A stretch of 64,000 nt of DNA from Syntrophobacterales bacterium. GTDB taxonomy: Bacteria > Desulfobacterota > Syntrophia > Syntrophales > UBA5619. This document shows positions 1-64,000 of the stretch, one piece after another. Position numbers and translations under genes: made by a program. The notes under the pieces are model-generated. The model searched no databases and was not told the origin of the DNA. It saw only the letters and a list, made by a program, of their open reading frames with translations. Each line of letters opens with the position of its first letter. Within the stretch, counting starts at the first letter, position 1. The stretch is taken from NCBI GenBank assembly GCA_019429105.1, contig JAHYJE010000019.1, positions 1-64,000 of the forward strand, read 5' to 3'.

Positions 1-236
1 TCCAACACCACCGCTGGGCCGACGACCTGCGCCGATGCGGTGACCGCGGGATCCCGGACCGCCGCCTGCCGGGGATCAAGGCGTTTGGAGGGGACGAACT
101 CGCCGGTTACCGGGTCAAGCTTGCCGATGCAATTTCGTTTATTCCTGGCCTGTTGCTTATTTTTGTCCCAGTACCCGGATGATTCGTAAACGTATGTAAC
201 GCCATTGTTCTTGTTCTTCACATTGACAAGCGACAT
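1..236 (-). CDS. Transposase, N-terminal part (runs off the window)
   Basis: An open frame of 78 codons starts with ATG at 236 and continues past position 1. A good GGAGGT ribosome site lies just upstream (about 242-247). The N-terminus has the pattern of IS4/IS1634-type transposases: a short YVYESSGYWDK stretch, a basic NKRNCIGKLD stretch, and then a TGEFVPSKR motif. I recognise this from memory of that family; the catalytic DDE domain is outside the window, so the family is not proven. The DNA palindrome at 247-276 overlaps its likely promoter. The neighbouring membrane gene to the right ends abruptly, which fits insertion of this element there. Confidence 0.6.
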   Translation of the reverse strand, partial: MSLVNVKNKNNGVTYVYESSGYWDKNKQQARNKRNCIGKLDPVTGEFVPSKRLDPRQAAVRDPAVTASAQVVGPAVVL

Positions 237-246
237 ATAAATACCT

Positions 247-276
247 CCTTCATTGGTATAATTGTACCAATGAAGG
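247..276. repeat. 30-bp palindrome before the transposase gene
   Basis: Two 12-bp arms, CCTTCATTGGTA and TACCAATGAAGG, are perfect inverted copies around a 6-bp centre. On the minus strand a possible promoter (TTGACT, 19 bp, TACAAT) places its -10 box inside the palindrome, and the ribosome site of the transposase follows directly. It could be an operator or an mRNA hairpin that limits transposase expression. It may also be part of the element's end. No choice between these can be made from the sequence. Confidence 0.6.
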
Positions 277-358
277 GGTAGAAAAGTCAAGCAAAAATTG
301 CCTTTACCCTTGATTTATAATGTCTTTGCACGATCCTTGTTATAATTTTGTCGGGAAT

Positions 359-931
359 TTAGGTTGCAACGGGTTCGCTCATGCTTTTAATTTCGTGAGA
401 GTATCGGATGAGTCCGTAGCCGGTTACGAGCCCGCCCATGAGCCCGATGGTGTAGCGAACGCCTATTTCCACCTGCCATAACGAAAACAGATCGTTGGGC
501 CTTCCGTTCCTCCAGAGAATAACAGCCCACAAGAGGGATAGCGCAGAGGGTAGCCCCTTTATCCATCTTAGTTGCTTTTTATCCAAGGCGCTGATCAGCG
601 ACAGGCCGAACTGCAACAGAAACGAAAAGGAGAGGACAAGAGTAGAGAACAATATCAACTTGATCAGGTAGATTTCCTGAAGCGTCATGTGTTCCCCCTG
701 GATTAGGGGAAGAAGTTGAAGCCATTCATGGAAGCCGTGGATGAATCCAAAAGTTCCCAGCATCCACAGGCTGTCGGAGAGGCGCAGATCGCTTGCCTTT
801 AAGTCCTTGCCCAAAATGGAAATGCCCAGAAAAAGGAAGGCGGCGCCGTAAAAAAAATAGATCGGGTAAACGAGGGGAATGTGCGATAGCAGGTCATAGA
901 GAGATTCAATAGTCTTCATAAGCCTCGGCAT
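359..931 (-). CDS. Membrane sensor-like protein, probably truncated
   Basis: About 190 residues with five or six hydrophobic segments and a conserved-looking GFIHGFHEW stretch after the second. I know this arrangement from the N-terminal membrane domain of delta-proteobacterial sensor kinases, where it is normally followed by more membrane segments and a signalling domain. Here the frame stops shortly after a cytoplasmic-looking basic segment (SHEIKSM), about 120 bp from a transposase start, so a 3' truncation by the mobile element is likely. The start is uncertain: ATG at 931 or ATG at 919. It follows a triheme cytochrome and an adenylate cyclase on the same strand and may share their transcript. 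Whether the remnant is functional cannot be judged. Confidence 0.5.
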   Translation of the reverse strand: MPRLMKTIESLYDLLSHIPLVYPIYFFYGAAFLFLGISILGKDLKASDLRLSDSLWMLGTFGFIHGFHEWLQLLPLIQGEHMTLQEIYLIKLILFSTLVLSFSFLLQFGLSLISALDKKQLRWIKGLPSALSLLWAVILWRNGRPNDLFSLWQVEIGVRYTIGLMGGLVTGYGLIRYSHEIKSMSEPVAT

Positions 932-983
932 CAATAAAAATCATTCCCGGTCTTTTCAGCGCCTCGGGGGGAAGTCAGGCGAG

Positions 984-1328
984 TCATTTCCGCTCGCCGG
1001 ATGGAGATGGACGATGACAGCGGGAACAATTCCTGGAGTCCCGCACGTCAAATGACGTCTGCCCATTGTGGCATCTCCCGCAGAATTCACCTTTGGTGAT
1101 TTTCTCCATATTCATTTTGTACGAACCTTGGGCCATTTGGAAAAACTGGTAGTGACAGTTGCTGCATTTAAGCCCCCATTTTTTCACATGTTGATAATGG
1201 CTGAAGACTACCGGTAGCGCTTCCCAGGGCTTAAAGGTCAGATCGCCTCCGCCGATGGGATCGGCAAAAGCGACAGAGGCAATTGATAGAGAGCCGATAA
1301 TCACGGACGTAAAGAAAGGTTTTTTCAT
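984..1328 (-). CDS. Small triheme c7-type cytochrome
   Basis: A 114-residue exported protein. Residues 1-22 form a signal peptide (lysines, hydrophobic core, cleavage near VAFA-DP). Three haem-attachment motifs follow, CSNCH, CGRCH and CSRCH, with additional histidines (SHYQH, CHYQF) as candidate distal ligands. Size and three bis-His-type haems match the periplasmic c7 family of Geobacter and relatives, which shuttle electrons between inner-membrane quinol oxidoreductases and outer acceptors. It starts 29 bp after the adenylate cyclase gene on the same strand, so the two are probably co-transcribed. A second c7 gene lies at 16183-16494. Specific partners are not evident. Confidence 0.85.
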   Translation of the reverse strand: MKKPFFTSVIIGSLSIASVAFADPIGGGDLTFKPWEALPVVFSHYQHVKKWGLKCSNCHYQFFQMAQGSYKMNMEKITKGEFCGRCHNGQTSFDVRDSRNCSRCHRPSPSGERK

Positions 1329-1357
1329 TTTTCGGGGCTTCTATGGGGAGAGATGTG

Positions 1358-4015
1358 TTATTTAAAACCGAGCAGTTCGTAAATGGCAAGTTCTCCGAGA
1401 GTGCTGCCGAGATCGCATCTGCCCATTTCCTGGACGTCCAGTGCCGGCGATACGACCGCCCGCAGAGTTTTTTCACTGATCAGAATGCCGTTGGGCATGG
1501 TTTTGGTCAGATACTGCAGGCGGAAAACCGCATTCACCGAGTCGCCAATGACGGTGTAATCCATTTTTTTGTCGAAGCCGATGTTGCCGACGACCGCCTC
1601 GCCCGTATGGATGCTGATCCCCATCGACAGCGGAAAACCTGTTTCACTGACCAAAAAGCTGTTAATGGAGAGGAAACGTTCCTTCATTTCCAGGGCAGCC
1701 CGAACGGCGTTTTCGGCATCTGTCAAACTGGAAACAGGGGCGCCGAAAAGGGCCAAAAAGCCGTCACCCAGGTATTTATCGACAATTCCGCTGTGGCTGA
1801 AGATGATTTCGCCCATTTCGGCAAAAAAACGATTTAAGATGGCGACCGTTCTCTGAGGACCCATCTTCCTGGAAAGATTGGAAAAATTACGAATGTCGAT
1901 GTTTAGAAGGGTGATCGTTTTCAACTCTTCCGGAAGCGGTTTGCCCTCTGCGGCGTTATAAATAATTTGATCAACGATTTCGTGGGGAACAAACCTTTGA
2001 AATACCTTACGAATTTCCCTTTCATGCTCAGCCATCGAGAGGGTCTCCTGGTAGAGCCGGGAATTTTCCAGGGCGATGCTGACGGAGGTGGCGATCGACT
2101 GCAGCAAATGCAGGTCAGCATCGTTGAAAGCGCCGTCGATCTTGTTGATGGTTTCGATTACCCCCAGCACCCGTCCCCGGGAGATGAGCGGGACGCAGAG
2201 CACGGAGCGCGTATGGAAACCGATCTTCAGATCAATCTCGGGGCTGAAGTGTCGGGATTTTTGCGCATCGGGAACGATAATCGATTCACCGCGGGCTGCC
2301 GAGTAACCGGCAATTCCCAGACCAAAGGGGGTGTGGATTGACTGAAATATATTCAGGTCAATGGAGGGATCAACATTGAAAGCGATTTTTGACACCAGTG
2401 CATTATCCTCCAGGAGCATAAGATTTCCCGCCTCCACGTTGATGGTTGTACGGATCATCTCCATAGTGTGGTTGAGGACCTGCTGCTGGTCGAAGGTTGA
2501 CGCTGCAAGGATCCCGCCTATCTGCTGGATGGAATCCATTTCCTGATGACGTTTGTAAAGCGACCTGTAAATGTGACTCTTTTCGACGGCAATGGAAAGA
2601 AGGGAGGCGACATCCCCGATCTGTTTTTCGTATTTGCCGATGGCGCCGGGGCCAAGGGAACCAAAGACGGCTATCCCGATTACCCTTCCTCCGATTTTTA
2701 GGGGTGCGAGCACCGCTTCTTTTACTGAATTAATGCTGAAAATGTTCTGGTCGAGGGGATGTTTGAGCTCCATGGCGTTGTTTATCGACAGAATGTTTCC
2801 CTGTTTCAGGGGCACCTCTAACGAAGACCCGATAAAATTGCATCTCGAGTCGGCAAACAGCCCGGTTGGAATCGTGGATATAACATCCAGAATTGCTGTC
2901 TGCTCACTATTTTCTTCCGGTATTTCCAATATTGCCGCGATATCAAAGGGGATGTCCTTCTGCACTCGGTTCAAAATGGCGTGCAGCAGTTCCCCATTGC
3001 GCAAACTGGAGCCAAGAATCGCCAAAGCGTCTGCATAAGCCTCTAATTGCTGAAGGCTTTTTTTGTAATCCTCCCTGAGATGGAGATTGTCATGGGTGAT
3101 GGCGGCATTGCTGATAAGGGGGGTCAGAACTTCGACATCATCGGCGGAAAAGGGAATGTTTTCCGCCCGCCGGGAGAGGGTAAGGGCTCCAAAGACCTCC
3201 TGCATGCCCTTAAGCGGCATGCATAGAAATGATTTTGTCGCGTACTGCGGCCGGTTTTCCCTGCCAAAACGGTCGTCCTTCTCAATATCGTCAACGAGCA
3301 AGGGGGATTTGTTGATTATGGCGTATTTGGCAATGCTTGTCGAAAAGTCAATTCGGTCCCCGATCCCGATATGGTCCTGCATGCCGTAAGTGGCCCGCAC
3401 GACCAGTGTGTCGCGTTCTTTTCCTTCGATAAGCAGAATGGAACCAATATCGGCTTTTGTCAGTTTCATCGCCATTTCCAGGGTAATCGAAAACAGATCG
3501 CCACTATCAAACGTGATATAGCAGAGATCGGAGAGTTCTTTCAGCGTTGAGAGCTGCGCGGTCCGTTTTTGCATGGCGCCGAAACTGTTTTTCAGTTCGT
3601 TATTGACAACCTGGAATGAATCAAGGATTCCGCTCAGTTCGTCTTTAGCAGAGGGATGGTCAAGGGTGTCGATTCCCTTGGTTAGATCGCTTGCCTGCCG
3701 GTAAATGCCGCTGATGCGGTCGAAGACGCGACGGATCAGAACGTAGCCGATGAGCAGCGATATTAACAGCATGACGACGAAAAACGGCAGAAATTCATCC
3801 TGAATCATATTATATTTCAGCCCGAAGTATAACAGGCCAAAGAACGGGGCAAAAAAGAAGAAGGAAAAGATCAGGGTGAGGCGGTAGCGAAGGTTTTTAT
3901 TTTCGAGAGATAGGGAATGTATTTTTTCCATGATGCCCATCTGTTGATATATCCGTCTCATGTTGAAGAAGATCCAGATAAGACGGAAAAGCCGTTCGTC
4001 ATAAAATTGGATCAT
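1358..4015 (-). CDS. Membrane-bound class III adenylate cyclase with three GAF domains
   Basis: An 885-residue protein. Two hydrophobic segments near residues 48-66 and 75-94 are followed by a HAMP-like stretch and then three GAF-like sensory modules (about 145-315, 330-480 and 500-655). The class III nucleotide cyclase domain covers about 695-880. In it the two metal-binding aspartates (LNIDIRNFS and KYLGDGF), the adenine-side lysine and aspartate (VDKYLG, DYTVIGD) and the transition-state Asn/Arg (SVNAVFRL) are all present, so it should make cAMP. The GAF repeats suggest sensing of small ligands or redox state. The start is not fixed: the ATG at 4015 or internal ATGs up to codon 29 are possible and none has a strong ribosome site. 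The downstream neighbour on this strand is a c7 cytochrome. Confidence 0.85.
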   Translation of the reverse strand: MIQFYDERLFRLIWIFFNMRRIYQQMGIMEKIHSLSLENKNLRYRLTLIFSFFFFAPFFGLLYFGLKYNMIQDEFLPFFVVMLLISLLIGYVLIRRVFDRISGIYRQASDLTKGIDTLDHPSAKDELSGILDSFQVVNNELKNSFGAMQKRTAQLSTLKELSDLCYITFDSGDLFSITLEMAMKLTKADIGSILLIEGKERDTLVVRATYGMQDHIGIGDRIDFSTSIAKYAIINKSPLLVDDIEKDDRFGRENRPQYATKSFLCMPLKGMQEVFGALTLSRRAENIPFSADDVEVLTPLISNAAITHDNLHLREDYKKSLQQLEAYADALAILGSSLRNGELLHAILNRVQKDIPFDIAAILEIPEENSEQTAILDVISTIPTGLFADSRCNFIGSSLEVPLKQGNILSINNAMELKHPLDQNIFSINSVKEAVLAPLKIGGRVIGIAVFGSLGPGAIGKYEKQIGDVASLLSIAVEKSHIYRSLYKRHQEMDSIQQIGGILAASTFDQQQVLNHTMEMIRTTINVEAGNLMLLEDNALVSKIAFNVDPSIDLNIFQSIHTPFGLGIAGYSAARGESIIVPDAQKSRHFSPEIDLKIGFHTRSVLCVPLISRGRVLGVIETINKIDGAFNDADLHLLQSIATSVSIALENSRLYQETLSMAEHEREIRKVFQRFVPHEIVDQIIYNAAEGKPLPEELKTITLLNIDIRNFSNLSRKMGPQRTVAILNRFFAEMGEIIFSHSGIVDKYLGDGFLALFGAPVSSLTDAENAVRAALEMKERFLSINSFLVSETGFPLSMGISIHTGEAVVGNIGFDKKMDYTVIGDSVNAVFRLQYLTKTMPNGILISEKTLRAVVSPALDVQEMGRCDLGSTLGELAIYELLGFK

Positions 4016-4167
4016 ATTTTCTTATTACATTTTCAAAAACACAGGAGAAATAACATAGGAAAAGAAGGTCTGCAACAAAATTCGTATCGGCATCCGCTCT
4101 TGACAAGAGGCACTGCTCTGGGGGAAGAAGATGCATTGAAATGAATGCAACCTGGAGGATAAAAATA

Positions 4168-4926
4168 ATGATCGACAGCCACGCGCATCTGGAGATGGAT
4201 GAATTCAATGAAGACCGGGATAATGTTGTGGAGAGAGCCAGAGCTGCCGGCCTTGTCGCGGTGATTGTGGTGGGAACGAGCGTTCCCGACAGCGCCAAGG
4301 CGGTGGAAATGATCGGTATTTATGATCTTGTTTATGCATCGGTCGGGGTTCATCCCCATGAGGTGAAAGACATTGACGCAACGACTTATGACTCCCTGCG
4401 GGTTCTTGCCCAAAGGAATAAGGTTGTGGCCATCGGGGAGATCGGACTTGATTTTTACTATAACCACTCTCCCCGCGAACTGCAATTTCAGCACTTTGCC
4501 GAGCAGCTTGATCTGGCGATTGAGCTCGAGCTTCCTGTTATTATTCACGATCGGGAGGCGCATGCGGAGACTCTTGAATTTCTCGGGCAGAGAAAGGGGC
4601 GGCTGCGCGGGGTGCTGCACTGCTTCTCCGGAGACCGGAGAATGGCGAAAAAGTGCCTTGACCTGGGGTTTTATCTGTCTATTGCCGGCCCTGTTACCTA
4701 TAAAAAATCTGAAGAACTGCGGGAAGTTGCAAGATATTTGCCTGCGGATGCGCTCCTGGTAGAGACGGACTCCCCGTATCTTGCCCCGGAGCCCTTCCGG
4801 GGAAAGCGCAACGAACCCGCCTTCGTAGTCGAGACGGCGCAGAGGGTTGCGGAAATCAGGGGAATTACGATTGAGGAACTGGAGGCGGCGACGGAACGGA
4901 ATACCAGGCAGCTTTTTGCCTTTTGA
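4168..4926 (+). CDS. tatD: TatD-family metal-dependent hydrolase
   Basis: A 252-residue TIM-barrel hydrolase. The ATG at 4168 is preferred to the earlier in-frame ATG at 4141 because GGAGG lies 8-10 bp before it and the family motif DSHAHL then sits at the N-terminus. Metal ligands are visible in order: HxH (SHAHL), Glu (GEIGLDFYY), His (IIHDREAHAE), His (LHCFSGD) and Asp (ETDSPYLAPEP). The family acts as 3'-5' DNA/RNA exonuclease and in D-aminoacyl-tRNA or DNA quality control. It is divergent from the cyclase gene and lies directly before the TPP riboswitch, with which it has no obvious functional link. Confidence 0.9.
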   Translation: MIDSHAHLEMDEFNEDRDNVVERARAAGLVAVIVVGTSVPDSAKAVEMIGIYDLVYASVGVHPHEVKDIDATTYDSLRVLAQRNKVVAIGEIGLDFYYNHSPRELQFQHFAEQLDLAIELELPVIIHDREAHAETLEFLGQRKGRLRGVLHCFSGDRRMAKKCLDLGFYLSIAGPVTYKKSEELREVARYLPADALLVETDSPYLAPEPFRGKRNEPAFVVETAQRVAEIRGITIEELEAATERNTRQLFAF

Positions 4927-4975
4927 AAAAAAGTTTGCCAAAGGAAGATTTATGCGGTAGAAAAACAACGATTAA

Positions 4976-5046
4976 AGCAAGGGGTGCCTGGTTAAGGCTG
5001 AGATAATACCCGTTGAACCTGATCTGGGTAATGCCAGCGTAGGGAA
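4976..5046 (+). promoter_or_regulatory. TPP riboswitch (THI element)
   Basis: The sequence carries the conserved thi-box blocks in order: GGGGTGCC, then CTGAGATAATACCC, then GAACCTGATCTGGGTAATGCC, closing with the AGCGTAGGGA block. This is the canonical thiamine-pyrophosphate aptamer. It precedes thiN-thiD-cytX, all thiamine genes, which supports the call. I did not identify a clear terminator between the aptamer and thiN; the 132-nt leader (5047-5178) could hold a start-masking structure, so the mechanism is open. Confidence 0.95.
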
Positions 5047-5178
5047 TTATAGGTTTTTCCTGTCGCGTTTTGTGGCCGTATCCTTGATTGGGGGTGCGGC
5101 TTTCTTTGTTTTACAGGCGACTTTTACGATTGCGCCCCGTAAAAAGAAGAATGATAAACCCGGAGAGGAACAGCGGAT

Positions 5179-5883
5179 ATGGCTGAATCGCAAGATGTTG
5201 TGAAAGCCGGAAAGATAATCTTTATCATCACCGGCGGGGAGCTCGGCGGACGCGAATTTTTCCGGCTTAAGCTTGCGGAAAAAGTGCCGGAGGCGGTTAT
5301 TTGCGCCGACGGAGGCGCCCGTCATCTCGAAATGGTCGGGCGGATTCCCGATCTTGTGGTGGGCGACATGGATTCCATAGACCTTGGAACTCTCCGCCGT
5401 TATGAAGAATTGGGATGCCGAATTGTGCGGCATGCGCGAAGAAAGAACGAGACGGATACGGAACTGGCGCTCCAGGAAGCCCTCGCGCTCGAACCTCGCG
5501 AGGTGTGGATCTGGGGTGCCCTGGGGAAGCGGCTCGACCATACGCTGGCGAATCTCTCTCTTCTTTCCCGTGGGCTGAAGCAGGCAGTTCTGATCAAACT
5601 GGTCGATCAGTGGTGCGAGGTTTTCATGATCGCTCGTGAGGCGGTTCTGGAAGGGGAAAAAGGCCAAACCGTTTCCCTTTTGCCCGTCACCCCCAAGGTA
5701 ACCGGGGTTGCACTTAGCGGTTTTGAATATCCTTTAAAAAACAGTGAAATGGAGATGGGTTATCCTTACGGCGTCAGTAACCGGCTTATAGAAAACCGGG
5801 GATTAATAGAGATCGGTTCGGGGCTGCTTTTGGCGATCAGGTATTTCCAGCCGGACGTTTTTCCGGAAGGGGAGGAGAGATGA
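5179..5883 (+). CDS. thiN: Thiamine diphosphokinase
   Basis: A 234-residue cytoplasmic enzyme that converts thiamine and ATP to thiamine pyrophosphate. Family signatures: CADGGARHL (substrate loop), VVGDMDSID (catalytic Asp cluster), and KNETDTELAL, the Asp/Thr motif of TPP kinases. A later GALGKRLDHTLANL stretch is also typical. Length agrees with bacterial ThiN/TPK. It is the first gene after the TPP riboswitch and its stop overlaps the thiD start by 4 bp (ATGA). Direct phosphorylation of free thiamine, with thiD and a transporter next to it, points to salvage rather than complete synthesis. Confidence 0.93.
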   Translation: MAESQDVVKAGKIIFIITGGELGGREFFRLKLAEKVPEAVICADGGARHLEMVGRIPDLVVGDMDSIDLGTLRRYEELGCRIVRHARRKNETDTELALQEALALEPREVWIWGALGKRLDHTLANLSLLSRGLKQAVLIKLVDQWCEVFMIAREAVLEGEKGQTVSLLPVTPKVTGVALSGFEYPLKNSEMEMGYPYGVSNRLIENRGLIEIGSGLLLAIRYFQPDVFPEGEER

Positions 5884-6749
5884 GAACGGAGCTTGTTGTT
5901 AATGTACCAAAAAGGGTGCTGACGGTAGCCGGTTCCGATTCCGGGGGCGGAGCGGGCATCCAGGCGGATTTAAAGACGATTACGGTGCTGGGGGGATTCG
6001 GGATGAGCGTTGTCACGGCGCTTACCGCCCAGAATACCCTCGGCGTTACGGCGATTCAGGAAGTCCCGCCGGAATTTGTCGCCGCCCAGTTCGATGCGGT
6101 GGCGACCGATATCGGGATTGACGCGGCAAAAACCGGGATGTTGTCCACCTCCGGCATAATCAGAATTGTGGCTGCCAAAATACGGCAGTACGGGATAGAA
6201 AAACTCGTAGTCGATCCCGTAATGATTGCCAAGGGGGGGGCGGCGCTTATTCGCGAAGAGGCCATGGCAACGCTCGTGACGGAACTCCTCCCGCTTGCCC
6301 TGATTCTTACCCCGAATATTCCGGAGGCGGAGGTTCTGTCCGGCATCAAAATCAATAATCTCTCCGGCATGAAGGAGGCTGCGCAGATTATCCGCACACT
6401 GGGGCCGAAATATGTGATTATGAAGGGCGGACATCTGGACGGCGAGGCGGCGGATCTGCTTTGCGACTCGGAAGGGTGCAGAATTTTCAGTTCCCCCCGC
6501 TTTGCCACACAGGACACCCACGGCACCGGCTGCACCTTCTCGGCGGCGATAACAACATTATTGGCCCAGGGTATGGATGTGCCGTCAGCGGTGGAAAAGG
6601 CAAAACGCTACATCTCCGAGGCGATTCGGCATGCCTGGCGGATAGGCAAGGGGCACGGACCGACCAACCATCTGGCGCCGCTTTTCGCAAATGGCGATGC
6701 GAAGCCGCCGGAGAATTGGAAAAGTCAGGAAAATGAGGGTAAATCATGA
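5880..6749 (+). CDS. thiD: Hydroxymethylpyrimidine/phosphomethylpyrimidine kinase
   Basis: A 289-residue ribokinase-fold enzyme phosphorylating HMP and HMP-P in thiamine pyrimidine synthesis and salvage. Visible motifs: the N-terminal TVAGSDSGGGAGIQADLKT, the VVDPVMIAKGG loop, LTPNIPEAE, and the anion-hole/catalytic DTHGTGCTFSAA near residue 214. The C-terminal 30 residues extend slightly past the usual end. It overlaps thiN upstream and cytX downstream by 4 bp each, so the three genes form one tightly coupled operon under the riboswitch. Confidence 0.94.
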   Translation: MRTELVVNVPKRVLTVAGSDSGGGAGIQADLKTITVLGGFGMSVVTALTAQNTLGVTAIQEVPPEFVAAQFDAVATDIGIDAAKTGMLSTSGIIRIVAAKIRQYGIEKLVVDPVMIAKGGAALIREEAMATLVTELLPLALILTPNIPEAEVLSGIKINNLSGMKEAAQIIRTLGPKYVIMKGGHLDGEAADLLCDSEGCRIFSSPRFATQDTHGTGCTFSAAITTLLAQGMDVPSAVEKAKRYISEAIRHAWRIGKGHGPTNHLAPLFANGDAKPPENWKSQENEGKS

Positions 6750-7975
6750 AAGAGAAGGGCGGTTTGACAGGCGTGAGTCTGTTTTTTCTCTGGTTCGGGG
6801 CGGCTGTTTCCGTGGCCGAGATGCTGACGGGGGGATATCTTGCGGAATTGGGGTGGAAGCGGGGCATCCTGGCGATACTGCTTGGTCACCTGGTCGGGAC
6901 AGTGCTTTTGGCGCTGGCAGGTCTGATCGGTTTCCGGGAGCGGCTTCCGGCCATTGCCTCGACGCGGATCTCGTTCGGCAAACAGGGATCATACCTGATT
7001 TCGGCCATCAATATCCTGCAGCTTGTCGGCTGGACGGCGATCATGATCATCGAAGGAGGGACTGCGATGAGCAGCATTGCCGCTTCCCTCTGGCATTTCG
7101 ACCATCCGGTCGTCATGTCGTTCGCGATCGGTGCCCTGGTCGGGCTTTGGGTATTCTGGGGGGTCAGGGGATTCAAGGTGATCAACACCGTCGCCGCCTC
7201 GCTGCTTCTCATTTTGACGATTGTGATGAGCGTGGTGATTTGCACCAGTCCGGCCGGCACGATGGGGGCGGCGACAGGGAAGGGGGCTTTCGGAATGGGT
7301 TTTGAGCTTTCAATCATCATGCCGCTTAGCTGGTTTCCCTTAATCTCCGATTATACTTCGCTGGCAAAGACCAAAAAGGGGGCGCTGACTGCCCCGTTTC
7401 TGGGCTACTTCATCGGGAGTTGCTGGATGTACTTCATCGGGCTGGCGGGAGCGTTGCTCTTTGGTTCGCCGGATCCGACGAGGATCATGCTGGCCGCTAA
7501 CCTGGGATTGACGGCCCTGGCGATCATCGGGCTTTCCACGGTGACGACGACCTTTCTTGACGTCTATTCCGCGGGGATATCGCTGCTCAATATCTTTCCC
7601 AAAATCAGCGATCGGGTTGCGGCGCTTCTTTTTGCCTTGGTCGGCACACTGGTCGCCCTGATCTTTCCGATGTCCCGTTATACCGATTTTCTCTACCTGC
7701 TGGGCTCGGTTTTTTCGCCGCTGATTGCGATCCTGCTCGTAGATTACTTTGTTGTGAGACAGGACAACCGCAAGCTAAGGGCTGACGGCGTAGCCACTGC
7801 TTCCCTTGTTATTGGAATTTCCTTCTATTATCTGATAAAAGCAATCGATCTGCCGGTCGGGGCTACGCTTACCACCATTGTTTTCACGGCGCTGCTTCAC
7901 TTTCTGCTGCGCAAATGTTGGAAGATGTTGGTGAAAAATCCGTCAAAGCTGTCTTCAGGGGTGAAACATCCCTGA
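6746..7975 (+). CDS. cytX: CytX-type hydroxymethylpyrimidine transporter (NCS1 family)
   Basis: A 409-residue integral membrane protein with about 12 hydrophobic segments. The N-terminal SLFFLWFGAAVSVAEMLTGG and the later STRISFGKQGSY, LPLSWFPLISDYT-like regions match the nucleobase:cation symporter-1 family, subgroup CytX, which is repeatedly found under TPP riboswitches and is predicted to import the thiamine pyrimidine precursor. The start codon overlaps the thiD stop. The substrate is inferred from family and operon; a purine or cytosine permease role is less likely because the gene is riboswitch-controlled with thiN and thiD. Confidence 0.88.
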   Translation: MKEKGGLTGVSLFFLWFGAAVSVAEMLTGGYLAELGWKRGILAILLGHLVGTVLLALAGLIGFRERLPAIASTRISFGKQGSYLISAINILQLVGWTAIMIIEGGTAMSSIAASLWHFDHPVVMSFAIGALVGLWVFWGVRGFKVINTVAASLLLILTIVMSVVICTSPAGTMGAATGKGAFGMGFELSIIMPLSWFPLISDYTSLAKTKKGALTAPFLGYFIGSCWMYFIGLAGALLFGSPDPTRIMLAANLGLTALAIIGLSTVTTTFLDVYSAGISLLNIFPKISDRVAALLFALVGTLVALIFPMSRYTDFLYLLGSVFSPLIAILLVDYFVVRQDNRKLRADGVATASLVIGISFYYLIKAIDLPVGATLTTIVFTALLHFLLRKCWKMLVKNPSKLSSGVKHP

Positions 7976-8137
7976 CACTGAGCCGTTACAAAGAGGAATG
8001 AAATGCAGTGCCGCACTTTGTGGCGTCCGGAACGTTTAGCCCTAGAAAAGCCATCATTCAAGATATTTATATTGTTGGCACAAATTTTATTTTCACCGGA
8101 AAAGTACATCAACTTATTGAAAACATTGCATTCAAAT

Positions 8138-8175
8138 TCCCTCCTTCAAGGGGAGGGCAAGGGTGGGGATGGGTT
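8138..8175. repeat. G/C-rich intergenic repeat-like sequence
   Basis: CCCTCC...GGAGGG forms a short hairpin (8139-8157), followed by a G-run (AAGGGTGGGGATGGG). This motif resembles a family of intergenic repeats widespread in environmental bacterial genomes, which I recognise from general experience. It is in the 261-bp gap between cytX and cca. Only one copy is in the window, so its repeat status cannot be shown here. It might also act as a weak terminator for the thi operon. Confidence 0.4.
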
Positions 8176-8236
8176 CGCCCTGCAATTTTTCATCCCCCTT
8201 TCTGACGGAAGTCCGTCGCGGAGTTTTATATAAATT

Positions 8237-9574
8237 ATGTTCAATCCTGATTTTAACGCTGCTGCCGACATTGTCCGCCGACTGAAGGATGCCGGACATG
8301 AAGCCTATTTTGTCGGCGGCTGTGTCCGGGATTTTATCCGGGGCAAGAATCCGGGGGACTACGATATTGCCACCTCCGCGCACCCCGGGGAGGTGCGGAA
8401 GATATTTCCCCGAACGATCCCGGTGGGCGAGAGCTTCGGCATCATCCTGGTAGTCGAAAAGGACAGAACCTACGAGGTGGCAACCTTCCGCACTGAGGAA
8501 GGCTATAATGACGGCCGTCGGCCCTCCAGCGTTTCCTTCGCTACCGTCCAGGAGGATGTGCTGCGGCGGGACTTCACGATCAACGGTTTGTTGATGAACC
8601 CGCAGACAGGCGAAATAAGCGATTATGTAAATGGCCGCCGTGATATAGAAAGACAGCTCATAAGCACGATCGGCGACCCTGAGAGGCGTTTCGCCGAGGA
8701 TCGCCTGCGGATGCTCCGGGCGATCCGCTTTGCGGCCAATCTCAATTTCCAGATAGATTCCGGCACGTTTGCCGCCATCTCGAAAAACGCAGAGGCCATC
8801 AAGTGCATCAGCGCCGAGCGGATCTCCGCTGAACTAACCGCCATCCTTGTCGGCGGCGGGGCCAGAAGGGGGATGGAACTCCTTAGTGATTCAGGACTCT
8901 TGAAAGAGATATTGCCGGAGGTTCAAGCCCTGCGCGGGGTTTCGCAGCCCCCTGCCTTCCATCCGGAAGGGGACGTCTGGGAGCATACCCAGCGGATGCT
9001 TGCACTTTTGCCGCGTCCCGGGGAAAAGGTCGATTTGCGCCTTGCCTGGGGGGTTTTGCTCCACGATGTGGGCAAGGCCATGACCCGATTCGAGGACGAG
9101 CGGGGCGTTCATTTTTACGGTCACGATGAACGGGGGGTGGAGGCAGCGCGGGGGATACTCGCAAGGCTGCGCTTCTCCAATCAGGATAAGGAAACAATCC
9201 TTGCCCTGATCCGGGAACACATGATGTTTATGAACGTAACCAAAATGCGGACGGCCCGTTTGAAGCGTTTTCTGCGGATGCCCGATTTTGACCTGCATCT
9301 TGAACTCCACCGCCTCGACTGCATAGGAAGCCACGGGATGCTCGGTTATTATGAATTCTGCCTGCAAAAAATGCAGGAGTATCCAGTGGAGGAACTCCGG
9401 CCGTCCCCGCTATTAACAGGTAAAGATTTGATAACAATGGGTTTCGTTCCCGGTCCGGCGTTCAAGGAGATGCTCCTTGCCGTCGAAGAGGCGCAGCTTA
9501 CCGGGGAGATTGTCGATGCCGCGGAAGCGCGGGCATTGGTGCGTAGGCGCTGGGGGGGTGGCAATTGTGATTGA
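8237..9574 (+). CDS. cca: CCA tRNA nucleotidyltransferase with HD domain
   Basis: A 445-residue class II nucleotidyltransferase that adds or repairs the 3' CCA of tRNA, or a related poly(A) polymerase. Motifs: VGGCVRDFIRG (residues about 24-34), the catalytic DYDIAT, the RRDFTINGL motif, and EDRLRMLRAIRF. The C-terminal half has an HD phosphohydrolase domain (LLHDVGK, YGHDERG, REHMMF) found in many bacterial Cca proteins and able to act on cyclic or terminal phosphates. The start ATG at 8237 has no strong ribosome site, but the N-terminal motif spacing supports it. The following gene is 204 bp downstream. Confidence 0.9.
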   Translation: MFNPDFNAAADIVRRLKDAGHEAYFVGGCVRDFIRGKNPGDYDIATSAHPGEVRKIFPRTIPVGESFGIILVVEKDRTYEVATFRTEEGYNDGRRPSSVSFATVQEDVLRRDFTINGLLMNPQTGEISDYVNGRRDIERQLISTIGDPERRFAEDRLRMLRAIRFAANLNFQIDSGTFAAISKNAEAIKCISAERISAELTAILVGGGARRGMELLSDSGLLKEILPEVQALRGVSQPPAFHPEGDVWEHTQRMLALLPRPGEKVDLRLAWGVLLHDVGKAMTRFEDERGVHFYGHDERGVEAARGILARLRFSNQDKETILALIREHMMFMNVTKMRTARLKRFLRMPDFDLHLELHRLDCIGSHGMLGYYEFCLQKMQEYPVEELRPSPLLTGKDLITMGFVPGPAFKEMLLAVEEAQLTGEIVDAAEARALVRRRWGGGNCD

Positions 9575-9612
9575 CCATATATTTTGAAGCTATCGATTAT
9601 GCTAAAAGCCAA

Positions 9613-9741
9613 TTGCAAAAGTCCGAGATTGTTATTCCCGCGCAAGCGGGAAAGCGCAGCTTCATGTTTACAACCCTGTTTTTTAAAGAATTTCTTCTCC
9701 CTCGCTTTTTCGGGGGTGACGGTATTTTTTGAGTTTTGCAA
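9613..9741. repeat. MITE-like element, 129 bp
   Basis: The stretch begins with TTGCAAAAGTC and ends with its inverted copy carrying one mismatch (GAGTTTTGCAA), giving 11-bp terminal inverted repeats. Inside, TTCCCGC-GCAA-GCGGGAA (9635-9652) is a perfect hairpin of the kind found in common intergenic repeats. No target-site duplication is visible. It fills most of the gap before the NlpC/P60 gene, and an open frame running through it is not credible as coding. Confidence 0.5.
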
Positions 9742-9778
9742 GAGCTTTTCTGGTTATAATTTTTCATTTTTTCGAAGA

Positions 9779-10561
9779 ATGCGTTCAGTTTTAGCAGGAG
9801 CTCTTCTTTGCGGTTTGACAGTGGTATTTGTCCTGATGTTTTCCGGGTGTAGCGGTCCGTTGGTGCGCCGCCTCCCGCCCCATCCTGAAAGAACGGCGGT
9901 CATTGAAAAAAAAGCCCTGCCGCGCCTGGGATACACCATTCAGGCAGGGGCCTTCGCCAGTGCGGAGAACGCCGCGGTCTTTACCCGTCGGTTAAAGGAT
10001 GACGGGCTTGATTCAACCTATTTTGTCGCCCGCGAGGGACTCTACAAGGTTCGTTTCGGCAATTTTGTCTCGAAAAAGGAGGCCCGCGATCTTGCTGAGA
10101 AACTAAGGCAGAAGGGGGTAATCGCCGAGTTCTACATAGTAAGTCCCGAGCAATACTCAGCTTCCCGGAGGGATAAACGCGGCGACGCCTATTTCCGGGA
10201 GGAACTGGTCAAAACCGCCCGGAGCTTTCTGGGGGTTCGCTACCTCTGGGGCGGTGAATCCGCCGAGACGGGTTTCGATTGCAGCGGCCTGACGATGACC
10301 GTTTACCAGCTCAACGGCATGGCTTTGCCGCGCAACTCCCGTGAGCAATTTGCGGCAGGAAATTCCGTGGAAATTTCTTCGGTACAGAAGGGGGACTTGA
10401 TTTTTTTCGCCGGGGTGGGCAGCAAGGTCTCACATGTCGGCATTTATATCGGTGATGACAAGTTCATCCACGCCCCGGGAAGCGGCAAGAAAATAAGAAT
10501 CGACACCCTGGCAAGGGATTATTTCCGCCGCACCTTCGTCGGGGCGAAATCGTACCTGTGA
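9779..10561 (+). CDS. SPOR-NlpC/P60 lipoprotein, peptidoglycan endopeptidase
   Basis: I place the start at the ATG at 9779, giving 260 residues that begin with a lipoprotein signal (hydrophobic core, lipobox FSGC with Cys24); an earlier in-frame start would add a sequence derived from the repeat element. A SPOR domain (about 50-121, GYTIQAGAFASAENA) should bind denuded glycan at division sites. The NlpC/P60 domain follows (about 138-260) with the catalytic Cys168 (GFDCSGL), His219 (SHVGIY) and His231 (FIHAPG). It therefore probably cleaves peptide stems of peptidoglycan in the periplasm. Downstream, on the other strand, lies an integron-type R-M cassette. Confidence 0.88.
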   Translation: MRSVLAGALLCGLTVVFVLMFSGCSGPLVRRLPPHPERTAVIEKKALPRLGYTIQAGAFASAENAAVFTRRLKDDGLDSTYFVAREGLYKVRFGNFVSKKEARDLAEKLRQKGVIAEFYIVSPEQYSASRRDKRGDAYFREELVKTARSFLGVRYLWGGESAETGFDCSGLTMTVYQLNGMALPRNSREQFAAGNSVEISSVQKGDLIFFAGVGSKVSHVGIYIGDDKFIHAPGSGKKIRIDTLARDYFRRTFVGAKSYL

Positions 10562-10587
10562 GGCGGATTTCTTGCCGACTTCCCGAA

Positions 10588-12210
10588 CTATTCTCCTGAT
10601 AGACAAAGCTCCGCCGCGCCGCTATGAAGCGCACTAAAATAGCGATCAGGTGCAGCGCCTTGTTGAGCGCTCATAATTCTTGCCATCAAATTATTGCTCA
10701 TTTGAATTGCTGAATCTTCATCAATTTTAGCTTTATCAATCACCTCCTCGGCCTCCCTGTCATCCATTATTTCAAATTGACTTTGGTTTGGGCACAAACT
10801 ATCGTTGAGATCGCCTGGCTCAAACTTATCTAATCCATCCCCATAACTTCGTTTATTAGTTTTCAATATCTCTTGCCCGAAGTCGCTTAGCAAATAAACA
10901 AACAGTTTGTTGGTAAGTTGTTCTCCAAACAAATTTGGATAAAAGCAGTGGAAACATGTAAAATTTATGGCCGATGTGAAATTTCGTATAACCTTTAAAC
11001 GCCCGCGGCTAAAAACGCCGAACAAAATTGGAGCAGGTTTTCTGTTTTCAATTTCATACCAGAGATGCCTTGTTTTTGTAAGATACCGCTTGTGATACCC
11101 CAGTTTTTCGCCTTCTTTTATGTATTTTTGTATTTCCTGGTTCGCATGATCTTTTACATCTAAACAATGAACCGGTTTATCCTCATCATAAAGCCTATCG
11201 AAATCATCCTCCGTAAATACAGCTTTTCGTATTTGGGAGCTTCTAACAATACATTTACAATAATTATTTCCCGATAGGTGATACTTCTCAATTTTTGATT
11301 TTGTTAGCGCAAAAAAATCATTTGCGCCGGTAGCTATGCCCCTGGTAAACGAACCATATAAAGACAATTTACAAAAATTATTTGGTGATTCTCGTTCAGA
11401 GAATAATGATAAAATAATAGGAGACCACTTTTTGTTGTACGGCAAATCCCCAGGCGTAACTTCTTTCTGATAGAAATTATTAATATCAGATATTCCATCA
11501 AGTTCTTCGTTGGCTTTGATATCTGTTATTTTTATGTTTTCTTTTTTCCCGTCATTTTTACAAAGAAGCACACAAACGGTTGTTGTAGCATCGGGGAAGA
11601 TTTCTTTTTCATTTGAAAAGATTATTATTTGCTTTAACAAATGATTATTGAGGAGACTTTTCTTGATTTCTCTCCCATAGCCGGTATTAAAAAACTCAAA
11701 GGGCATAATAAACGCCAAATTTCCATTAATATTAAGCTCCGTTAATGACTTTACAAGGAATACAGAAGATATGTTCGAGTACCCAATAAGTTTTTTCCCT
11801 ATTTTTTCTTCGATTTTTGGCAGGATGTCATGGCGTTTAAGAAATTTCTGAAACCTCATATAGGGAGGATTGCAGATTATCCCGTCAAAAGAGCCAACGT
11901 CAGCTTCCAGGTAGTCAGTATTGATAACTCGCAGGTTTTGACTTTTGCCGTTATGATTAAGATAAGTGATGATATGGTTGTCAATCTCGTATCCAGTGAA
12001 CGCCACTTGATTTATTGAATTAATTTTTATTATTTCATCGTAAAAAACGCCTAAACCAAATGCAGGATCTATAACTGTTCCCGGATTATCTTTAATAACC
12101 CATTTTGCCATAAGCCGGGCAACGGGGGGGGGCGTAAAAAACTGGCCATAATCTTTCCTGTGATTAAGCGGGGTTTCATCTATGTATTTTGATTCACGCA
12201 TTAATAACAT
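10588..12210 (-). CDS. Type II N6-adenine DNA methyltransferase
   Basis: A 540-residue protein. YGQFFTPPPVARLMAKW near residue 22 and the SAM motif IDPAFGLGVF (about 46-56) are followed by the catalytic NPPY tetrad (about residue 114), an order typical of gamma-class adenine methylases. The remaining 350 residues would be target recognition and dimer regions. It overlaps the endonuclease gene upstream by 17 bp. The DNA is much richer in A and T than the flanking genes, which implies transfer. The final 27 codons are GC-rich and are read from an attC-like recombination site (10595-10668), so the native C-terminus may have been extended. Size of both partners reminds me of the AccI system; this is unverified. 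Confidence 0.85.
   Translation of the reverse strand: MLLMRESKYIDETPLNHRKDYGQFFTPPPVARLMAKWVIKDNPGTVIDPAFGLGVFYDEIIKINSINQVAFTGYEIDNHIITYLNHNGKSQNLRVINTDYLEADVGSFDGIICNPPYMRFQKFLKRHDILPKIEEKIGKKLIGYSNISSVFLVKSLTELNINGNLAFIMPFEFFNTGYGREIKKSLLNNHLLKQIIIFSNEKEIFPDATTTVCVLLCKNDGKKENIKITDIKANEELDGISDINNFYQKEVTPGDLPYNKKWSPIILSLFSERESPNNFCKLSLYGSFTRGIATGANDFFALTKSKIEKYHLSGNNYCKCIVRSSQIRKAVFTEDDFDRLYDEDKPVHCLDVKDHANQEIQKYIKEGEKLGYHKRYLTKTRHLWYEIENRKPAPILFGVFSRGRLKVIRNFTSAINFTCFHCFYPNLFGEQLTNKLFVYLLSDFGQEILKTNKRSYGDGLDKFEPGDLNDSLCPNQSQFEIMDDREAEEVIDKAKIDEDSAIQMSNNLMARIMSAQQGAAPDRYFSALHSGAAELCLSGE
10595..10668 (-). other. attC-like integron recombination site
   Basis: On the minus strand the site opens with GCTCAAC, which fits the inverse core RYYYAAC, followed by AAGGCGCTGCACCTGATCGC, then the inner hairpin CGCTAT...ATAGCG around GTGCGCTTC, then GCGGCG...GAGCTTTGTC. 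In one frame this would read NKALHLIAI...RFIAA, which is almost the NKALHLTAI..RSIAAGEL peptide that environmental attC sites commonly encode. The GTTRRRY core expected right after GAGCTTTGTC is missing and replaced by TATCAGG, which is where flanking DNA would begin after insertion. The site lies at the 3' end of the methylase gene, exactly where a cassette carries its attC. Confidence 0.75.
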
Positions 12211-13252
12211 CCCTTAGGAATATTTTGTTATCAAGATATCCTTTCCCGCCTTCAAAGGCGACGTAAAACAGTAGCCGGCCTCTGTCTAATTCTTTCATGG
12301 CGGATTTATGTCCAGGCATATCGATCTTTCCCAAGACTTCTTTCCCAACTTGTACATTTATTTTTATCGTAGTTTTACCTTGATTTTTAACATCTCGCTC
12401 AATAGAGAAATTATTGCCGTCATTGTTATCGTTTGAGATCAACGTCAAAATATCCTTAAAGGATATTATATAGGCTTTGTCAAAAAATACCTGTAGATAG
12501 AAATGTTTGACATTGTATTGCTGTATCCACCGGTTGACGAGGGCAATATCTTCCATTTTGGGGGTAATGCTCAAATAATCACGTTTATGCAATATCTTGA
12601 TGTTTTCCTTTATGTCTTTCAATAATGCTGTTAAATCTCTCAACTCTTTTGTTAATGACCATGAGGGACAACGAAAGTCCAATTCTTTAAATGTATCATC
12701 TGTAGCATTTGCTATGAGATTGTAGATTGTCTCATTTTTACGCCTTAATAGATTGTCAAATGCAGTGTTTAAAATTGCATTTTTGATTTCGGTGCATTTA
12801 TTAATGGCCTGCTGTTGCCTGCTGCGCATGAACGCCGCATACTTATCTGCTAAAAACGAACTTGATTTAACTTCAAGAGCAGCCACCGCTCGCCTTATGT
12901 GCTCATCATTTTCGATATCAATACTTCGCGCGGGGAAATCGCTGACCCTGAATATTAGTATATCCGGTCTTTTCCCTATGGCATTGAGCTCACTCTGATA
13001 TTCCATATAGAAATCGGCAAACCCGTCATCGCCTGCGGCTATTGATTCAGAACGTCCATACTCAACAGCAAAATAATCATCTGAGTATTCATTTATTGCC
13101 TTAGAAACAATTTTTTCTGCCCAATCGCCCTGCTCTTTGTTCGTAAGAAATTCAGAGCTTGCCATCGTCGGTGGGTGGCCGCACATTTGTATTTCAGTAT
13201 TAATTTCCAGCGGCGATTGTTCAATCAGGTCACTAATGTCGTATTTGTACAT
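12194..13252 (-). CDS. Type II restriction endonuclease (PD-(D/E)XK)
   Basis: A 352-residue protein encoded directly upstream of, and overlapping, the adenine methylase. A PD-(D/E)XK nuclease core is visible: Glu64 (VEYGRSE), Pro96-Asp97 (GKRPDILIF) and Glu127-Val-Lys129 (ALEVKSSSF). The rest is AT-rich, charged and without other domains I know. Position, overlap and motif argue for the restriction enzyme of the pair; similarity to the AccI-type enzymes is suggested by lengths but untested. The start ATG at 13252 lies 24 bp after a GTTATGC core-like site, leaving almost no room for a promoter, as in integron cassettes. Confidence 0.75.
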   Translation of the reverse strand: MYKYDISDLIEQSPLEINTEIQMCGHPPTMASSEFLTNKEQGDWAEKIVSKAINEYSDDYFAVEYGRSESIAAGDDGFADFYMEYQSELNAIGKRPDILIFRVSDFPARSIDIENDEHIRRAVAALEVKSSSFLADKYAAFMRSRQQQAINKCTEIKNAILNTAFDNLLRRKNETIYNLIANATDDTFKELDFRCPSWSLTKELRDLTALLKDIKENIKILHKRDYLSITPKMEDIALVNRWIQQYNVKHFYLQVFFDKAYIISFKDILTLISNDNNDGNNFSIERDVKNQGKTTIKINVQVGKEVLGKIDMPGHKSAMKELDRGRLLFYVAFEGGKGYLDNKIFLRDVINA

Positions 13253-13275
13253 ACAATATCTTTCTTAATTATTAA

Positions 13276-13282
13276 GCATAAC
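13276..13282 (-). other. Integron core-like site at the 5' end of the R-M cassette
   Basis: On the minus strand GTTATGC occurs 24 bp before the endonuclease start and 25 bp after the stop of the cupin gene. GTTRRRY-like sevenmers, including this variant, mark the 5' boundary of integrated gene cassettes. Alone the motif is weak; its value comes from the attC-like site at the other end and from the composition change that begins here. Confidence 0.5.
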
Positions 13283-13306
13283 GGGGAGATATGAACATCC
13301 TTACCG

Positions 13307-13684
13307 CTACACCCTCCCGTAGTCGTCCTCTGAGCGTTCGATATCGTCCTCTCCGAAATAGTCGCCGGTCTGCACCTCGATAAAAACCACATTTGCCGTG
13401 CCGACGTTGCGGATGCGGTGCCAGGCAAGTACCGGCAAATCCACGGATTGACAGGAGTTCAGGCTGATCTCCTCGCCGTTTCTGGTCACAACGGCCTCGC
13501 CGCTTACTACGTACCAGTGTTCCGAACGGTGAAAATGGCGCTGGAGACTGAGCCTTTGACCCGGATAGACGGTGATTCGCTTTACCTTGCTGTCCGCTGC
13601 GTCGGAGAGAACTTCGTAAAAGCCCCAGGGGCGATGATCGCTGTCTATCTTCTGGTCGGCGGTTTTCTTGTCAGATGGTTGCAT
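13307..13684 (-). CDS. Cupin, mannose-6-phosphate isomerase type II-like
   Basis: A 125-residue single-domain cupin. RPWGFYEVL at the N-terminus, the metal-binding motif LQRHFHRSEHW with GEAVV, and LPVLAWHRIRN near the C-terminus match the C-terminal isomerase domain of bifunctional mannose-1-phosphate guanylyltransferase/phosphomannose isomerase (type II). Stand-alone copies are common and are linked to GDP-mannose or related sugar supply, but substrates are often unproven. GC content is that of the chromosome, unlike the R-M cassette right after its stop. Transcription through this gene would run into the cassette. Confidence 0.82.
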   Translation of the reverse strand: MQPSDKKTADQKIDSDHRPWGFYEVLSDAADSKVKRITVYPGQRLSLQRHFHRSEHWYVVSGEAVVTRNGEEISLNSCQSVDLPVLAWHRIRNVGTANVVFIEVQTGDYFGEDDIERSEDDYGRV

Positions 13685-13820
13685 AGGTTCCTTAAATAAT
13701 TTTTCGGTAATTTAAAGATGTCCTCAGAGGTAGCTGCAAAACTCCCCATTCTGTGAATATCCCTGAATGCGACAATAAACATTTTAAGAAGACACTGTCA
13801 AACTTTTTTGACATTATTGA

Positions 13821-13848
13821 TTGACAACAACCGAGAATTAAATATTAT
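13821..13848 (+). promoter_or_regulatory. Sigma70-type promoter for the sufCB-like pair
   Basis: TTGACA (13821-13826) and TATTAT (13843-13848) are separated by 16 bp. A second TTGACA lies 15 bp further upstream. The transcript would have a leader of about 105 nt before the sufC start at 13959; that leader is GC-rich and contains complementary stretches, so some structure is possible. Confidence 0.5.
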
Positions 13849-13958
13849 GCCGAGGCAAAAGCGGCGAGGCGCAGTTTTTGGCTTGTCCGCGTATCGTCAA
13901 CAGGGAACAGATGCCCAAAGGGCGTGTCGGACGTCGCTAAAAAGTAGCAGAGGTGGTT

Positions 13959-14726
13959 ATGCTGGAATTAAGGGATTTGTGTTTTTCCGTAACGGAAAAG
14001 GACGAGAAAAACGGAGAAAAACAGCGTGATATCATTGACAAAATGAATTTCACTTTTGAAGCGGGGAAGTTCTATGCGATCACCGGCCCCAACGGCAGCG
14101 GCAAGACGACCTTGTCCAAGCTGATCATGGGGATAAACCAGCCGTCCGCGGGGAGCATCCATTTCGAGGGGAAAGATATCTCGGTCATGACGATCGCCGA
14201 GCGGGCGAATGCCGGAATTGCATACAGTTTTCAACAACCGGCCCGTTTCAAGGGGATAACGTTCCGGGACCTCCTGTCGGTTGCCGCCAGGACGGAGAAC
14301 GAGGAAAAGCTCATCGGGATTGTCAGAAGAGTGGGAATTTGTCCCCTTTCGTTTCTCGACAAGCCCGTTGACGCGACGCTTTCCGGGGGAGAAATCAAGA
14401 AGATAGAACTGGCGACAACGATTGCCCGAAATCCCAAGCTTGCCATCTATGACGAACCGGATACCGGGATTGACCTCTGGACCATCATGCCGATGGTCAA
14501 CCTTCTGAAAAAAGAGCAGAGCGAGCACCAGACCACGACGATTGTCGTCAGCCACAACCGTTCCTTTCTGGAGGCCGCTGACAACATCCTGATTATTGAT
14601 CAGGGTAAATTAATGTATCAGGGAAATCTGGAAAATGCCCTGCCGATGCTGAACGATTTCAGGATCTGCAGTTTCAGCCCCTGCCCGTGCCCGGAAGGAG
14701 AAAAAGATGCTCAGTGCTTTAGATAA
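13959..14726 (+). CDS. sufC: SufC-like FeS cluster assembly ATPase
   Basis: A 255-residue ABC-type ATPase without membrane segments. Walker A GPNGSGKTT (about 42-50), Q-loop (YSFQQPARF), signature LSGGEIKK, Walker B LAIYDEPDTGID and the switch His (VVSHNRS) are complete. The sequence around the signature and the SufB-like partner downstream mark it as SufC rather than a transport ATPase. The start ATG at 13959 follows AGAGGTGG; the GTG at 13953 is less likely. It overlaps the next gene by 20 bp. The short C-terminal CSFSPCPCPEG tail is cysteine-rich and unusual for SufC. Confidence 0.88.
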   Translation: MLELRDLCFSVTEKDEKNGEKQRDIIDKMNFTFEAGKFYAITGPNGSGKTTLSKLIMGINQPSAGSIHFEGKDISVMTIAERANAGIAYSFQQPARFKGITFRDLLSVAARTENEEKLIGIVRRVGICPLSFLDKPVDATLSGGEIKKIELATTIARNPKLAIYDEPDTGIDLWTIMPMVNLLKKEQSEHQTTTIVVSHNRSFLEAADNILIIDQGKLMYQGNLENALPMLNDFRICSFSPCPCPEGEKDAQCFR

Positions 14727-15627
14727 GGCTCTCTTGAAGACCGTAGCGGATCTTGAGGGCATCCCCAAGGGCGCCTACAATATCAGAAAAAACGGCAAGT
14801 TGGAGTCACGTTCGATATCCGCCAACATAAATATCGAGAGCGACGAAAAGAGAGACGGGATTATAGTTACGATTGCGCCGGGGACGATCAACGAATCTGT
14901 TCACATCCCGGTCATTCTCAGCCAAAGCGGTCTCAACGACGTGGTTTACAATACCTTCATCGTCGGCGCCGGCGCCGACGTCACGATCATCGCCGGCTGC
15001 GGAATCCACTGCGGCGGCCCCGAGCCGGAAGGACACGAGGGCATCCACGAATTTCGCATTGAAAAAGGGGCGCGGGTCAAGTATGTGGAAAAACACTTTG
15101 CCGGCGGCAATGGAGTCGGGAAGAGGTCGCTGAACCCAACCACAAAGGTTTTTCTCGGGGAGAATGCCCACGCGGAGATGGAGCTCACCCAGATAGGCGG
15201 CGTTGATGAAGCGAACCGCGTCAACGAGGCGGTGCTTGGCCTCGGCAGCAGCCTGTTGATCATGGAGCGGGTAATGACCGAGGGCGACCAGAAAGCGGTT
15301 TCCCGCAACGAGATTATCCTGGCTGGGGAAAACAGCTCCTCCAACATGGTTTCCCGTTCTGTCATCAAGGGCAACTCCCGGCAGAATTTCTACGCGAACA
15401 TGATTGCCCGGGCAAAGTGCTTCGGTCATATCGAGTGCGACGCGATCATCATGGATAACGGTTCCAACGAAACCATTCCCGCCCTGCGGGCCGAGCACCC
15501 CGATGCCGAACTCAGCCATGAGGCCTCCATTGGCAAGATTGCCGGCGACCAGTTGATGAAGCTGATGAGCCTCGGTCTTTCCTATGAAGAGGCGGTGAAC
15601 ATGATTATTCAGGGTTTTCTTCGGTAA
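14707..15627 (+). CDS. sufB: SufB/SufD-like FeS scaffold protein, short form
   Basis: A 306-residue protein, much shorter than the 420-490 residues of classical SufB or SufD. The beta-helix core and C-terminal region with RAEHPDAELSHEASIGKI and the EEAVNMIIQGFL end are those of SufBD. Cysteines occur at GCGIHCGG and ARAKCFGHIECDA, candidate cluster or sulfur sites. With SufC alone as partner, and no sufS, sufU, sufD or sufE nearby, this corresponds to the two-gene SUF-like minimal system (SMS) described for archaea and anaerobic bacteria. Its start has GGAG 7 bp upstream inside sufC. The cysteine desulfurase at 32973 may supply sulfur. Confidence 0.85.
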   Translation: MLSALDKALLKTVADLEGIPKGAYNIRKNGKLESRSISANINIESDEKRDGIIVTIAPGTINESVHIPVILSQSGLNDVVYNTFIVGAGADVTIIAGCGIHCGGPEPEGHEGIHEFRIEKGARVKYVEKHFAGGNGVGKRSLNPTTKVFLGENAHAEMELTQIGGVDEANRVNEAVLGLGSSLLIMERVMTEGDQKAVSRNEIILAGENSSSNMVSRSVIKGNSRQNFYANMIARAKCFGHIECDAIIMDNGSNETIPALRAEHPDAELSHEASIGKIAGDQLMKLMSLGLSYEEAVNMIIQGFLR

Positions 15628-15731
15628 AGTATGAGGACAAAACAATTCAGGGGGAGAGCGCCTTGTCCCTGTCTTTAATCGTGATTTCCGGCAGGGCCTT
15701 AAGCACGGGCTTTTGTTTTTACAATGAGCTC

Positions 15732-15929
15732 TTACCAATCCGCATCTGCTTGCCGCTGGAAGGATGCAATTTCCTCGTCTTGGAAATGTCGATAGCGGCC
15801 CTGGATTTTCGTATATTCGCTCACCGGCAGCCCCGGAGGTTCATGGGTTATTCGGTACCGGGTTCCGTCGATGATTATCCGCAGTCGCTGATTTGTTTGT
15901 TCCCGTTTCGGGATACTGTACCCCGCGTT
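15732..15929 (-). pseudogene. Relic of a 2-oxoacid:ferredoxin oxidoreductase beta subunit C-terminus
   Basis: The minus frame from 15929 to the stop at 15732 encodes 65 residues without a start codon. Its end (RYRITHEPPG, LPVSEYTKIQGRYRHF, then EEIASFQRQADADW) has the pattern of the C-terminus of PorB/OorB-type thiamine-dependent beta subunits (PVEEYLKLQGRFRHL...IQ..VD..W). An in-frame stop and an adjacent second frame interrupt it upstream, and no remaining gene is visible. I judge it as a decayed fragment. It lies opposite and just after the sufB-like gene. The assignment is by pattern memory, so moderate. Confidence 0.5.
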
Positions 15930-15979
15930 TTAAAAAGTCAACCAATTTTTCAAAATATTTTAATCTTATTTACAGAAAA

Positions 15980-16075
15980 CCGTGGAAATCCGCGCGACAT
16001 GAACAGCTTTTCGTTGAGGCAATTTGACCGTGGAAATCCGCGCGACATGAACAGCTTTTCGTTGAGGCAATTTGA
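15980..16075. repeat. Perfect 48-bp tandem duplication
   Basis: Bases 15980-16027 and 16028-16075 are identical and adjoin directly. Each unit begins CCGTGGAAATCC and ends GAGGCAATTTGA. The array stops 12 bp before the -35 box of the c7 cytochrome gene. With two copies and no spacer it is not a CRISPR. It may be a replication slip or a doubled protein-binding site upstream of the promoter. An open frame crossing it merely repeats 16 residues and is not considered coding. Confidence 0.95.
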
Positions 16076-16087
16076 GTGAAAATTATC

Positions 16088-16117
16088 TTGACATTAAGCT
16101 TCCTGATCGCGTATATA
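16088..16117 (+). promoter_or_regulatory. Promoter of the c7 cytochrome gene
   Basis: TTGACA (16088-16093) and TATATA (16112-16117) with 18 bp between them, followed by a leader of about 60 nt and a strong GGGGAGG ribosome site before the start at 16183. The tandem 48-bp repeat ends just upstream. Confidence 0.55.
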
Positions 16118-16182
16118 ACGCGCCCATTGGAGTGGCGTTTTTTGGCACAGGGGTGAATTATAAATTTTATGGGGAGGTATTT

Positions 16183-16494
16183 ATGAAAAGATTTTTGGTT
16201 TTTGCAGTTATCGCTGGGTTTGTCTTGAGTCTTGCGAGTGTTTCTCTGGCTGTTGGTCCCGGAAAAAAAGTGGAATATGAAGGCAAGGGTGCAGGCAAGG
16301 TGGTCTTCGATGGGAAAACGCATGCTGACGATAAATTGAATTGTAAATCTTGCCATACCGCGGTGTTTAAGATGAAAAAGACCCCCGGTTCCATCACCAT
16401 GGCCGATATGAAGGCGGGCAAGAATTGCGGAACCTGCCACGACGGGAAGAAGGCCTTCGCCACCACAGAGTGCGCAAAGTGTCATAAGAAATAA
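16183..16494 (+). CDS. Periplasmic triheme cytochrome c7
   Basis: A 103-residue protein with a signal peptide (residues 1-23, cleavage near SLA-VG). Three haem motifs, CKSCH, CGTCH and CAKCH, lie in a lysine-rich mature protein of about 80 residues, the size and charge of PpcA-type c7 cytochromes. The start at 16183 follows GGGGAGG. Such proteins carry electrons in the periplasm from inner-membrane quinol oxidoreductases. Its own promoter, the upstream repeat and the following terminator indicate a separately, and probably strongly, expressed unit. The system II maturation genes follow. Confidence 0.92.
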   Translation: MKRFLVFAVIAGFVLSLASVSLAVGPGKKVEYEGKGAGKVVFDGKTHADDKLNCKSCHTAVFKMKKTPGSITMADMKAGKNCGTCHDGKKAFATTECAKCHKK

Positions 16495-16589
16495 GCTTAG
16501 GGAACGAACGGAAGCGATCGGCGTTGCCTTTTTTTATCCTGTTATTGAAGATTGGCTGCCCGGTTGCCTGATGTGTCTGATAATGTTGA

Positions 16590-16630
16590 AGCCCCCGCAT
16601 GTTTTTCGGTTTCGTGCCGGGGGCTTTTAC
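16590..16630 (+). terminator. Rho-independent terminator after the c7 gene
   Basis: AGCCCCCG and CGGGGGCT pair around a roughly 20-nt loop, followed by TTTTACTTTT. It separates the cytochrome gene from the cytochrome c maturation genes. Confidence 0.75.
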
Positions 16631-16733
16631 TTTTCACTATCCGCGGCGTTTTTGGCCATTGTTTCGTTGAAGATGCTTGTTTTATATATAAGTAATATGA
16701 TTTTGCAGATGCTTGACATGTAAGGAGATTGTC

Positions 16734-18113
16734 ATGTCGGAAGAGATGAAAAAGCCCAAGAAAGGGCCGGACATAGTTGACCGTATCTGGAATTTTTTTA
16801 CTTCGCTCAAACTGGTAATTGTTCTTTTGCTGGTACTTTCCATTGTTTCGGTTTTGGGTACCGTTATTGAACAGAACAAACTGCCGCAGGAGTATTACAG
16901 TTACCTGAGCCCGGGAACAGTTGAGCTTTTCGGGAAGCTCGGCTTCCTGGATATGTACCACAGTTGGTGGTTCACGTCCTGTCTGGCTCTGCTGGCGCTA
17001 AACATCATCGCCTGCACGATGGATCGCTATCCCGCCATCATCAGAGGGATGAAAAAGAAAAACGTCGTTCTCGATGACAAACTCGCAGCGGAACTGACTG
17101 CCGATCTGACGAAGATAAAATATAACCTTCCCGCCGAGGAAGTCGAAAAACAGGCGATAGCCCTGGCTGGTAAAGATTTCTCCGTTCATCCCTTGGTGAC
17201 CGAGGTGGAGAATACCCGTCATTTATTTTTCGAGACGGGCAAGTACGGCCGGCTTTCTTTCTTACTTACCCACCTGAGTATTTTGGTTATCTTTGCGGGC
17301 GCCATAACCGGATCGCTTTTTGGGTTCAAAGGCTATGTGAACGTTTACGAAGGGGAAACGATCTCCGCCATTTCCGCCGGGAAAAACGAAGTCAAGACTC
17401 TGAATTTCTCCGTACGCTGCAATTCCTTCAATGTCGATTTTTACCCCAACGGCATGCCCAAGGACTACCGGAGCGATCTTTCCGTCATTCAGGACGGTAA
17501 GGAAGTGATCAGAAAAACCATCCGCGTTAACGATCCGCTGACCTATCAGGGAATCACCTTCTACCAGTCCAGTTATGGCGGTTTCCCCGACATTACCTTC
17601 GATGTCATGGATAAGAACGGCGTTCTTTTGGGCAGTGCATTTACCCCCTTTCGCCAGAAAACGGTCGTCCCCGGCGCCAACCTTACCATCGAAGTTGCAG
17701 ATTACCAGGAGCATTTTCATTTGCCCGACGGTTCCGAAGGAGGGCCGGCAATCGGCCTTAACATCTACACCCCCGCCGCCCCGCCCGAGGGAATATGGAT
17801 TACCCCCGGTCAACCCGGGGTGAATCACGACGGCACTTATAGCTTTGTGGTAAAGGGTTTCAATATGAAAAAATACACAGGGCTGCAGGTCGCCAAAGAT
17901 CCCGGCGTCTGGTTCGTGTGGCTGGGATCGGTCATGCTGGTGGTCGGCATCATGTTGGCCTTTTTCGTGTCGCACAAGAAGCTCTGGATCAGGATAAGAA
18001 GTGACGAGAGGGGCAAGACGGAGCTTACCGCCGGCGGAACGGCGAACAAGAATAAACACGCTTTTGCAAGCGAACTGAAGCGGCTCGCCAAGCGTTTACA
18101 GGAGGTTTCATAG
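16734..18113 (+). CDS. resB: ResB-family cytochrome c maturation protein
   Basis: A 459-residue membrane protein. TM segments lie near residues 22-44, 71-90 and 165-190 and near 395-415, with a large periplasmic part between the last two. The N-terminal FFTSLKLVIVLLLVLSIVSVLGTVIEQ is the ResB/Ccs1 signature. Together with CcsA it moves haem to the periplasm and ligates it to CXXCH proteins (system II). The start at 16734 has TAAGGAG 7 bp before it. The next gene begins at the base after the stop codon, so the two are coupled. The many c-type cytochromes of this region are its likely clients. Confidence 0.9.
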   Translation: MSEEMKKPKKGPDIVDRIWNFFTSLKLVIVLLLVLSIVSVLGTVIEQNKLPQEYYSYLSPGTVELFGKLGFLDMYHSWWFTSCLALLALNIIACTMDRYPAIIRGMKKKNVVLDDKLAAELTADLTKIKYNLPAEEVEKQAIALAGKDFSVHPLVTEVENTRHLFFETGKYGRLSFLLTHLSILVIFAGAITGSLFGFKGYVNVYEGETISAISAGKNEVKTLNFSVRCNSFNVDFYPNGMPKDYRSDLSVIQDGKEVIRKTIRVNDPLTYQGITFYQSSYGGFPDITFDVMDKNGVLLGSAFTPFRQKTVVPGANLTIEVADYQEHFHLPDGSEGGPAIGLNIYTPAAPPEGIWITPGQPGVNHDGTYSFVVKGFNMKKYTGLQVAKDPGVWFVWLGSVMLVVGIMLAFFVSHKKLWIRIRSDERGKTELTAGGTANKNKHAFASELKRLAKRLQEVS

Positions 18114-18956
18114 ATGACTAATTCACTGCTGTTCGGCATATCTATTTTTGTATATTTCTTCGCCATGGTTCTTTATGTCTCTTATCTGGCGTTCAGATCG
18201 GAGATGCTGGGCAAGGTATGCACCGGGGCGCTGCTGGGCGGAGTTATTATAGAGACGGCAGCGATATTGCTCCGGTGGTATGAATCATACCAGATTGGCA
18301 TCGGCCGGGCGCCGCTTACCAATCTTTATGAATCACTTGTGTTTTTTGCCCTGACCATTGCCGTTACCTATCTGATCGTGGAGAGAAAATTCGGGATCAA
18401 GACGGCGGGAGCCTTTGTAACTCCTTTCCCGTTTATCATCATGGCTTATGCTTCGCTTAATCCCAACGAGATACAGCCCCTTGTCCCTGCTTTACAGAGC
18501 AACTGGCTCATTTCCCATGTGGTTACTTGTTTTGTGGGTTATGCTGCCTTTGCCGTTTCCTTCGGTGTCAGCTTCCTCTACCTGTTCAAGGTTAAGGCAG
18601 AAAACCGCACCGCTAAAACTCAAGGGGCGTTTCTCGCTCATCTGCCCGCTTCCGACCTGCTTGATGAAGTAGGTTATAAAACAATAGCCATTGGTTTTCC
18701 CCTGTTAACGATCGGCATCATTACCGGAGCCTTCTGGGCGAATGTGGCGTGGGGAACATACTGGAGCTGGGATCCCAAGGAAACATGGTCGCTGATCGTC
18801 TGGCTGATCTACGCCGCCTACCTCCACGCCAGGATTACCCGGGGATGGAAAGGGAAAAAAGCTGCGATCCTTTCGATCGTGGGTTTTTTGGCTACGATCT
18901 TTTGTTATCTCGGAGTCAACCTGCTTCTCTCGGGTTTGCACAGCTACGGAGGATAG
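18114..18956 (+). CDS. ccsA: CcsA/ResC-type haem transport and ligation protein
   Basis: A 280-residue protein with eight predicted membrane segments and the tryptophan-rich haem-binding motif [15 protein letters not shown] (about residues 216-230). Conserved histidines are present before (NWLISHVV) and after (LHSYGG). This is the CcsA (also called ResC or CcsB) partner of ResB in system II cytochrome c biogenesis. The ribosome site GGAGG at its very end serves the next small ORF, suggesting the operon continues. Confidence 0.92.
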
Positions 18957-18962
18957 AAAAGG

Positions 18963-19094
18963 ATGAAGGACGCTTTGCCGCTGAATATCCGTAATTTCAG
19001 TTTCGACCTGTCAAGCGGCAGAGATAAGCCTGAAGGGAGTGAAAAGCGGTTTCCGAGCTATCCGATAGAGACGATGTTTGATGACAAGCATTAA
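18963..19094 (+). CDS. Small ORF, 43 residues, unknown
   Basis: The ATG at 18963 has GGAGG 10 bp upstream, inside the end of ccsA, and the frame ends by overlapping the start of the GNAT gene by 14 bp. The product is polar, with no membrane segment or cysteine; an NFSFDLSSG stretch and a FPSYPIETMFDD end are its only features. Ribosome site, tight spacing and overlap suggest a translated peptide, possibly needed for coupling translation of the next gene. I do not recognise a family. Confidence 0.5.
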   Translation: MKDALPLNIRNFSFDLSSGRDKPEGSEKRFPSYPIETMFDDKH

Positions 19095-19518
19095 TGACGG
19101 CAAATTTAGCTGTGTTGTTCTTCAGGAGCCTGATGAAGAGCAAATCCGGCAGATTATCTCGCTATACCGGGCGCAGGGGTGGTGGGATGCCGGGGATGAT
19201 CGCCAGTTGGCCGCGAGATTGATCTCCGGAAGTCATTGTTTTGTAATCGCCGCCGCTGATAAGGATATTGTCGGAATGGGCAGGGCAATTAGCGATGGCA
19301 TCAGTGACGCCTATATTCAGGATCTGACTGTTCGCGCCGATTTCAGGATGAGGGGAATCGGGACATTGATAATTCAGAAACTCATTGAAATACTTCATGC
19401 CGACGGCATATCCTGGATTGGTCTCATCGCTGAGCCGGGTTCTGAAATTCTGTATAGTAGTGCCGGTTTTAAGGAGATGGTTTCCGCTACGCCTATGTTA
19501 ATGGACAAAAAACAGTGA
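19081..19518 (+). CDS. GNAT-family N-acetyltransferase
   Basis: About 146 residues with the GNAT fold: the acetyl-CoA loop is seen as VRADFRMRGIGTLIIQKL (R-x-x-G-x-G), and a C-terminal GLIAEPGSEILYSSAGFKEM strand follows. The start may be the ATG at 19081 or TTG at 19078. It overlaps the small upstream ORF and its stop overlaps the next gene's GTG. The substrate cannot be told. Its partner, a DUF2156 protein, also has GNAT folds, so the two could modify a shared amino-acyl or lipid substrate. Confidence 0.78.
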   Translation: MTSINDGKFSCVVLQEPDEEQIRQIISLYRAQGWWDAGDDRQLAARLISGSHCFVIAAADKDIVGMGRAISDGISDAYIQDLTVRADFRMRGIGTLIIQKLIEILHADGISWIGLIAEPGSEILYSSAGFKEMVSATPMLMDKKQ

Positions 19519-20426
19519 GCTTCATACCTCTTGATGTTTCCAGTTACAATTTCATAAAGACCTATTTTGCCGGGCAGCCCTATAGTCTCAGTACTTATTC
19601 TCCAGCGCCTCTCATCGCCTGGAGCACTATGAATTACAGAAGCAGTTATTTTGTGAAAGACGGGATTCTTTTTATTTCCGGGAAGCCGGAGGGCCATCCG
19701 GAGGAGCGCTACCTGATACTTCCCGTTGCTAAGGAAAGGATCTTTTTGCCTGACGAATTGAGCCGCTTCGCCAGAGATTTGGGCTTCACACAGTACCGTT
19801 TTGTCCCTGGCGACTACATGGAGAATCTCAATAAATCCGAACTGGATGATTTTTTTTCCATCGAAGAGCAAAGTGCATTTGCTGACTACGTCTATTTGAC
19901 GGAAGACCTGATGCAGCTTAAGGGCAACAAGTTTTCCAAAAAACGTAATCTTATTAATCAGTTTTCCCGTGAATACCTCAGTAGAGGACGCGTTTCGATA
20001 GAGGCGATAGGCAGAAAGCAAAGCGCTGAATGTATCGAATTTTTGGATATATGGTGCAAAGAACAGGACTGTGACATTGATCAGGACTCCGGCCTTTACT
20101 GCGAACGGGCTGCCCTGGTTGCAACACTGAAAAATATTGAATACCTTGAATCAAGGGGCATCCTCATTCGCATTGATGATAAAGTTTCGGCACTGGGCAT
20201 TGGTTCCAAGCTCAACGGGTCAACCGGAACGCTCAATTTTGAAAAGGCCTTTTCCGGGATTAAGGGCCTGTATCAATTCCTCGATAACGAATGCGCAAAA
20301 AGATTATTCAGCGATTTTAGATATATAAACAAGGAAAGCGATATGAATCTTCCCAACCTGGCGGAATCCAAACGTTCCTATAATCCCGTTATGCGCGTCA
20401 AATCTTTCGCTTTGAACCTGCGTTGA
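19515..20426 (+). CDS. DUF2156 (phosphatidylglycerol lysyltransferase-like) protein
   Basis: A 303-residue cytoplasmic protein. The start GTG overlaps the preceding stop. KGNKFSKKRNLINQFSRE (about residue 137) and the later FEKAFSGIKGLYQFLDNE, YINKESDMNLPNLAESKRSY motifs are characteristic of DUF2156, the tandem-GNAT domain found at the C-terminus of MprF-type lipid aminoacyltransferases and in many stand-alone proteins. No membrane segments are present, so it lacks the flippase part. The conserved end suggests use of aminoacyl-tRNA or acyl-CoA donors, but the acceptor is unknown. Confidence 0.82.
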   Translation: MSFIPLDVSSYNFIKTYFAGQPYSLSTYSPAPLIAWSTMNYRSSYFVKDGILFISGKPEGHPEERYLILPVAKERIFLPDELSRFARDLGFTQYRFVPGDYMENLNKSELDDFFSIEEQSAFADYVYLTEDLMQLKGNKFSKKRNLINQFSREYLSRGRVSIEAIGRKQSAECIEFLDIWCKEQDCDIDQDSGLYCERAALVATLKNIEYLESRGILIRIDDKVSALGIGSKLNGSTGTLNFEKAFSGIKGLYQFLDNECAKRLFSDFRYINKESDMNLPNLAESKRSYNPVMRVKSFALNLR

Positions 20427-20484
20427 ATCATGTGACCCAATTTTTATGGCAATCGGTTGAGCAAATCACTGTAAGTACAAAACC

Positions 20485-23088
20485 ATGAATCACCCATCCT
20501 ATAAGATAGATAATGATTCCCGGATTGCCATTGTCGGCGGAGGGCCGGCGGGGAGTTTTTTTGCGCTTTACCTTCGTCATTTTGCCCGTATCAAAGGATT
20601 GAATCCCCGGATCACAATCTATCAGGACCGTTTTTTCGATACCCTGGGTCCTAAAGGCTGCAAGGGTTGCGCCGGCATTATTTCAATGTCCCTGATAAAA
20701 AACATGGCCGAGCTGAACATCTCCCCGCCTCCCGAGGTAATTCAGACGACCATCGACCGGTTTGCCGTCCACAGCCCTTATGCCACCATCGACATCAGCA
20801 ACCCGGATACTGATCTTAAAATCATGAGTGTTTATCGCGGGGGAGGGCCGCGGGTTTCCCATTATGAAAAAAAGATCAGTTTTGATGGCTGGCTTTTGCG
20901 ACAAGCGGAAAATAACGGCATTGAGGTAGTAAACGAAAGGATTGCCAGTTTGTGGACGGGCGGGAGCGCCGGGATTGAGGTAGCCGGGAAGCGAATCGAT
21001 TACGATCTCCTGGGACTGGCGACAGGGGTAAACGCCCCCAGGATGCTCATTGAGGGTACAGCGTATGAACCGCCGGAAACCAACATAATGGCCATGAGCG
21101 AACTTTACTTGGGCGCAGCCGATGTGCGTACCCGGCTTGGCAATGTTGCCCACGCCTTTCTTATTCCCCATTCCGGGATGATCTTCGGCACCCTTGTGCC
21201 CAAAGGCGATTTTGTCAATGTATCGGTGTTAAGCAGCAGTAAATATCCGGTAACCATTGCAGATTTTCTGAATTATGCGGTGGTGAGGGAAATATTGCCT
21301 CAAAAATACGAGCTTGCCTGTGGCTGCCGGCCCCAAACATCCTTTTCGGCTGCCAGTAATTATTATGCCGACCGCTTTATTGCCATAGGAGATGCCGCCT
21401 GTACAAGGCTCTACAAGGATGGCATTGGCTCTTCCTTGACGATGGCCCGCGCCGCCGCAGATGCCGCCATTAATTATGGCGTATCGAGCCGGGACTTTAG
21501 ACAACACTACCGTCCCGTTTACAATAAGATGCGCTGGAACAACCATTGGGGACATCTGCTGTTTTCGATAAATGATCAAGTGAAGGAATCAAAGATATTT
21601 ATGCTGGCGCAGCAGAGACTGATCGGCGACGAGCAGGAAAAAAAGACGGAACGTCAGCCTTTTACCAAAGCAGCCTGGGGGATATTCACCGGCAGTTACA
21701 GCTATGGCAGGATCGCCCAAAAAATATTCAGTCCAGCTTCTTTGGTGAGGCTTTTTGCCGCGCTTGTCAAGGAAGCTGGGGAAAACTTTGTCACTAAAAG
21801 GACCATCGACCAGCCCAGAAAACTTTATGTGGGCGATCGCAAGGTTTTAATCCTGGGCAGCGGCTTCGGCGGCGCCTATACATTGCGGCATCTGGTAAAA
21901 TCCACCAATAAAAACGAGAATGTGCAGATAACAGTGGTAAATGACGAGAATTACTTTCTTTTCACCCCGCTGCTGCACGAAGTGGCAATGGGCAGCATTG
22001 AAACCAGGCATATCTCTTACCCGGTCAGGAGATTGCATTGGCGTGATCGCTTCAATTTCATCCTGACCACGGTAAAAAAAATAGATCTTATAAATCGTCA
22101 AGTCGCCACAGAGGCGGGGGTGCTGGATTTCGACTGTCTTGTGATGGCTCTGGGCAGCGTGCCGGACAAATCGCAATTGAACCTGGCGGGCGGGCATGTC
22201 TTCACCTTGAAGACCCTCTACGATGCCATGAAGTTAAGGAACCATATCATCGCTGTCTTTGAGCAAGCGGCAATCGAAAAAGATATGCAGAAGCAAAAGC
22301 AGTTGCTCACCTTTGTCGCTGTGGGCGGTGGATACATCGGAATTCAGGCGGTATCGGAATTGAGAGACTGCATCTTCAAGAATCTCATTCGCTACTACAA
22401 GGGTATAAACCCGGACAATATCAAAATCATGCTGATAGAGTCGAGGCCAAAGGTAGTAGAGCGCATGGATCATGAATTGGGCGCCTATGTTATGAAGCAA
22501 CTTGAGGATATGGGAATTGAAGTGCGAACCAACAGCCGCATGACTCGCGCCTGGGAAGGACACGTGGAAATCAATGAGGAAGAGGTTATCCCTACAGCCA
22601 CGATCATGTGGTCAACCGGGATGGTCAGCAATCCACTGATTGCCGCGCTGGAGGCGCCCACGGATAATCTGGGCAGAGTCAAGGTGAATACATATCTGGA
22701 GGTGGAAGGTTTTCCGGGAATTTACGCCCTGGGTGATTGCGCCCACTTTGAGAACCCCAAATCGGCCCAGCCGATACCGCCGCGGGCCCATACTACGGTT
22801 CGTCAGGCAAAGATCGTTGCCTATAACATCATAGCCGACATCCGGGGCCGGAGTAAGAAGGCTTATCGTTACACAGATTCCGGGGAGATTGTTTCCCTTG
22901 GCGACTCAAAGGCAGTTTTCCGTTTTTACCGCATCCGGCTATACGGCTTTGCGGCGCGCCTGATCTGGATGGGCGCTTATTCCCTGCTGATAAAAGGTGT
23001 TTTCAATCGAGTGCGCATTGTTTTCGACTGGCTTCTTGCACTTATCTTCGGTCGCGATTCAACTTTTCTTAACCTTAAGGATCACTGA
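20485..23088 (+). CDS. Fusion: geranylgeranyl-reductase-like flavoprotein + NDH-2-like NADH dehydrogenase
   Basis: An 867-residue protein with two complete flavin modules. Residues 1-430: FAD-binding GGGPAGSFFALYL (about 12), a GPKGCKGCAGII cysteine stretch typical of the geranylgeranyl reductase family, and FIAIGDAACTRLYKDGIGSSL as the second FAD motif. Residues about 450-867: LILGSGFGGAYTLRHL, the NADH motif AVGGGYIGIQAV, IYALGDCAHF, and a C-terminal amphipathic LIWMGAYSLLIKGVFNRVR tail that anchors NDH-2 enzymes to the membrane. NDH-2 transfers electrons from NADH to quinone. The first half may reduce isoprenoid double bonds. The reading frame is continuous, with no sign of an assembly join. 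A joint role in menaquinone chemistry is my inference. Confidence 0.85.
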   Translation: MNHPSYKIDNDSRIAIVGGGPAGSFFALYLRHFARIKGLNPRITIYQDRFFDTLGPKGCKGCAGIISMSLIKNMAELNISPPPEVIQTTIDRFAVHSPYATIDISNPDTDLKIMSVYRGGGPRVSHYEKKISFDGWLLRQAENNGIEVVNERIASLWTGGSAGIEVAGKRIDYDLLGLATGVNAPRMLIEGTAYEPPETNIMAMSELYLGAADVRTRLGNVAHAFLIPHSGMIFGTLVPKGDFVNVSVLSSSKYPVTIADFLNYAVVREILPQKYELACGCRPQTSFSAASNYYADRFIAIGDAACTRLYKDGIGSSLTMARAAADAAINYGVSSRDFRQHYRPVYNKMRWNNHWGHLLFSINDQVKESKIFMLAQQRLIGDEQEKKTERQPFTKAAWGIFTGSYSYGRIAQKIFSPASLVRLFAALVKEAGENFVTKRTIDQPRKLYVGDRKVLILGSGFGGAYTLRHLVKSTNKNENVQITVVNDENYFLFTPLLHEVAMGSIETRHISYPVRRLHWRDRFNFILTTVKKIDLINRQVATEAGVLDFDCLVMALGSVPDKSQLNLAGGHVFTLKTLYDAMKLRNHIIAVFEQAAIEKDMQKQKQLLTFVAVGGGYIGIQAVSELRDCIFKNLIRYYKGINPDNIKIMLIESRPKVVERMDHELGAYVMKQLEDMGIEVRTNSRMTRAWEGHVEINEEEVIPTATIMWSTGMVSNPLIAALEAPTDNLGRVKVNTYLEVEGFPGIYALGDCAHFENPKSAQPIPPRAHTTVRQAKIVAYNIIADIRGRSKKAYRYTDSGEIVSLGDSKAVFRFYRIRLYGFAARLIWMGAYSLLIKGVFNRVRIVFDWLLALIFGRDSTFLNLKDH

Positions 23089-23269
23089 TGAGATTACGCA
23101 AGGCTTACTTCAATGACGTTTACGAACCGCGGTGCTATAAGAAATAATGCTTGACTTATTGTTGGTTAAATGCCAGAAGCCCCGCCATGCAATCCTCGGG
23201 GACGTTCATCTCGGGGGAACGTTAAAATAATATATGAACAAGTAATTCAGGAGATAACGGACGAAGGCC

Positions 23270-23767
23270 ATGAAAATCGTTCCTCTGGTGTTGTTTGCAA
23301 TTATTGCGTTTGGCGTGCCGGTATTTGCGGCTCACAATAATGAATATCCGGTTTCCACGCCCCCTCTGACAGAGGGTATATTCCCCTGCAGCAACTGCCA
23401 TGCAGGAATGGACGTGAACGCAAAAAAAAGAGAGCTCAAGGATGAGCATGCCAACATCAAACTCCACCATGCGGAAAATGATCGCTGGTGTCTGGATTGT
23501 CACAATCCCGCAGACAGGGATAAGCTGAAGTTGGCCAATGGGGACAAGATTCCGTTTACGGAGTCGTACCTGCTTTGCGGACAGTGCCACGGAAATATCT
23601 ACCGTGACTGGAAAGTAGGCATCCACGGTAAAAGGATTGGCTATTTCAAAGGAGGGCAAAGGGTCTATTTCCTCTGTGTAAATTGTCATAATCCCCATGA
23701 CCCCAAATTTAAATCCCTGAAACCGGAACCACCACCCACCAAACCGGAACGGAAAAATGGAAGATAG
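23270..23767 (+). CDS. Periplasmic tetraheme cytochrome c (module 1)
   Basis: A 165-residue exported protein; signal peptide 1-20 (cleavage VFA-AH). Haem motifs at C40SNCH, C74LDCH, C103GQCH and C136VNCH, with further histidines (KLHHAEN, GIHGKR) as ligands. It ends in a proline/lysine-rich tail and overlaps the FeS subunit gene by 11 bp. With the next two genes it forms a cytochrome c/FeS/NrfD set comparable to DsrJ-O-P or to the Cbc4-type complexes of Geobacter, in which periplasmic haems exchange electrons with the membrane quinone pool. No molybdopterin subunit is encoded. Confidence 0.88.
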   Translation: MKIVPLVLFAIIAFGVPVFAAHNNEYPVSTPPLTEGIFPCSNCHAGMDVNAKKRELKDEHANIKLHHAENDRWCLDCHNPADRDKLKLANGDKIPFTESYLLCGQCHGNIYRDWKVGIHGKRIGYFKGGQRVYFLCVNCHNPHDPKFKSLKPEPPPTKPERKNGR

Positions 23768-24659
23768 ATCGCAAACCAGAAGAGATTTCATGAAGATGAT
23801 GTCCATGGGCGCCATGGCGGCGCTTTCGCTGGGAAGCTTGTCGTGCACCCGGGCCCAGGTGGAAGCGTTTCTCCAGAAACATTTTCGGGAGATGACGGAG
23901 GCGGAAAAAAAGGAGGCCATCCGGCGGCTTGAGGAGACATATTTTCGGAAATACGGGAAGAAATTCCATATCTCTACTCAGCCAGCCGACACCGCGGTAC
24001 TCTGGGGCTACGGTCTTGACCTGTCGCGGTGCATCGGGTGTCGAAGATGCGTTTACGCCTGCGTGAAAGAGAACAACCAGTCCCGCAGCAATCCGCAGCT
24101 CCAATGGATCCGGGTCGTCCGCCTGAAGGATGGCAGCTTGATCAATCTCGAAAATACCGAGCATTACTACAACCCTGAAAAAGTGCCGGAACCGGGTTTT
24201 CAGTATATGCCGGTTCAGTGTCAGCATTGCGAAAATCCTCCTTGCGTGCGCGTATGTCCTGTTCATGCCACCTGGAAAGAACCGGACGGCATTGTCGTTG
24301 TCGATTACAACTGGTGCATCGGCTGCCGTTATTGTATGGCCGCCTGTCCCTACAAAGGACGGGTCTTTAACTGGGGTCAGCCCAATATTCCCCCGGAAGA
24401 GCTGAATACGGAGGTTCATTATCTGGGAAACCGCCCACGAATGAAGAATGTCGTTGAAAAATGTACATTTTGCATTCAACGGGTCCGCAATGGGCGTTAC
24501 CCCGCGTGTGTTGAGGCCTGTCCCACCGGCGCCCGAAAATTCGGGAATCTGCTCGATCCTGATAGTGAGATAAGATACATTATTGAAAATAAAAGAGTAT
24601 TTAGATTAAAGGAAGATTTGAACACAGAACCCAAGTTTTATTACTTCTTTTCCGCATAG
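23757..24659 (+). CDS. Four-cluster ferredoxin subunit, Tat-exported (module 1)
   Basis: A 300-residue protein. A Tat signal (RRDFMKMM, then a hydrophobic stretch ending in a lipobox-like SLSC) directs it to the periplasmic side. Four [4Fe-4S] binding clusters of the DmsB/NrfC/PsrB type follow: CIGCRRCVYAC, CQHCENPPCVRVC, CIGCRYCMAAC and CTFC...CVEAC. An amphipathic helix (residues about 45-65) precedes them. It should connect the tetraheme cytochrome with the NrfD membrane subunit encoded 15 bp downstream. Confidence 0.9.
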   Translation: MEDRSQTRRDFMKMMSMGAMAALSLGSLSCTRAQVEAFLQKHFREMTEAEKKEAIRRLEETYFRKYGKKFHISTQPADTAVLWGYGLDLSRCIGCRRCVYACVKENNQSRSNPQLQWIRVVRLKDGSLINLENTEHYYNPEKVPEPGFQYMPVQCQHCENPPCVRVCPVHATWKEPDGIVVVDYNWCIGCRYCMAACPYKGRVFNWGQPNIPPEELNTEVHYLGNRPRMKNVVEKCTFCIQRVRNGRYPACVEACPTGARKFGNLLDPDSEIRYIIENKRVFRLKEDLNTEPKFYYFFSA

Positions 24660-24674
24660 CCTTTAGAGGATTGA

Positions 24675-25925
24675 ATGGAAGCCTGGATATTTTTTAAAAA
24701 AACGATTCGGATGGTATTTGTGGGGACCAAGGTTTACTATCTATGGTGCGCCTTCCTGCTTGCCATCATCGGTATAGCCATTTCCTTCTACATGAAACAA
24801 CTGGACGCGGGGCTGATCATAACCAACATGAAGGATCAGGTCTCCTGGGGTCTTTATCTCGGCAACTTCACCTATCTGGTAGGCGTTGCCGCGGCCGCAG
24901 TGCTGCTCGTTATCCCGGCGTATATATACCACTTCGATCCCATCAAGGAAATCGTCGTTTTGGGGGAACTTTTGGCAGCTTCGGCCATTATCATGGCCCT
25001 GATGTTTGTGCTGGCCGACCTCGGCCGGCCCGACCGTTTCTGGCATATCGTTCCCTTCATCGGCATTCTCGCCTTTCCTGATTCCCTGCTGGCCTGGGAT
25101 GTGATCGTTCTGAATGGATATCTGGTTTTGAACACCATCGTTCCGATCTATATTCTGGTCAAGACCTACTTCGGCAAGGAACCGGTCAGAAAGTACGTCA
25201 TTCCCCTTGTCTTATTGTCAATTCCGTGGGCGGTCGGCATCCATACGGTTACCGCGTTTCTCTACAATGGACTCGCCGCCCGACCCTTCTGGAACGCCTC
25301 CATTCTGGCGCCCCGGTTTCTGGCCAGCGCCTTTTGCTCCGGGCCGGCGATGGCGCTGATCATCTTTCAGATTTTGCGAAAGACCGCCGGGCTGAAAATC
25401 AAGAACGAGGCGCTGTTCAAGGTCGCCGAACTTATGGCCTACGCGATGTTCGTCAATCTGTTTTTGCTGGGCGCCGAGCTTTTCAAGGAGTATTATTCGG
25501 GGACCATTCACCTGGCGCCGATGCAGTATCTCTTTCAGGGTCTGCACGGCCATGATTCGCTGGTCCCCTGGATACGGTCGGCCATGGTGATGAATATTAC
25601 CGCCTTTTTAATCTTTCTGATTCCCGCAACCCGGACGAATCTGCTCACCCTCAATATCGGCTCACTGCTGATCATCGTTGGGGTGTGGATTGAAAAGGGG
25701 CTCGGCCTGATCGTTCCCGGTTTCATTCCCGATCCGCTCGGCGAAATTTACGAGTATCTGCCGAATGTCAATGAAATAGCCATTTCACTCGGGATATGGG
25801 CCTTCGGACTCTTTATCTTTACGCTGTTCATGAGGATCGCCATTCCTATTCAGCGGGGTGATTTCTCACATTCTAAATATGCCCGTGAAGCTGGCAGGAC
25901 TCAATACGAACGGAGTAACCAATAA
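24675..25925 (+). CDS. NrfD/PsrC-type membrane subunit (module 1)
   Basis: A 416-residue protein with about ten membrane segments, starting after GAGGATTGA. NrfD-family features include VSWGLYLGNFTYLVG, LADLGRPDRFWH and DSLLAWDV. The family binds quinol at the periplasmic face and has no haem of its own. The long form with ten helices is the DsrP/HybB/ActC-like variant. Partners are the preceding FeS and tetraheme proteins. Direction of electron flow (menaquinol oxidation or menaquinone reduction) cannot be read from the sequence. Confidence 0.9.
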   Translation: MEAWIFFKKTIRMVFVGTKVYYLWCAFLLAIIGIAISFYMKQLDAGLIITNMKDQVSWGLYLGNFTYLVGVAAAAVLLVIPAYIYHFDPIKEIVVLGELLAASAIIMALMFVLADLGRPDRFWHIVPFIGILAFPDSLLAWDVIVLNGYLVLNTIVPIYILVKTYFGKEPVRKYVIPLVLLSIPWAVGIHTVTAFLYNGLAARPFWNASILAPRFLASAFCSGPAMALIIFQILRKTAGLKIKNEALFKVAELMAYAMFVNLFLLGAELFKEYYSGTIHLAPMQYLFQGLHGHDSLVPWIRSAMVMNITAFLIFLIPATRTNLLTLNIGSLLIIVGVWIEKGLGLIVPGFIPDPLGEIYEYLPNVNEIAISLGIWAFGLFIFTLFMRIAIPIQRGDFSHSKYAREAGRTQYERSNQ

Positions 25926-25983
25926 GGAAAACTTCAAGAAATAGTTTAATAAATTCGTGCAATAATGGATGCGGAGGGCTGGC

Positions 25984-26730
25984 ATGGTGGATTTTTTTAA
26001 AAAACTGCCGGAGCAGGCGGTAAGGATTATAGTTGTCTTTTTAGTTTTGGCAGTGGTTTTGCTGGTGATCCGGCAATTTATAATCCCCCCGGAAATTAAG
26101 GATCCTGCTGTCCAGAAACTCGCTTCGACCCAGCGCGAAGCGGCCAAAGGGATCAAGTATGCAGGCGCTGAGGCCTGCGCGCAATGTCATGATAAGGAAC
26201 CGGAAATCAAAAAGAGCGGCTACCATCGGGATTTATCCTGTGAATCCTGCCACGGCGCATCCCAAAAACATGTTGATAATCCCACGGAGGTAAAACCCAC
26301 ATCGCCGATAAAGCGGGACTACTGCGTCTATTGCCATCAGTACAGCGCCTCACGGCCGACAGGTTTTCCGCAGATCAATCCGGATACTCATAACCCGAGG
26401 AAGCCCTGCATCAGTTGCCATAACCCGCATAACCCAAAACCGCCCACGGCGCCCCGTTCCTGCAACGCTTGCCATGCGCAGATCGAAAGGGCAAAGTCCG
26501 CTTCTTATCATGCGCTGATAGAATGCAGTGTTTGCCACGCCACTCCGGAAAAGCACAAAACCTCACCCCGGACGGTGATTCCGACAAAGCCCGACAAACG
26601 CGAATTTTGCGGACAGTGCCATGACAAGGGTTCCCCCCGCAAGGGCGTTCCGACCGTTGATATGGGAGCGCATGGTGAAAAATATGTTTGCTGGCAGTGC
26701 CACTATCCACACACTTTAGGAGGAATCTGA
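25984..26730 (+). CDS. Membrane-anchored octaheme cytochrome c (module 2)
   Basis: A 248-residue protein. The start ATG at 25984 has GGAGG 6 bp before it and is preferred to ATG 25969. Residues 14-34 form an uncleaved N-terminal anchor. Eight CXXCH motifs begin at residues 65, 86, 114, 142, 160, 181, 209 and 236, with extra histidines (SGYHRD, SYHAL, GAHGEK) repeating in a pattern that suggests internal duplication of a four-haem unit. Its stop overlaps the next FeS gene (TGATG). It replaces the tetraheme subunit of module 1 and would face the periplasm. Confidence 0.88.
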   Translation: MVDFFKKLPEQAVRIIVVFLVLAVVLLVIRQFIIPPEIKDPAVQKLASTQREAAKGIKYAGAEACAQCHDKEPEIKKSGYHRDLSCESCHGASQKHVDNPTEVKPTSPIKRDYCVYCHQYSASRPTGFPQINPDTHNPRKPCISCHNPHNPKPPTAPRSCNACHAQIERAKSASYHALIECSVCHATPEKHKTSPRTVIPTKPDKREFCGQCHDKGSPRKGVPTVDMGAHGEKYVCWQCHYPHTLGGI

Positions 26731-27476
26731 TGGAGCGGCGAGACTTCTTGAAAAACCTTTGCTGGGTTGTTTCTGCCGGCGGCATCATGGGCGGTTTGTC
26801 CGCCGATGCCTGGGCAGCCATACTGAACAAGGACTATGACACCACGAAGCATTACTACGGAATGGGAATCGACATTGACAAATGTATTGGGTGCGGTCGG
26901 TGCATGCAGGCCTGTAAAACGGAAAACAACGTGCCTGAGGTGCCCTTCTACTTTCGTACCTGGGTGGAAAGGTATGTGATCAAGACGGACCATACCGTTA
27001 TTGTCAATACCATCAATATGGAAAGCGTTGAAAAACAGGATGCTTTTCCGGAAAAGGAAGTGCTGCGCAGTTTTTTTGTGCCCAAGCTCTGCAATCAGTG
27101 CGATCATCCGCCCTGCGTTCAGGTTTGTCCGGTAGGGGCTACCTTTAAAACTGACGACGGGGTGATCCTCGTGGACAGCAAGCGCTGCATCGGCTGCCGA
27201 TACTGCATCCAGGCCTGTCCGTACGGGGCCCGTTATCTCCATCCGGAAACCCGGGTCGCCGACAAGTGCACATTCTGCTATCATCGCCTGGTGAAGGGCC
27301 TGCTTCCGGCGTGCGTCGAAGTCTGCCCTAAGCAGGCCAGGGTTTTCGGCGACCTGAAGAGCATCGCCAGTCCCTTGGGAAGGTTTAGCCGGATGAACAA
27401 GATACACGTCCTTAAACCGTCCTTAAATACAGATCCCAAAGTTTATTATGCAAATCTTGATGGCGAGGTGAACTGA
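26730..27476 (+). CDS. Four-cluster ferredoxin subunit, Tat-exported (module 2)
   Basis: A 248-residue protein; the ATG at 26730 follows AGGAGG. A Tat signal (ERRDFLKNL, cleavage near AWA-A) and four [4Fe-4S] motifs are visible: CIGCGRCMQAC, CNQCDHPPCVQVC, CIGCRYCIQAC and CTFC...CVEVC. It has the same architecture as the FeS subunit of module 1 but is clearly a different sequence and lacks the long N-terminal helix. It should link the octaheme cytochrome to the NrfD subunit beginning 1 bp after its stop. Confidence 0.9.
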   Translation: MERRDFLKNLCWVVSAGGIMGGLSADAWAAILNKDYDTTKHYYGMGIDIDKCIGCGRCMQACKTENNVPEVPFYFRTWVERYVIKTDHTVIVNTINMESVEKQDAFPEKEVLRSFFVPKLCNQCDHPPCVQVCPVGATFKTDDGVILVDSKRCIGCRYCIQACPYGARYLHPETRVADKCTFCYHRLVKGLLPACVEVCPKQARVFGDLKSIASPLGRFSRMNKIHVLKPSLNTDPKVYYANLDGEVN

Positions 27477-27477
27477 T

Positions 27478-28674
27478 ATGGAAGCGGTCCAGCGTTTCAC
27501 GGAACTTTCCAAGCAGGTGATGGGTTTTATCTACCCGAACGAAATCGACATTCAGTGGTCGATCCTGATTGTTGTCTATCCCTATATTACGGGGCTGGTG
27601 GCCGGGGCTTTCATTCTGGCCTCGCTTGTCAAGGTCTTTAACGTGAAGGAACTCCAGCCAACCTACCGCCTGGCAATGCTGACGGCGCTTGCGTTTATGC
27701 TGATTGCGCCGCTGCCTTTGCAGCTCCACCTCGGCCGGCCGGAGCGCTCCTATGAGATGTTCATGACCCCTAATCTAACCTCGGCGATGGCGATGTTCGG
27801 TTTCGTTTACCTCTGGTATTTGATGCTGGTTCTTCTGTTGGAGATCTATTTTGAATACCGTCGGGATATGATCGTCTGGTCTTCCGAGACGACTGGCTTG
27901 AGAAAATGGCTGCTGAAGCTCCTCTCACTATTTTCGACCGACATCAGTGAAAAAGCTGTCGCCTTTGACAAGAAGACGGTAAAGGTCATTACAATCATCG
28001 GCATCCCATCAGCCTTTCTGCTCCACGGATATGTAGGCTTCATCTTCGGATCGATCAAGGCCAATCCCTGGTGGAGCAGCGTGATGATGCCGGTTGTTTT
28101 TCTCTTCTCGGCCATTGTCTCGGGAATTGCGATGGTGATGCTGCTCTATATGATTGTCAAGCCGCTTCTGGGCGGGAAGATCGACATGAAATGTCTCGAC
28201 AAGGTGGCATCCTTTCTGTTCTATGCAGTCATTGTTGATTTTTCGATCGAGGTGCTCGATTTCATCCACCGGCTTTATGAAAGCGAGGAGTCGATCAAGA
28301 TACTCTCACAACTGGTATCGACCAAGCTTTTCATGAGCCTGGTGGTGCTCCAGATTCTGCTCGGCATGCTGCTTCCCCTGTTTGTCCTGGCGATAATCAA
28401 GATATTCAAGCTTCAGGAAGAGGTGCGGAAACTGCTTTATTTTGTCTGCGGATTGCTGATTCAACTGGGGATATTCAGCACCCGTTGGAATGTGGTGATC
28501 GGCGGGCAACTGTTCTCTAAAAGTTTCCGGGGGTTGACTACCTATAAAATGGAAATGATGGGCATTGAAGGGTTTCTCGTTGCCCTGGTTTTGCTGATCA
28601 TTCCGTTCGTGATTCTTTCGATCCTTATTAAGCTGCTGCCTCCGTGGAAGAAGGAAGAATTGACGGGCAATTAA
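27478..28674 (+). CDS. NrfD/PsrC-type membrane subunit (module 2)
   Basis: A 398-residue protein with about ten membrane segments, beginning one base after the FeS gene. PLPLQLHLGRPERSYEMFMTPN is a typical NrfD loop at the quinone side, and RWNVVIGGQLFSKSFRG in the last third matches the long NrfD group that includes HybB and DsrP. It is not a recent copy of the module 1 subunit: few stretches agree. The two modules probably serve different partners or redox potentials. Confidence 0.9.
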   Translation: MEAVQRFTELSKQVMGFIYPNEIDIQWSILIVVYPYITGLVAGAFILASLVKVFNVKELQPTYRLAMLTALAFMLIAPLPLQLHLGRPERSYEMFMTPNLTSAMAMFGFVYLWYLMLVLLLEIYFEYRRDMIVWSSETTGLRKWLLKLLSLFSTDISEKAVAFDKKTVKVITIIGIPSAFLLHGYVGFIFGSIKANPWWSSVMMPVVFLFSAIVSGIAMVMLLYMIVKPLLGGKIDMKCLDKVASFLFYAVIVDFSIEVLDFIHRLYESEESIKILSQLVSTKLFMSLVVLQILLGMLLPLFVLAIIKIFKLQEEVRKLLYFVCGLLIQLGIFSTRWNVVIGGQLFSKSFRGLTTYKMEMMGIEGFLVALVLLIIPFVILSILIKLLPPWKKEELTGN

Positions 28675-28682
28675 AATATTGG

Positions 28683-28728
28683 CCCCCCGCATGGGGAAGG
28701 ATTGTCTTTGTGCGCTCAAAGCGGGGGG
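28683..28728. terminator. Hairpin between convergent genes
   Basis: CCCCCCGC (28683-28690) and GCGGGGGG (28721-28728) pair over a 30-nt loop, between the end of the NrfD gene and the end of the gene on the other strand. There is no U-run on either side, so it could be a Rho-dependent or bidirectional stop. Confidence 0.4.
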
Positions 28729-28782
28729 TGACAGATGTACGACAGCCACATCGCAATTCATAATCAATCGTCCGAACAGTTG

Positions 28783-30564
28783 TTAAGATCGGCCGGGCGT
28801 TGGCAGACGCTGCCAGCGTTTCAGGATTACCGATTCTACCGCCGTAGCAAGACCGAAGGAGAGGACGCTGAGAACCAGCGGTATGCCGTGCCCAAGGACA
28901 AGGTCATACAGAAAAACATTGATGGCGCCGATTGTCGTAAGCAGGATGGCGACATTGCGCAATTCCCTGCTGCGATTTGCCAGCGCGATTGACATCAGGA
29001 CAATGGCTGATAGATTGATGATGACTGACTGGCTTCCCTGGATGATATTGCCGACATCAGCAGGAACAAAAAACGTGACTGTTACTCTTTGAAGGATAAC
29101 CCGCAACAGGACAAAGACGCTCAACAGAGCGGCCAGCAAAACCGCTACAGCGCTGAAATCGCCTTTGTCGATCTTCGAAAAAAAGGCAGATTCCTCAGGC
29201 GGCGTTGTGTTACGCAACCAGCGGTATTGCAAAATCCCCAAACAGGCGATTCCGCCTGCGGAAATTACGTTTATCAAAAATGAGTCGGGTTTTCCTTCAC
29301 TGAGCAGCGCTGCCGCGATTGTTATACTCGCGTAAATCTGCAAAAGGTACGACGTCAAGCGAGCGCTGCCGCTTCGCCATTTTGCCGACATTAATGATGT
29401 CCAGAACGCAACCGCCGCCAATACGGGCAGATACAGCAATGTGTTGTCTGCAATTACGGGTAGGGCAAGCGCCAGCAACACCGACCCGGCAAAAACGAAT
29501 GCATTGCCCCCGTGCGCCTTTTGATCGCGGTTTGCCAGCCAGGGCGCTACAGCCAGATGCCCGAAGCCGACGGTTGCCCCGAGGGCGCCGAGAATCAGTA
29601 TGCCGTCACCCGTGGCGGACACGACGTACCGGGCCAGCGCAAATGCCCAGACAACATTGATGGTGGGCAGCATGAGTTCAAATTTGTTTAGTTTTTCCGG
29701 GAGGGTTCGGATGATCCCCATTAATGCAATGATTATGTATGTTGACGAGAAAATGGTCAAAACAGGCAGGAACCAGGTTGGCGCCAGCGTCCCTGTTATG
29801 CCTTCGTCGCCCCGCAGCGCCATGCCCAGCTTGATTCCCCAGAGGGTGATCATGAAAAGTGTAACCAGCACCAATATCCAGCGAAGCCAGACATACCGGT
29901 GGGCTCGGGACGTAAAGTAACCCAACAGATTGGCCGTCAGAAGGACAATTCCCAGGTAGGGGAAATAAGGAGAGGGATAGTCGATCGCCGCGGCCGAGAC
30001 GCACATGCCGAGGTTTCCTATGGCAATTGGCGCCGGAACCCGATAGATATAACTGATTGTCGCGGCACCGAGACCGGTAAGAATCAGCATGATGTAAGAT
30101 GATACAGAAGAAAGAATGCCAAAATGGGCATGCGCCTCAACAATGATTGTAAACATCAGTAAAGTTCCGCATACGGTGAAGACGGGTGCCAGCCGGCTTT
30201 CCCTCTTATATCTCCGCCAGCCCATAATCATCAGTATGGCGGCGTAACTCATGCCGATGAGGGAGCCGAAGGGCAGGTCTATCACCCCGCTATCGGTAAC
30301 GGTGCGCAGAATCAGGGCGATGACCAAAAGAAAGCACATTGTGGAGAGACGCTGCAAAAGCGAGGAACGGCCCACCCATGAAAGCATCGCCTCCGATGCG
30401 TCGGGGAGCGAGTCCTCCTCCGGGGAAGTCGCATCGATATTAACCGGCAGCGGTCCGTGAAGATCGGCTTTTTTTGAAAGCGCATCCACCTTCAGCGCCA
30501 GTTCATCCACCCGCCGGGCGACCTGTTCTACGGTGGATTCAAGCGAGGATAGTCTGTCGTTCAT
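28783..30564 (-). CDS. Polytopic membrane protein with N-terminal coiled coil, unknown
   Basis: A 593-residue protein. Residues 1-35 are a heptad-type coiled coil (LSSLESTVEQVARRVDEL), followed by an acidic linker and about 16 hydrophobic segments. The architecture resembles DUF2339-type membrane proteins, but I cannot place it confidently. No catalytic motif is visible. It is a single-gene unit, with a hairpin after its stop, and upstream, separated by another terminator, is the imcH-like gene on the same strand. Confidence 0.7.
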   Translation of the reverse strand: MNDRLSSLESTVEQVARRVDELALKVDALSKKADLHGPLPVNIDATSPEEDSLPDASEAMLSWVGRSSLLQRLSTMCFLLVIALILRTVTDSGVIDLPFGSLIGMSYAAILMIMGWRRYKRESRLAPVFTVCGTLLMFTIIVEAHAHFGILSSVSSYIMLILTGLGAATISYIYRVPAPIAIGNLGMCVSAAAIDYPSPYFPYLGIVLLTANLLGYFTSRAHRYVWLRWILVLVTLFMITLWGIKLGMALRGDEGITGTLAPTWFLPVLTIFSSTYIIIALMGIIRTLPEKLNKFELMLPTINVVWAFALARYVVSATGDGILILGALGATVGFGHLAVAPWLANRDQKAHGGNAFVFAGSVLLALALPVIADNTLLYLPVLAAVAFWTSLMSAKWRSGSARLTSYLLQIYASITIAAALLSEGKPDSFLINVISAGGIACLGILQYRWLRNTTPPEESAFFSKIDKGDFSAVAVLLAALLSVFVLLRVILQRVTVTFFVPADVGNIIQGSQSVIINLSAIVLMSIALANRSRELRNVAILLTTIGAINVFLYDLVLGHGIPLVLSVLSFGLATAVESVILKRWQRLPTPGRS

Positions 30565-30608
30565 CTGCTCTGCCTTGAGTCGTATTTTTTGAGTTATTGG
30601 TTCAGTGT

Positions 30609-30637
30609 AAAAAAGCGGGGAATTCCCGCTTTTTTTG
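30609..30637 (-). terminator. Rho-independent terminator of the imcH-like gene
   Basis: AAAAAGCGGG and CCCGCTTTTT form a perfect stem around a short GAATT centre, with T-runs on both strands. It lies between the stop of the ImcH-like gene (30732) and the start of the membrane protein gene (30564). Confidence 0.85.
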
Positions 30638-30731
30638 TTTTGTAATGCAATGCCGGTAATTATAATGAACGCCGCCGGCTTCGGTAAAACTTTATTCGTT
30701 ATTTTATCGGGAACAAAGCCTTTGTGCCTGG

Positions 30732-32261
30732 CTATTTACCCTTGCCTCCGCCACCGGGCACGTCTTCACCGCCGGCAGAATGGCAGTCGCTGCAATTCAT
30801 TGTTGTCATACTGTCCCCGATATCCGTCGGGTGGATAAATCCTTTTACCTTCGTTCCCGGTCGGATGTTCTCCTGTTTCTGTTCTAAAACGATATGACAG
30901 ATGTCGCAATCCTTTGAAATTACTTTGCCTTCGGCTGATTTGTGTTTTCCATCGTGACAGCGGAAACAACCGGGCGTGTAGAAATGACCGATATGATCGG
31001 GGTATGTATTCCAGGACACTTTCATATTCGGGAAGAAATTCCTGATATAAATATCCTGGACGCGCTCAACAGCTTGTCTGATCGCAGCGGCTTTCTCACC
31101 TGCCAGCTTAGGGTGATTCTTGGCGTAGTATTCTTCGATGCCGGTGGCGATGGCGATCATTCCCTCATCTTTGGTCTTGTAAGGCTTTGTCAGCAGCTCT
31201 ACCGACACCTTTTTAATGAAAGGCAGCGCAGGGTCGATATGACCGGAGACAAAGTTTTCATCCATATCCTGACCGGGGGAACGATAGATATGCGTTGGAC
31301 GGTTATGGCAATCAATGCAATCCATTAGACGCTTCTGTCCTTTGGCTTGCTCCTCCTCCTTGGTGAGAGGCGAATCCTCCTGTCTGTATTCGGTGAGAGT
31401 GCCGTTCTTCTCCTTAACGGCGACATAGGGAATATCAAGACGTTTATTGTCCCTGGCAAAGTAATAAACTTCGCTGCTGATATGCCAGTGTATTCCCGCC
31501 GCGGTCGGGGACTTGGGACTGCCGCCGATCTTGATCAGCATATTGATTTCTCTCGGAGTATTTTTTTCATCGGCCGCATAGTGATAGAATATCCTTTGCC
31601 TGCCTGAGTAAAACTTTTCCGGCCAATGGCAGCGCTCGCAGATGTCGCGCGCGGGGCGGAGATTGGCTACGGGTGTTTCGATCGGAGAAGAATAGGTATG
31701 AGCCAGTACCGCATATATCTGTTTCAATCCGGAAATCTTGGCCTTGACATACCACTTTGCACCCGGTCCGATATGGCAATCAACGCAGCGAACCCGGGCA
31801 TGGGGGGATGTTCCCCAGGCGCTGTATTCCGGCGTCATTACCGTGTGGCAGAGTTTTCCGCAAAATTCAGGAGATTCGGTGAAATGATAGCCCTTGAGAG
31901 CGGCTATGGAAATGATGAGAACAAAGAGCACCGTGCCGAAGATAAAAATGACGAATAACCGGCGTTTGTGGCGGTCGTTCAAGTCAAGATCGGGGTAGGG
32001 GGTGATAGTGTCAGGTTTCGCCTGTCGATGCCGTTGCCTTAGGCGGAAGGCGCCAATGGGAACAAGAAGCAATCCTATAATCAGCATTGCGGGGAAAATA
32101 AAGTAAACGAGTACGCCCAAATAGGGGCTTTCCACGCCGGTAATTATTTCCATGGACAGCATGACAATGATCAGGCTGGTAGCCACCACGGCCAGAATCA
32201 TACCAATCAGGCTGACTATATTGAAGAAATACCCGAGTATTTCTTTCCGTTTTTCCGACAT
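30732..32261 (-). CDS. imcH: ImcH-like heptaheme NapC/NirT-family cytochrome
   Basis: A 509-residue inner-membrane protein. Three membrane segments lie at about 15-38, 48-72 and 101-123. They are followed by a NapC/NirT-type periplasmic region with seven haem motifs. The first is a CxxxCH variant (C134GKLCH followed by VM), and the others are at C159, C208, C315, C432, C452 and C490 (all CXXCH). Length, three TM segments and seven haems agree with ImcH of Geobacter sulfurreducens, the quinol dehydrogenase needed for reduction of high-potential extracellular acceptors. The glycine-rich C-terminus is periplasmic. Function here, extracellular or interspecies electron transfer, is inferred. A promoter and a hairpin precede it. 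Confidence 0.85.
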   Translation of the reverse strand: MSEKRKEILGYFFNIVSLIGMILAVVATSLIIVMLSMEIITGVESPYLGVLVYFIFPAMLIIGLLLVPIGAFRLRQRHRQAKPDTITPYPDLDLNDRHKRRLFVIFIFGTVLFVLIISIAALKGYHFTESPEFCGKLCHTVMTPEYSAWGTSPHARVRCVDCHIGPGAKWYVKAKISGLKQIYAVLAHTYSSPIETPVANLRPARDICERCHWPEKFYSGRQRIFYHYAADEKNTPREINMLIKIGGSPKSPTAAGIHWHISSEVYYFARDNKRLDIPYVAVKEKNGTLTEYRQEDSPLTKEEEQAKGQKRLMDCIDCHNRPTHIYRSPGQDMDENFVSGHIDPALPFIKKVSVELLTKPYKTKDEGMIAIATGIEEYYAKNHPKLAGEKAAAIRQAVERVQDIYIRNFFPNMKVSWNTYPDHIGHFYTPGCFRCHDGKHKSAEGKVISKDCDICHIVLEQKQENIRPGTKVKGFIHPTDIGDSMTTMNCSDCHSAGGEDVPGGGGKGK

Positions 32262-32311
32262 TTTTCCTCCTTTGTTTATCCTACACGGGCTTTTTCACAT
32301 AATAATAAAAA

Positions 32312-32335
32312 CAACCCTCATTTAACGGAGGGTTG
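32312..32335 (-). promoter_or_regulatory. Terminator-like hairpin in the imcH-like leader
   Basis: On the minus strand CAACCCTC-CGTTAAAT-GAGGGTTG forms an 8-bp perfect stem followed by TTTTTATTATT. It sits between a promoter at 32362-32390 and the gene start at 32261. Because no other gene on this strand ends here, it is a candidate attenuator. It does not match any riboswitch aptamer I know. Confidence 0.6.
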
Positions 32336-32361
32336 CAGGGGTATTGCATTCAACGTTGCGG

Positions 32362-32390
32362 AACATAGAGGGAATGTCGTCGCTTGTCAA
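32362..32390 (-). promoter_or_regulatory. Promoter of the imcH-like gene
   Basis: On the minus strand TTGACA (32390-32385) and TATGTT (32367-32362) are 17 bp apart. The predicted transcript has a leader of about 95 nt containing the terminator-like hairpin. Confidence 0.5.
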
Positions 32391-32417
32391 GAAATATTTC
32401 CTTATAATTATTTTTCC

Positions 32418-32462
32418 TTGACAAGACTGCTTCTTCTGAGTTAATTGCCACCAAAATGGTGG
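32418..32462 (+). promoter_or_regulatory. Promoter and putative Rrf2 operator
   Basis: TTGACA (32418-32423), 17 bp, then TTAATT (32441-32446). Directly downstream CCACCA-AAA-TGGTGG (32448-32462) is a perfect 15-bp palindrome placed over the expected start of transcription, 24 bp before the Rrf2 gene. This position fits autorepression by the Rrf2 protein. Confidence 0.55.
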
Positions 32463-32485
32463 TATATGGATTTTAAGGGAGGGTT

Positions 32486-32926
32486 ATGAGAGTTTCCACA
32501 AGGTCCCGCTACGGTGTCAGGTTGATGCTCGTTCTTGCCCGCAACTATGGCAAGGGCTATTTTTATTTGAAGGATATTGCCCGGGGAGAGGGCATATCGG
32601 AAAAATATTTAAGTCAGATTGCGATATCGCTCCGGGACACCGGTTTATTAAATTCGAGTCGGGGGGCCCGTGGCGGTTATACCCTGACAAAGGCGCCGGC
32701 GCAGATCACCCTTAAAGAAATTGTTGACGTTCTGGAAGGAGGCACATCGCTTGTGGATTGCGTCAAGGATAAATCCGTCTGCGCCCGCTCGCCTATCTGC
32801 GCCAGCCGCGATGTCTGGGTGTTGCTCGGAGAAAAGATATCGGAGGCGCTTGCTTCCATCAATCTGGAGCAATTGCTAAGGCTGAAGATGGATAAAATTG
32901 AAGATTCACTTTCTCCGCGCATATGA
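32486..32926 (+). CDS. iscR: Rrf2-family transcription regulator (IscR-like)
   Basis: A 146-residue winged-helix regulator: MRVSTRSRYGVRLMLVLA at the N-terminus, recognition helix ISEKYLSQI, wing SSRGARGGYTL. Cys92, Cys99 and Cys105 are spaced as the [2Fe-2S]-binding cysteines of IscR (C-x6-C-x5-C), so it probably senses FeS status. It heads a set with cysteine desulfurase, mnmA and nadA. The palindrome in its promoter suggests autoregulation. The divergent imcH-like gene starts 225 bp away and could be under the same control. Confidence 0.88.
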   Translation: MRVSTRSRYGVRLMLVLARNYGKGYFYLKDIARGEGISEKYLSQIAISLRDTGLLNSSRGARGGYTLTKAPAQITLKEIVDVLEGGTSLVDCVKDKSVCARSPICASRDVWVLLGEKISEALASINLEQLLRLKMDKIEDSLSPRI

Positions 32927-32972
32927 TGGCGGCGGTATTAAATAAGGCAGTGAAACCAAAGGTGAGAACACA

Positions 32973-34151
32973 ATGAAAGCGATATATCTGGATTATGCGG
33001 CGACTACGCCGACAGACCCCGCGGTTGTCAAGGCGATGCTTCCGTATTTCACGGAACATTTCGGCAATCCCTCCAGTCTGCATTCCTTTGGGCAGGAGGC
33101 GAAAAGGGCGGTGGAGACGGCGCGCGCTTCCGTTGCTTCCCTGATCGGCGCCGAGGCTGGAGAGATTGTCTTCACCAGCGGCGGCACGGAAAGCGACAAT
33201 TTTGCCCTGAAGGGCGCGGTGGCGGCCAGGAAGGAGAAGGGCAACCATGTCATTACCACGGTGATAGAGCACCATGCGGTGCTTTCGACTTGCCATGACT
33301 TGGAACGACAAGGATGCCGGGTTACCTACCTTCCGGTGGACGGGTATGGCGCCGTAGATCCGGATGCCGTAAAAAACGCCGTCACGAATAAAACAATCCT
33401 GATTTCAATCATGCACGCCAATAACGAGGTGGGCACGATCCAGCCTCTCGCCGAAATTGGGAAAATCGCCCGGGCAAATGATATCTATTTTCATACCGAT
33501 GCGGTGCAAACCTTTGGTCATATACCCATTGACGTAAATGAACTGAACGTGGATTTATTGAGCGCCTCCGGTCATAAACTGTACGGGCCAAAGGGAGTGG
33601 GAATCATCTATATCAGGAAGGGAACGAGGCTTGAGCCTTTCCTCCGCGGGGGCGGGCAGGAAAAAGGGCGCCGTTCCTCCACGCACAATGTGCCGGGCAT
33701 CGTGGGCATGGGCAAGGCTTCGGAACTGTCCGGGAGGCTCTTGCAGGAAGAGGCAATAGTCATTGGCGCTCTGCGCGACAAATTGATCAGGGGGGTGCTA
33801 GATAACATCGACGAAACAAAACTGAACGGCCATCCGACGCAACGGCTCCCCAATAATGTAAATATCACGATTAATTACATTGAGGGGGAGGCGATGATCA
33901 TGAACCTGGATATGGAAGGGATCGCCTGTTCCAGCGGCTCCTCCTGTTCTTCAGCGAGTTCTGCGGCGTCTCATGTTCTTGAAGCGCTCGGCACTCTGCC
34001 ATCGCTTCCTCACGGTTCGCTCCGGTTTTCGCTGGGGAAGGCAACAACCACGGAGGATATCGATACGGTGCTCATGATTTTGCCCCGCATCGTGAGGAAT
34101 TTGCGTTCCCTGTCGCCGCGCTACCGGAAAAAGGAAAGACTGGGAAAATGA
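32973..34151 (+). CDS. nifS: Cysteine desulfurase (NifS/IscS family)
   Basis: A 392-residue PLP enzyme that takes sulfur from cysteine as an enzyme-bound persulfide. YLDYAATTPTDP at the N-terminus, HHAVL, HTDAVQ and the PLP lysine in SGHKLYGPKG are intact. The mobile catalytic-cysteine loop is ACSSGSSCSSASSAASHVL; the first cysteine is the expected nucleophile, and the second is also usual in class I enzymes. It starts 46 bp after the Rrf2 gene and its end overlaps mnmA by 4 bp. Sulfur recipients include MnmA next door and probably the distant sufCB-like scaffold. No iscU-type scaffold gene is present nearby. Confidence 0.92.
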   Translation: MKAIYLDYAATTPTDPAVVKAMLPYFTEHFGNPSSLHSFGQEAKRAVETARASVASLIGAEAGEIVFTSGGTESDNFALKGAVAARKEKGNHVITTVIEHHAVLSTCHDLERQGCRVTYLPVDGYGAVDPDAVKNAVTNKTILISIMHANNEVGTIQPLAEIGKIARANDIYFHTDAVQTFGHIPIDVNELNVDLLSASGHKLYGPKGVGIIYIRKGTRLEPFLRGGGQEKGRRSSTHNVPGIVGMGKASELSGRLLQEEAIVIGALRDKLIRGVLDNIDETKLNGHPTQRLPNNVNITINYIEGEAMIMNLDMEGIACSSGSSCSSASSAASHVLEALGTLPSLPHGSLRFSLGKATTTEDIDTVLMILPRIVRNLRSLSPRYRKKERLGK

Positions 34152-35224
34152 TGAAGAAGGTTCTCGTAGCCATGAGCGGCGGAGTGGATTCATCAGTCGC
34201 GGCTTTACTGCTGAAGGAAGGCGGTTACGATGTTACGGGCATGACCATGTGCCTGGGCGTAGCCGACGGCGGCGACAGCGAGCAGGCGAAATGCTGCGGG
34301 TCCACAGCCATTGAAGATGCCCGCGGGATATGTGCCAGACTTGGCATTCCCCATTACGTTCTGGATTATTCGGCGCACCTGGCCGATAAGGTCATTCGCA
34401 AGTTTGTCTCCGAATATAGTCGGGGCAGGACGCCGAATCCCTGCATCGATTGCAACCGTTATCTGAAGTTCGGCAAGCTTTTGGCAACAGCGCGTTCTTC
34501 CGGATTCGACTTTCTGGCTACCGGGCATTACGCGGAAATCGGCAGGGAAGGGGAAACTTATTTTTTGAAAAGGCCGCGGGACAGAATGAAGGATCAAACG
34601 TACTTTCTTTACCCAATTGCTCCGGAGGCGCTGCCGTCGATTCTGTTCCCGCTTGCGCCCTTTGCCAAGGACGAGGTTCGCATGATGGCGCGTAAGGCCG
34701 ATTTGCCAGTAGCGGAAAAAGCTGAAAGTCAGGACATCTGTTTTGTAAAGCAGAAGAATTACCATTTCTTCTTTGAGGGAAAGGGACTTATAAGCAAGCC
34801 GGGCGCAATCGTGAATTTGGCAGGGGAAAAATTGGGAGAACACCGGGGCGTTCCTTTTTATACGATAGGACAGAGAAGCGGGCTGGGGATCAGCAGTTCC
34901 TCCCCCTTGTACGTGGTGTCTCTGGATGTGCAGTCGAACCGGGTCGTCGTGGGAGAAAAAAAGGACCTGTATGCAAAAGGCCTGATTGCCGGTGATTTGA
35001 ATATCCTGGTTGGGGGCGGCCATCTGCCGCCTGTGGCCGAGGCGAAGATCAGATACCGTAAAAAGGCGGCGCGCTGTGCGCTTTTTTTGCATGAGGACAA
35101 ATTGAAAGTGATCTTTGAAGAAGCACAGGAGTCAATAACCCCCGGTCAAGCCGTGGTCTGTTATCAGGATGACCGAGTTCTGGCGGGAGGAGTAATCGAG
35201 GAGGCATTATATGGAATTAATTGA
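34148..35224 (+). CDS. mnmA: tRNA-specific 2-thiouridylase
   Basis: A 358-residue enzyme that makes 2-thiouridine at U34 of tRNA for Lys, Glu and Gln. The ATP-binding PP-loop VAMSGGVDSSVAALLL is at residues 6-21. The two catalytic cysteines lie in TPNPCIDCN (about 96-104) and SQDICFV (about 196-202). A CCGSTAIEDAR stretch near residue 50 is characteristic of the anaerobe-type MnmA group. It takes its sulfur from the desulfurase encoded upstream, with which it overlaps. It overlaps nadA by 14 bp. Confidence 0.95.
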   Translation: MMKKVLVAMSGGVDSSVAALLLKEGGYDVTGMTMCLGVADGGDSEQAKCCGSTAIEDARGICARLGIPHYVLDYSAHLADKVIRKFVSEYSRGRTPNPCIDCNRYLKFGKLLATARSSGFDFLATGHYAEIGREGETYFLKRPRDRMKDQTYFLYPIAPEALPSILFPLAPFAKDEVRMMARKADLPVAEKAESQDICFVKQKNYHFFFEGKGLISKPGAIVNLAGEKLGEHRGVPFYTIGQRSGLGISSSSPLYVVSLDVQSNRVVVGEKKDLYAKGLIAGDLNILVGGGHLPPVAEAKIRYRKKAARCALFLHEDKLKVIFEEAQESITPGQAVVCYQDDRVLAGGVIEEALYGIN

Positions 35225-36116
35225 AAAAATAAAGAAACTCAAGAAGGAACGAAACGCGGTGATCCTGGCGCACAACTACCAGATAGACGAGGTGCAGGAT
35301 ATTGCCGATTATGTTGGCGATTCCCTCGGCTTAAGCATCCAGGCCTCCAAGACGGATGCCGACGTGATTGTTTTCTGCGGCGTTTACTTCATGGCGGAAA
35401 CGGCGAAGATCCTTTCACCGCAAAAGACGGTGCTTATTCCCGATCCCAAGGCAGGCTGTCCCATGGCGAACATGATTACCGCCGAACAGCTCCGCGCTCT
35501 CAAGGCCCTGCATCCGGGAGTTAGGGCTTTATGTTATGTGAATACCACGGCGGAGGTAAAAGCCGAGTGCGATCTGGCCTGCACTTCCTCCAATGTCGTC
35601 TCGCTGGTGCGGGAAGCCTTCCGGGATGACGAGGAGATCATCTTCGTCCCCGACAAGCATCTGGCCAATTACGTTTCTGCGCAACTGGGGCGCCCGTTTA
35701 TCACATGGAAGGGTTTTTGCCCGACGCATGCCCGCATTTTGCCGGAGGCTCTTGAGAAGCAGATAGAGCTCCATCCCGAGGCGGTGGTGATGGTGCATCC
35801 GGAATGCTCCGCTTCCGTTATTGCCTTGGCAGACCTGGTGCTTTCCACTGGCGGCATGTGCGCGCATGCCCGCGAAGCGGCGGCGGCGGAATTCATTGTC
35901 GGCACAGAAGTCGGCATTCTGCACCGGCTGCGCCTGGAGAATCCCGGCAAGAAATTTTATCCCGCCTCGGAACTTGCCGTCTGTCCGAACATGAAACGCA
36001 CCACGCTGGAGAAGGTGCTGTGGTCTCTGGAGGGGATGGCGCACGAGGTCACTGTCCCCGATGAGGTACGGGAAAAGGCGCAGGGGTGTATCGAACGAAT
36101 GTTGAACTACAGGTAA
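35211..36116 (+). CDS. nadA: Quinolinate synthase
   Basis: A 301-residue [4Fe-4S] enzyme that condenses iminoaspartate with dihydroxyacetone phosphate in NAD synthesis. Visible: VILAHNYQIDEVQDIADYVGDSLGL, the GVYFMAETAKIL motif, and cluster cysteines in PKAGCPMAN, ECDLACTSSN, HPECSASV and AVCPNMK. The compact length is that of the NadA of anaerobes. nadB and nadC are not in the window. Its place next to a cysteine desulfurase matches its need for a cluster. Confidence 0.94.
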   Translation: MELIEKIKKLKKERNAVILAHNYQIDEVQDIADYVGDSLGLSIQASKTDADVIVFCGVYFMAETAKILSPQKTVLIPDPKAGCPMANMITAEQLRALKALHPGVRALCYVNTTAEVKAECDLACTSSNVVSLVREAFRDDEEIIFVPDKHLANYVSAQLGRPFITWKGFCPTHARILPEALEKQIELHPEAVVMVHPECSASVIALADLVLSTGGMCAHAREAAAAEFIVGTEVGILHRLRLENPGKKFYPASELAVCPNMKRTTLEKVLWSLEGMAHEVTVPDEVREKAQGCIERMLNYR

Positions 36117-36120
36117 GGAC

Positions 36121-36891
36121 ATGGAAAAATTTGAGGTTACTTTTATTGGCACGAAGGAAAGAGAGACACGGATAGTCGGGGTGACGCAGGAGGCGCCGCT
36201 TACGCTCGAGGTGAACGGCAAGGAAATGGCTACGCTCCTGTGTTCGCCCACGGATCTGGAAAATCTCGTGCTCGGCTTTCTCTATAACTCCGGCGTAATA
36301 ACTGACGCCGCCGCAATCGAGTCGCTGATCATTGACAAAGAGCTCTGGAAGGCAAGCATCGGCATCGATCCGGAAACATTGCCGGGTGAGTTCGTTTTTA
36401 AAAGGGTCTATACCTCAGGCTGCGGGAAGGGCATTATCTTTCACAACCCCCTCGATGTGCTACAGCGGGACAGGCTTGATTCCGATTTTGTGATTGCGGG
36501 GAAAAGGGTTTTTGAGCTTATGAAAACGTTCCTGAATTTCTCGGAGGAACATAAATCCACGCGGGGCGTGCACAGCGCTGCGGTGGCCTCCTGTGAGGGT
36601 GAGATGCTTATTTTCCGCGATGACCTGGGGAGACACAATGCTGTTGACAAGGTTATAGGCGAGGCGCTTGCGCAGGGGTTGAATTTTGAGGATAAGTGGC
36701 TGTTGACGAGCGGGCGGATATCTTCGGAAATCACCTCCAAGATGCTGCGCTGTCGCATTCCCCTGGTGGTTTCTTCCGGCGCTCCCACCGATCAGGCGAT
36801 CAAGATTGCCCGGGATGCGGGACTCGGTATGGCAACCCTGGCCAAGGGAGGCGGGCTTAATATATATAGTTGTGCAGAACGGGTGAGCTGA
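36121..36891 (+). CDS. fdhD: Formate dehydrogenase sulfurtransferase FdhD
   Basis: A 256-residue protein that passes sulfur from a cysteine desulfurase to the molybdenum cofactor of formate dehydrogenases. Family motifs: EAPLTLEVNGKEMATL, SPTDLENLVLGFL, the GVHSAAVAS and RDDLGRHNAVDK segments, and TSGRISSEI. In the sulfur-carrying loop only one cysteine is seen (TSGCGKG); the second cysteine of the CxxC known from E. coli is glycine. The desulfurase three genes upstream is the likely donor. Formate dehydrogenase structural genes are outside the window, but their use by the organism is implied. Confidence 0.92.
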   Translation: MEKFEVTFIGTKERETRIVGVTQEAPLTLEVNGKEMATLLCSPTDLENLVLGFLYNSGVITDAAAIESLIIDKELWKASIGIDPETLPGEFVFKRVYTSGCGKGIIFHNPLDVLQRDRLDSDFVIAGKRVFELMKTFLNFSEEHKSTRGVHSAAVASCEGEMLIFRDDLGRHNAVDKVIGEALAQGLNFEDKWLLTSGRISSEITSKMLRCRIPLVVSSGAPTDQAIKIARDAGLGMATLAKGGGLNIYSCAERVS

Positions 36892-36949
36892 TAATTTTAT
36901 CCGTAATTAAAAATAGTTACATATTTAATCTATTGTAAAGGAGAATGCT

Positions 36950-38248
36950 GTGGCTGAAGAAAAAAATAAATTGAAGGTTGAAACGCTGGCGCTGCATGGC
37001 GGACAGGAAGCGGATCCGACAACCGGCGCCCGGGCCGTGCCCATTTATCAGACGACGTCTTACCAGTTCAAGAGTACCGAGCATGCGGCGAATCTTTTCG
37101 CCCTGAAGGAATTCGGGAATATCTACACGCGGCTTATGAATCCCACAAACGATGTACTGGAAAAACGGATCGCCTTAATGGAAGGAGGCGTAGGGGCGCT
37201 GGCCGTAGCCAGCGGACAGTCCGCGATCGCGCTTGCCCTGCTCAATATCGCGCGTGCGGGCGACGAGATCGTCTCTGCCGATAACCTCTACGGTGGAACG
37301 TACAATCTCTTCCATTACACCTTTGCGCGGATGGGCATTACCGTGAAATTTGTTAAATCCAACGACCTGGAGGCCTTTCAGCAGGCTATTACCCCGAGGA
37401 CCAAGGCCATCTATGCCGAATCCGTCGGGAACCCCAAACTCGACATTGCCGAGCTGGAAGGCTTGGCCGCCGTGGCGCACAAGAACCGGATTCCTTTCAT
37501 ATTGGACAACACCGTTTCCCCCTATCTGCTGCGGCCCTTTAATTTCGGGGTTGACGTCATCGTCTATTCCGCTACAAAATTCATTGGCGGACATGGCACG
37601 TCACTGGGCGGTCTGATTGTTGACTCGGGAAAGTTCGACTGGACGCAGGGAGACTTTCCGACGATTACCGACCCCGATCCCAGCTATCATGGCCTTGAAT
37701 TTGTCAAGGCTCTGGCGCCGCTGGGAAATCTCGCGTTTATTGTCAAGGCCCGGGTAGGGCTGCTGCGGGACCTGGGGCCGGCCATGTCGCCCTTCAATGC
37801 GTTTCTCTTTTTGCAAGGTTTGGAGACGCTGCATTTAAGGATGCCGCGCCATTCGGAAAACGCGCTGGCGGTGGCCGCTTATCTGGAGACGCATCCCCGG
37901 GCAGCCTGGGTTAACTATCCCGGACTGGAATCGAGTGCGGAAAAAACGCGGGCCAAGAAGTATCTTCCCCAGGGCTGCGGCGCCATTATCGGCTTTGGAA
38001 TCAAGGGAGGGGCGCAGGCCGGCAGGAAATTCATCGAGGCGCTCCATTTGATATCGCATTTGGCAAACATCGGGGATGCCAAGTCGCTTGCCATCCATCC
38101 GGCGACTACCACGCATCAGCAATTGACGGCGGAAGAACAGACAGCCACCGGGGTGACGCCTGATTTTATCCGTCTGTCCATTGGTCTTGAACACATTGAC
38201 GACATCAAAGACGATATCGCACAGGCGCTGCAAAAAGCAGCCGTTTAA
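36950..38248 (+). CDS. metY: O-acetylhomoserine sulfhydrylase
   Basis: A 432-residue PLP enzyme of the Cys/Met metabolism family that forms homocysteine from O-acetylhomoserine and sulfide. The start is GTG at 36950, six bases after AAGGAG. Motifs: [45 protein letters not shown], and the PLP lysine in [13 protein letters not shown]. The length exceeds that of cystathionine synthases, as expected for MetY. With metX and cysK in the same cluster it defines direct sulfhydrylation without cystathionine. No S-box or other riboswitch is seen in the 58-bp gap upstream. Confidence 0.93.
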
Positions 38249-38270
38249 CGTATAAGGGAGGAACAGGAAG

Positions 38271-39191
38271 ATGATTTTTTCAGATATTACCAAGACGATA
38301 GGACGGACGCCGCTTGTCAAAATAAACAAGCTTGCCGCGGGAATGAAGGCGACGGTGCTGGTGAAGCTTGAATCGTTCAATCCGCTTTCCAGTGTCAAGG
38401 ACCGCATCGGCGTGGCGATGATCGATGCCGCAGAGAAGCAGGAGAGAATCAACAGTGAGACGGTTATCATCGAGCCCACAAGCGGCAATACCGGAATCGC
38501 TCTGGCCTTCGTCTGTGCCGCCCGGGGATACAGACTTATCCTGACCATGCCGGACACCATGAGTGTGGAGAGGAGACAGCTGCTCAGCATCATGGGCGCG
38601 GAGCTGGTGCTCACCGAGGGCGCGAAGGGAATGAAGGGGGCCATAGAAAAGGCCGATGAACTGGCGCGAACCATGAAAAACAGCTTTATCCCCCAGCAGT
38701 TCAACAACCCGGCCAATCCTGAGATGCACAGGGTAACGACGGCGGAGGAAATCTGGGCCGACACGGAGGGCCATATCGACTATTTTATCTCCGGCATCGG
38801 TACCGGCGGAACCATCTCCGGAGTGGGTAAATTTTTAAAAGAAAAAAAGCCTGCTGTTAAAATAATTGGTCTTGAACCGGCCGGTTCGCCGGTTCTTTCC
38901 GGGGGGAAGCCCGGGGCGCACAAGATTCAGGGGATCGGCGCCGGGTTTGTGCCGGGGGTGCTGGACCGCAGCGTTATCGATGAGATCATGCTGGTTTCCC
39001 ATGAGGACGGCGGCGAGACAGCGAGGCGTTTGGCCAAAGAGGAGGGTATTCTGGTCGGGATCTCGAGTGGAGCGGCACTGTGGGCTGCCCTGGAGGTTGC
39101 CAAACGTGCGGAAGCGGCTGACAAAACTATTGTAGCGCTCCTTCCGGATACGGGGGAAAGATACCTCTCCACCTGGCTTTTCTCCAAATGA
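38271..39191 (+). CDS. cysK: Cysteine synthase A (O-acetylserine sulfhydrylase)
   Basis: A 306-residue PLP enzyme that makes cysteine from O-acetylserine and sulfide. PLP lysine in [12 protein letters not shown], substrate loop [12 protein letters not shown], phosphate-binding [14 protein letters not shown], and a C-terminal GISSGAAL. Starts after AAGGGAGGA. Serine acetyltransferase for its substrate is encoded at the end of the same cluster. Such enzymes also form the regulatory cysteine synthase complex with CysE. Confidence 0.95.
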
Positions 39192-39252
39192 TGTTTTAAA
39201 AAAAGACAATATTTTTGCGCTGGTATTTAACCGCAAGATCGGTGTTGCTAAG

Positions 39253-40404
39253 ATGAAAAAGAAACAAAGTGTAGGTTCGGTACAAACAAAATATTTTACC
39301 TTTGCCGAGCCGCCGAATGAGCTGCCCCTTGAATTAGGGGGAAAGCTCGGACCCGTAACGATCGCCTACGAGACCTATGGAGAGCTGAACGGCGACAAAA
39401 CGAATGCCATTCTTGTCTGTCATGCGCTATCCGCGGATGCGCATGCGGCGGGTTATCTTGAGGGTGAAAAGGACCCGGGTTGGTGGGAGGGCATGATTGG
39501 CCCGGGCAAGGCCTTCGATACGAACAAACATTTTATCATCTGCACGAACGTAATCGGCGGATGCAAGGGAAGCACCGGGCCATCGTCTGTAAATCCCGCT
39601 ACTGGCGAGCCTTACGCTCTGGATTTCCCCAGCATTACCATTGCCGACATGGTGGAAGCGCAGCGTCATCTGCTTGATCACCTGGGCATTGAAAAACTTA
39701 TGTGCGTGGCGGGGGGCTCCATGGGTGGAATGCAGGTGCTGCAGTGGGTGGCCTCTTATCCCGAACGGATTCGCTCGGCCATCCCCATTGCTACCGCCCT
39801 CAAGCATTCACCCCAGCAGATCGCCTTCAACGAGGTGGTGCGGCAGTCGGTAATGGCCGATCCGGCCTGGCGTGATGGCAATTACTACGCATACGGACAG
39901 CCGGAAAAAGGGTTGGCTCTGGCTCGGATGATCGGTCATATTACGTTTATGAGCGTTCAGTCCATGGAGGCGAAGTTTTCCCGCCGGCTGAAAAACGCCA
40001 GTTACAATTTCAAGTTCGGTGCGGATTTTGAGGTAGAGGGGTATTTGCATTACAAAGGCGACAGTTTCGTAAAACGTTTCGACGCCAATTCCTATCTCTA
40101 CATTACGAAAGCGATCGATTATTTCGATCTTTCCGGGGGGAGGCTTGTTCCCGAAGGGCGAAAGGCGGACCCCCGCTTCCTGATCATTTCGTATCGCTCT
40201 GACTGGCTTTATCCATCCGTTCAGTCGCAGGAAATTGTGCGAGAGCTCAAGATAAGGCGCGTGGATGCGACCTATTGCGAACTGCGCTCCACGTATGGGC
40301 ATGATGCCTTTCTTGTGGAAATGGATGAGCAGCAAAATCTCGTCAAACATTTTTTGGATAAGACATATCAAGGCTACGAGGTAGTGAAAACTTATGACAT
40401 CTGA
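39253..40404 (+). CDS. metX: Homoserine O-acetyltransferase
   Basis: A 383-residue alpha/beta-hydrolase-fold enzyme activating homoserine with acetyl-CoA (succinyl-CoA in some species). Nucleophile Ser in GGSMGGMQVLQW, catalytic Asp in YRSDWLYP and His in YGHDAFL are visible, and an N-terminal GPVTIAYETYGELN is family-typical. It overlaps metW by 11 bp, a pairing widespread in proteobacteria. Its product feeds the MetY encoded two genes upstream. Confidence 0.93.
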   Translation: MKKKQSVGSVQTKYFTFAEPPNELPLELGGKLGPVTIAYETYGELNGDKTNAILVCHALSADAHAAGYLEGEKDPGWWEGMIGPGKAFDTNKHFIICTNVIGGCKGSTGPSSVNPATGEPYALDFPSITIADMVEAQRHLLDHLGIEKLMCVAGGSMGGMQVLQWVASYPERIRSAIPIATALKHSPQQIAFNEVVRQSVMADPAWRDGNYYAYGQPEKGLALARMIGHITFMSVQSMEAKFSRRLKNASYNFKFGADFEVEGYLHYKGDSFVKRFDANSYLYITKAIDYFDLSGGRLVPEGRKADPRFLIISYRSDWLYPSVQSQEIVRELKIRRVDATYCELRSTYGHDAFLVEMDEQQNLVKHFLDKTYQGYEVVKTYDI

Positions 40405-41035
40405 CTCCCTTCGTCTGGACTATAAAATCATCTATGAGGCAGTGACGCCCGGCGCCCGGGTTCTCGATTTGGGGTGCGGGAATGGCGATCTCCTCTATTT
40501 TCTGGCCCGGGACAAGGGCGCCAAGGTGCAGGGGATAGAACTGGATGATGCCGCCATTTACCAGTGTGTGCGTAAAGGATTAAGCGTCTTTAACAGCGAT
40601 ATCACAAGCGGGCTCGTCGAGTACCCCGATCAGTCGTTTGACTACGTTATCCTGAATCAGAGCATGCAGGAGGTGACTAACATCGATTTCATCATCCGGG
40701 AGGCCCTGCGCGTGGGGCGGAAGGTCATCGTCGGTTTTCCCAATTTTGCCTATATCGCTGCCCGGTTCATGCTTTTCTTCCGGGGAATCGCCCCGATGAC
40801 GAAGTCATTGCCCCATCTGTGGTACGATACCCCCAACGTGCGCTGCCTGAGCATTGATGATTTCAGGAATTTTTGCGAAGAGAAGAAACTCCGCATCCTG
40901 AAGGCCTATTGGCTCGGGAGTGATAAGCTGATCAGATTCTGGCCCAATCTTTTGGCCCTCAATGCGATCTTTGTGCTGACGGGGGGGGAAGAATTCACTC
41001 CTGACAGCGGTGCTGAAAAGGCTAAACCATGCTGA
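40394..41035 (+). CDS. metW: Methionine biosynthesis protein MetW
   Basis: A 213-residue methyltransferase-fold protein. SAM motif [15 protein letters not shown] (about residues 22-36) and the family sequence [12 protein letters not shown] are clear. MetW is required with MetX for homoserine acylation in several proteobacteria; a catalytic methyl transfer has not been settled. It overlaps both metX upstream and cysE downstream, so it is translationally coupled in the middle of the sulfhydrylation cluster. Confidence 0.92.
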
Positions 41036-41781
41036 AGAATATAAAAGAGGGTATTTGGGAGGACGTGCAAAACGTCTTCAAGAAAGACCCGGCGGCAAGA
41101 AATATCTTTGAGGTTATTTTTTTCTATCCCGGTCTGCACGCTATCTGGATGCACCGGGCCGCCCATTTTTTCTGGAATCACCGGTTTTATTTTTTGGCCC
41201 GTTTCATATCGCATCTCGGCCGTTTCGCAACGGGCATCGAGATTCATCCCGGGGCGAGGATCGGCAGGCGATTTTTTATTGATCACGGCGCAGGAGTCGT
41301 GATCGGGGAGACTACCGATATCGGCGACGACGTCCTGCTCTACCAGGGAGTAGTGCTGGGCGGGGTAAGCCTGAAGAAGGAAAAACGCCATCCCACCATA
41401 GGCAACCGTGTGCTTGTCGGGGCGGGTACGATTGTTTTGGGGCCCATCCATATTGGCGATGGTACGAGAATCGGGGCCGCATCCCTCGTGGTTAAGGACG
41501 TGCCCGCGAACGCCATTGCGGTAGGTGTGCCGGCGCGGATCGGGATGGGTTTTTCCGCCCGGGAACTCACTGAACTGGGGCACAATAAATTGCCCGATCC
41601 CATCGCCGACGCCTTCAAATTTCTCGGGAAACAGATAGATTCCATGGAGGAAAGGCTGGAAGCGGTTGAGCAGCTCGAGGGCATCAAGGTTGATCTGGAT
41701 AAGTATGTGGAACAGAAAAAGCGGGAAATTCTCGACGTTTTTTCCCAGACTTATGAATTTGACGGGGGGGCCGGGATATAA
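41029..41781 (+). CDS. cysE: Serine O-acetyltransferase
   Basis: A 250-residue protein. The N-terminal helical part ([29 protein letters not shown]) is followed by a left-handed beta-helix of hexapeptide repeats with the catalytic [18 protein letters not shown] and [10 protein letters not shown] loops. It acetylates serine to give the substrate for CysK. The C-terminal 45 residues form a charged helix, longer than in short EpsC-type enzymes. It is the last gene of the cys/met cluster; its ATG overlaps metW. Confidence 0.93.
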
Positions 41782-41848
41782 ATTTGACACTATCTTCGTG
41801 CCCTGAGATCCCTTAATAGAACCCTTAATTACACATTCCGGCAGCCCG

Positions 41849-43630
41849 ATGAAAAAAGGTAAACGCTATAAGTCTCTATACTTGCCCGCATGGACCATCG
41901 TCGTTGCCGTGATTATCCTCTTCTTCGTTATCGCAATTTCCACGTACCGGAACATGAGCCGGGAACGGGGGCGAATGGAAGAGTCGCTTATCCGGGAAGC
42001 GCAGGTCATCATCCGGGCCATTGAGGCCGGGGTGCGGGCCGATGACCCTGCTTCTGCCGGTGCCGGCCGTCTCCAGAAACTCGTCAATGAGGTTGCCCGC
42101 GAACCGGAGATTGCCTCGATCGCGATCTTCGACCACGAGGGCGTCGCCGTGGCAGTGAGCCCCTCCGTCAAATCAGCGGCGATTTCCAGCGGCGGCAATT
42201 TATTGGAGACATCTTCACTCAAGGCGCTCTTGCGGCAGCAGGGAATGGTAACTCGCTACCGACAGTTTGCACCGGGGGAGCGGGTCTTTGAAGTTATTCG
42301 ATTGTTTCGGCCCTATCCCGTTGTGCAGTTGCGTGATGCGCAGACGGTCGAGGCAAGAGGGACAATGCGAAAATCAGCCAATGACAAGATGATCTTCCTG
42401 AGGTTACGGTTGGCAACAGCCGAAGCGGCCCGCCTGCAGGACCGTCATCATAACCTCCTGATGGCCGCGATTCTCGTTATCCTGGGAACGGGGGCGCTTT
42501 ATTTCGTTTTTATCGTTCAGAATTATTATCTCGTTGATAACAAGCTAATCAGGATGCAGAGTTACACCGAAAATGTCCTGGAAAGCATGGCCGACGGTTT
42601 GCTGTCCATCGACCGGGATGGGGAAATCGTCACTTTCAATAGACAGGCGGGAGAGATTCTTGGAGTAGAACCGGCAACCATGGAGGGCCGGAATATCGCC
42701 GATTTCCTTGAGGGAGTTTGGGAAGAGCCGCTTGCCCCTGGCGCGAGCGGCAGGGGCGTAAAGGAAAAGCAGATGGAGATTCGCCGCCGGGAAAGTGACG
42801 TCAAAATCCCGATCAGCGTCAGCATGGCGCCGCTCAAGGATGATGCGGGTCAGGAGCAGGGAAGGGTTTTGCTCATAAAAGACCTTTCAGAGATACGCGA
42901 CCTTCAGGAGAAGGTCCGCCGGAGCGAGCGCCTTGCCTCTCTGGGACGATTGGCTGCCGGCGTGGCCCACGAGATTCGCAATCCCTTGAGTTCGATCAAG
43001 GGGTTTGCCCAGTATTTTGCGAAGCGATTCAAGGGGCAGGAGGAGGAAGAGGGGTATGCCATAGTCATGGTGAAGGAGGTGGACCGCCTCAATCGGGTCA
43101 TCACGGAACTCCTGGACTTTGCCGGGCCGAAGGTCCCCCACCGGGAACCGCAGCGTCTGGAAGAGATTGCCGATCATGTATTGAAACTGCTGGCCTCCGA
43201 TTTGGCCGAGCGTAAGATATCGATATCCAAGGAATATCAAGAGAACCTGCCCGATGTGCACGTGGACAGAGACCAGATGTCTCAGGTATTCATCAATCTC
43301 GTTTTGAACAGCATGGAATCAATGAAAGGCGGGGGCAAGATCATGCTTTCGCTGCAACGAACGGAATCGCCCGAGGCAGTTGCGATAGTTATAACCGACA
43401 CGGGAGACGGCATTCCCGAGGAAGACCTCGAAAAGGTTTTCGAGCCGTTCTTCAGCAGGAAGAGGAAGGGAACGGGGCTGGGATTGGCGGTCGTGCATCA
43501 GATTATTGAAGGCCACGGCGGAGACATCAGCGTGGAAAGCCGGCCGGGAGAGGGGACACGGTTCCGGATAATTCTGCCGTTCATGAACATCAATCTGCGA
43601 TTTGCCGAAAGAGGAAAGGGGCAGGGATGA
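41849..43630 (+). CDS. Sensor histidine kinase with PAS domain (NtrB/ZraS type)
   Basis: A 593-residue kinase. TM segments at about 14-34 and 206-228 enclose a periplasmic sensor of about 170 residues. A PAS domain (about 240-355, ENVLESMADGLLSIDRDG), the HisKA phosphoacceptor in VAHEIRNPLSSIKGFAQYF, and a HATPase domain with N, G1, F and G2 boxes (NLVLNSMES, DTGDGIPEED, FEPFFSRK, GTGLGLA) follow. It overlaps its response regulator by 4 bp. The signal is unknown; such ZraS/HydH-like kinases often sense envelope or metal stress. Confidence 0.9.
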   Translation: MKKGKRYKSLYLPAWTIVVAVIILFFVIAISTYRNMSRERGRMEESLIREAQVIIRAIEAGVRADDPASAGAGRLQKLVNEVAREPEIASIAIFDHEGVAVAVSPSVKSAAISSGGNLLETSSLKALLRQQGMVTRYRQFAPGERVFEVIRLFRPYPVVQLRDAQTVEARGTMRKSANDKMIFLRLRLATAEAARLQDRHHNLLMAAILVILGTGALYFVFIVQNYYLVDNKLIRMQSYTENVLESMADGLLSIDRDGEIVTFNRQAGEILGVEPATMEGRNIADFLEGVWEEPLAPGASGRGVKEKQMEIRRRESDVKIPISVSMAPLKDDAGQEQGRVLLIKDLSEIRDLQEKVRRSERLASLGRLAAGVAHEIRNPLSSIKGFAQYFAKRFKGQEEEEGYAIVMVKEVDRLNRVITELLDFAGPKVPHREPQRLEEIADHVLKLLASDLAERKISISKEYQENLPDVHVDRDQMSQVFINLVLNSMESMKGGGKIMLSLQRTESPEAVAIVITDTGDGIPEEDLEKVFEPFFSRKRKGTGLGLAVVHQIIEGHGGDISVESRPGEGTRFRIILPFMNINLRFAERGKGQG

Positions 43631-45018
43631 AAGATAAACCCATGATTCTTGTTGTGGATGACGAAGCAAGTCATCGGCTGATGTTGCGCGCGGTTCTTAG
43701 GGAGGATGGGTACGCAGTGAAAGAGGCCTCCGATGGTACGGAGGCGGTGGCGGCAGTGGCAAAAGAGGCCTTCGATGCGATCCTGCTTGACATCCGGATG
43801 ACGGCCATGGACGGCATTGAGGCGCTTGCCGAGATTCGCAAGATTTCCCCCCATGTGCCAGTACTGATCATGACCGCCTACGCCTCGGTAAAAACAGCCG
43901 TGGAAGCGCTGAAAGCAGGGGCCTTCGACTATCTGATGAAGCCTCTCGACATCGATGAACTGAAGATTCTGCTTGGCAAGGCTTTGGAGCATTATCACCT
44001 GCGTGAGGAGAACATCATGCTCAAGGAGCGCTTGGGGGATCGTTTCGATTTTTCCCGGATCATTGCCCGGAGTGCGAAAATGAGAGGTCTCGTCGATATG
44101 CTGTCGCTCGTGGCGCCCTCCGATGCAACCGTGCTGATAATGGGTGAGAGCGGAACCGGCAAGGAAGTCGCGGCCAACGCCATTCATCACAACAGCCCCC
44201 GGGCCGGGCAGGCGTTCATCAAGGTTTCCTGTGCCGCCCTTCCTGAAACACTGTTAGAGAGTGAACTATTTGGACACGAGAAGGGCGCCTTTACCGGCGC
44301 CATGGCGCGGCGCGAGGGCCGGTTTCAACTGGCCGATGGCGGCACGATTTTTCTCGATGAGATCGGGGAGATGAGCACTGCCGTGCAGACCAAACTCCTG
44401 CGCGTATTGCAGGAAAAGGAATTTCAGCCGCTGGGCGGCAACCGCACCGTCAAGGTGGATATCCGTGTAATCGCCGCCACGAACCGGGATCTGGAAGCGG
44501 AGGTCAAGAGCGGCCGTTTCCGGGAAGACCTCTATTATCGGCTGAATGTCGTCCCGATTATGCTGCCCCCGCTTCGCGAACGGAAAGAGGACATCCCGCC
44601 CTTGGCAGAGCATTTTTTGTCTCTCTATTCTTCTAAGAGTGGGAAGGCTCTCAAGGGCATTGCGGGCAAGGCTATGGATTTACTCGTGCGTTACGATTGG
44701 CCGGGAAACATCCGGGAGCTGGAGAACTGCATCGAACGGGCCGTAATCATGGCGCGGGAAGCGGCGATTATCCCTGCCGATTTTCCCCTCGTTATTCAAA
44801 TGCTTTCTCCGGCAGAAGGGAAGGACTTTCTCGATACCTCCTCCGGATTCTCCATCTTCGAGATGGAAAAGGCCCTGATCATCAAGACGTTGGCAGATAT
44901 GGGCGGCAACCGCACACGGGCGGCAAAAAGTCTCGGCATCAACCGTCGCACACTGCAGAACAAATTAAAGGAGTATGGGCTAAATAATCATCCAGGCGGC
45001 GACGAAGGTCTGAAGTAA
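43627..45018 (+). CDS. NtrC-family sigma54-dependent response regulator
   Basis: A 463-residue regulator. Receiver domain (about 1-120) with the acidic pocket VVDDE, phospho-acceptor Asp in [11 protein letters not shown] and KP in LMKPLD; AAA+ domain (about 140-375) with Walker A GESGTGKE, the sigma54-contact GAFTGA loop and Walker [11 protein letters not shown]-terminal Fis-type HTH ([20 protein letters not shown]). It therefore activates sigma54 promoters on phosphorylation by the adjacent kinase. Targets are not identifiable here; I saw no convincing -24/-12 element in the nearest intergenic regions. Confidence 0.93.
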
Positions 45019-45045
45019 CTGTTGTCGGCAGTGGCTGTCTGTGAT

Positions 45046-45104
45046 AAGACGTACATCCGGAGTTCGTGTTTTTCACGGGCGTTGAGGGACGTCGTCTTTT
45101 TTTT
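45046..45104 (+). terminator. Likely terminator after the two-component genes
   Basis: AAGACG (45046-45051) pairs with CGTCTT (45093-45098), extended by flanking bases, and is followed by a run of T. The internal loop is long and may hold a second hairpin (GTGTTTTTCAC). Confidence 0.45.
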
Positions 45105-45130
45105 AATCTTTTTTACGAAGGAGGAATGTC

Positions 45131-46135
45131 ATGATCGATTACAAAACCCTGGGCTTTGTGAACACAAAAGAGATGTTTTCCGTGGCTGTAAAAGACGAGT
45201 TTGCCGTTCCCGCCTATAATTTCAACAATATGGAGCAATTGCAGGCGATTGTGATGGCCTGCCTTGAAACTCAGTCTCCTGTTATTATTCAGGTTTCCAA
45301 AGGCGCCAGGGACTACGCCGACCGGACGCTTTTGAGCTACATGGCCCAGGGGGCTGTCGAGATGATGAAACGGGAGGCAAAAGACCGAAACCTTGGCTTG
45401 ATTCCGATTGCGCTCCATCTGGATCATGGCGATTCGCTGGCAACATGCATCTCCTGCATCGAATCCGGCTTTTCGTCGGTCATGATTGACGGCTCCCACC
45501 TGCCGCATGCGGAAAATGCGGAGCTGACCCGCAAGGTTGTCGAATATGCCCATCAGCACGATATCACCGTTGAAGGCGAGATCGGAATCCTGGCCGGGGT
45601 CGAGGACGATGTCTCCTCCGGGACCCATACCTATACTCGGCCGGAGGATGTCCAGGATTTCCTTTCCCGCACAGGAGTTGATTCGCTGGCGATCGCGATC
45701 GGGACCTCGCACGGCGCCTACAAATTCAAGCCGGGGCAGAATCCCCAAATCCGTCTCGACATACTGCATGAGATAGAAAGGCGCATTCCCGGATTTCCGA
45801 TCGTCCTGCACGGTTCCTCATCGGTGCCACAGGATGCCGTAGAGACGATCAATAAATATGGCGGCAAAATAAAGGACTCCATTGGCATCCCCGAGGAGCA
45901 GCTTCGCCAGGCGGCCCACTCGTCGGTCTGCAAGATCAATATCGACTCTGACGGCAGGCTGGTCATGACAGCGAAAATCCGCGAAATTTTTGCACTGAAG
46001 CCTGCGGAATTCGATCCGCGGAAATACCTCGGACCGGCGCGCGATGCGCTTCGCGAGATGTACATGCGCAAGAATCGCGAGGTGCTGGGCAGTGCCGACC
46101 GGGCCGTAGAGATCCTCGCCGCTTCGAAAAGATAG
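45131..46135 (+). CDS. fba: Class II fructose-bisphosphate aldolase
   Basis: A 334-residue zinc aldolase for glycolysis or gluconeogenesis. Visible: PAYNFNNMEQ, zinc and substrate residues in IALHLDHGDS, EGEIGILAGVEDDV, GTSHGAYKFK and LHGSSSVP. The start follows GAAGGAGG. Family members with this length also include tagatose-bisphosphate aldolases, but the GEIG and HGAYK regions favour the fructose enzyme. It appears to be a single-gene unit, with a terminator-like hairpin directly after it. Confidence 0.9.
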   Translation: MIDYKTLGFVNTKEMFSVAVKDEFAVPAYNFNNMEQLQAIVMACLETQSPVIIQVSKGARDYADRTLLSYMAQGAVEMMKREAKDRNLGLIPIALHLDHGDSLATCISCIESGFSSVMIDGSHLPHAENAELTRKVVEYAHQHDITVEGEIGILAGVEDDVSSGTHTYTRPEDVQDFLSRTGVDSLAIAIGTSHGAYKFKPGQNPQIRLDILHEIERRIPGFPIVLHGSSSVPQDAVETINKYGGKIKDSIGIPEEQLRQAAHSSVCKINIDSDGRLVMTAKIREIFALKPAEFDPRKYLGPARDALREMYMRKNREVLGSADRAVEILAASKR

Positions 46136-46161
46136 CTATTTTACCCTGGGCTCAAAATAGC
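46135..46161 (+). terminator. Hairpin directly after fba
   Basis: GCTATTTT (46135-46142) and AAAATAGC (46154-46161) form a perfect 8-bp stem with an 11-nt loop right at the stop codon. No U-run follows, so it may be an mRNA 3'-end stabiliser rather than a strict terminator. Confidence 0.45.
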
Positions 46162-46339
46162 TGCCGCCTCTTTTGCGAAATCCGCTTTGGCTGGCTGACC
46201 ATAATGGGGGGTGCTGCCTAAAAAATATTCCGGGGATATAAAAGGTAGTGGACAATAGTCGTCAGTACAATCAGCTAATTTTCCTTGACATCTCATCCCA
46301 TAAATTGTAGTTCCCAGCCGTTCGTAATATGTTGTTTAT

Positions 46340-46373
46340 GCCGCGACAATGGATTTGCCGCGGCGTTTTGTTT
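46340..46373 (+). promoter_or_regulatory. Hairpin with T-run in the leader of the aminotransferase gene
   Basis: GCCGCG (46340-46345) and CGCGGC (46359-46364) pair over a 13-nt loop and are followed by GTTTTGTTT, 25 bp before the start at 46398. A possible -35 box TTGACA lies at about 46285. If the promoter is there, the hairpin would be a leader attenuator; otherwise it may be a terminator for upstream transcripts. Confidence 0.4.
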
Positions 46374-46397
46374 AACTAACTTTTTGGGAGGATTGAT

Positions 46398-47525
46398 ATG
46401 GAATCTGTCGTCAGCGATTTGAACGTTCCGCATCGTCTGCTTCTTGGACCCGGCCCCAGTGCGGTTCATCCCCGCGTATTGCGGACGATGAGCGCCCCGC
46501 TCGTCGGCTATCTCGATCCGGCCTGGCTGGCATTGATGGATGAGGAGCAGCAGTTGCTCAGGAAGGTTTTTCAGACCGAAAACACCCTGACCCTTCCGAT
46601 GACGGGTACGGGAAGCGCCGGCATGGAAACCGCGTACTGCAATTTTGTAGAGCCGGGCGATAGGGTTATGATTCTCTGCAATGGCTATTTCAGCGATCGA
46701 ATGTGCGAAATGGCAAAGATTTACGGCGCCAATGTGATCCGGATCGAAAAACCGTGGGGCGAGGTATTCACGCCGGAAGAGGTTGAGACCGCGCTTCAGG
46801 AAAACGGCAACGTCAAGATACTGGCCTTGATTCATGCGGAAACCTCGACAGGCGCCTTGCAGCCGCTTCAAGGAATCGGCGAGATAGTCCATCGGCACGG
46901 AGCGCTTTTTCTTGTCGATTGCGTAACATCCTTGAGTGGCGTTCCCCTTTCCATTGATGCCTGGGGAATTGATATCGCCTTCAGCGCCTCCCAGAAGTGT
47001 CTCGGCTGTCCTCCCGGTCTTTCCCCTTTTACCGTAAGCGACAGGGCTGCCGCCGTTTTGCATGCCAGGAAATCCCCGGTGCCGAACTGGTGCCTCGATC
47101 TGACTAAAATTGAAAAATACTGGAGCAAGGAGAGGGTTTATCATCATACCCCCTCGACCACGCTCCACTACGGATTTCGCGAAGGCCTGCGGCTGGTTCT
47201 GGAAGAAGGTTTGGAGCATCGCTGGGCGCGTCACCGGAGGATTGCGGAATACCTCTTTGCAAAAATGGACAGTATCGGGGTTCAGTGTCTGGTCAAAAAA
47301 GAGAACCGTCTTCCCTCCCTCACGACGATTCTTGTTCCCGAAGGGGTTGACGACGCGGCTGTACGGACAAAGCTTCGCGAAGCCTATAATATTGACATAG
47401 CGGGCGGGTTCGGGCCGCTGAAGGGCAAGATCTGGCGGGTCGGTCTTATGGGATTCTCCAGTCGCAGGGAAAATGTTACACTCCTGTGCGAGGCCCTGCG
47501 GGAAATTCTCCATGACAAAACGTGA
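46398..47525 (+). CDS. PLP aminotransferase, alanine/serine-glyoxylate type
   Basis: A 375-residue class V aminotransferase. LLLGPGPSAVHPRVL at the N-terminus, TGTGSAGMETA, VDCVTSLSGVPL and the PLP lysine in SASQKCLGCPPGL are as in alanine-glyoxylate and serine-glyoxylate aminotransferases (also the PucG ureidoglycine group). Class V enzymes of this group make glycine from glyoxylate or degrade serine. It stands alone between aldolase and EF-G genes, and its leader contains a hairpin. The exact amino donor cannot be fixed from sequence alone. Confidence 0.85.
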   Translation: MESVVSDLNVPHRLLLGPGPSAVHPRVLRTMSAPLVGYLDPAWLALMDEEQQLLRKVFQTENTLTLPMTGTGSAGMETAYCNFVEPGDRVMILCNGYFSDRMCEMAKIYGANVIRIEKPWGEVFTPEEVETALQENGNVKILALIHAETSTGALQPLQGIGEIVHRHGALFLVDCVTSLSGVPLSIDAWGIDIAFSASQKCLGCPPGLSPFTVSDRAAAVLHARKSPVPNWCLDLTKIEKYWSKERVYHHTPSTTLHYGFREGLRLVLEEGLEHRWARHRRIAEYLFAKMDSIGVQCLVKKENRLPSLTTILVPEGVDDAAVRTKLREAYNIDIAGGFGPLKGKIWRVGLMGFSSRRENVTLLCEALREILHDKT

Positions 47526-47615
47526 TTTCTGTAAGCCCTCTAATTATATTGTAAATAAAGAAATTTTATTAAGCAGCAAACGGTTTATCAACCGATTTTT
47601 TATAAAGGAAGTGGT

Positions 47616-49709
47616 ATGAGCACCATGATAGAGAAAATTAGAAACATCGGGATTAGCGCGCACATTGATTCGGGAAAAACGACGCTGACGGAACGTATTC
47701 TGTTTTACACCAAAAGAATCCATGCCATTCACGACGTCAAAGGCAAGGACGGCGTTGGCGCCACCATGGATTCGATGGAGCTGGAGAAGGAACGGGGCAT
47801 TACCATAGCCTCCGCGGCTACCTTCTGCCAATGGCAGGATTATGAGATAAATATCATCGACACCCCCGGGCATGTGGATTTTACCATTGAGGTGGAGCGC
47901 TCGTTGCGCGTACTGGACGGCGCGGTGCTTGTGCTCTGTTCTGTCGGCGGCGTTCAGTCCCAGTCCATTACCGTTGACATGCAGATGAAAAGGTACAATG
48001 TTCCCTGTATTGCCTTTATCAACAAATGCGACCGCAGCGGCGCCAATCCGGAGCGGGTTGTTTCGCAGCTTCGTTCCAAATTGGGTCACAACGCAGTGGC
48101 AATGCAGATACCGATAGGTTTGGAAGCCAATTTCCAGGGGGTTGTCGATTTGCTGTCCATGAAGGCGCTTTATTTTGACGGCGCCAACGGAGAGATTATC
48201 CGTGTTGAAGAGATTCCTCCCGAACTTCTGGCGGCCGCTCGCAGCAAACGCGAGGAACTGATCGATGCCGCTTCGCTTTTTTCTGACGAACTGACCGAGG
48301 CGATTCTCGGGGAAACCGAGGTTACCGAGGAAATGATTGCCAGGGCCGTCCGCAAAGGCGCCCTGACAAGAAAAATGACCCCGGTTTTCATCGGTTCTGC
48401 CTACAAAAATAAGGCGGTGCAGCCGCTTTTGGACGCAGTCATCAAATATCTGCCCTCTCCGGACGAGGTGGTGAACACCGCCCTTGATCTGAATCACGAT
48501 GAGGCGCCGGTTGTTCTTGACTCTGATCCGACAAAGCCGATTGTTGCTTTGGCCTTCAAACTGGAAGAGGGGGCTTACGGACAGCTTACCTACATCCGCG
48601 TTTATCAGGGCATCCTGGAAAAGGGCGCGACCATCGTCAACACGCGCACCGGTAAAAAAACCAAGGTGGGGCGGGTTGTGCGGATGCATGCCGATCAGAT
48701 GGAAGACATGGAGTCAGTCTCGGCCGGGGTCATCGGGGCGCTTTTTGGAATCGAGTGTTCCTCCGGAGATACGTTTGTCGCTCCTGGACTCAACCTGACG
48801 ATGACCTCAATGTTTGTTCCCAAACCGGTTATTTCGCTGGCCATTGTTCCGAAGGACAACAAGGCGCAGATAAATATGTCCAAGGCGCTCAACCGTTTTA
48901 CCAAGGAAGACCCGACGTTTCACACCCATGTGGATGAGGAAACGCTGGAGACGATCATCGAGGGGATGGGCGAGCTGCATCTGGAAATATACGTCGAGCG
49001 GATGAAAAGGGAATACGATGCGGAAGTCGAAACAAGCAAGCCGCGCGTCGCGTATCGCGAAACGATAACCCAGCGGGGCGAGTTCAATTACACGCACAAG
49101 AAGCAGACCGGCGGCTCCGGCCAGTATGGCCGGGTTGCCGGCTATATGGAGCCTATAACCGAGGGCGACGAGGATTTCATCTTCGACAATCAGATCAAGG
49201 GCGGTTTGATCCCGACCAATTTTATTCCCGCTTGCGAAAAGGGCTTTCAACTTTCGATGGCCAAGGGGCCCAAGATGGAGTTTCCGGTGACCGGCGTCAG
49301 GGTCGTCATCAACGATGGGGCTTACCACGCGGTTGACTCGTCGGAAATGGCCTTTCAGGCTGCCGCCCGCGGCGCCTTCCGCGAGGGGTATGCAAGGGCG
49401 AAGGCGGTAATTCAGGAGCCGATCATGAAGGTTGTCGTCGAAACGCCGACGGAGTTTCAGGGTTCTGTCATGGGCCTGCTCAATCAGCGGCGCGGGATGA
49501 TCGTCGGCGCCCAGGACGAGGGAGTAATGACGGTGGTTGAATCTCAGGTGCCCCTTTCCGAAATGTTTGGATTCTCCACGGTGTTGCGCTCTTCGACTCA
49601 GGGTAAGGCGCAGTTTACGATGGAATTTTCCATCTACCGGCAGGTTCCGCTGTCAGTCGCGGAAAAGCTCGCCGAGGAATTTGTCCAGAAGAAAAAAAGC
49701 GAGGCATGA
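47616..49709 (+). CDS. fusA: Elongation factor G, spdEFG1/mitochondrial EFG1-like
   Basis: A 697-residue translocase with all five EF-G domains. G1 [10 protein letters not shown]2 ERGITI, G3 DTPGHVDF and G4 NKCDR are present; note AHIDSGK in place of the usual AHIDAGK. The N-terminal region ([27 protein letters not shown], here split by position) and [17 protein letters not shown] resemble mitochondrial EFG1 and the spd type of delta-proteobacteria, spirochaetes and planctomycetes rather than the usual str-operon EF-G. No rpsL, rpsG or tuf is nearby. The start follows AAAGGAAGTGGT. Confidence 0.9.
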
Positions 49710-49775
49710 AGTCGGGGGTGTGGATATAAACAATAATGATAACGTATTTTTGAATTCAAAGACAGGAGTCACGCC

Positions 49776-50471
49776 ATGATTAAACAGGAAATGATCCTTC
49801 GCAACACCATGCGTCAACTCGGTTTTGAGTCAGAAGAAATCCTTCCCCAAGGTGGATTCGGCGCAGTTCTGGCCCGCGCCGGGGTAGGCAAAACAGCCTT
49901 TCTGGTGCAACTGGCCTTAAGCGGGCTGCTCAATGAAAAAAAGGTTCTCCATATCAGCCTCAACGATCCAGTTGACAAGGTAAATATTTGGTATAATGAG
50001 CTTTTCCGTCTCCTTGCCGCCGGTGACGAAAGAGTCAATAAAGCCGCTTTTTTAGAGTCTCTGCTGCCCAATCGCTTTATCATGACCTTCCGTGTCGAGG
50101 GTTTCAGCGTTCCTAAATTGGAGGAACGACTGAACGATCTCTCCGAGCAGGGGATATTTTCTCCCTCCATCATGATCATCGACGGTCTGAACTTCGAAGA
50201 TTCGAGAATTTCGGATATCAAGGAACTCAAAAAACTGGCGGAAAAACGCGGGATGCAGGCATGGTTCACCGTTCAGACCCACCGTCATGAAGAGCCGGTC
50301 GCGGATAGTTTCCCCTCCTCCTTTGCACCGTTTGCTGAATTGTTTGAAATCATCATGGAGCTTCGGCATGAACATGCCGACGTTCATATAAAGGTTCTGC
50401 GGGGAAGCGTCGCCATTAGCGCATCGGCGCTGCTCGATCCAACCACAATGCTGATCAAGGAAAAGTTTTAA
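49776..50471 (+). CDS. Small RecA/DnaB-like P-loop ATPase, unknown role
   Basis: A 231-residue soluble protein. Walker A (ARAGVGKTAF, about 34-43) and a Walker B-like SIMIIDGLN near 133 define a RecA-type core with VLHISLNDP as the following strand. It has no helicase C-terminal or KaiC repeat features. A GVGKTA loop with a preceding glycine-rich GGFGAVLA is unlike classical RecA. It lies 48 bp before recC on the same strand, which may mean co-expression with DNA repair genes, though no partner function is known to me. Confidence 0.7.
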   Translation: MIKQEMILRNTMRQLGFESEEILPQGGFGAVLARAGVGKTAFLVQLALSGLLNEKKVLHISLNDPVDKVNIWYNELFRLLAAGDERVNKAAFLESLLPNRFIMTFRVEGFSVPKLEERLNDLSEQGIFSPSIMIIDGLNFEDSRISDIKELKKLAEKRGMQAWFTVQTHRHEEPVADSFPSSFAPFAELFEIIMELRHEHADVHIKVLRGSVAISASALLDPTTMLIKEKF

Positions 50472-50519
50472 GTCGTAAGGACAAGCTGAAGTTTTCTTTG
50501 GCAGCGGGGGCAGATATTC

Positions 50520-53500
50520 ATGGGCGGTTTCAACATTTATTGGGGAAACAGGCTGGAAACGCTCGCGGATGCGCTTGCCGATGTCATGCATACTCCGCTT
50601 TTAAATCCCTGCCAAAGCGAGATTGTCGTTGTCCAGAGCAAGGGGATGCAGCACTGGGTTTCGCTGCGTTTGGCAGAGAAAAACGGCGTCTCTGCGAATG
50701 TCCGCTTTCCCTTTCCGCGTGCTTTTCTTTACGAAAGCGGGGTTAAGCTCGCCGGGATCTCGATCGGCGACGAGTATGACCCCGATATCCTGACATGGCG
50801 AATTATGGAGGCCCTGCCGCCCTGCCTGAGCGATCCCCTTTATATCGAAATCCGGAACTACCTTGCCGATGATCCCGGCGGCTTGCGGGCATACCAGTTC
50901 TCCTCAATGCTGGCCATGGCTTATGATCGTTATCTGGTCTATCGTCCGGAGACCATTGCCGCCTGGGAAAAGGGCGACGGCTCGACAGGCGAAGAACAGT
51001 GGCAGGCAGACATGTGGAGAAAAATCCGCGCCGCCTGCCGGGCTGAGCATATCGGCGGCCTGCGCGCAACTATTGCCAGTAAAATAAACCAGCAGACGGT
51101 GCGCCCGCTTCTTCCTGAGCGGATCGCGATATTCGGCATCTCCAATCTGCCCCCCCTGTATCTGGACATCTTTAAGCTTCTTTCCCGGTCAATTAAGATA
51201 AATGGATTTTTCTTGAACCCCAGCCGGGAGTTCTGGACGGATATACGTTCGGAACGGGAGATGGGGATGATGGTAAAGCGGGTGCGGGAAAATACGTCCT
51301 GGAAAACAGCCACCAGCGATGATCTTTACCTGCAGCGGGGTAACAAACTGCTTTCCTCTTTTGGCCGTTGCGGTCGGGATTTTTATGCGCAGCTTTTCCA
51401 GTTTTCCTTCGATATTACCGATAAATTTTCCGAGCCAGGGGAAAATGCCCTTTTAGAGATCGTTCAGTCGGACATCCTGAATCTGCGTGAACGCGGCGTT
51501 GACGCCCCCGCAGTTATGCTGTCTTCGTGCGACAAATCAATCCAAATCCATTCCTGCCATAGTCCTCTGCGGGAAGTAGAGGTGCTTTACGATCAGCTCC
51601 TGGAAATGTTTTCCCGGGAACCGGGGCTTTTGCCGAAGGATGTCGTTGTCATGTCGCCCCGGATAGAAGCATACGGGTCGTTTATCGAGGTAGTTTTTGG
51701 AGGCAGGGAGATTCCCTTCAGTATTGCTGATCGGGGGCTGACCAGGGGAAATTCCTTTGTTCAGGCGCTGCTTGCCGTTCTGGAGCTTCTGAAAGGCCGC
51801 TTCGTGCTTGCCGATGTTATGGCGCTGCTCGATTTTCCTCCCGTAAGAAGACGCTTTGGAGCGGGAGAGCAAGAGGTGGAGCTGATGCGCCGCTGGGCAG
51901 TGGAATCGGGAATTCGTTGGGGGACGGACGCCCTCGATCGTAAAATGTCCGGCCTGCCTGCTACCGGTGAAAATACCTGGCAAATGGGGATGGAGCGTCT
52001 GCTGTTAGGGTATGCATTGCCCGGCGCTGCGGGCATGTTTGCCGGAATTGTGCCGTATGGAGACATCGAAGGCAGCGACGGGGAAGTCCTGGGACGATTT
52101 ATTTCCTTCGTTGAAACGATAATTTCGCTTCGCAAGACCCTTATGGCGCCCCGTTCCCTGAAAGCGTGGTCGCTTTCGTTCTTGTCAATGATCGACTCCC
52201 TTTTTGCATCATCCGGCGGCCAGAACGACGAAGAAGACCTTCACCTTTTGCGCAAACAAGTCGAAGAGACAGGGGCCATCGAAAACAGGGCCATGTTCAC
52301 TGGAAATGTTGAATTTTTAACGGCAAAAGCTCTTCTTCGGAATTATCTCCAGAAAACCATTCATCCTTACGGATATCTGCGGGGCGGGGTTACATTCTGC
52401 TCGCTGCTGCCGATGCGGAGTATTCCTTTTCGGATTGTCTGCCTGCTCGGAATGAACAGCGGCGATTTTCCTCGGCGCTCTGCCGCCGTTGATTTCGATC
52501 TGATGGCCAGAAAACCGCGGCCCGGGGACCCCTCGCAAAGGGACGAGGATCGCTACCTGTTTTTGGAGGCGCTGCTGTCCGCCCGTAAAACATTTTACAT
52601 AAGTTATACCGGACTCAGCAGCGAAGACAACAGCATCATTCCCCCGTCCGGTGTGGTAGCGGAGCTGCTTGACTGTCTGGAGGAGGGATTCAGCGCCGAG
52701 GCGGGGACACTGCAGGAACAACTGTTCACATTGCACCATTTGCAGGCATTTCATCCCGAATATTTCTCTAATAGCTCAAAACTGTTCAGCTATTCCCGGG
52801 AAAATCTGGGAGCGGCCCGGGCGCTCATTATGGACATTAATCTTCGATTTATGGACATTAATCTTCGATTTCAGGAGCGCCGGTTAAAGGAACAGTTTTT
52901 TACCGACCCGCTTTCCGAACCGGAGGAGGGTTGGCGGGAAGTCGGCATTGCCAATTTGCAGTCATTTTTCAGCAATCCGTCGCGATATCTTTTGAAACAG
53001 AGGATTGGCCTTACCTTCGAAAACGGGTATGAAATACTGCCCGAAAAAGAGCTGTTCCGCATGGGTGGGCTTGCAGGATTCCAGACGGCGGAAACCATGC
53101 TGGAGCATGCCCTTCAAGGAGGGGACCTGCAGGAACTTTATCCCGTCTTGACGGCGGCGGGGAATCTTCCTCACGGAACCATCGGTTTCTGCGAATATGA
53201 ATCACTGGCCGGCGAGGTAAACGAATTGGTAGAATTATTGAAAACCATTCCCGGCTGGGGGAAGAAAGCGAAAATCGATTTTCATAAAATGATGGTTGAC
53301 GTTGATTTGGGGATCGCCGGACTGCGGGTGACCGGAAGGTTGAAATATCTGACCGAATCGGGTCTTCTGAAGTACCGGTTTGGTAAAATTCGCGCCCGGG
53401 ATTTACTCGGAGGCTGGATTGAGCTGTTGCTGATCTCCGTTGCCGAGGAGGGATTCTCACTGCCGGCGCTTTTTTTCGGGAGAGAGGGGGGATGGGTTCT

Positions 53501-53822
53501 GGCACGACCTGAAAATCCGGCGGCTCTCCTGGAAGAACTTCTCGGTCTGTACTCCGCCGGCCTGCGTCGGCCGCTGCCCTTTTTCCCGGAGACGTCTCTC
53601 GGCTATGCCGAGGCTATTTTTGCAGGAAAAAGTGAAGAGGAGGCACTGAGGCGGGCGATGGCAACCTGGGATGACAAGAAATATGCCTATGGGGAGATTA
53701 ACGACCCCTATTGCCAGCGATGCTTCGGCGATGAACCGCCTTTCAGGGACGGTGCGTTTCAGAAAACGGCGCTCATGGTTTTCCAGCCGCTTCTTGGCAG
53801 CAAAAAGAGGGTGGAAAGATGA
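50520..53822 (+). CDS. recC: Exodeoxyribonuclease V gamma subunit (RecC)
   Basis: A 1100-residue protein, similar in length to E. coli RecC. Its N-terminus (FNIYWGNRLETLADALADVM, then VVVQSKGMQHWVSLRLAE) and the inactive helicase-like and nuclease-like domains are those of RecC. RecC splits the duplex and scans for Chi. A 21-bp in-frame tandem duplication (52830-52871) doubles the heptapeptide MDINLRF in a helical linker, apparently tolerated. The gene overlaps recB by 4 bp. RecD is not encoded in this window. Confidence 0.9.
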   Translation: MGGFNIYWGNRLETLADALADVMHTPLLNPCQSEIVVVQSKGMQHWVSLRLAEKNGVSANVRFPFPRAFLYESGVKLAGISIGDEYDPDILTWRIMEALPPCLSDPLYIEIRNYLADDPGGLRAYQFSSMLAMAYDRYLVYRPETIAAWEKGDGSTGEEQWQADMWRKIRAACRAEHIGGLRATIASKINQQTVRPLLPERIAIFGISNLPPLYLDIFKLLSRSIKINGFFLNPSREFWTDIRSEREMGMMVKRVRENTSWKTATSDDLYLQRGNKLLSSFGRCGRDFYAQLFQFSFDITDKFSEPGENALLEIVQSDILNLRERGVDAPAVMLSSCDKSIQIHSCHSPLREVEVLYDQLLEMFSREPGLLPKDVVVMSPRIEAYGSFIEVVFGGREIPFSIADRGLTRGNSFVQALLAVLELLKGRFVLADVMALLDFPPVRRRFGAGEQEVELMRRWAVESGIRWGTDALDRKMSGLPATGENTWQMGMERLLLGYALPGAAGMFAGIVPYGDIEGSDGEVLGRFISFVETIISLRKTLMAPRSLKAWSLSFLSMIDSLFASSGGQNDEEDLHLLRKQVEETGAIENRAMFTGNVEFLTAKALLRNYLQKTIHPYGYLRGGVTFCSLLPMRSIPFRIVCLLGMNSGDFPRRSAAVDFDLMARKPRPGDPSQRDEDRYLFLEALLSARKTFYISYTGLSSEDNSIIPPSGVVAELLDCLEEGFSAEAGTLQEQLFTLHHLQAFHPEYFSNSSKLFSYSRENLGAARALIMDINLRFMDINLRFQERRLKEQFFTDPLSEPEEGWREVGIANLQSFFSNPSRYLLKQRIGLTFENGYEILPEKELFRMGGLAGFQTAETMLEHALQGGDLQELYPVLTAAGNLPHGTIGFCEYESLAGEVNELVELLKTIPGWGKKAKIDFHKMMVDVDLGIAGLRVTGRLKYLTESGLLKYRFGKIRARDLLGGWIELLLISVAEEGFSLPALFFGREGGWVLARPENPAALLEELLGLYSAGLRRPLPFFPETSLGYAEAIFAGKSEEEALRRAMATWDDKKYAYGEINDPYCQRCFGDEPPFRDGAFQKTALMVFQPLLGSKKRVER
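52830..52871 (+). repeat. 21-bp in-frame tandem duplication inside recC
   Basis: Bases 52830-52850 and 52851-52871 (less the one-base phase) are the same 21-mer, starting ATGGACATTAATC. The product carries MDINLRF twice. Perfect identity suggests a recent slippage event or a polymorphic copy number. Confidence 0.93.
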
Positions 53823-56800
53823 AAGACAATAAGTTTTTCAGGGGGGAGTTTGACCCCCTCAACGCCCCCATGCAAGGCGCGAACCTTATTGAAGCCGGAG
53901 CTGGAACAGGAAAGACCCATGCCATTACGGTAATTTACCTGCGCCTTTTGATAGAAGCGGGTTTATCGGTAAAGGAGATACTTGTTGTCACATACACCGT
54001 TGCCGCGACCAACGAACTTACCGATAGAATCCGCAAGGTCATAAGCGCCGCGCTCAGAGTATTGAAAAACGACACGGGAGCGGACGGTTTTCTTGCCGGG
54101 CTTTCCCGAAAATTGGCAAAAGCCGAGGAACGAGCAAGGGCGGTTGAACGGTTGACCAGGGCGCTTGCCGATTTCGACGAGGCGGCAATTTACACGATCC
54201 ACAGCTTTTGCCGACGGGTGTTGCAGGAAAATGCATTCGCGAGCGGCGAGCTTTTTGATACGGAGCTGATAACCGACGACCTGAAGCTCAGGGAAGAGAT
54301 AGTGGAGGATTTCTGGAGGAGGAATTTCTACGAAACCTCTCCTGAATTTGCCGCCTATGCGCTGAATCGTAAAATCGATCCGCTCAGCCTGCTTAAATTT
54401 TCTCGAAACAGTCACATTTCCGAGGATTTGCTGATACTCCCGGAAACGGCGCCGCCCGTTCCGGAAAGGCAGGAATCTCTTGTCGCCGATTTGCAACAGA
54501 GGTTGTCCGAGCTGCGCGATCAGTGGCCTTCCTTTCGCGGAGAGTCGGCAAAACTTCTCATGAATCCGGCGTTGAAAAAAAATATTTACGGCGAAAGGGT
54601 TGCATCGCTGATCGCGGAAATGGACATTTTTCTTTCTCCGGGGGCGCCGTCGCTTTTTCCCGGCGACTTCTTCAAGAAATTTTCCGCCGCCTTTATCGCT
54701 GCGGCGGCACGCAAGGGGACAACCCCTCCGGAACATCCATTTTTTGAGCTGTGCCGGCAAATATTGTCCCTTTCCGGGAAATTGCAGGAAATTCTGGAGA
54801 AACGTCTGCTTTATGTAAAGAGGGAATTGCTGCTGACGCTGACAAAAGAGCTGCCGCTGAAAAAACAGGAGCACAATGTTCAATATTTTGACGATTTACT
54901 CCTCCGCCTCCGGCATGCCCTTTTCCGAAATGGGGGGAAACAGTTGACGGCGGTTCTCCGCAAACAGTACAGAGCCGCGCTGATTGACGAGTTTCAGGAT
55001 ACCGACCCGGTTCAATACGCAATCTTTTCAGAGGTCTTTCGCAACGTCGGGAACATCCTTTTTCTGATTGGCGATCCCAAACAGGCTATTTACAGCTTTC
55101 GCGGCGCGGACATTTTTGCCTATCTGGCAGCGGGCCGAGAGGTGGATTCTATTTATACCCTCACGGCCAACTGGCGCTCCGAACCTACCCTGATCAAGGC
55201 CGTAAACACGCTCTTTTCCAGGCGAACGGCGCCGTTTGTTTTTCCGGAGATCGAGTATCGGGACGCCTCATCCGGACGTGATTGTTTTTTAAATAAATTA
55301 AGTATTGATGGCATCGATGATCAACCCATGAAGTGTTGGTTAATAGATGCCGGAGAGGGAAAACCTCTGTCCCGGGGCATTGCCCGGCCCCGGATCGCCA
55401 GAGCTCTTGCCGCTGAAATTGCAAGACTCATTGTTTCCGGCACAGAGGGAAAGGCTGCCATCGGCAAGCGGGGGGTGCAGGCAGAGGATATTGCGATCAT
55501 TGTTCGTACAAACCCGGAGGCGATCCTCTGCCGGGATGCCCTTGCCGAACTGAAAATACCGACCGTTCTGCATAGTGCCGAAAACGTTTTTTCTTCGCAT
55601 GAGGCGACGGAAATGGAGCGTTTTCTGTTAGCCGTCCGTTTTCCGGATCGGGATGATCTTATGCTGGCAGCGCTGGCAGCCGATATTATCGGGTATGATC
55701 TCCAGGCGCTCTGCGCCCTGAAGGCTGATGAAATCCTCTGGGAAGATTGGCATCAGAAATTCCAGCGTTATCACGAATTATCGGAGAACGCCGGATTATT
55801 GAAGATGTTCCGATTTTTTATCGATCGGGAGGGCGTAAGGGAGCGGCTGCTTTCGTTTGCCGGGGGAGAACGTCGTTTGACAAACCTCCTGCACATAGCC
55901 GAGGTGCTGCAAAAAGAGGCGGAAGAGAAAAATATGACCCTGGATATTCTTCTCCAATGGTTTGCCCGGAAGCTGGACAATCCGGCTGGGGAGGAACATC
56001 AGCTTCGTCTGGAGACCGACAGCGCCGCGGTGGAGATCGTGACGATCCACAAGAGCAAGGGGCTGCAATACCCGATTGTTTTTTGTCCCTTTCTCTGGGG
56101 GGGATTAAGGGAACCGGAAGCGCCGCTTTTCTATCATGAGCCGGCACGCGGGCAGGTCTGCGATCTGGGCTCTGACGAATATCCCGCCCATCTGCGGCAG
56201 ACCAGAAAAGAGCTGCTTGCCGAAGAAATACGCCTCTTCTACGTAGCCCTGACAAGGGCTGTAAATAGTTGTACCTTTGTCTGGGGATGGATCAACAAAG
56301 CGGGAACATCCGCGCCCGCTTATCTTTTACATGGCCCAGAAGACGGGGAAGATGAGGATATTGTGACGGCTACGGCAAAAAATTATCATGGTCTCTCCGA
56401 TGATTCTGTCCGCGCCCGAATGCAGGAGATAGCCGCCGCGTCGCAAGGGGCGATTAAGCTCTCGCCGCTGCCGGATTGCGAGCAAATAACCGCGTTGCCG
56501 TGTCCGTCTGCTGTCGCAGAGCCGCAATGCAGGGAGTTTGACGGGGTGATCGACCGTTCCTGGCGGGTGGCCAGTTTTTCCTATCTTGCCGGAGGCGGGG
56601 GACAAGCCGACGAGTATCCCGATCGCGACGCTGTGGACAATCCCCAGGTAGCGTTTTCCGAACGGGAGGGGGAGATAGACGAAGATGATCCGATCATGAA
56701 TTTCCCCCCCGGCAGCCGCTCCGGTGTTCTTCTCCACGAAATACTTGAACAATGCGATTTCACCAAAGCGCCTGAGCCCGCCCTCGGGGATGCGGTTTTC

Positions 56801-57535
56801 GTAAAACTGCGCGAAAACGGTTTTAATCCCGGTTTGCAGGGTACTGTTCTGGAAATGATCGACCGGGTTATCCACCACCCGTTGATTATTATGAACATTC
56901 ACCGTCGCCCTCCGGACATCTCGGACGGGGGGGCATCCGGAGAACTTATCGCCGAGATGGGCAGTGACAGAGACAAACAGGTTGAAAAACAGGAGATTAT
57001 CCGCTTATCCGAAATTGGGACGCAACATCGTCTGAACGAACTCGAATTCTACTTTCCGTTGAAGAATCTCTCCCGGGACAGGCTGAGGGATATTTTCAGC
57101 GAAAGCGGAGTTTTTGCAGAACCCCCCCGGCCTGATGACTTTATTTACTCGCTGAGGCGCATCCAGTTCGAACCTCTGCGCGGATTCATGAAGGGGTTTA
57201 TGGATATGGTTTTTAACTGGCAGGGGCGTTGGTTTCTGGTGGACTGGAAATCCAATTTTCTCGGCAAAAGCCGACTTGATTACAGGCGCGACAAACTTCC
57301 CGCGGCCATGGCCGAGCATAAATACATGCTGCAATACTACATCTATCTGTTGGCGTTGCACGCATATCTGAAGCTGCGGCAGCCAGATTACGACTATCGC
57401 CGCCATTTCGGAGGGGTTTTCTACCTTTTTCTGCGGGGGATGAACCCTGCCTGGGGAGGAGAATACGGCGTATATTACGACCGTCCCGCACCGGAGAGTC
57501 TATTTTTTCTCAGCCGTGAGTTAATGGGCGTCTAA
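53819..57535 (+). CDS. recB: Exodeoxyribonuclease V beta subunit (RecB)
   Basis: A 1238-residue UvrD-type 3'-5' helicase with nuclease domain. Walker A IEAGAGTGKTHAI (about 23-35), motif Ia VVTYTVAATNEL, helicase DEFQDTDPVQ, GDPKQAIYSFRGAD, and the VEIVTIHKSKGLQYPIVF motif V are complete. The C-terminal RecB nuclease has the GFMDMVF aspartate and LVDWKSN Asp/Lys. RecBC loads RecA at double-strand breaks. It overlaps recC by 4 bp. No recD follows: the next gene is a polyphosphate phosphotransferase with its own promoter. Confidence 0.93.
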   Translation: MKDNKFFRGEFDPLNAPMQGANLIEAGAGTGKTHAITVIYLRLLIEAGLSVKEILVVTYTVAATNELTDRIRKVISAALRVLKNDTGADGFLAGLSRKLAKAEERARAVERLTRALADFDEAAIYTIHSFCRRVLQENAFASGELFDTELITDDLKLREEIVEDFWRRNFYETSPEFAAYALNRKIDPLSLLKFSRNSHISEDLLILPETAPPVPERQESLVADLQQRLSELRDQWPSFRGESAKLLMNPALKKNIYGERVASLIAEMDIFLSPGAPSLFPGDFFKKFSAAFIAAAARKGTTPPEHPFFELCRQILSLSGKLQEILEKRLLYVKRELLLTLTKELPLKKQEHNVQYFDDLLLRLRHALFRNGGKQLTAVLRKQYRAALIDEFQDTDPVQYAIFSEVFRNVGNILFLIGDPKQAIYSFRGADIFAYLAAGREVDSIYTLTANWRSEPTLIKAVNTLFSRRTAPFVFPEIEYRDASSGRDCFLNKLSIDGIDDQPMKCWLIDAGEGKPLSRGIARPRIARALAAEIARLIVSGTEGKAAIGKRGVQAEDIAIIVRTNPEAILCRDALAELKIPTVLHSAENVFSSHEATEMERFLLAVRFPDRDDLMLAALAADIIGYDLQALCALKADEILWEDWHQKFQRYHELSENAGLLKMFRFFIDREGVRERLLSFAGGERRLTNLLHIAEVLQKEAEEKNMTLDILLQWFARKLDNPAGEEHQLRLETDSAAVEIVTIHKSKGLQYPIVFCPFLWGGLREPEAPLFYHEPARGQVCDLGSDEYPAHLRQTRKELLAEEIRLFYVALTRAVNSCTFVWGWINKAGTSAPAYLLHGPEDGEDEDIVTATAKNYHGLSDDSVRARMQEIAAASQGAIKLSPLPDCEQITALPCPSAVAEPQCREFDGVIDRSWRVASFSYLAGGGGQADEYPDRDAVDNPQVAFSEREGEIDEDDPIMNFPPGSRSGVLLHEILEQCDFTKAPEPALGDAVFVKLRENGFNPGLQGTVLEMIDRVIHHPLIIMNIHRRPPDISDGGASGELIAEMGSDRDKQVEKQEIIRLSEIGTQHRLNELEFYFPLKNLSRDRLRDIFSESGVFAEPPRPDDFIYSLRRIQFEPLRGFMKGFMDMVFNWQGRWFLVDWKSNFLGKSRLDYRRDKLPAAMAEHKYMLQYYIYLLALHAYLKLRQPDYDYRRHFGGVFYLFLRGMNPAWGGEYGVYYDRPAPESLFFLSRELMGV

Positions 57536-57682
57536 GAACAAATCATTGACCCCAACACCTTTATGAACAGTAAGCTCCCCGTTCGTCAAAATATCCTGAC
57601 TGCTTCGCCAAGCCGCTATCCACCTACAAACTATTGAGAGCTTACAGCAGCTTTAACGAAGCGTTAACTTGCAGCAGTCCGG

Positions 57683-57711
57683 TTGTTTCTATTATGAAAA
57701 TAGTGTATATA
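57683..57711 (+). promoter_or_regulatory. Promoter of pap
   Basis: TTGTTT (57683-57688) and TATATA (57706-57711) at 17 bp spacing, 37 bp before the pap start. The preceding 150 bp after recB hold no other feature that I can support. Confidence 0.5.
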
Positions 57712-57747
57712 ACATTCATATCTTACGCAAAACTGAGAGGAACCGAT

Positions 57748-59229
57748 ATGTTTGAATCAGCCGAGCTTGGACACAAGATTGACAGACAGACTTTCGATCG
57801 CGACGTTCCCGGGTTGCGCGAGGATCTGTTGAATGCCCAGTATGATCTTTTCCGGAGCGGAAAGTTTTCCGTGCTCATTGTTGTCGGCGGGGTCGATGGG
57901 GCAGGCAAGAGCGAGACGGTCAGCGTCCTGAATGAATGGATGGATCCCCGGCACATCCAGACTCACGCCTTCCCTGAACCTTCCGATGAGGAGCGGGAGC
58001 GGCCGTACATGTGGCGTTTCTGGCGGGCGCTCCCGCCGAAGGGCAGTACAGGTATTTTTTACGGCGCCTGGCATTCCGCGCCGATAGTCGGAAGAGTGCT
58101 GGGTAACTTGAAATCCTCCCAGCTCGATCAGGCGACCGAAGAGATCATCCGGTTTGAGCGGATGCTCAGTGATGAAGGAACGCTGATTCTGAAATTCTGG
58201 TTTCATCTTTCCAAAGAACAGCAGAAAAAACGCCTCAAGGAGCTCCAGAAGGATCCTCGTTCGCGCTGGCGGGTTACCGACAGTGACTGGGAGCGTTTCA
58301 AAAGTTATGACAAATTCCGGAAAATATCAGAACATTTTCTGAGAAAAACAAGTTCCGCAGAAGCGCCCTGGATGGTTGTGGAAGGGCTTGACCATAATTA
58401 CCGCAGTCTGACAGTTGGTAAGCGGCTGCTGCAGGCTGTCCGCGAAAGGCTTAACGAAAACTCTCTTTGCTGTTCGTCTGACGGTAAAATACCCCCGATT
58501 CCACCCCAGATAGACGGCAAGGACGTCCTTACCGCTTTGCCCACCGCAAGGGCAATAAGTAAGGGAAGGTATGAAAAAGAGCTGGAGAGCTGGCAGGGAC
58601 GTCTTAATACCCTTACGCGTCATCCCGGATTCAGAAAGTTTTCTGTCGTTCTGGTTTTTGAGGGTCAGGACGCGGCAGGGAAGGGCGGCGCTATCCGGCG
58701 GGTAATGGGGGCGCTCGACGCCCGCATCTATCAGGGAATTCCCGTTGCCGCTCCCACCGAAGAGGAAAGGGCCCAGCCCTATCTCTGGCGTTTCTGGAGG
58801 CATATTCCTCGTCTCGGACACTTTGCGATCTTCGATCGCTCCTGGTATGGCCGGGTGCTGGTTGAAAGGGTGGAAGGGTTCTGCTCTGAAAGCGATTGGG
58901 CGCGCGCCTATTCCGAAATAAATGATTTTGAGCTGCAACTCGTCCGTAACAAGGCGATTCTCGTTAAGTTCTGGTTGCAGATAAACAAGGATGAACAACT
59001 AAGAAGATTCAAGGAACGGGAAAAGACTTCGTTCAAGCGCTTCAAAATTACCGAGGAAGACTGGCGAAACAGGGAAAAATGGGATCTGTACCACACGGCG
59101 GTCTGCGACATGGTTGACAGAACATCGACGGAGATCGCCCCGTGGCGAATAGTGGTTGCCGACAACAAGTATGCCGCGCGCATCGATATTTTGAAAACGG
59201 TTGTCAAGAATATTGAAGCGGTTTTATAA
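57748..59229 (+). CDS. pap: Polyphosphate:AMP phosphotransferase (fused PPK2 class II)
   Basis: I start it at the ATG at 57748 (after GAGAGG), giving 493 residues, the usual length of Pap; a longer frame would add an unrelated tail. Two PPK2 domains are fused. The N-terminal one has GGVDGAGKSET (about 47-57), the C-terminal one FEGQDAAGKGGAIRRV (about 304-319), with lid motifs ERPYMWRFWR and AQPYLWRFWR. In known Pap enzymes only the C-terminal half is catalytic and transfers phosphate from polyphosphate to AMP, making ADP. Convergent to the CHAD-HD-ppk1 genes. Confidence 0.93.
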   Translation: MFESAELGHKIDRQTFDRDVPGLREDLLNAQYDLFRSGKFSVLIVVGGVDGAGKSETVSVLNEWMDPRHIQTHAFPEPSDEERERPYMWRFWRALPPKGSTGIFYGAWHSAPIVGRVLGNLKSSQLDQATEEIIRFERMLSDEGTLILKFWFHLSKEQQKKRLKELQKDPRSRWRVTDSDWERFKSYDKFRKISEHFLRKTSSAEAPWMVVEGLDHNYRSLTVGKRLLQAVRERLNENSLCCSSDGKIPPIPPQIDGKDVLTALPTARAISKGRYEKELESWQGRLNTLTRHPGFRKFSVVLVFEGQDAAGKGGAIRRVMGALDARIYQGIPVAAPTEEERAQPYLWRFWRHIPRLGHFAIFDRSWYGRVLVERVEGFCSESDWARAYSEINDFELQLVRNKAILVKFWLQINKDEQLRRFKEREKTSFKRFKITEEDWRNREKWDLYHTAVCDMVDRTSTEIAPWRIVVADNKYAARIDILKTVVKNIEAVL

Positions 59230-59248
59230 GTCTTTTGTTTAAGTCCCG

Positions 59249-60856
59249 TTACGCTTCCGGAGGTTTTTCTGCTCCCAGCGCTTTGGTCAGTTTCAGAACG
59301 GTCGCCGGGCGGTCGAATTGTTTCCAGATTTCCATAAACTCGGATTGTTTGGCACGGGCGATCTCCTGCTGGAGCTGATGTATCTCTCCGAGGATAAATA
59401 TTAGCCGCGGCTCCATCACGCTTCCCCTCCATTTTTTCAGAAGGCCAGAGATCAGTTCCTTAGTAAAAACGGTATCCTGAAGTTCTCCCAGACAATCCTG
59501 TATTTTTACCGCATCCGTGATAAAAGAAGCAAGGGCGCCGTCAAAAGCTGGGTTGAAGAATTCGGATGTGTAACGCAGTTTCTTGAATTGAATACGTAAC
59601 TTATGAAAATATCTCATTCGTGGCTTTAACAATAGACGGTTACCCCGGGAAATAACCTTGTTGAAAAGCCCGAAAATGACCGAAGGGGCAATTTCCCCCA
59701 CCTTCGCAAGAGCTAAGGGGGCAAGCGGGTGAATAGCCGGCTGTCTTGTTATGAATGTTGACATCCTGAGCGAAAAAATGCGCCAACGGGTTGTCGATAG
59801 TCCATCCCTGAGCTCGGCCAGGAGGGTGGATCGTTCCTGCTGAATCTGCCGGATAAGGATTTCCAGAACCCTTTGCGGAGCGAGCGTAATCTCGTTTTTG
59901 AACTTGTTCAAGTTAAGCGAAAAAACGTCGAGATCACGAACCGCGCCAAAAAGCGAGCCGAGCCAGAGGAGTTCACCGGAAAAATATTCCGCGCTTCTTT
60001 GGGGAACAGCGTCCGCGAAGAGTCGCAGCAGTGATCTCATCCGGCGTGTCGCCACACGCGCCTGGTGGACAAACTCGGTGTCGATGTCCGCCAGTGTTCC
60101 GGGGATGTTTTCCTGAAGCCGGCCAAGCTGGAACGAAAGGATCTTTTTTACGGCAAGATCGAGGCGGTCATCGGTGTTCACGGTTAGCTCGGCGGGAGGA
60201 TTCTTGGCCGGGAAACTGATGCCGAGACGTTCGATTGCCGTCTCTAAAATTGACTGCGGGCAGGGGGAAAGGACGAATTTTTCAGTGATGTTTTTCGTCA
60301 TTGCCTCCAATGTCGCCGCTGTTCCCTTTGCAAAGTCGAGTGCAATTTCGCAGAGGCGACCGGAAGCTGGTTTCTGGAACCCCTCAGCCCGAAACGCGGA
60401 GGAAACGAAGGCAATTTCCACCACTGTGCCGTCAGGATGGACAACTTTGAAGGTACGCCGCCGGGCGCGGACGGCGATGTGTCCCAGAAGACGGCGGGGG
60501 TAGATAATTTCCGCAATCTTTCCATTTATGTCCGTTTCCTTTATATCCCATGGCGCCCCGGTCTTTTCCCCCGCTGCGCACTCAATCTCCGAACGTTCCG
60601 CCGAATCACCCTTTATTGGTCCAAGGATTTTCAGCGTGTAATGGGCCTTTCCTGCCGTGCGACAAAAACGCAGCGACAAACCGTGTCTGAAGAGACGCCA
60701 GTCGAACGTATCGAGATAAAGATCCTCCTGGGTGATTGTTCGCTGTGTTTGGATTTCGCAACCCAGCGCACCAAGCGAAGCGAGAATGGCCTGCTCCATT
60801 CCGGAATTTGGCAGGAGGAACCTGTATTCGTCTTTCTTCAGCGTTTTGGCTTTCAT
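59249..60856 (-). CDS. CYTH-CHAD domain protein
   Basis: A 535-residue protein. The N-terminal CYTH domain (about 8-210) belongs to the triphosphate tunnel fold, but its first motif is not the usual ExExK; a basic RRLLGHIAVRARRRTFKV segment is present. The CHAD domain (about 230-520) has FVHQARVATRRMRSLLRLF and FHKLRIQFKKLRYTSEFF helices whose conserved His and Arg residues bind polyphosphate. CHAD proteins target polyphosphate granules. Its place in a cluster with pap and ppk1 supports a function in polyphosphate handling. Confidence 0.88.
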   Translation of the reverse strand: MKAKTLKKDEYRFLLPNSGMEQAILASLGALGCEIQTQRTITQEDLYLDTFDWRLFRHGLSLRFCRTAGKAHYTLKILGPIKGDSAERSEIECAAGEKTGAPWDIKETDINGKIAEIIYPRRLLGHIAVRARRRTFKVVHPDGTVVEIAFVSSAFRAEGFQKPASGRLCEIALDFAKGTAATLEAMTKNITEKFVLSPCPQSILETAIERLGISFPAKNPPAELTVNTDDRLDLAVKKILSFQLGRLQENIPGTLADIDTEFVHQARVATRRMRSLLRLFADAVPQRSAEYFSGELLWLGSLFGAVRDLDVFSLNLNKFKNEITLAPQRVLEILIRQIQQERSTLLAELRDGLSTTRWRIFSLRMSTFITRQPAIHPLAPLALAKVGEIAPSVIFGLFNKVISRGNRLLLKPRMRYFHKLRIQFKKLRYTSEFFNPAFDGALASFITDAVKIQDCLGELQDTVFTKELISGLLKKWRGSVMEPRLIFILGEIHQLQQEIARAKQSEFMEIWKQFDRPATVLKLTKALGAEKPPEA

Positions 60857-60893
60857 CTTTTTTCTCTGGTTTGGTGGATATCAAAGGGGAACG

Positions 60894-61511
60894 CTATAAG
60901 CATTGCAGAAACGCCAACTCCCGTTCGGCCATCCGGGAAAACAGCGCCCCCTTCCTTTTTGCCCTCCTGATTTCCCTGGAACAGTCGCTTTTGGAGGCAA
61001 GGAGGATCGTCAGTCTCGTTTTTACGATATTGCAGCCGGCAACGTGCACCTTGCCATTATGATTGCAGTCAAGTCCGTCGGCGACCCGCAGTATTGCCGC
61101 ACCCCACAAAACAACAAATCTACTCGAACTCTTCAACGAGGCGAATTGTCTGTGCTTTGCCGCGTCCGGTTCCGCCTTGTTATGGTAGCGGGCGATCAGG
61201 GCGCAGATTTTTTGCTCTTTTTTGTTAATTCCGGGAAGCTTGGCCTCGAGGATCATGTCACGACTGTGTTTGTGATGAGCGCCATTTGTTGTGCGCAACC
61301 AGCCGATATCGTGAAGCATTGACGAGACCTCCAAAAGAAAACGGTCGCGGAGGGTCAGTTTGTGGAGGCCGACAAGCGCGTCGAAGAGGGTGAGCGTCAG
61401 TTCAGTGGTATTTCTTGCATGCGCCAAGTCGGCATTGGCCTCTGTAATGATTTTCTTGATTGCGGCGGCAACGGTGGCTGCTTTATACCCTTTTTCCCCA
61501 CCAGTGTTCAT
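60894..61511 (-). CDS. HD-domain protein resembling the Ppx/GppA C-terminal region
   Basis: A 205-residue protein. HARNTTELTLTLFDAL, LEVSSMLHDIGWLRTTNGAHHKHS and CALIARYHNKAEP form an HD-type metal site; the sequence pattern is that of the C-terminal HD domain of exopolyphosphatase/GppA without the ASKHA ATPase half. The gene overlaps ppk1 by 4 bp. It may hydrolyse or sense a nucleotide or polyphosphate, but catalysis is unproven. A stand-alone HD half next to ppk1 is known in several genomes. Confidence 0.82.
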   Translation of the reverse strand: MNTGGEKGYKAATVAAAIKKIITEANADLAHARNTTELTLTLFDALVGLHKLTLRDRFLLEVSSMLHDIGWLRTTNGAHHKHSRDMILEAKLPGINKKEQKICALIARYHNKAEPDAAKHRQFASLKSSSRFVVLWGAAILRVADGLDCNHNGKVHVAGCNIVKTRLTILLASKSDCSREIRRAKRKGALFSRMAERELAFLQCL

Positions 61512-63865
61512 TTTTTTCTACCCTTCCGTTGACCGATCCGTTTGACGAGTTCGGAGTAGGGGGGCGATTTTAACCCGCCCTTCCGCGCGATCGCGATCAG
61601 GGCGCTTTGGCTGCGCACCGGGGGTTTGCCGACATCGCGCGGCACACGCCGGTAGCTTCCATCCGGCTGCATGATGCGGGATTTGATGTTGTCGTTTAAA
61701 TACGTCATCAGTATTTCATTGACGATCCGCGTTTTTAGCTTCTTGTCATTGACAGGATAGAGGATTTCCGCCCTCTTCTTGAAGTTGCGGGGCATCCAGT
61801 CGGCGCTTCCCGAATAGATGTCCGGATTGCCGCCGTTATGGAAGTAGTAGATGCGGGAATGTTCAAGGAACCGATCGAGGATGCTGCTTACGTGGATGTT
61901 TTCGCTGATGCCGGGAATCCCGGGTCGCAGGCAGCAGATGCCGCGGACGATCAAATCTATCCTTACGCCTGCCTGTGACGCCCGATAGAGGGCGCGGATG
62001 GTTGGCTCGTCGAGCAGGGCGTTCATCTTGGCAATGATTCGACCGGGCGCTTTGGCGGAGGATTGCTTGATCTCGCGATCAATCAGCGCGATGATCCGCT
62101 CGCGCATATTTACAGGGGAAAGGAAGAGCCTTTTGAAGCGCGCCTCGATGTTTTCCGGTTTCAGCATGTCCCTGCCGGTCCAGGAATTGAATCCGGTAAT
62201 GACGTTGAACAGCGAGGCGATGTCATTGCTGATTTCCGGATCGGCGGTCATCAGCCCGACATCGGTGTAGAGCTGGGCTGTCTGGGTATTGTAATTCCCC
62301 GAGGAAAGATGGACATAGCTGCGCAGCTTATCGCCTTCGCGTCTGACAACGAGCGCTGCCTTGCAGTGGATCTTCCAGTTGACAAAGCCGTAAATGGGGT
62401 TGATGCCCGATTTTTCCATACGCTGGGCAAGATCGATGTTCTTTGCCTCGTCAAAACGGGCCTTGATCTCGATCACGGCGGTAACCTGCTTCCCATGTTC
62501 AGCAGCGCGGCAGAGGGCTTCGACTATCGGCGAATTGCGGTCAATCCGGTAAAGGGTCTGCTTGATGGCAAGCACATCAGGGTCTTCAGCGGCGGTATTG
62601 ATGAAGTCAACAACAACTCCGAATGAGTCATACGGGTGGTGGAGGAACATGTCGCCTTCCCGGATAACGCTGAAGATGTCCTCCTTGCCGGCAAGACGGC
62701 GGGGAATCCGGGGATTGAACGGCTCATCCCGGTAAATATTTGCAACGGGCAGATCGTATAGCGGCAGCAGTCCGCAGAGGTTCAGCGGACCGGGTATGTG
62801 ATAGATATTGGTTTCTTCCATTGCCAGCCCCCGGCACAAGGTGCGCAGCATCTTCTGGTGGAAGCCTTTTTTTACCTCAAGACGGACGGCGATTTTGTTG
62901 GAACGGTCTTTAAGTTCGGCTTCCACCGATTTCAGCAGATCCATCACCGAGTCTTCGTGGAGGTCGTAATCCTGATTGCGGGTGACGCGGAAGGGAAAGC
63001 AGGCGGTGATATTCATCCCCGGGAAAAGCCCCCCGATTTTCAAACTGATCAGGTCTTCGAGCAGGACAAAATGGCGTTCGTTTTTGTTTATCCCCTCCTC
63101 CACGGGGATCAGCCGCGGCAGCAGCGAAGGGACCTCGATAAAGGCGTAGGGCTGAATATAGTTGTCCTGGGTGGAATCCATGTCGAACAGGTAGGTCTGT
63201 GAGTCAAGGGTGGTCTGCGGCTCCTTGAACATGACCATCAGATTGAGTCGCAGATTGCCGAGAAAGGGGAAGGGATGACCCGCGTCAACGGCGAGCGGCG
63301 TAAGAATGGGAAGCACCTGCGTCTCAAAGTATCTGTTAAGTTTGTTGATCTCTTTTTTGTCAAGGGAATCAACGGAGCGAATCCGGATTCCGGCCTGTTG
63401 GAGGTCGGGAAGGACGATCTGCTGGAAACAACTGTACTGTTGCGCAACGTAGGCGCGCGCCTTTTGGGCGATGTCTGTCATGATCTGTTGGGGGAGCATC
63501 CCCGAGGGATCCGCATCGATTACCCCGGCCTGGATGAGACGAGCCAGGGCGCCGACGCGAATCTGAAAGAATTCATCCAGATTGGAGCTGAAGATGGAGA
63601 TAAATTTCAGCTTTTCGAGGGCCGGCGTAGAGGGGTCTTCGGCTTCCTCAAGCACCCGGCGGTTGAACTCGAGCCAGGAGAGATCCCGGTTCAACAGCAA
63701 AGAGGGGTCCTTGATGCTTATTTCCTTGATCTTTTCCCCATCAGGGTGCGCCGTTGTCTGCGTCTGCAGCTTGGCATCGTTTTGAGCAAGCGACGCTTTT
63801 GTCTTTTTGGGGGATGCTTTTACCGTTCTCTTCTTTTTCAAGGTTGTCGCTTTGATCTCTTTCAT
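61508..63865 (-). CDS. ppk1: Polyphosphate kinase 1
   Basis: A 785-residue kinase that reversibly polymerises ATP gamma-phosphate. NRDLSWLEFNRRVLEEA opens the N-domain (about residue 58), followed by the head domain and two PLD-like domains. The autophosphorylated histidine is in YVHLSSGNYNTQTA (usual HLGTGNYN), and DVGLMTAD and SADWMPRN are as expected. A lysine/threonine-rich, probably disordered, extension of about 50 residues precedes the N-domain. A longer C-terminal tail (RRVPRDVGKPPVRSQ) may interact with other proteins. Divergent function with the nearby Pap: one makes and one consumes polyphosphate. Confidence 0.95.
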   Translation of the reverse strand: MKEIKATTLKKKRTVKASPKKTKASLAQNDAKLQTQTTAHPDGEKIKEISIKDPSLLLNRDLSWLEFNRRVLEEAEDPSTPALEKLKFISIFSSNLDEFFQIRVGALARLIQAGVIDADPSGMLPQQIMTDIAQKARAYVAQQYSCFQQIVLPDLQQAGIRIRSVDSLDKKEINKLNRYFETQVLPILTPLAVDAGHPFPFLGNLRLNLMVMFKEPQTTLDSQTYLFDMDSTQDNYIQPYAFIEVPSLLPRLIPVEEGINKNERHFVLLEDLISLKIGGLFPGMNITACFPFRVTRNQDYDLHEDSVMDLLKSVEAELKDRSNKIAVRLEVKKGFHQKMLRTLCRGLAMEETNIYHIPGPLNLCGLLPLYDLPVANIYRDEPFNPRIPRRLAGKEDIFSVIREGDMFLHHPYDSFGVVVDFINTAAEDPDVLAIKQTLYRIDRNSPIVEALCRAAEHGKQVTAVIEIKARFDEAKNIDLAQRMEKSGINPIYGFVNWKIHCKAALVVRREGDKLRSYVHLSSGNYNTQTAQLYTDVGLMTADPEISNDIASLFNVITGFNSWTGRDMLKPENIEARFKRLFLSPVNMRERIIALIDREIKQSSAKAPGRIIAKMNALLDEPTIRALYRASQAGVRIDLIVRGICCLRPGIPGISENIHVSSILDRFLEHSRIYYFHNGGNPDIYSGSADWMPRNFKKRAEILYPVNDKKLKTRIVNEILMTYLNDNIKSRIMQPDGSYRRVPRDVGKPPVRSQSALIAIARKGGLKSPPYSELVKRIGQRKGRKK

Positions 63866-63889
63866 GAGATTATGCTCCTTTTCCTGAAG

Positions 63890-64000
63890 CTATTCCGCGA
63901 CGGCGATCTTCAGTGAACCCCCTCTTCCCAGGATGTCGTGGAGGTGCACATATCCCTGGAGGCGGTTTTCCCTGTCTGCCACAACGAGGGTGGTTATCTC
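63890..64000 (-). CDS. C-terminus of a CBS-domain protein, probably arabinose-5-phosphate isomerase
   Basis: The 36 codons up to the stop at 63890 read TTLVVADRENRLQGYVHLHDILGRGG and a short tail. This is the last strand-helix of a CBS domain. The VHLHDILG wording is typical of KdsD/KpsF sugar isomerases in lipopolysaccharide (Kdo) synthesis, though other CBS proteins end similarly. It precedes ppk1 by 24 bp on the same strand, so the two may be co-transcribed. Confidence 0.55.
   Translation of the reverse strand, partial: EITTLVVADRENRLQGYVHLHDILGRGGSLKIAVAE

Follow-up and report, generated by a model that had tools for sequence, protein, structure and literature searches.

An AccI-family restriction-modification pair in a decayed integron-type cassette, very probably inserted singly between host genes

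Integron cassettes that encode restriction-modification (R-M) systems have been reported (Buongermino Pereira 2020 and Ghaly 2021, as cited in PMC9892861), and R-M cassettes are found in the integrons of Xanthomonas as well (PMC12444791). Insertion of cassettes at attG sites is attributed to Loot et al. (2024, Nat Microbiol) where that work is cited in PMC12444791 and PMC12901181, and the authors of IntegronFinder 2.0 (PMC9024848) point out that a lone attC can be genuine. R-M cassettes belong to a known kind, and so do stranded cassettes. Here we analyze a 64,000-nucleotide stretch of the genome of a Syntrophobacterales bacterium (assembly GCA_019429105.1, contig JAHYJE010000019.1, positions 1 to 64,000; referred to as the window), in which the original prediction had placed a solitary integron-type gene cassette carrying a type II R-M pair. 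The locus very probably holds a single, horizontally acquired R-M cassette of the AccI family, with GTMKAC as its predicted recognition site, that was inserted by an integrase at an attG-like site and whose attC has since decayed.

The R-M module (window 10602-13281, minus strand, 2.68 kb) consists of two overlapping genes situated between a cupin and an NlpC gene. An AT-rich block with a step in composition at each end had been noted initially, and this is borne out by a GC content of 0.373 (37%), as compared with 0.52 (52%) in the host DNA on both sides. The features of the locus are as follows.

9779-10561, plus strand: host SPOR-NlpC/P60 gene (PF00877, PF05036), on the other side of the cassette and convergent with it
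10588-12210, minus strand: N6-adenine DNA methylase, 540 aa, NPPY motif (PF02384, PF07669)
10597-10668, minus strand: decayed attC site (cmsearch with model R1, 43.2 bits, E 2e-11)
12194-13252, minus strand: AccI-family type II restriction endonuclease, 352 aa, full length (PF09545 RE_AccI)
13276-13282, minus strand: 5' cassette boundary, G↓TTATGC, R' type core, read directly
13307-13684, minus strand: host cupin gene (mannose-6-phosphate isomerase-like, PF01050), upstream of the cassette and co-directional with it

Nearly the whole length of the endonuclease is covered by its match to PF09545 RE_AccI (E 3.7e-114, 382 bits), and the protein is also recognized by PADLOC REase_II (E 4.8e-101); no solved structure matching it was found. 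The methylase, with N6_Mtase and Eco57I domains, matches PADLOC MTase_II (E 5e-106) and its start overlaps the end of the endonuclease gene by 17 bp. In a comparison with the homologous locus L078 the endonuclease has a dN/dS of 0.08 and the methylase one of 0.18. The cupin gene has an orthologue, 79% identical, in the same-genus genome G001, where it adjoins the same SufC-like ABC gene, and the SPOR-NlpC/P60 gene has matches in 94 of 100 relatives. These host genes lie ~25 bp from one cassette end and ~45 bp from the other. Because the room upstream is only ~25 bp, putative readthrough from the cupin gene may drive expression of the R-M pair; a promoter scan returned about as many sites as expected by chance, and a candidate hybrid promoter over the 5' junction (13295-13268) was not significant. 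An Rfam search of the locus at gathering thresholds yielded nothing. Elsewhere in the window, a TPP riboswitch (Rfam RF00059, 67.6 bits) is located on the plus strand at 4970-5062.

All of the motifs named in the original prediction are present on the minus strand, with GTTATGC at 13282-13276, GCTCAAC at 10668-10662 and GAGCTTTGTC at 10611-10602. The 5' edge reads CTCCCCG↓TTATGC and the 3' edge GCTCAACAAGGCGCTGCACC...GAGCTTTGTC↓TATCAGG. GTTATGC, which is 23 bp ahead of the endonuclease ATG (13252) and one mismatch from the GTTRRRY consensus, is by itself weak evidence since in a few percent of cases a GTTRRRY match would lie within 30 bp by chance; the leaders of homologous loci carry GTTGGGT (L078), GTTAGGC (L083) and GTTGGGC (L086) at the same place. 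For the 3' edge we used a covariance model, R1, comprising 16 attC sites with the classical attC stem that were gathered by pattern from related genomes and from two R-M loci, the window site being left out. A cmsearch run with this model aligns all 72 model positions to 10668-10597 (minus strand) with 43.2 bits and E 2e-11 for the window, a score far beyond chance that provides independent confirmation of the attC-like site proposed for the methylase 3' end.

The site is, nevertheless, more decayed than had been assumed. R'' (GCTCAAC) and L'' are intact, the L' arm is altered, with GCGCGGCGGAGC in place of GGCAGGTGAGC (a 2-nt expansion plus substitutions), and the GTTRRRY core is missing, TATCAGG standing there instead. 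The hairpin CGCTAT/ATAGCG that had been pointed out does exist, but the full attC stem, folded as single-stranded DNA, is no better than shuffles (z ~+0.3; +0.27), whereas two intact attC sites of the same genome reach -2.8 to -2.9. With such a fold and TATCAGG at the core position we regard the site as a relic and have filed the element as a decayed (former) cassette, one that is probably immobile given the altered L' arm, the lost core and the lost fold. The overlap of attC with the methylase gene also holds, although the open reading frame in fact continues through attC to its end and reaches its stop only at 10588, in host DNA, so that attC and host DNA together encode the last ~24 methylase codons. 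The change in L' led to loss of the methylase stop and hence to extension of the frame by 14 nt into host DNA; in loci L083 and L087 the stop lies inside attC. Because GTTATGC is an imperfect GTTRRRY and the 3' core is lost, the crossover point can be fixed to ~4 bp at best. A weak attC-like match on the plus strand at 48854-48901 (15.6 bits, E 0.024), 38 kb from the cassette, is probably due to chance.

Relatives of the endonuclease were sought in the genomes of ~85,000 species. Close ones (75-91% identity) occur in Planctomycetota, Cyanobacteriota, Bacteroidota, Desulfobacterota, Ignavibacteriota and a bin called Proteobacteria; plasmid records contain no relative. The endonuclease tree places the window protein in a 100/99 clade in which ~six phyla are mixed and which does not follow phylum, and the R-M pair is absent from 142 of the 149 genomes of the order. 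DNA similarity to the relatives covers both genes, starting at the leader and ending in or near attC. In a Desulfamplus MAG (L087) the same pair, with 76% endonuclease identity, adjoins a full, divergent integron integrase (338 aa; TIGR02249, 444 bits with a cut-off of 265) whose distance to the endonuclease start is ~260 bp. The methylase there is followed by an intact attC (83 bits), and the whole is arranged like the first cassette in an integron. A Bacteroidetes MAG (L083) has the pair flanked by two attC sites, one closing a peroxiredoxin-like gene and the other, of 81 bits, the pair's own. The L083 and L087 scores are not independent, as both sites belong to the training set of the model, and the attC architecture in each is plain by eye. 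The idea that the pair is an integron-type cassette is thus corroborated by loci in which it sits beside a full intI or between attC sites. Decay can be followed as well: two Microcystis loci (L080, L081) retain the 5' half of attC at the same codon, L078 has R'' only, and attC is missing from L082, L084, L085, L088 and the unrelated carrier G134, whose pair adjoins recA. All of these carriers fall within the 100/99 endonuclease clade. In the relatives that lack attC the methylase ends in different short tails. An attC that starts at the same codon in both subclades suggests that the cassette state is probably old in the clade and has been lost several times.

The home genome (G000; 3.1 Mb, 95 contigs) contains further integron-related sequences. 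The prediction that the window lacks an integrase and a second attC is correct for the integrase, and no intI match was found anywhere on the window's contig; elsewhere in the genome, however, there are fragments of intI as well as nine further attC sites (E<=1e-3), distributed over contigs C11, C20 (four), C24, C43, C73 and C85, the two or three lowest-scoring sites being possibly marginal. Several of the nine close R-M, toxin-antitoxin, defence or addiction genes. On C20 (7460-12816; L168) four same-strand attC sites form a small defence-rich cluster without an integrase, closing a type I HsdR gene, an addiction-module pair, an MjaI-type R-M pair and a zeta-toxin-like gene. A second single-attC unit (C43 2385-3875; L169) encodes an N6/N4 methylase and a PD-(D/E)XK-like protein of 181 aa and ends in an intact attC (73.6 bits). 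The genome-wide search for intI that had been proposed gave broken pieces only, with no full intI in the assembly: matching 91-aa C-terminal pieces lie at contig ends (C3:6-275 and C7:90467-90736), and broken pieces are found on C9 and C28. The near-identity of the 91-aa pieces suggests a repeated intI that broke the assembly. An integrase-like gene on C85 was not counted as intI, its score being below the intI cut-off and slightly better for a XerA-type recombinase. Three tyrosine recombinase genes are arranged in tandem on C46 (343-3081). Within the family, full intI is present in 3 of 21 genomes and strong attC sites in 12 of 21, mostly one per contig.

In the explanation that we favor, the AccI-family R-M cassette would have come by horizontal transfer from the environmental cassette pool, and an integron integrase, acting on a non-integron (attG-like) site, most likely placed it there as one cassette, with the cupin gene on one side and the NlpC gene on the other. 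Subsequent decay of attC would then have left a fixed chromosomal R-M system. No empty site that could be aligned was obtained from the relatives: in G001, the only same-genus genome, the NlpC and cupin genes are at separate contig ends and the intergenic sequence does not align, while in two other family members NlpC is followed directly by the SufC-like gene, the cupin gene being missing. Assuming that the terminal G has changed to T, the empty site would read CTCCCCG↓ATCAGG; G↓TCTATCAGG is another reading.

The prediction had left it open whether the cassette was inserted singly or stranded from an array. The C20 cluster, with four attC sites in one orientation, and the broken intI pieces are what one might expect had a longer array or integron, with its intI, once occupied this locus and been deleted down to this cassette. 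We think this improbable. The host genes begin ~25 and ~45 bp from the cassette ends, which favors insertion of a single cassette; two precise deletions would be required, and there is no significant second attC or intI remnant nearby, the weak attC match being 38 kb away. A different route, in which homologous or illegitimate recombination moved the pair and the attC relic came along as a passenger, is similarly unlikely. The five carriers without attC, including G134 with its pair beside recA, do establish that the pair can settle without attC, but in the window the unit of similarity is the cassette unit at both ends, from leader core to attC. One can practically dismiss the idea that the attC-like sequence reflects chance or the coding of the methylase C-terminus and was never a recombination site, for although the methylase frame passes through it and it no longer folds, the independent model gives E 2e-11, intact attC sites are found at the same codon in L083 and L087, and methylases of relatives without attC have different short tails.

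AccI recognizes GTMKAC, and we examined how often this site occurs. In the 61.3 kb of window DNA around the R-M genes there are 0 GTMKAC sites where 21-25 are expected, and in 461 kb of the home genome 23 are seen versus 171 expected (ratio 0.135, ~7-fold depletion). All four GTMKAC words are within the five most depleted of 4045 hexamers in the home genome, and GTMKAC is the most depleted of 96 degenerate palindromes both there and in G134 (ratio 0.34-0.39). A separate count across whole genomes used GTCGAC. It is also top-depleted of the 96 in pooled flanks from three AccI-family clades (ratios 0.18, 0.11 and 0.21). Next to AccI-family genes this holds over many phyla (L078-L157), and the counts in the two distant clades are 8 versus 76 and 23 versus 109 expected. 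As controls, two members of the G134 family without the pair, G089 and G094, show little or no avoidance, with GTMKAC ratios of 0.97 and 1.02 with a maximal-order Markov model and 0.81 when pooled at order 3, and smaller pooled control sets give 0.56-0.85, so that part of the order-3 effect is background, but not the 5- to 7-fold loss. A point against our explanation is that G001 avoids GTMKAC equally (0.14-0.17) and neither R-M gene was found in it; either that pair has only recently disappeared, or the bin omits an AT-rich contig. Strong genome-wide avoidance in G000 and G001 extends to CAGCTG (0.06-0.09 of expected) and CATATG, which suggests that other R-M systems are or were resident in the genus.

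According to Rusinov et al. (PMC4687349), avoidance tracks the residence time of orthodox type II systems, and the AccI-type system here is therefore probably old. Since most copies of the predicted target are gone from the genome, the system has probably both resided there and been active over a long period. Site avoidance bears indirectly on GTMKAC as the predicted recognition site of this AccI-type system, and on that prediction the methylase would protect GTMKAC and the endonuclease would cut unmodified incoming DNA. The pair may well be active at present, and its loss may harm the host.

What makes the locus of interest is the cross-phylum cassette lineage, with its decay series and site purge. 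One R-M cassette lineage may, and we propose this only tentatively, have spread through integrons in ~six phyla and repeatedly settled in chromosomes as a single cassette, the attC decaying while the pair is kept by selection and its sites are purged by the host genome. If so, R-M genes would form a class of cassette that stabilises itself, making a permanent chromosomal defence out of something mobile. The locus brings together three processes that tend to be treated separately, integron cassettes as a store of anti-phage defence, single-cassette chromosomal insertion, and restriction-site avoidance, the last serving as a record of R-M residence time. Carriers with an intact, a partly decayed or a missing attC allow the route by which a mobile cassette becomes a fixed defence gene to be tested directly.

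Set against known systems, the locus resembles described R-M integron cassettes in that its R-M genes are ended by attC and that the same pair occurs in an integron (L087) and between attC sites (L083), but the window cassette stands alone in the chromosome, its attC has decayed and its target site has been purged from the genome. As in single-attC or CALIN cases, the attC has no neighbouring integron integrase, although the window site lacks a usable R' core and fold. As in insertion at attG, one cassette lies among host genes at a place that is neither attI nor attC, although no empty site was found for the window locus and the route is deduced. Finally, the pair shares with the AccI R-M system a Pfam RE_AccI match over nearly its full length, an adenine methylase partner and avoidance of GTMKAC; unlike that system, the window pair is organised as an integron cassette.
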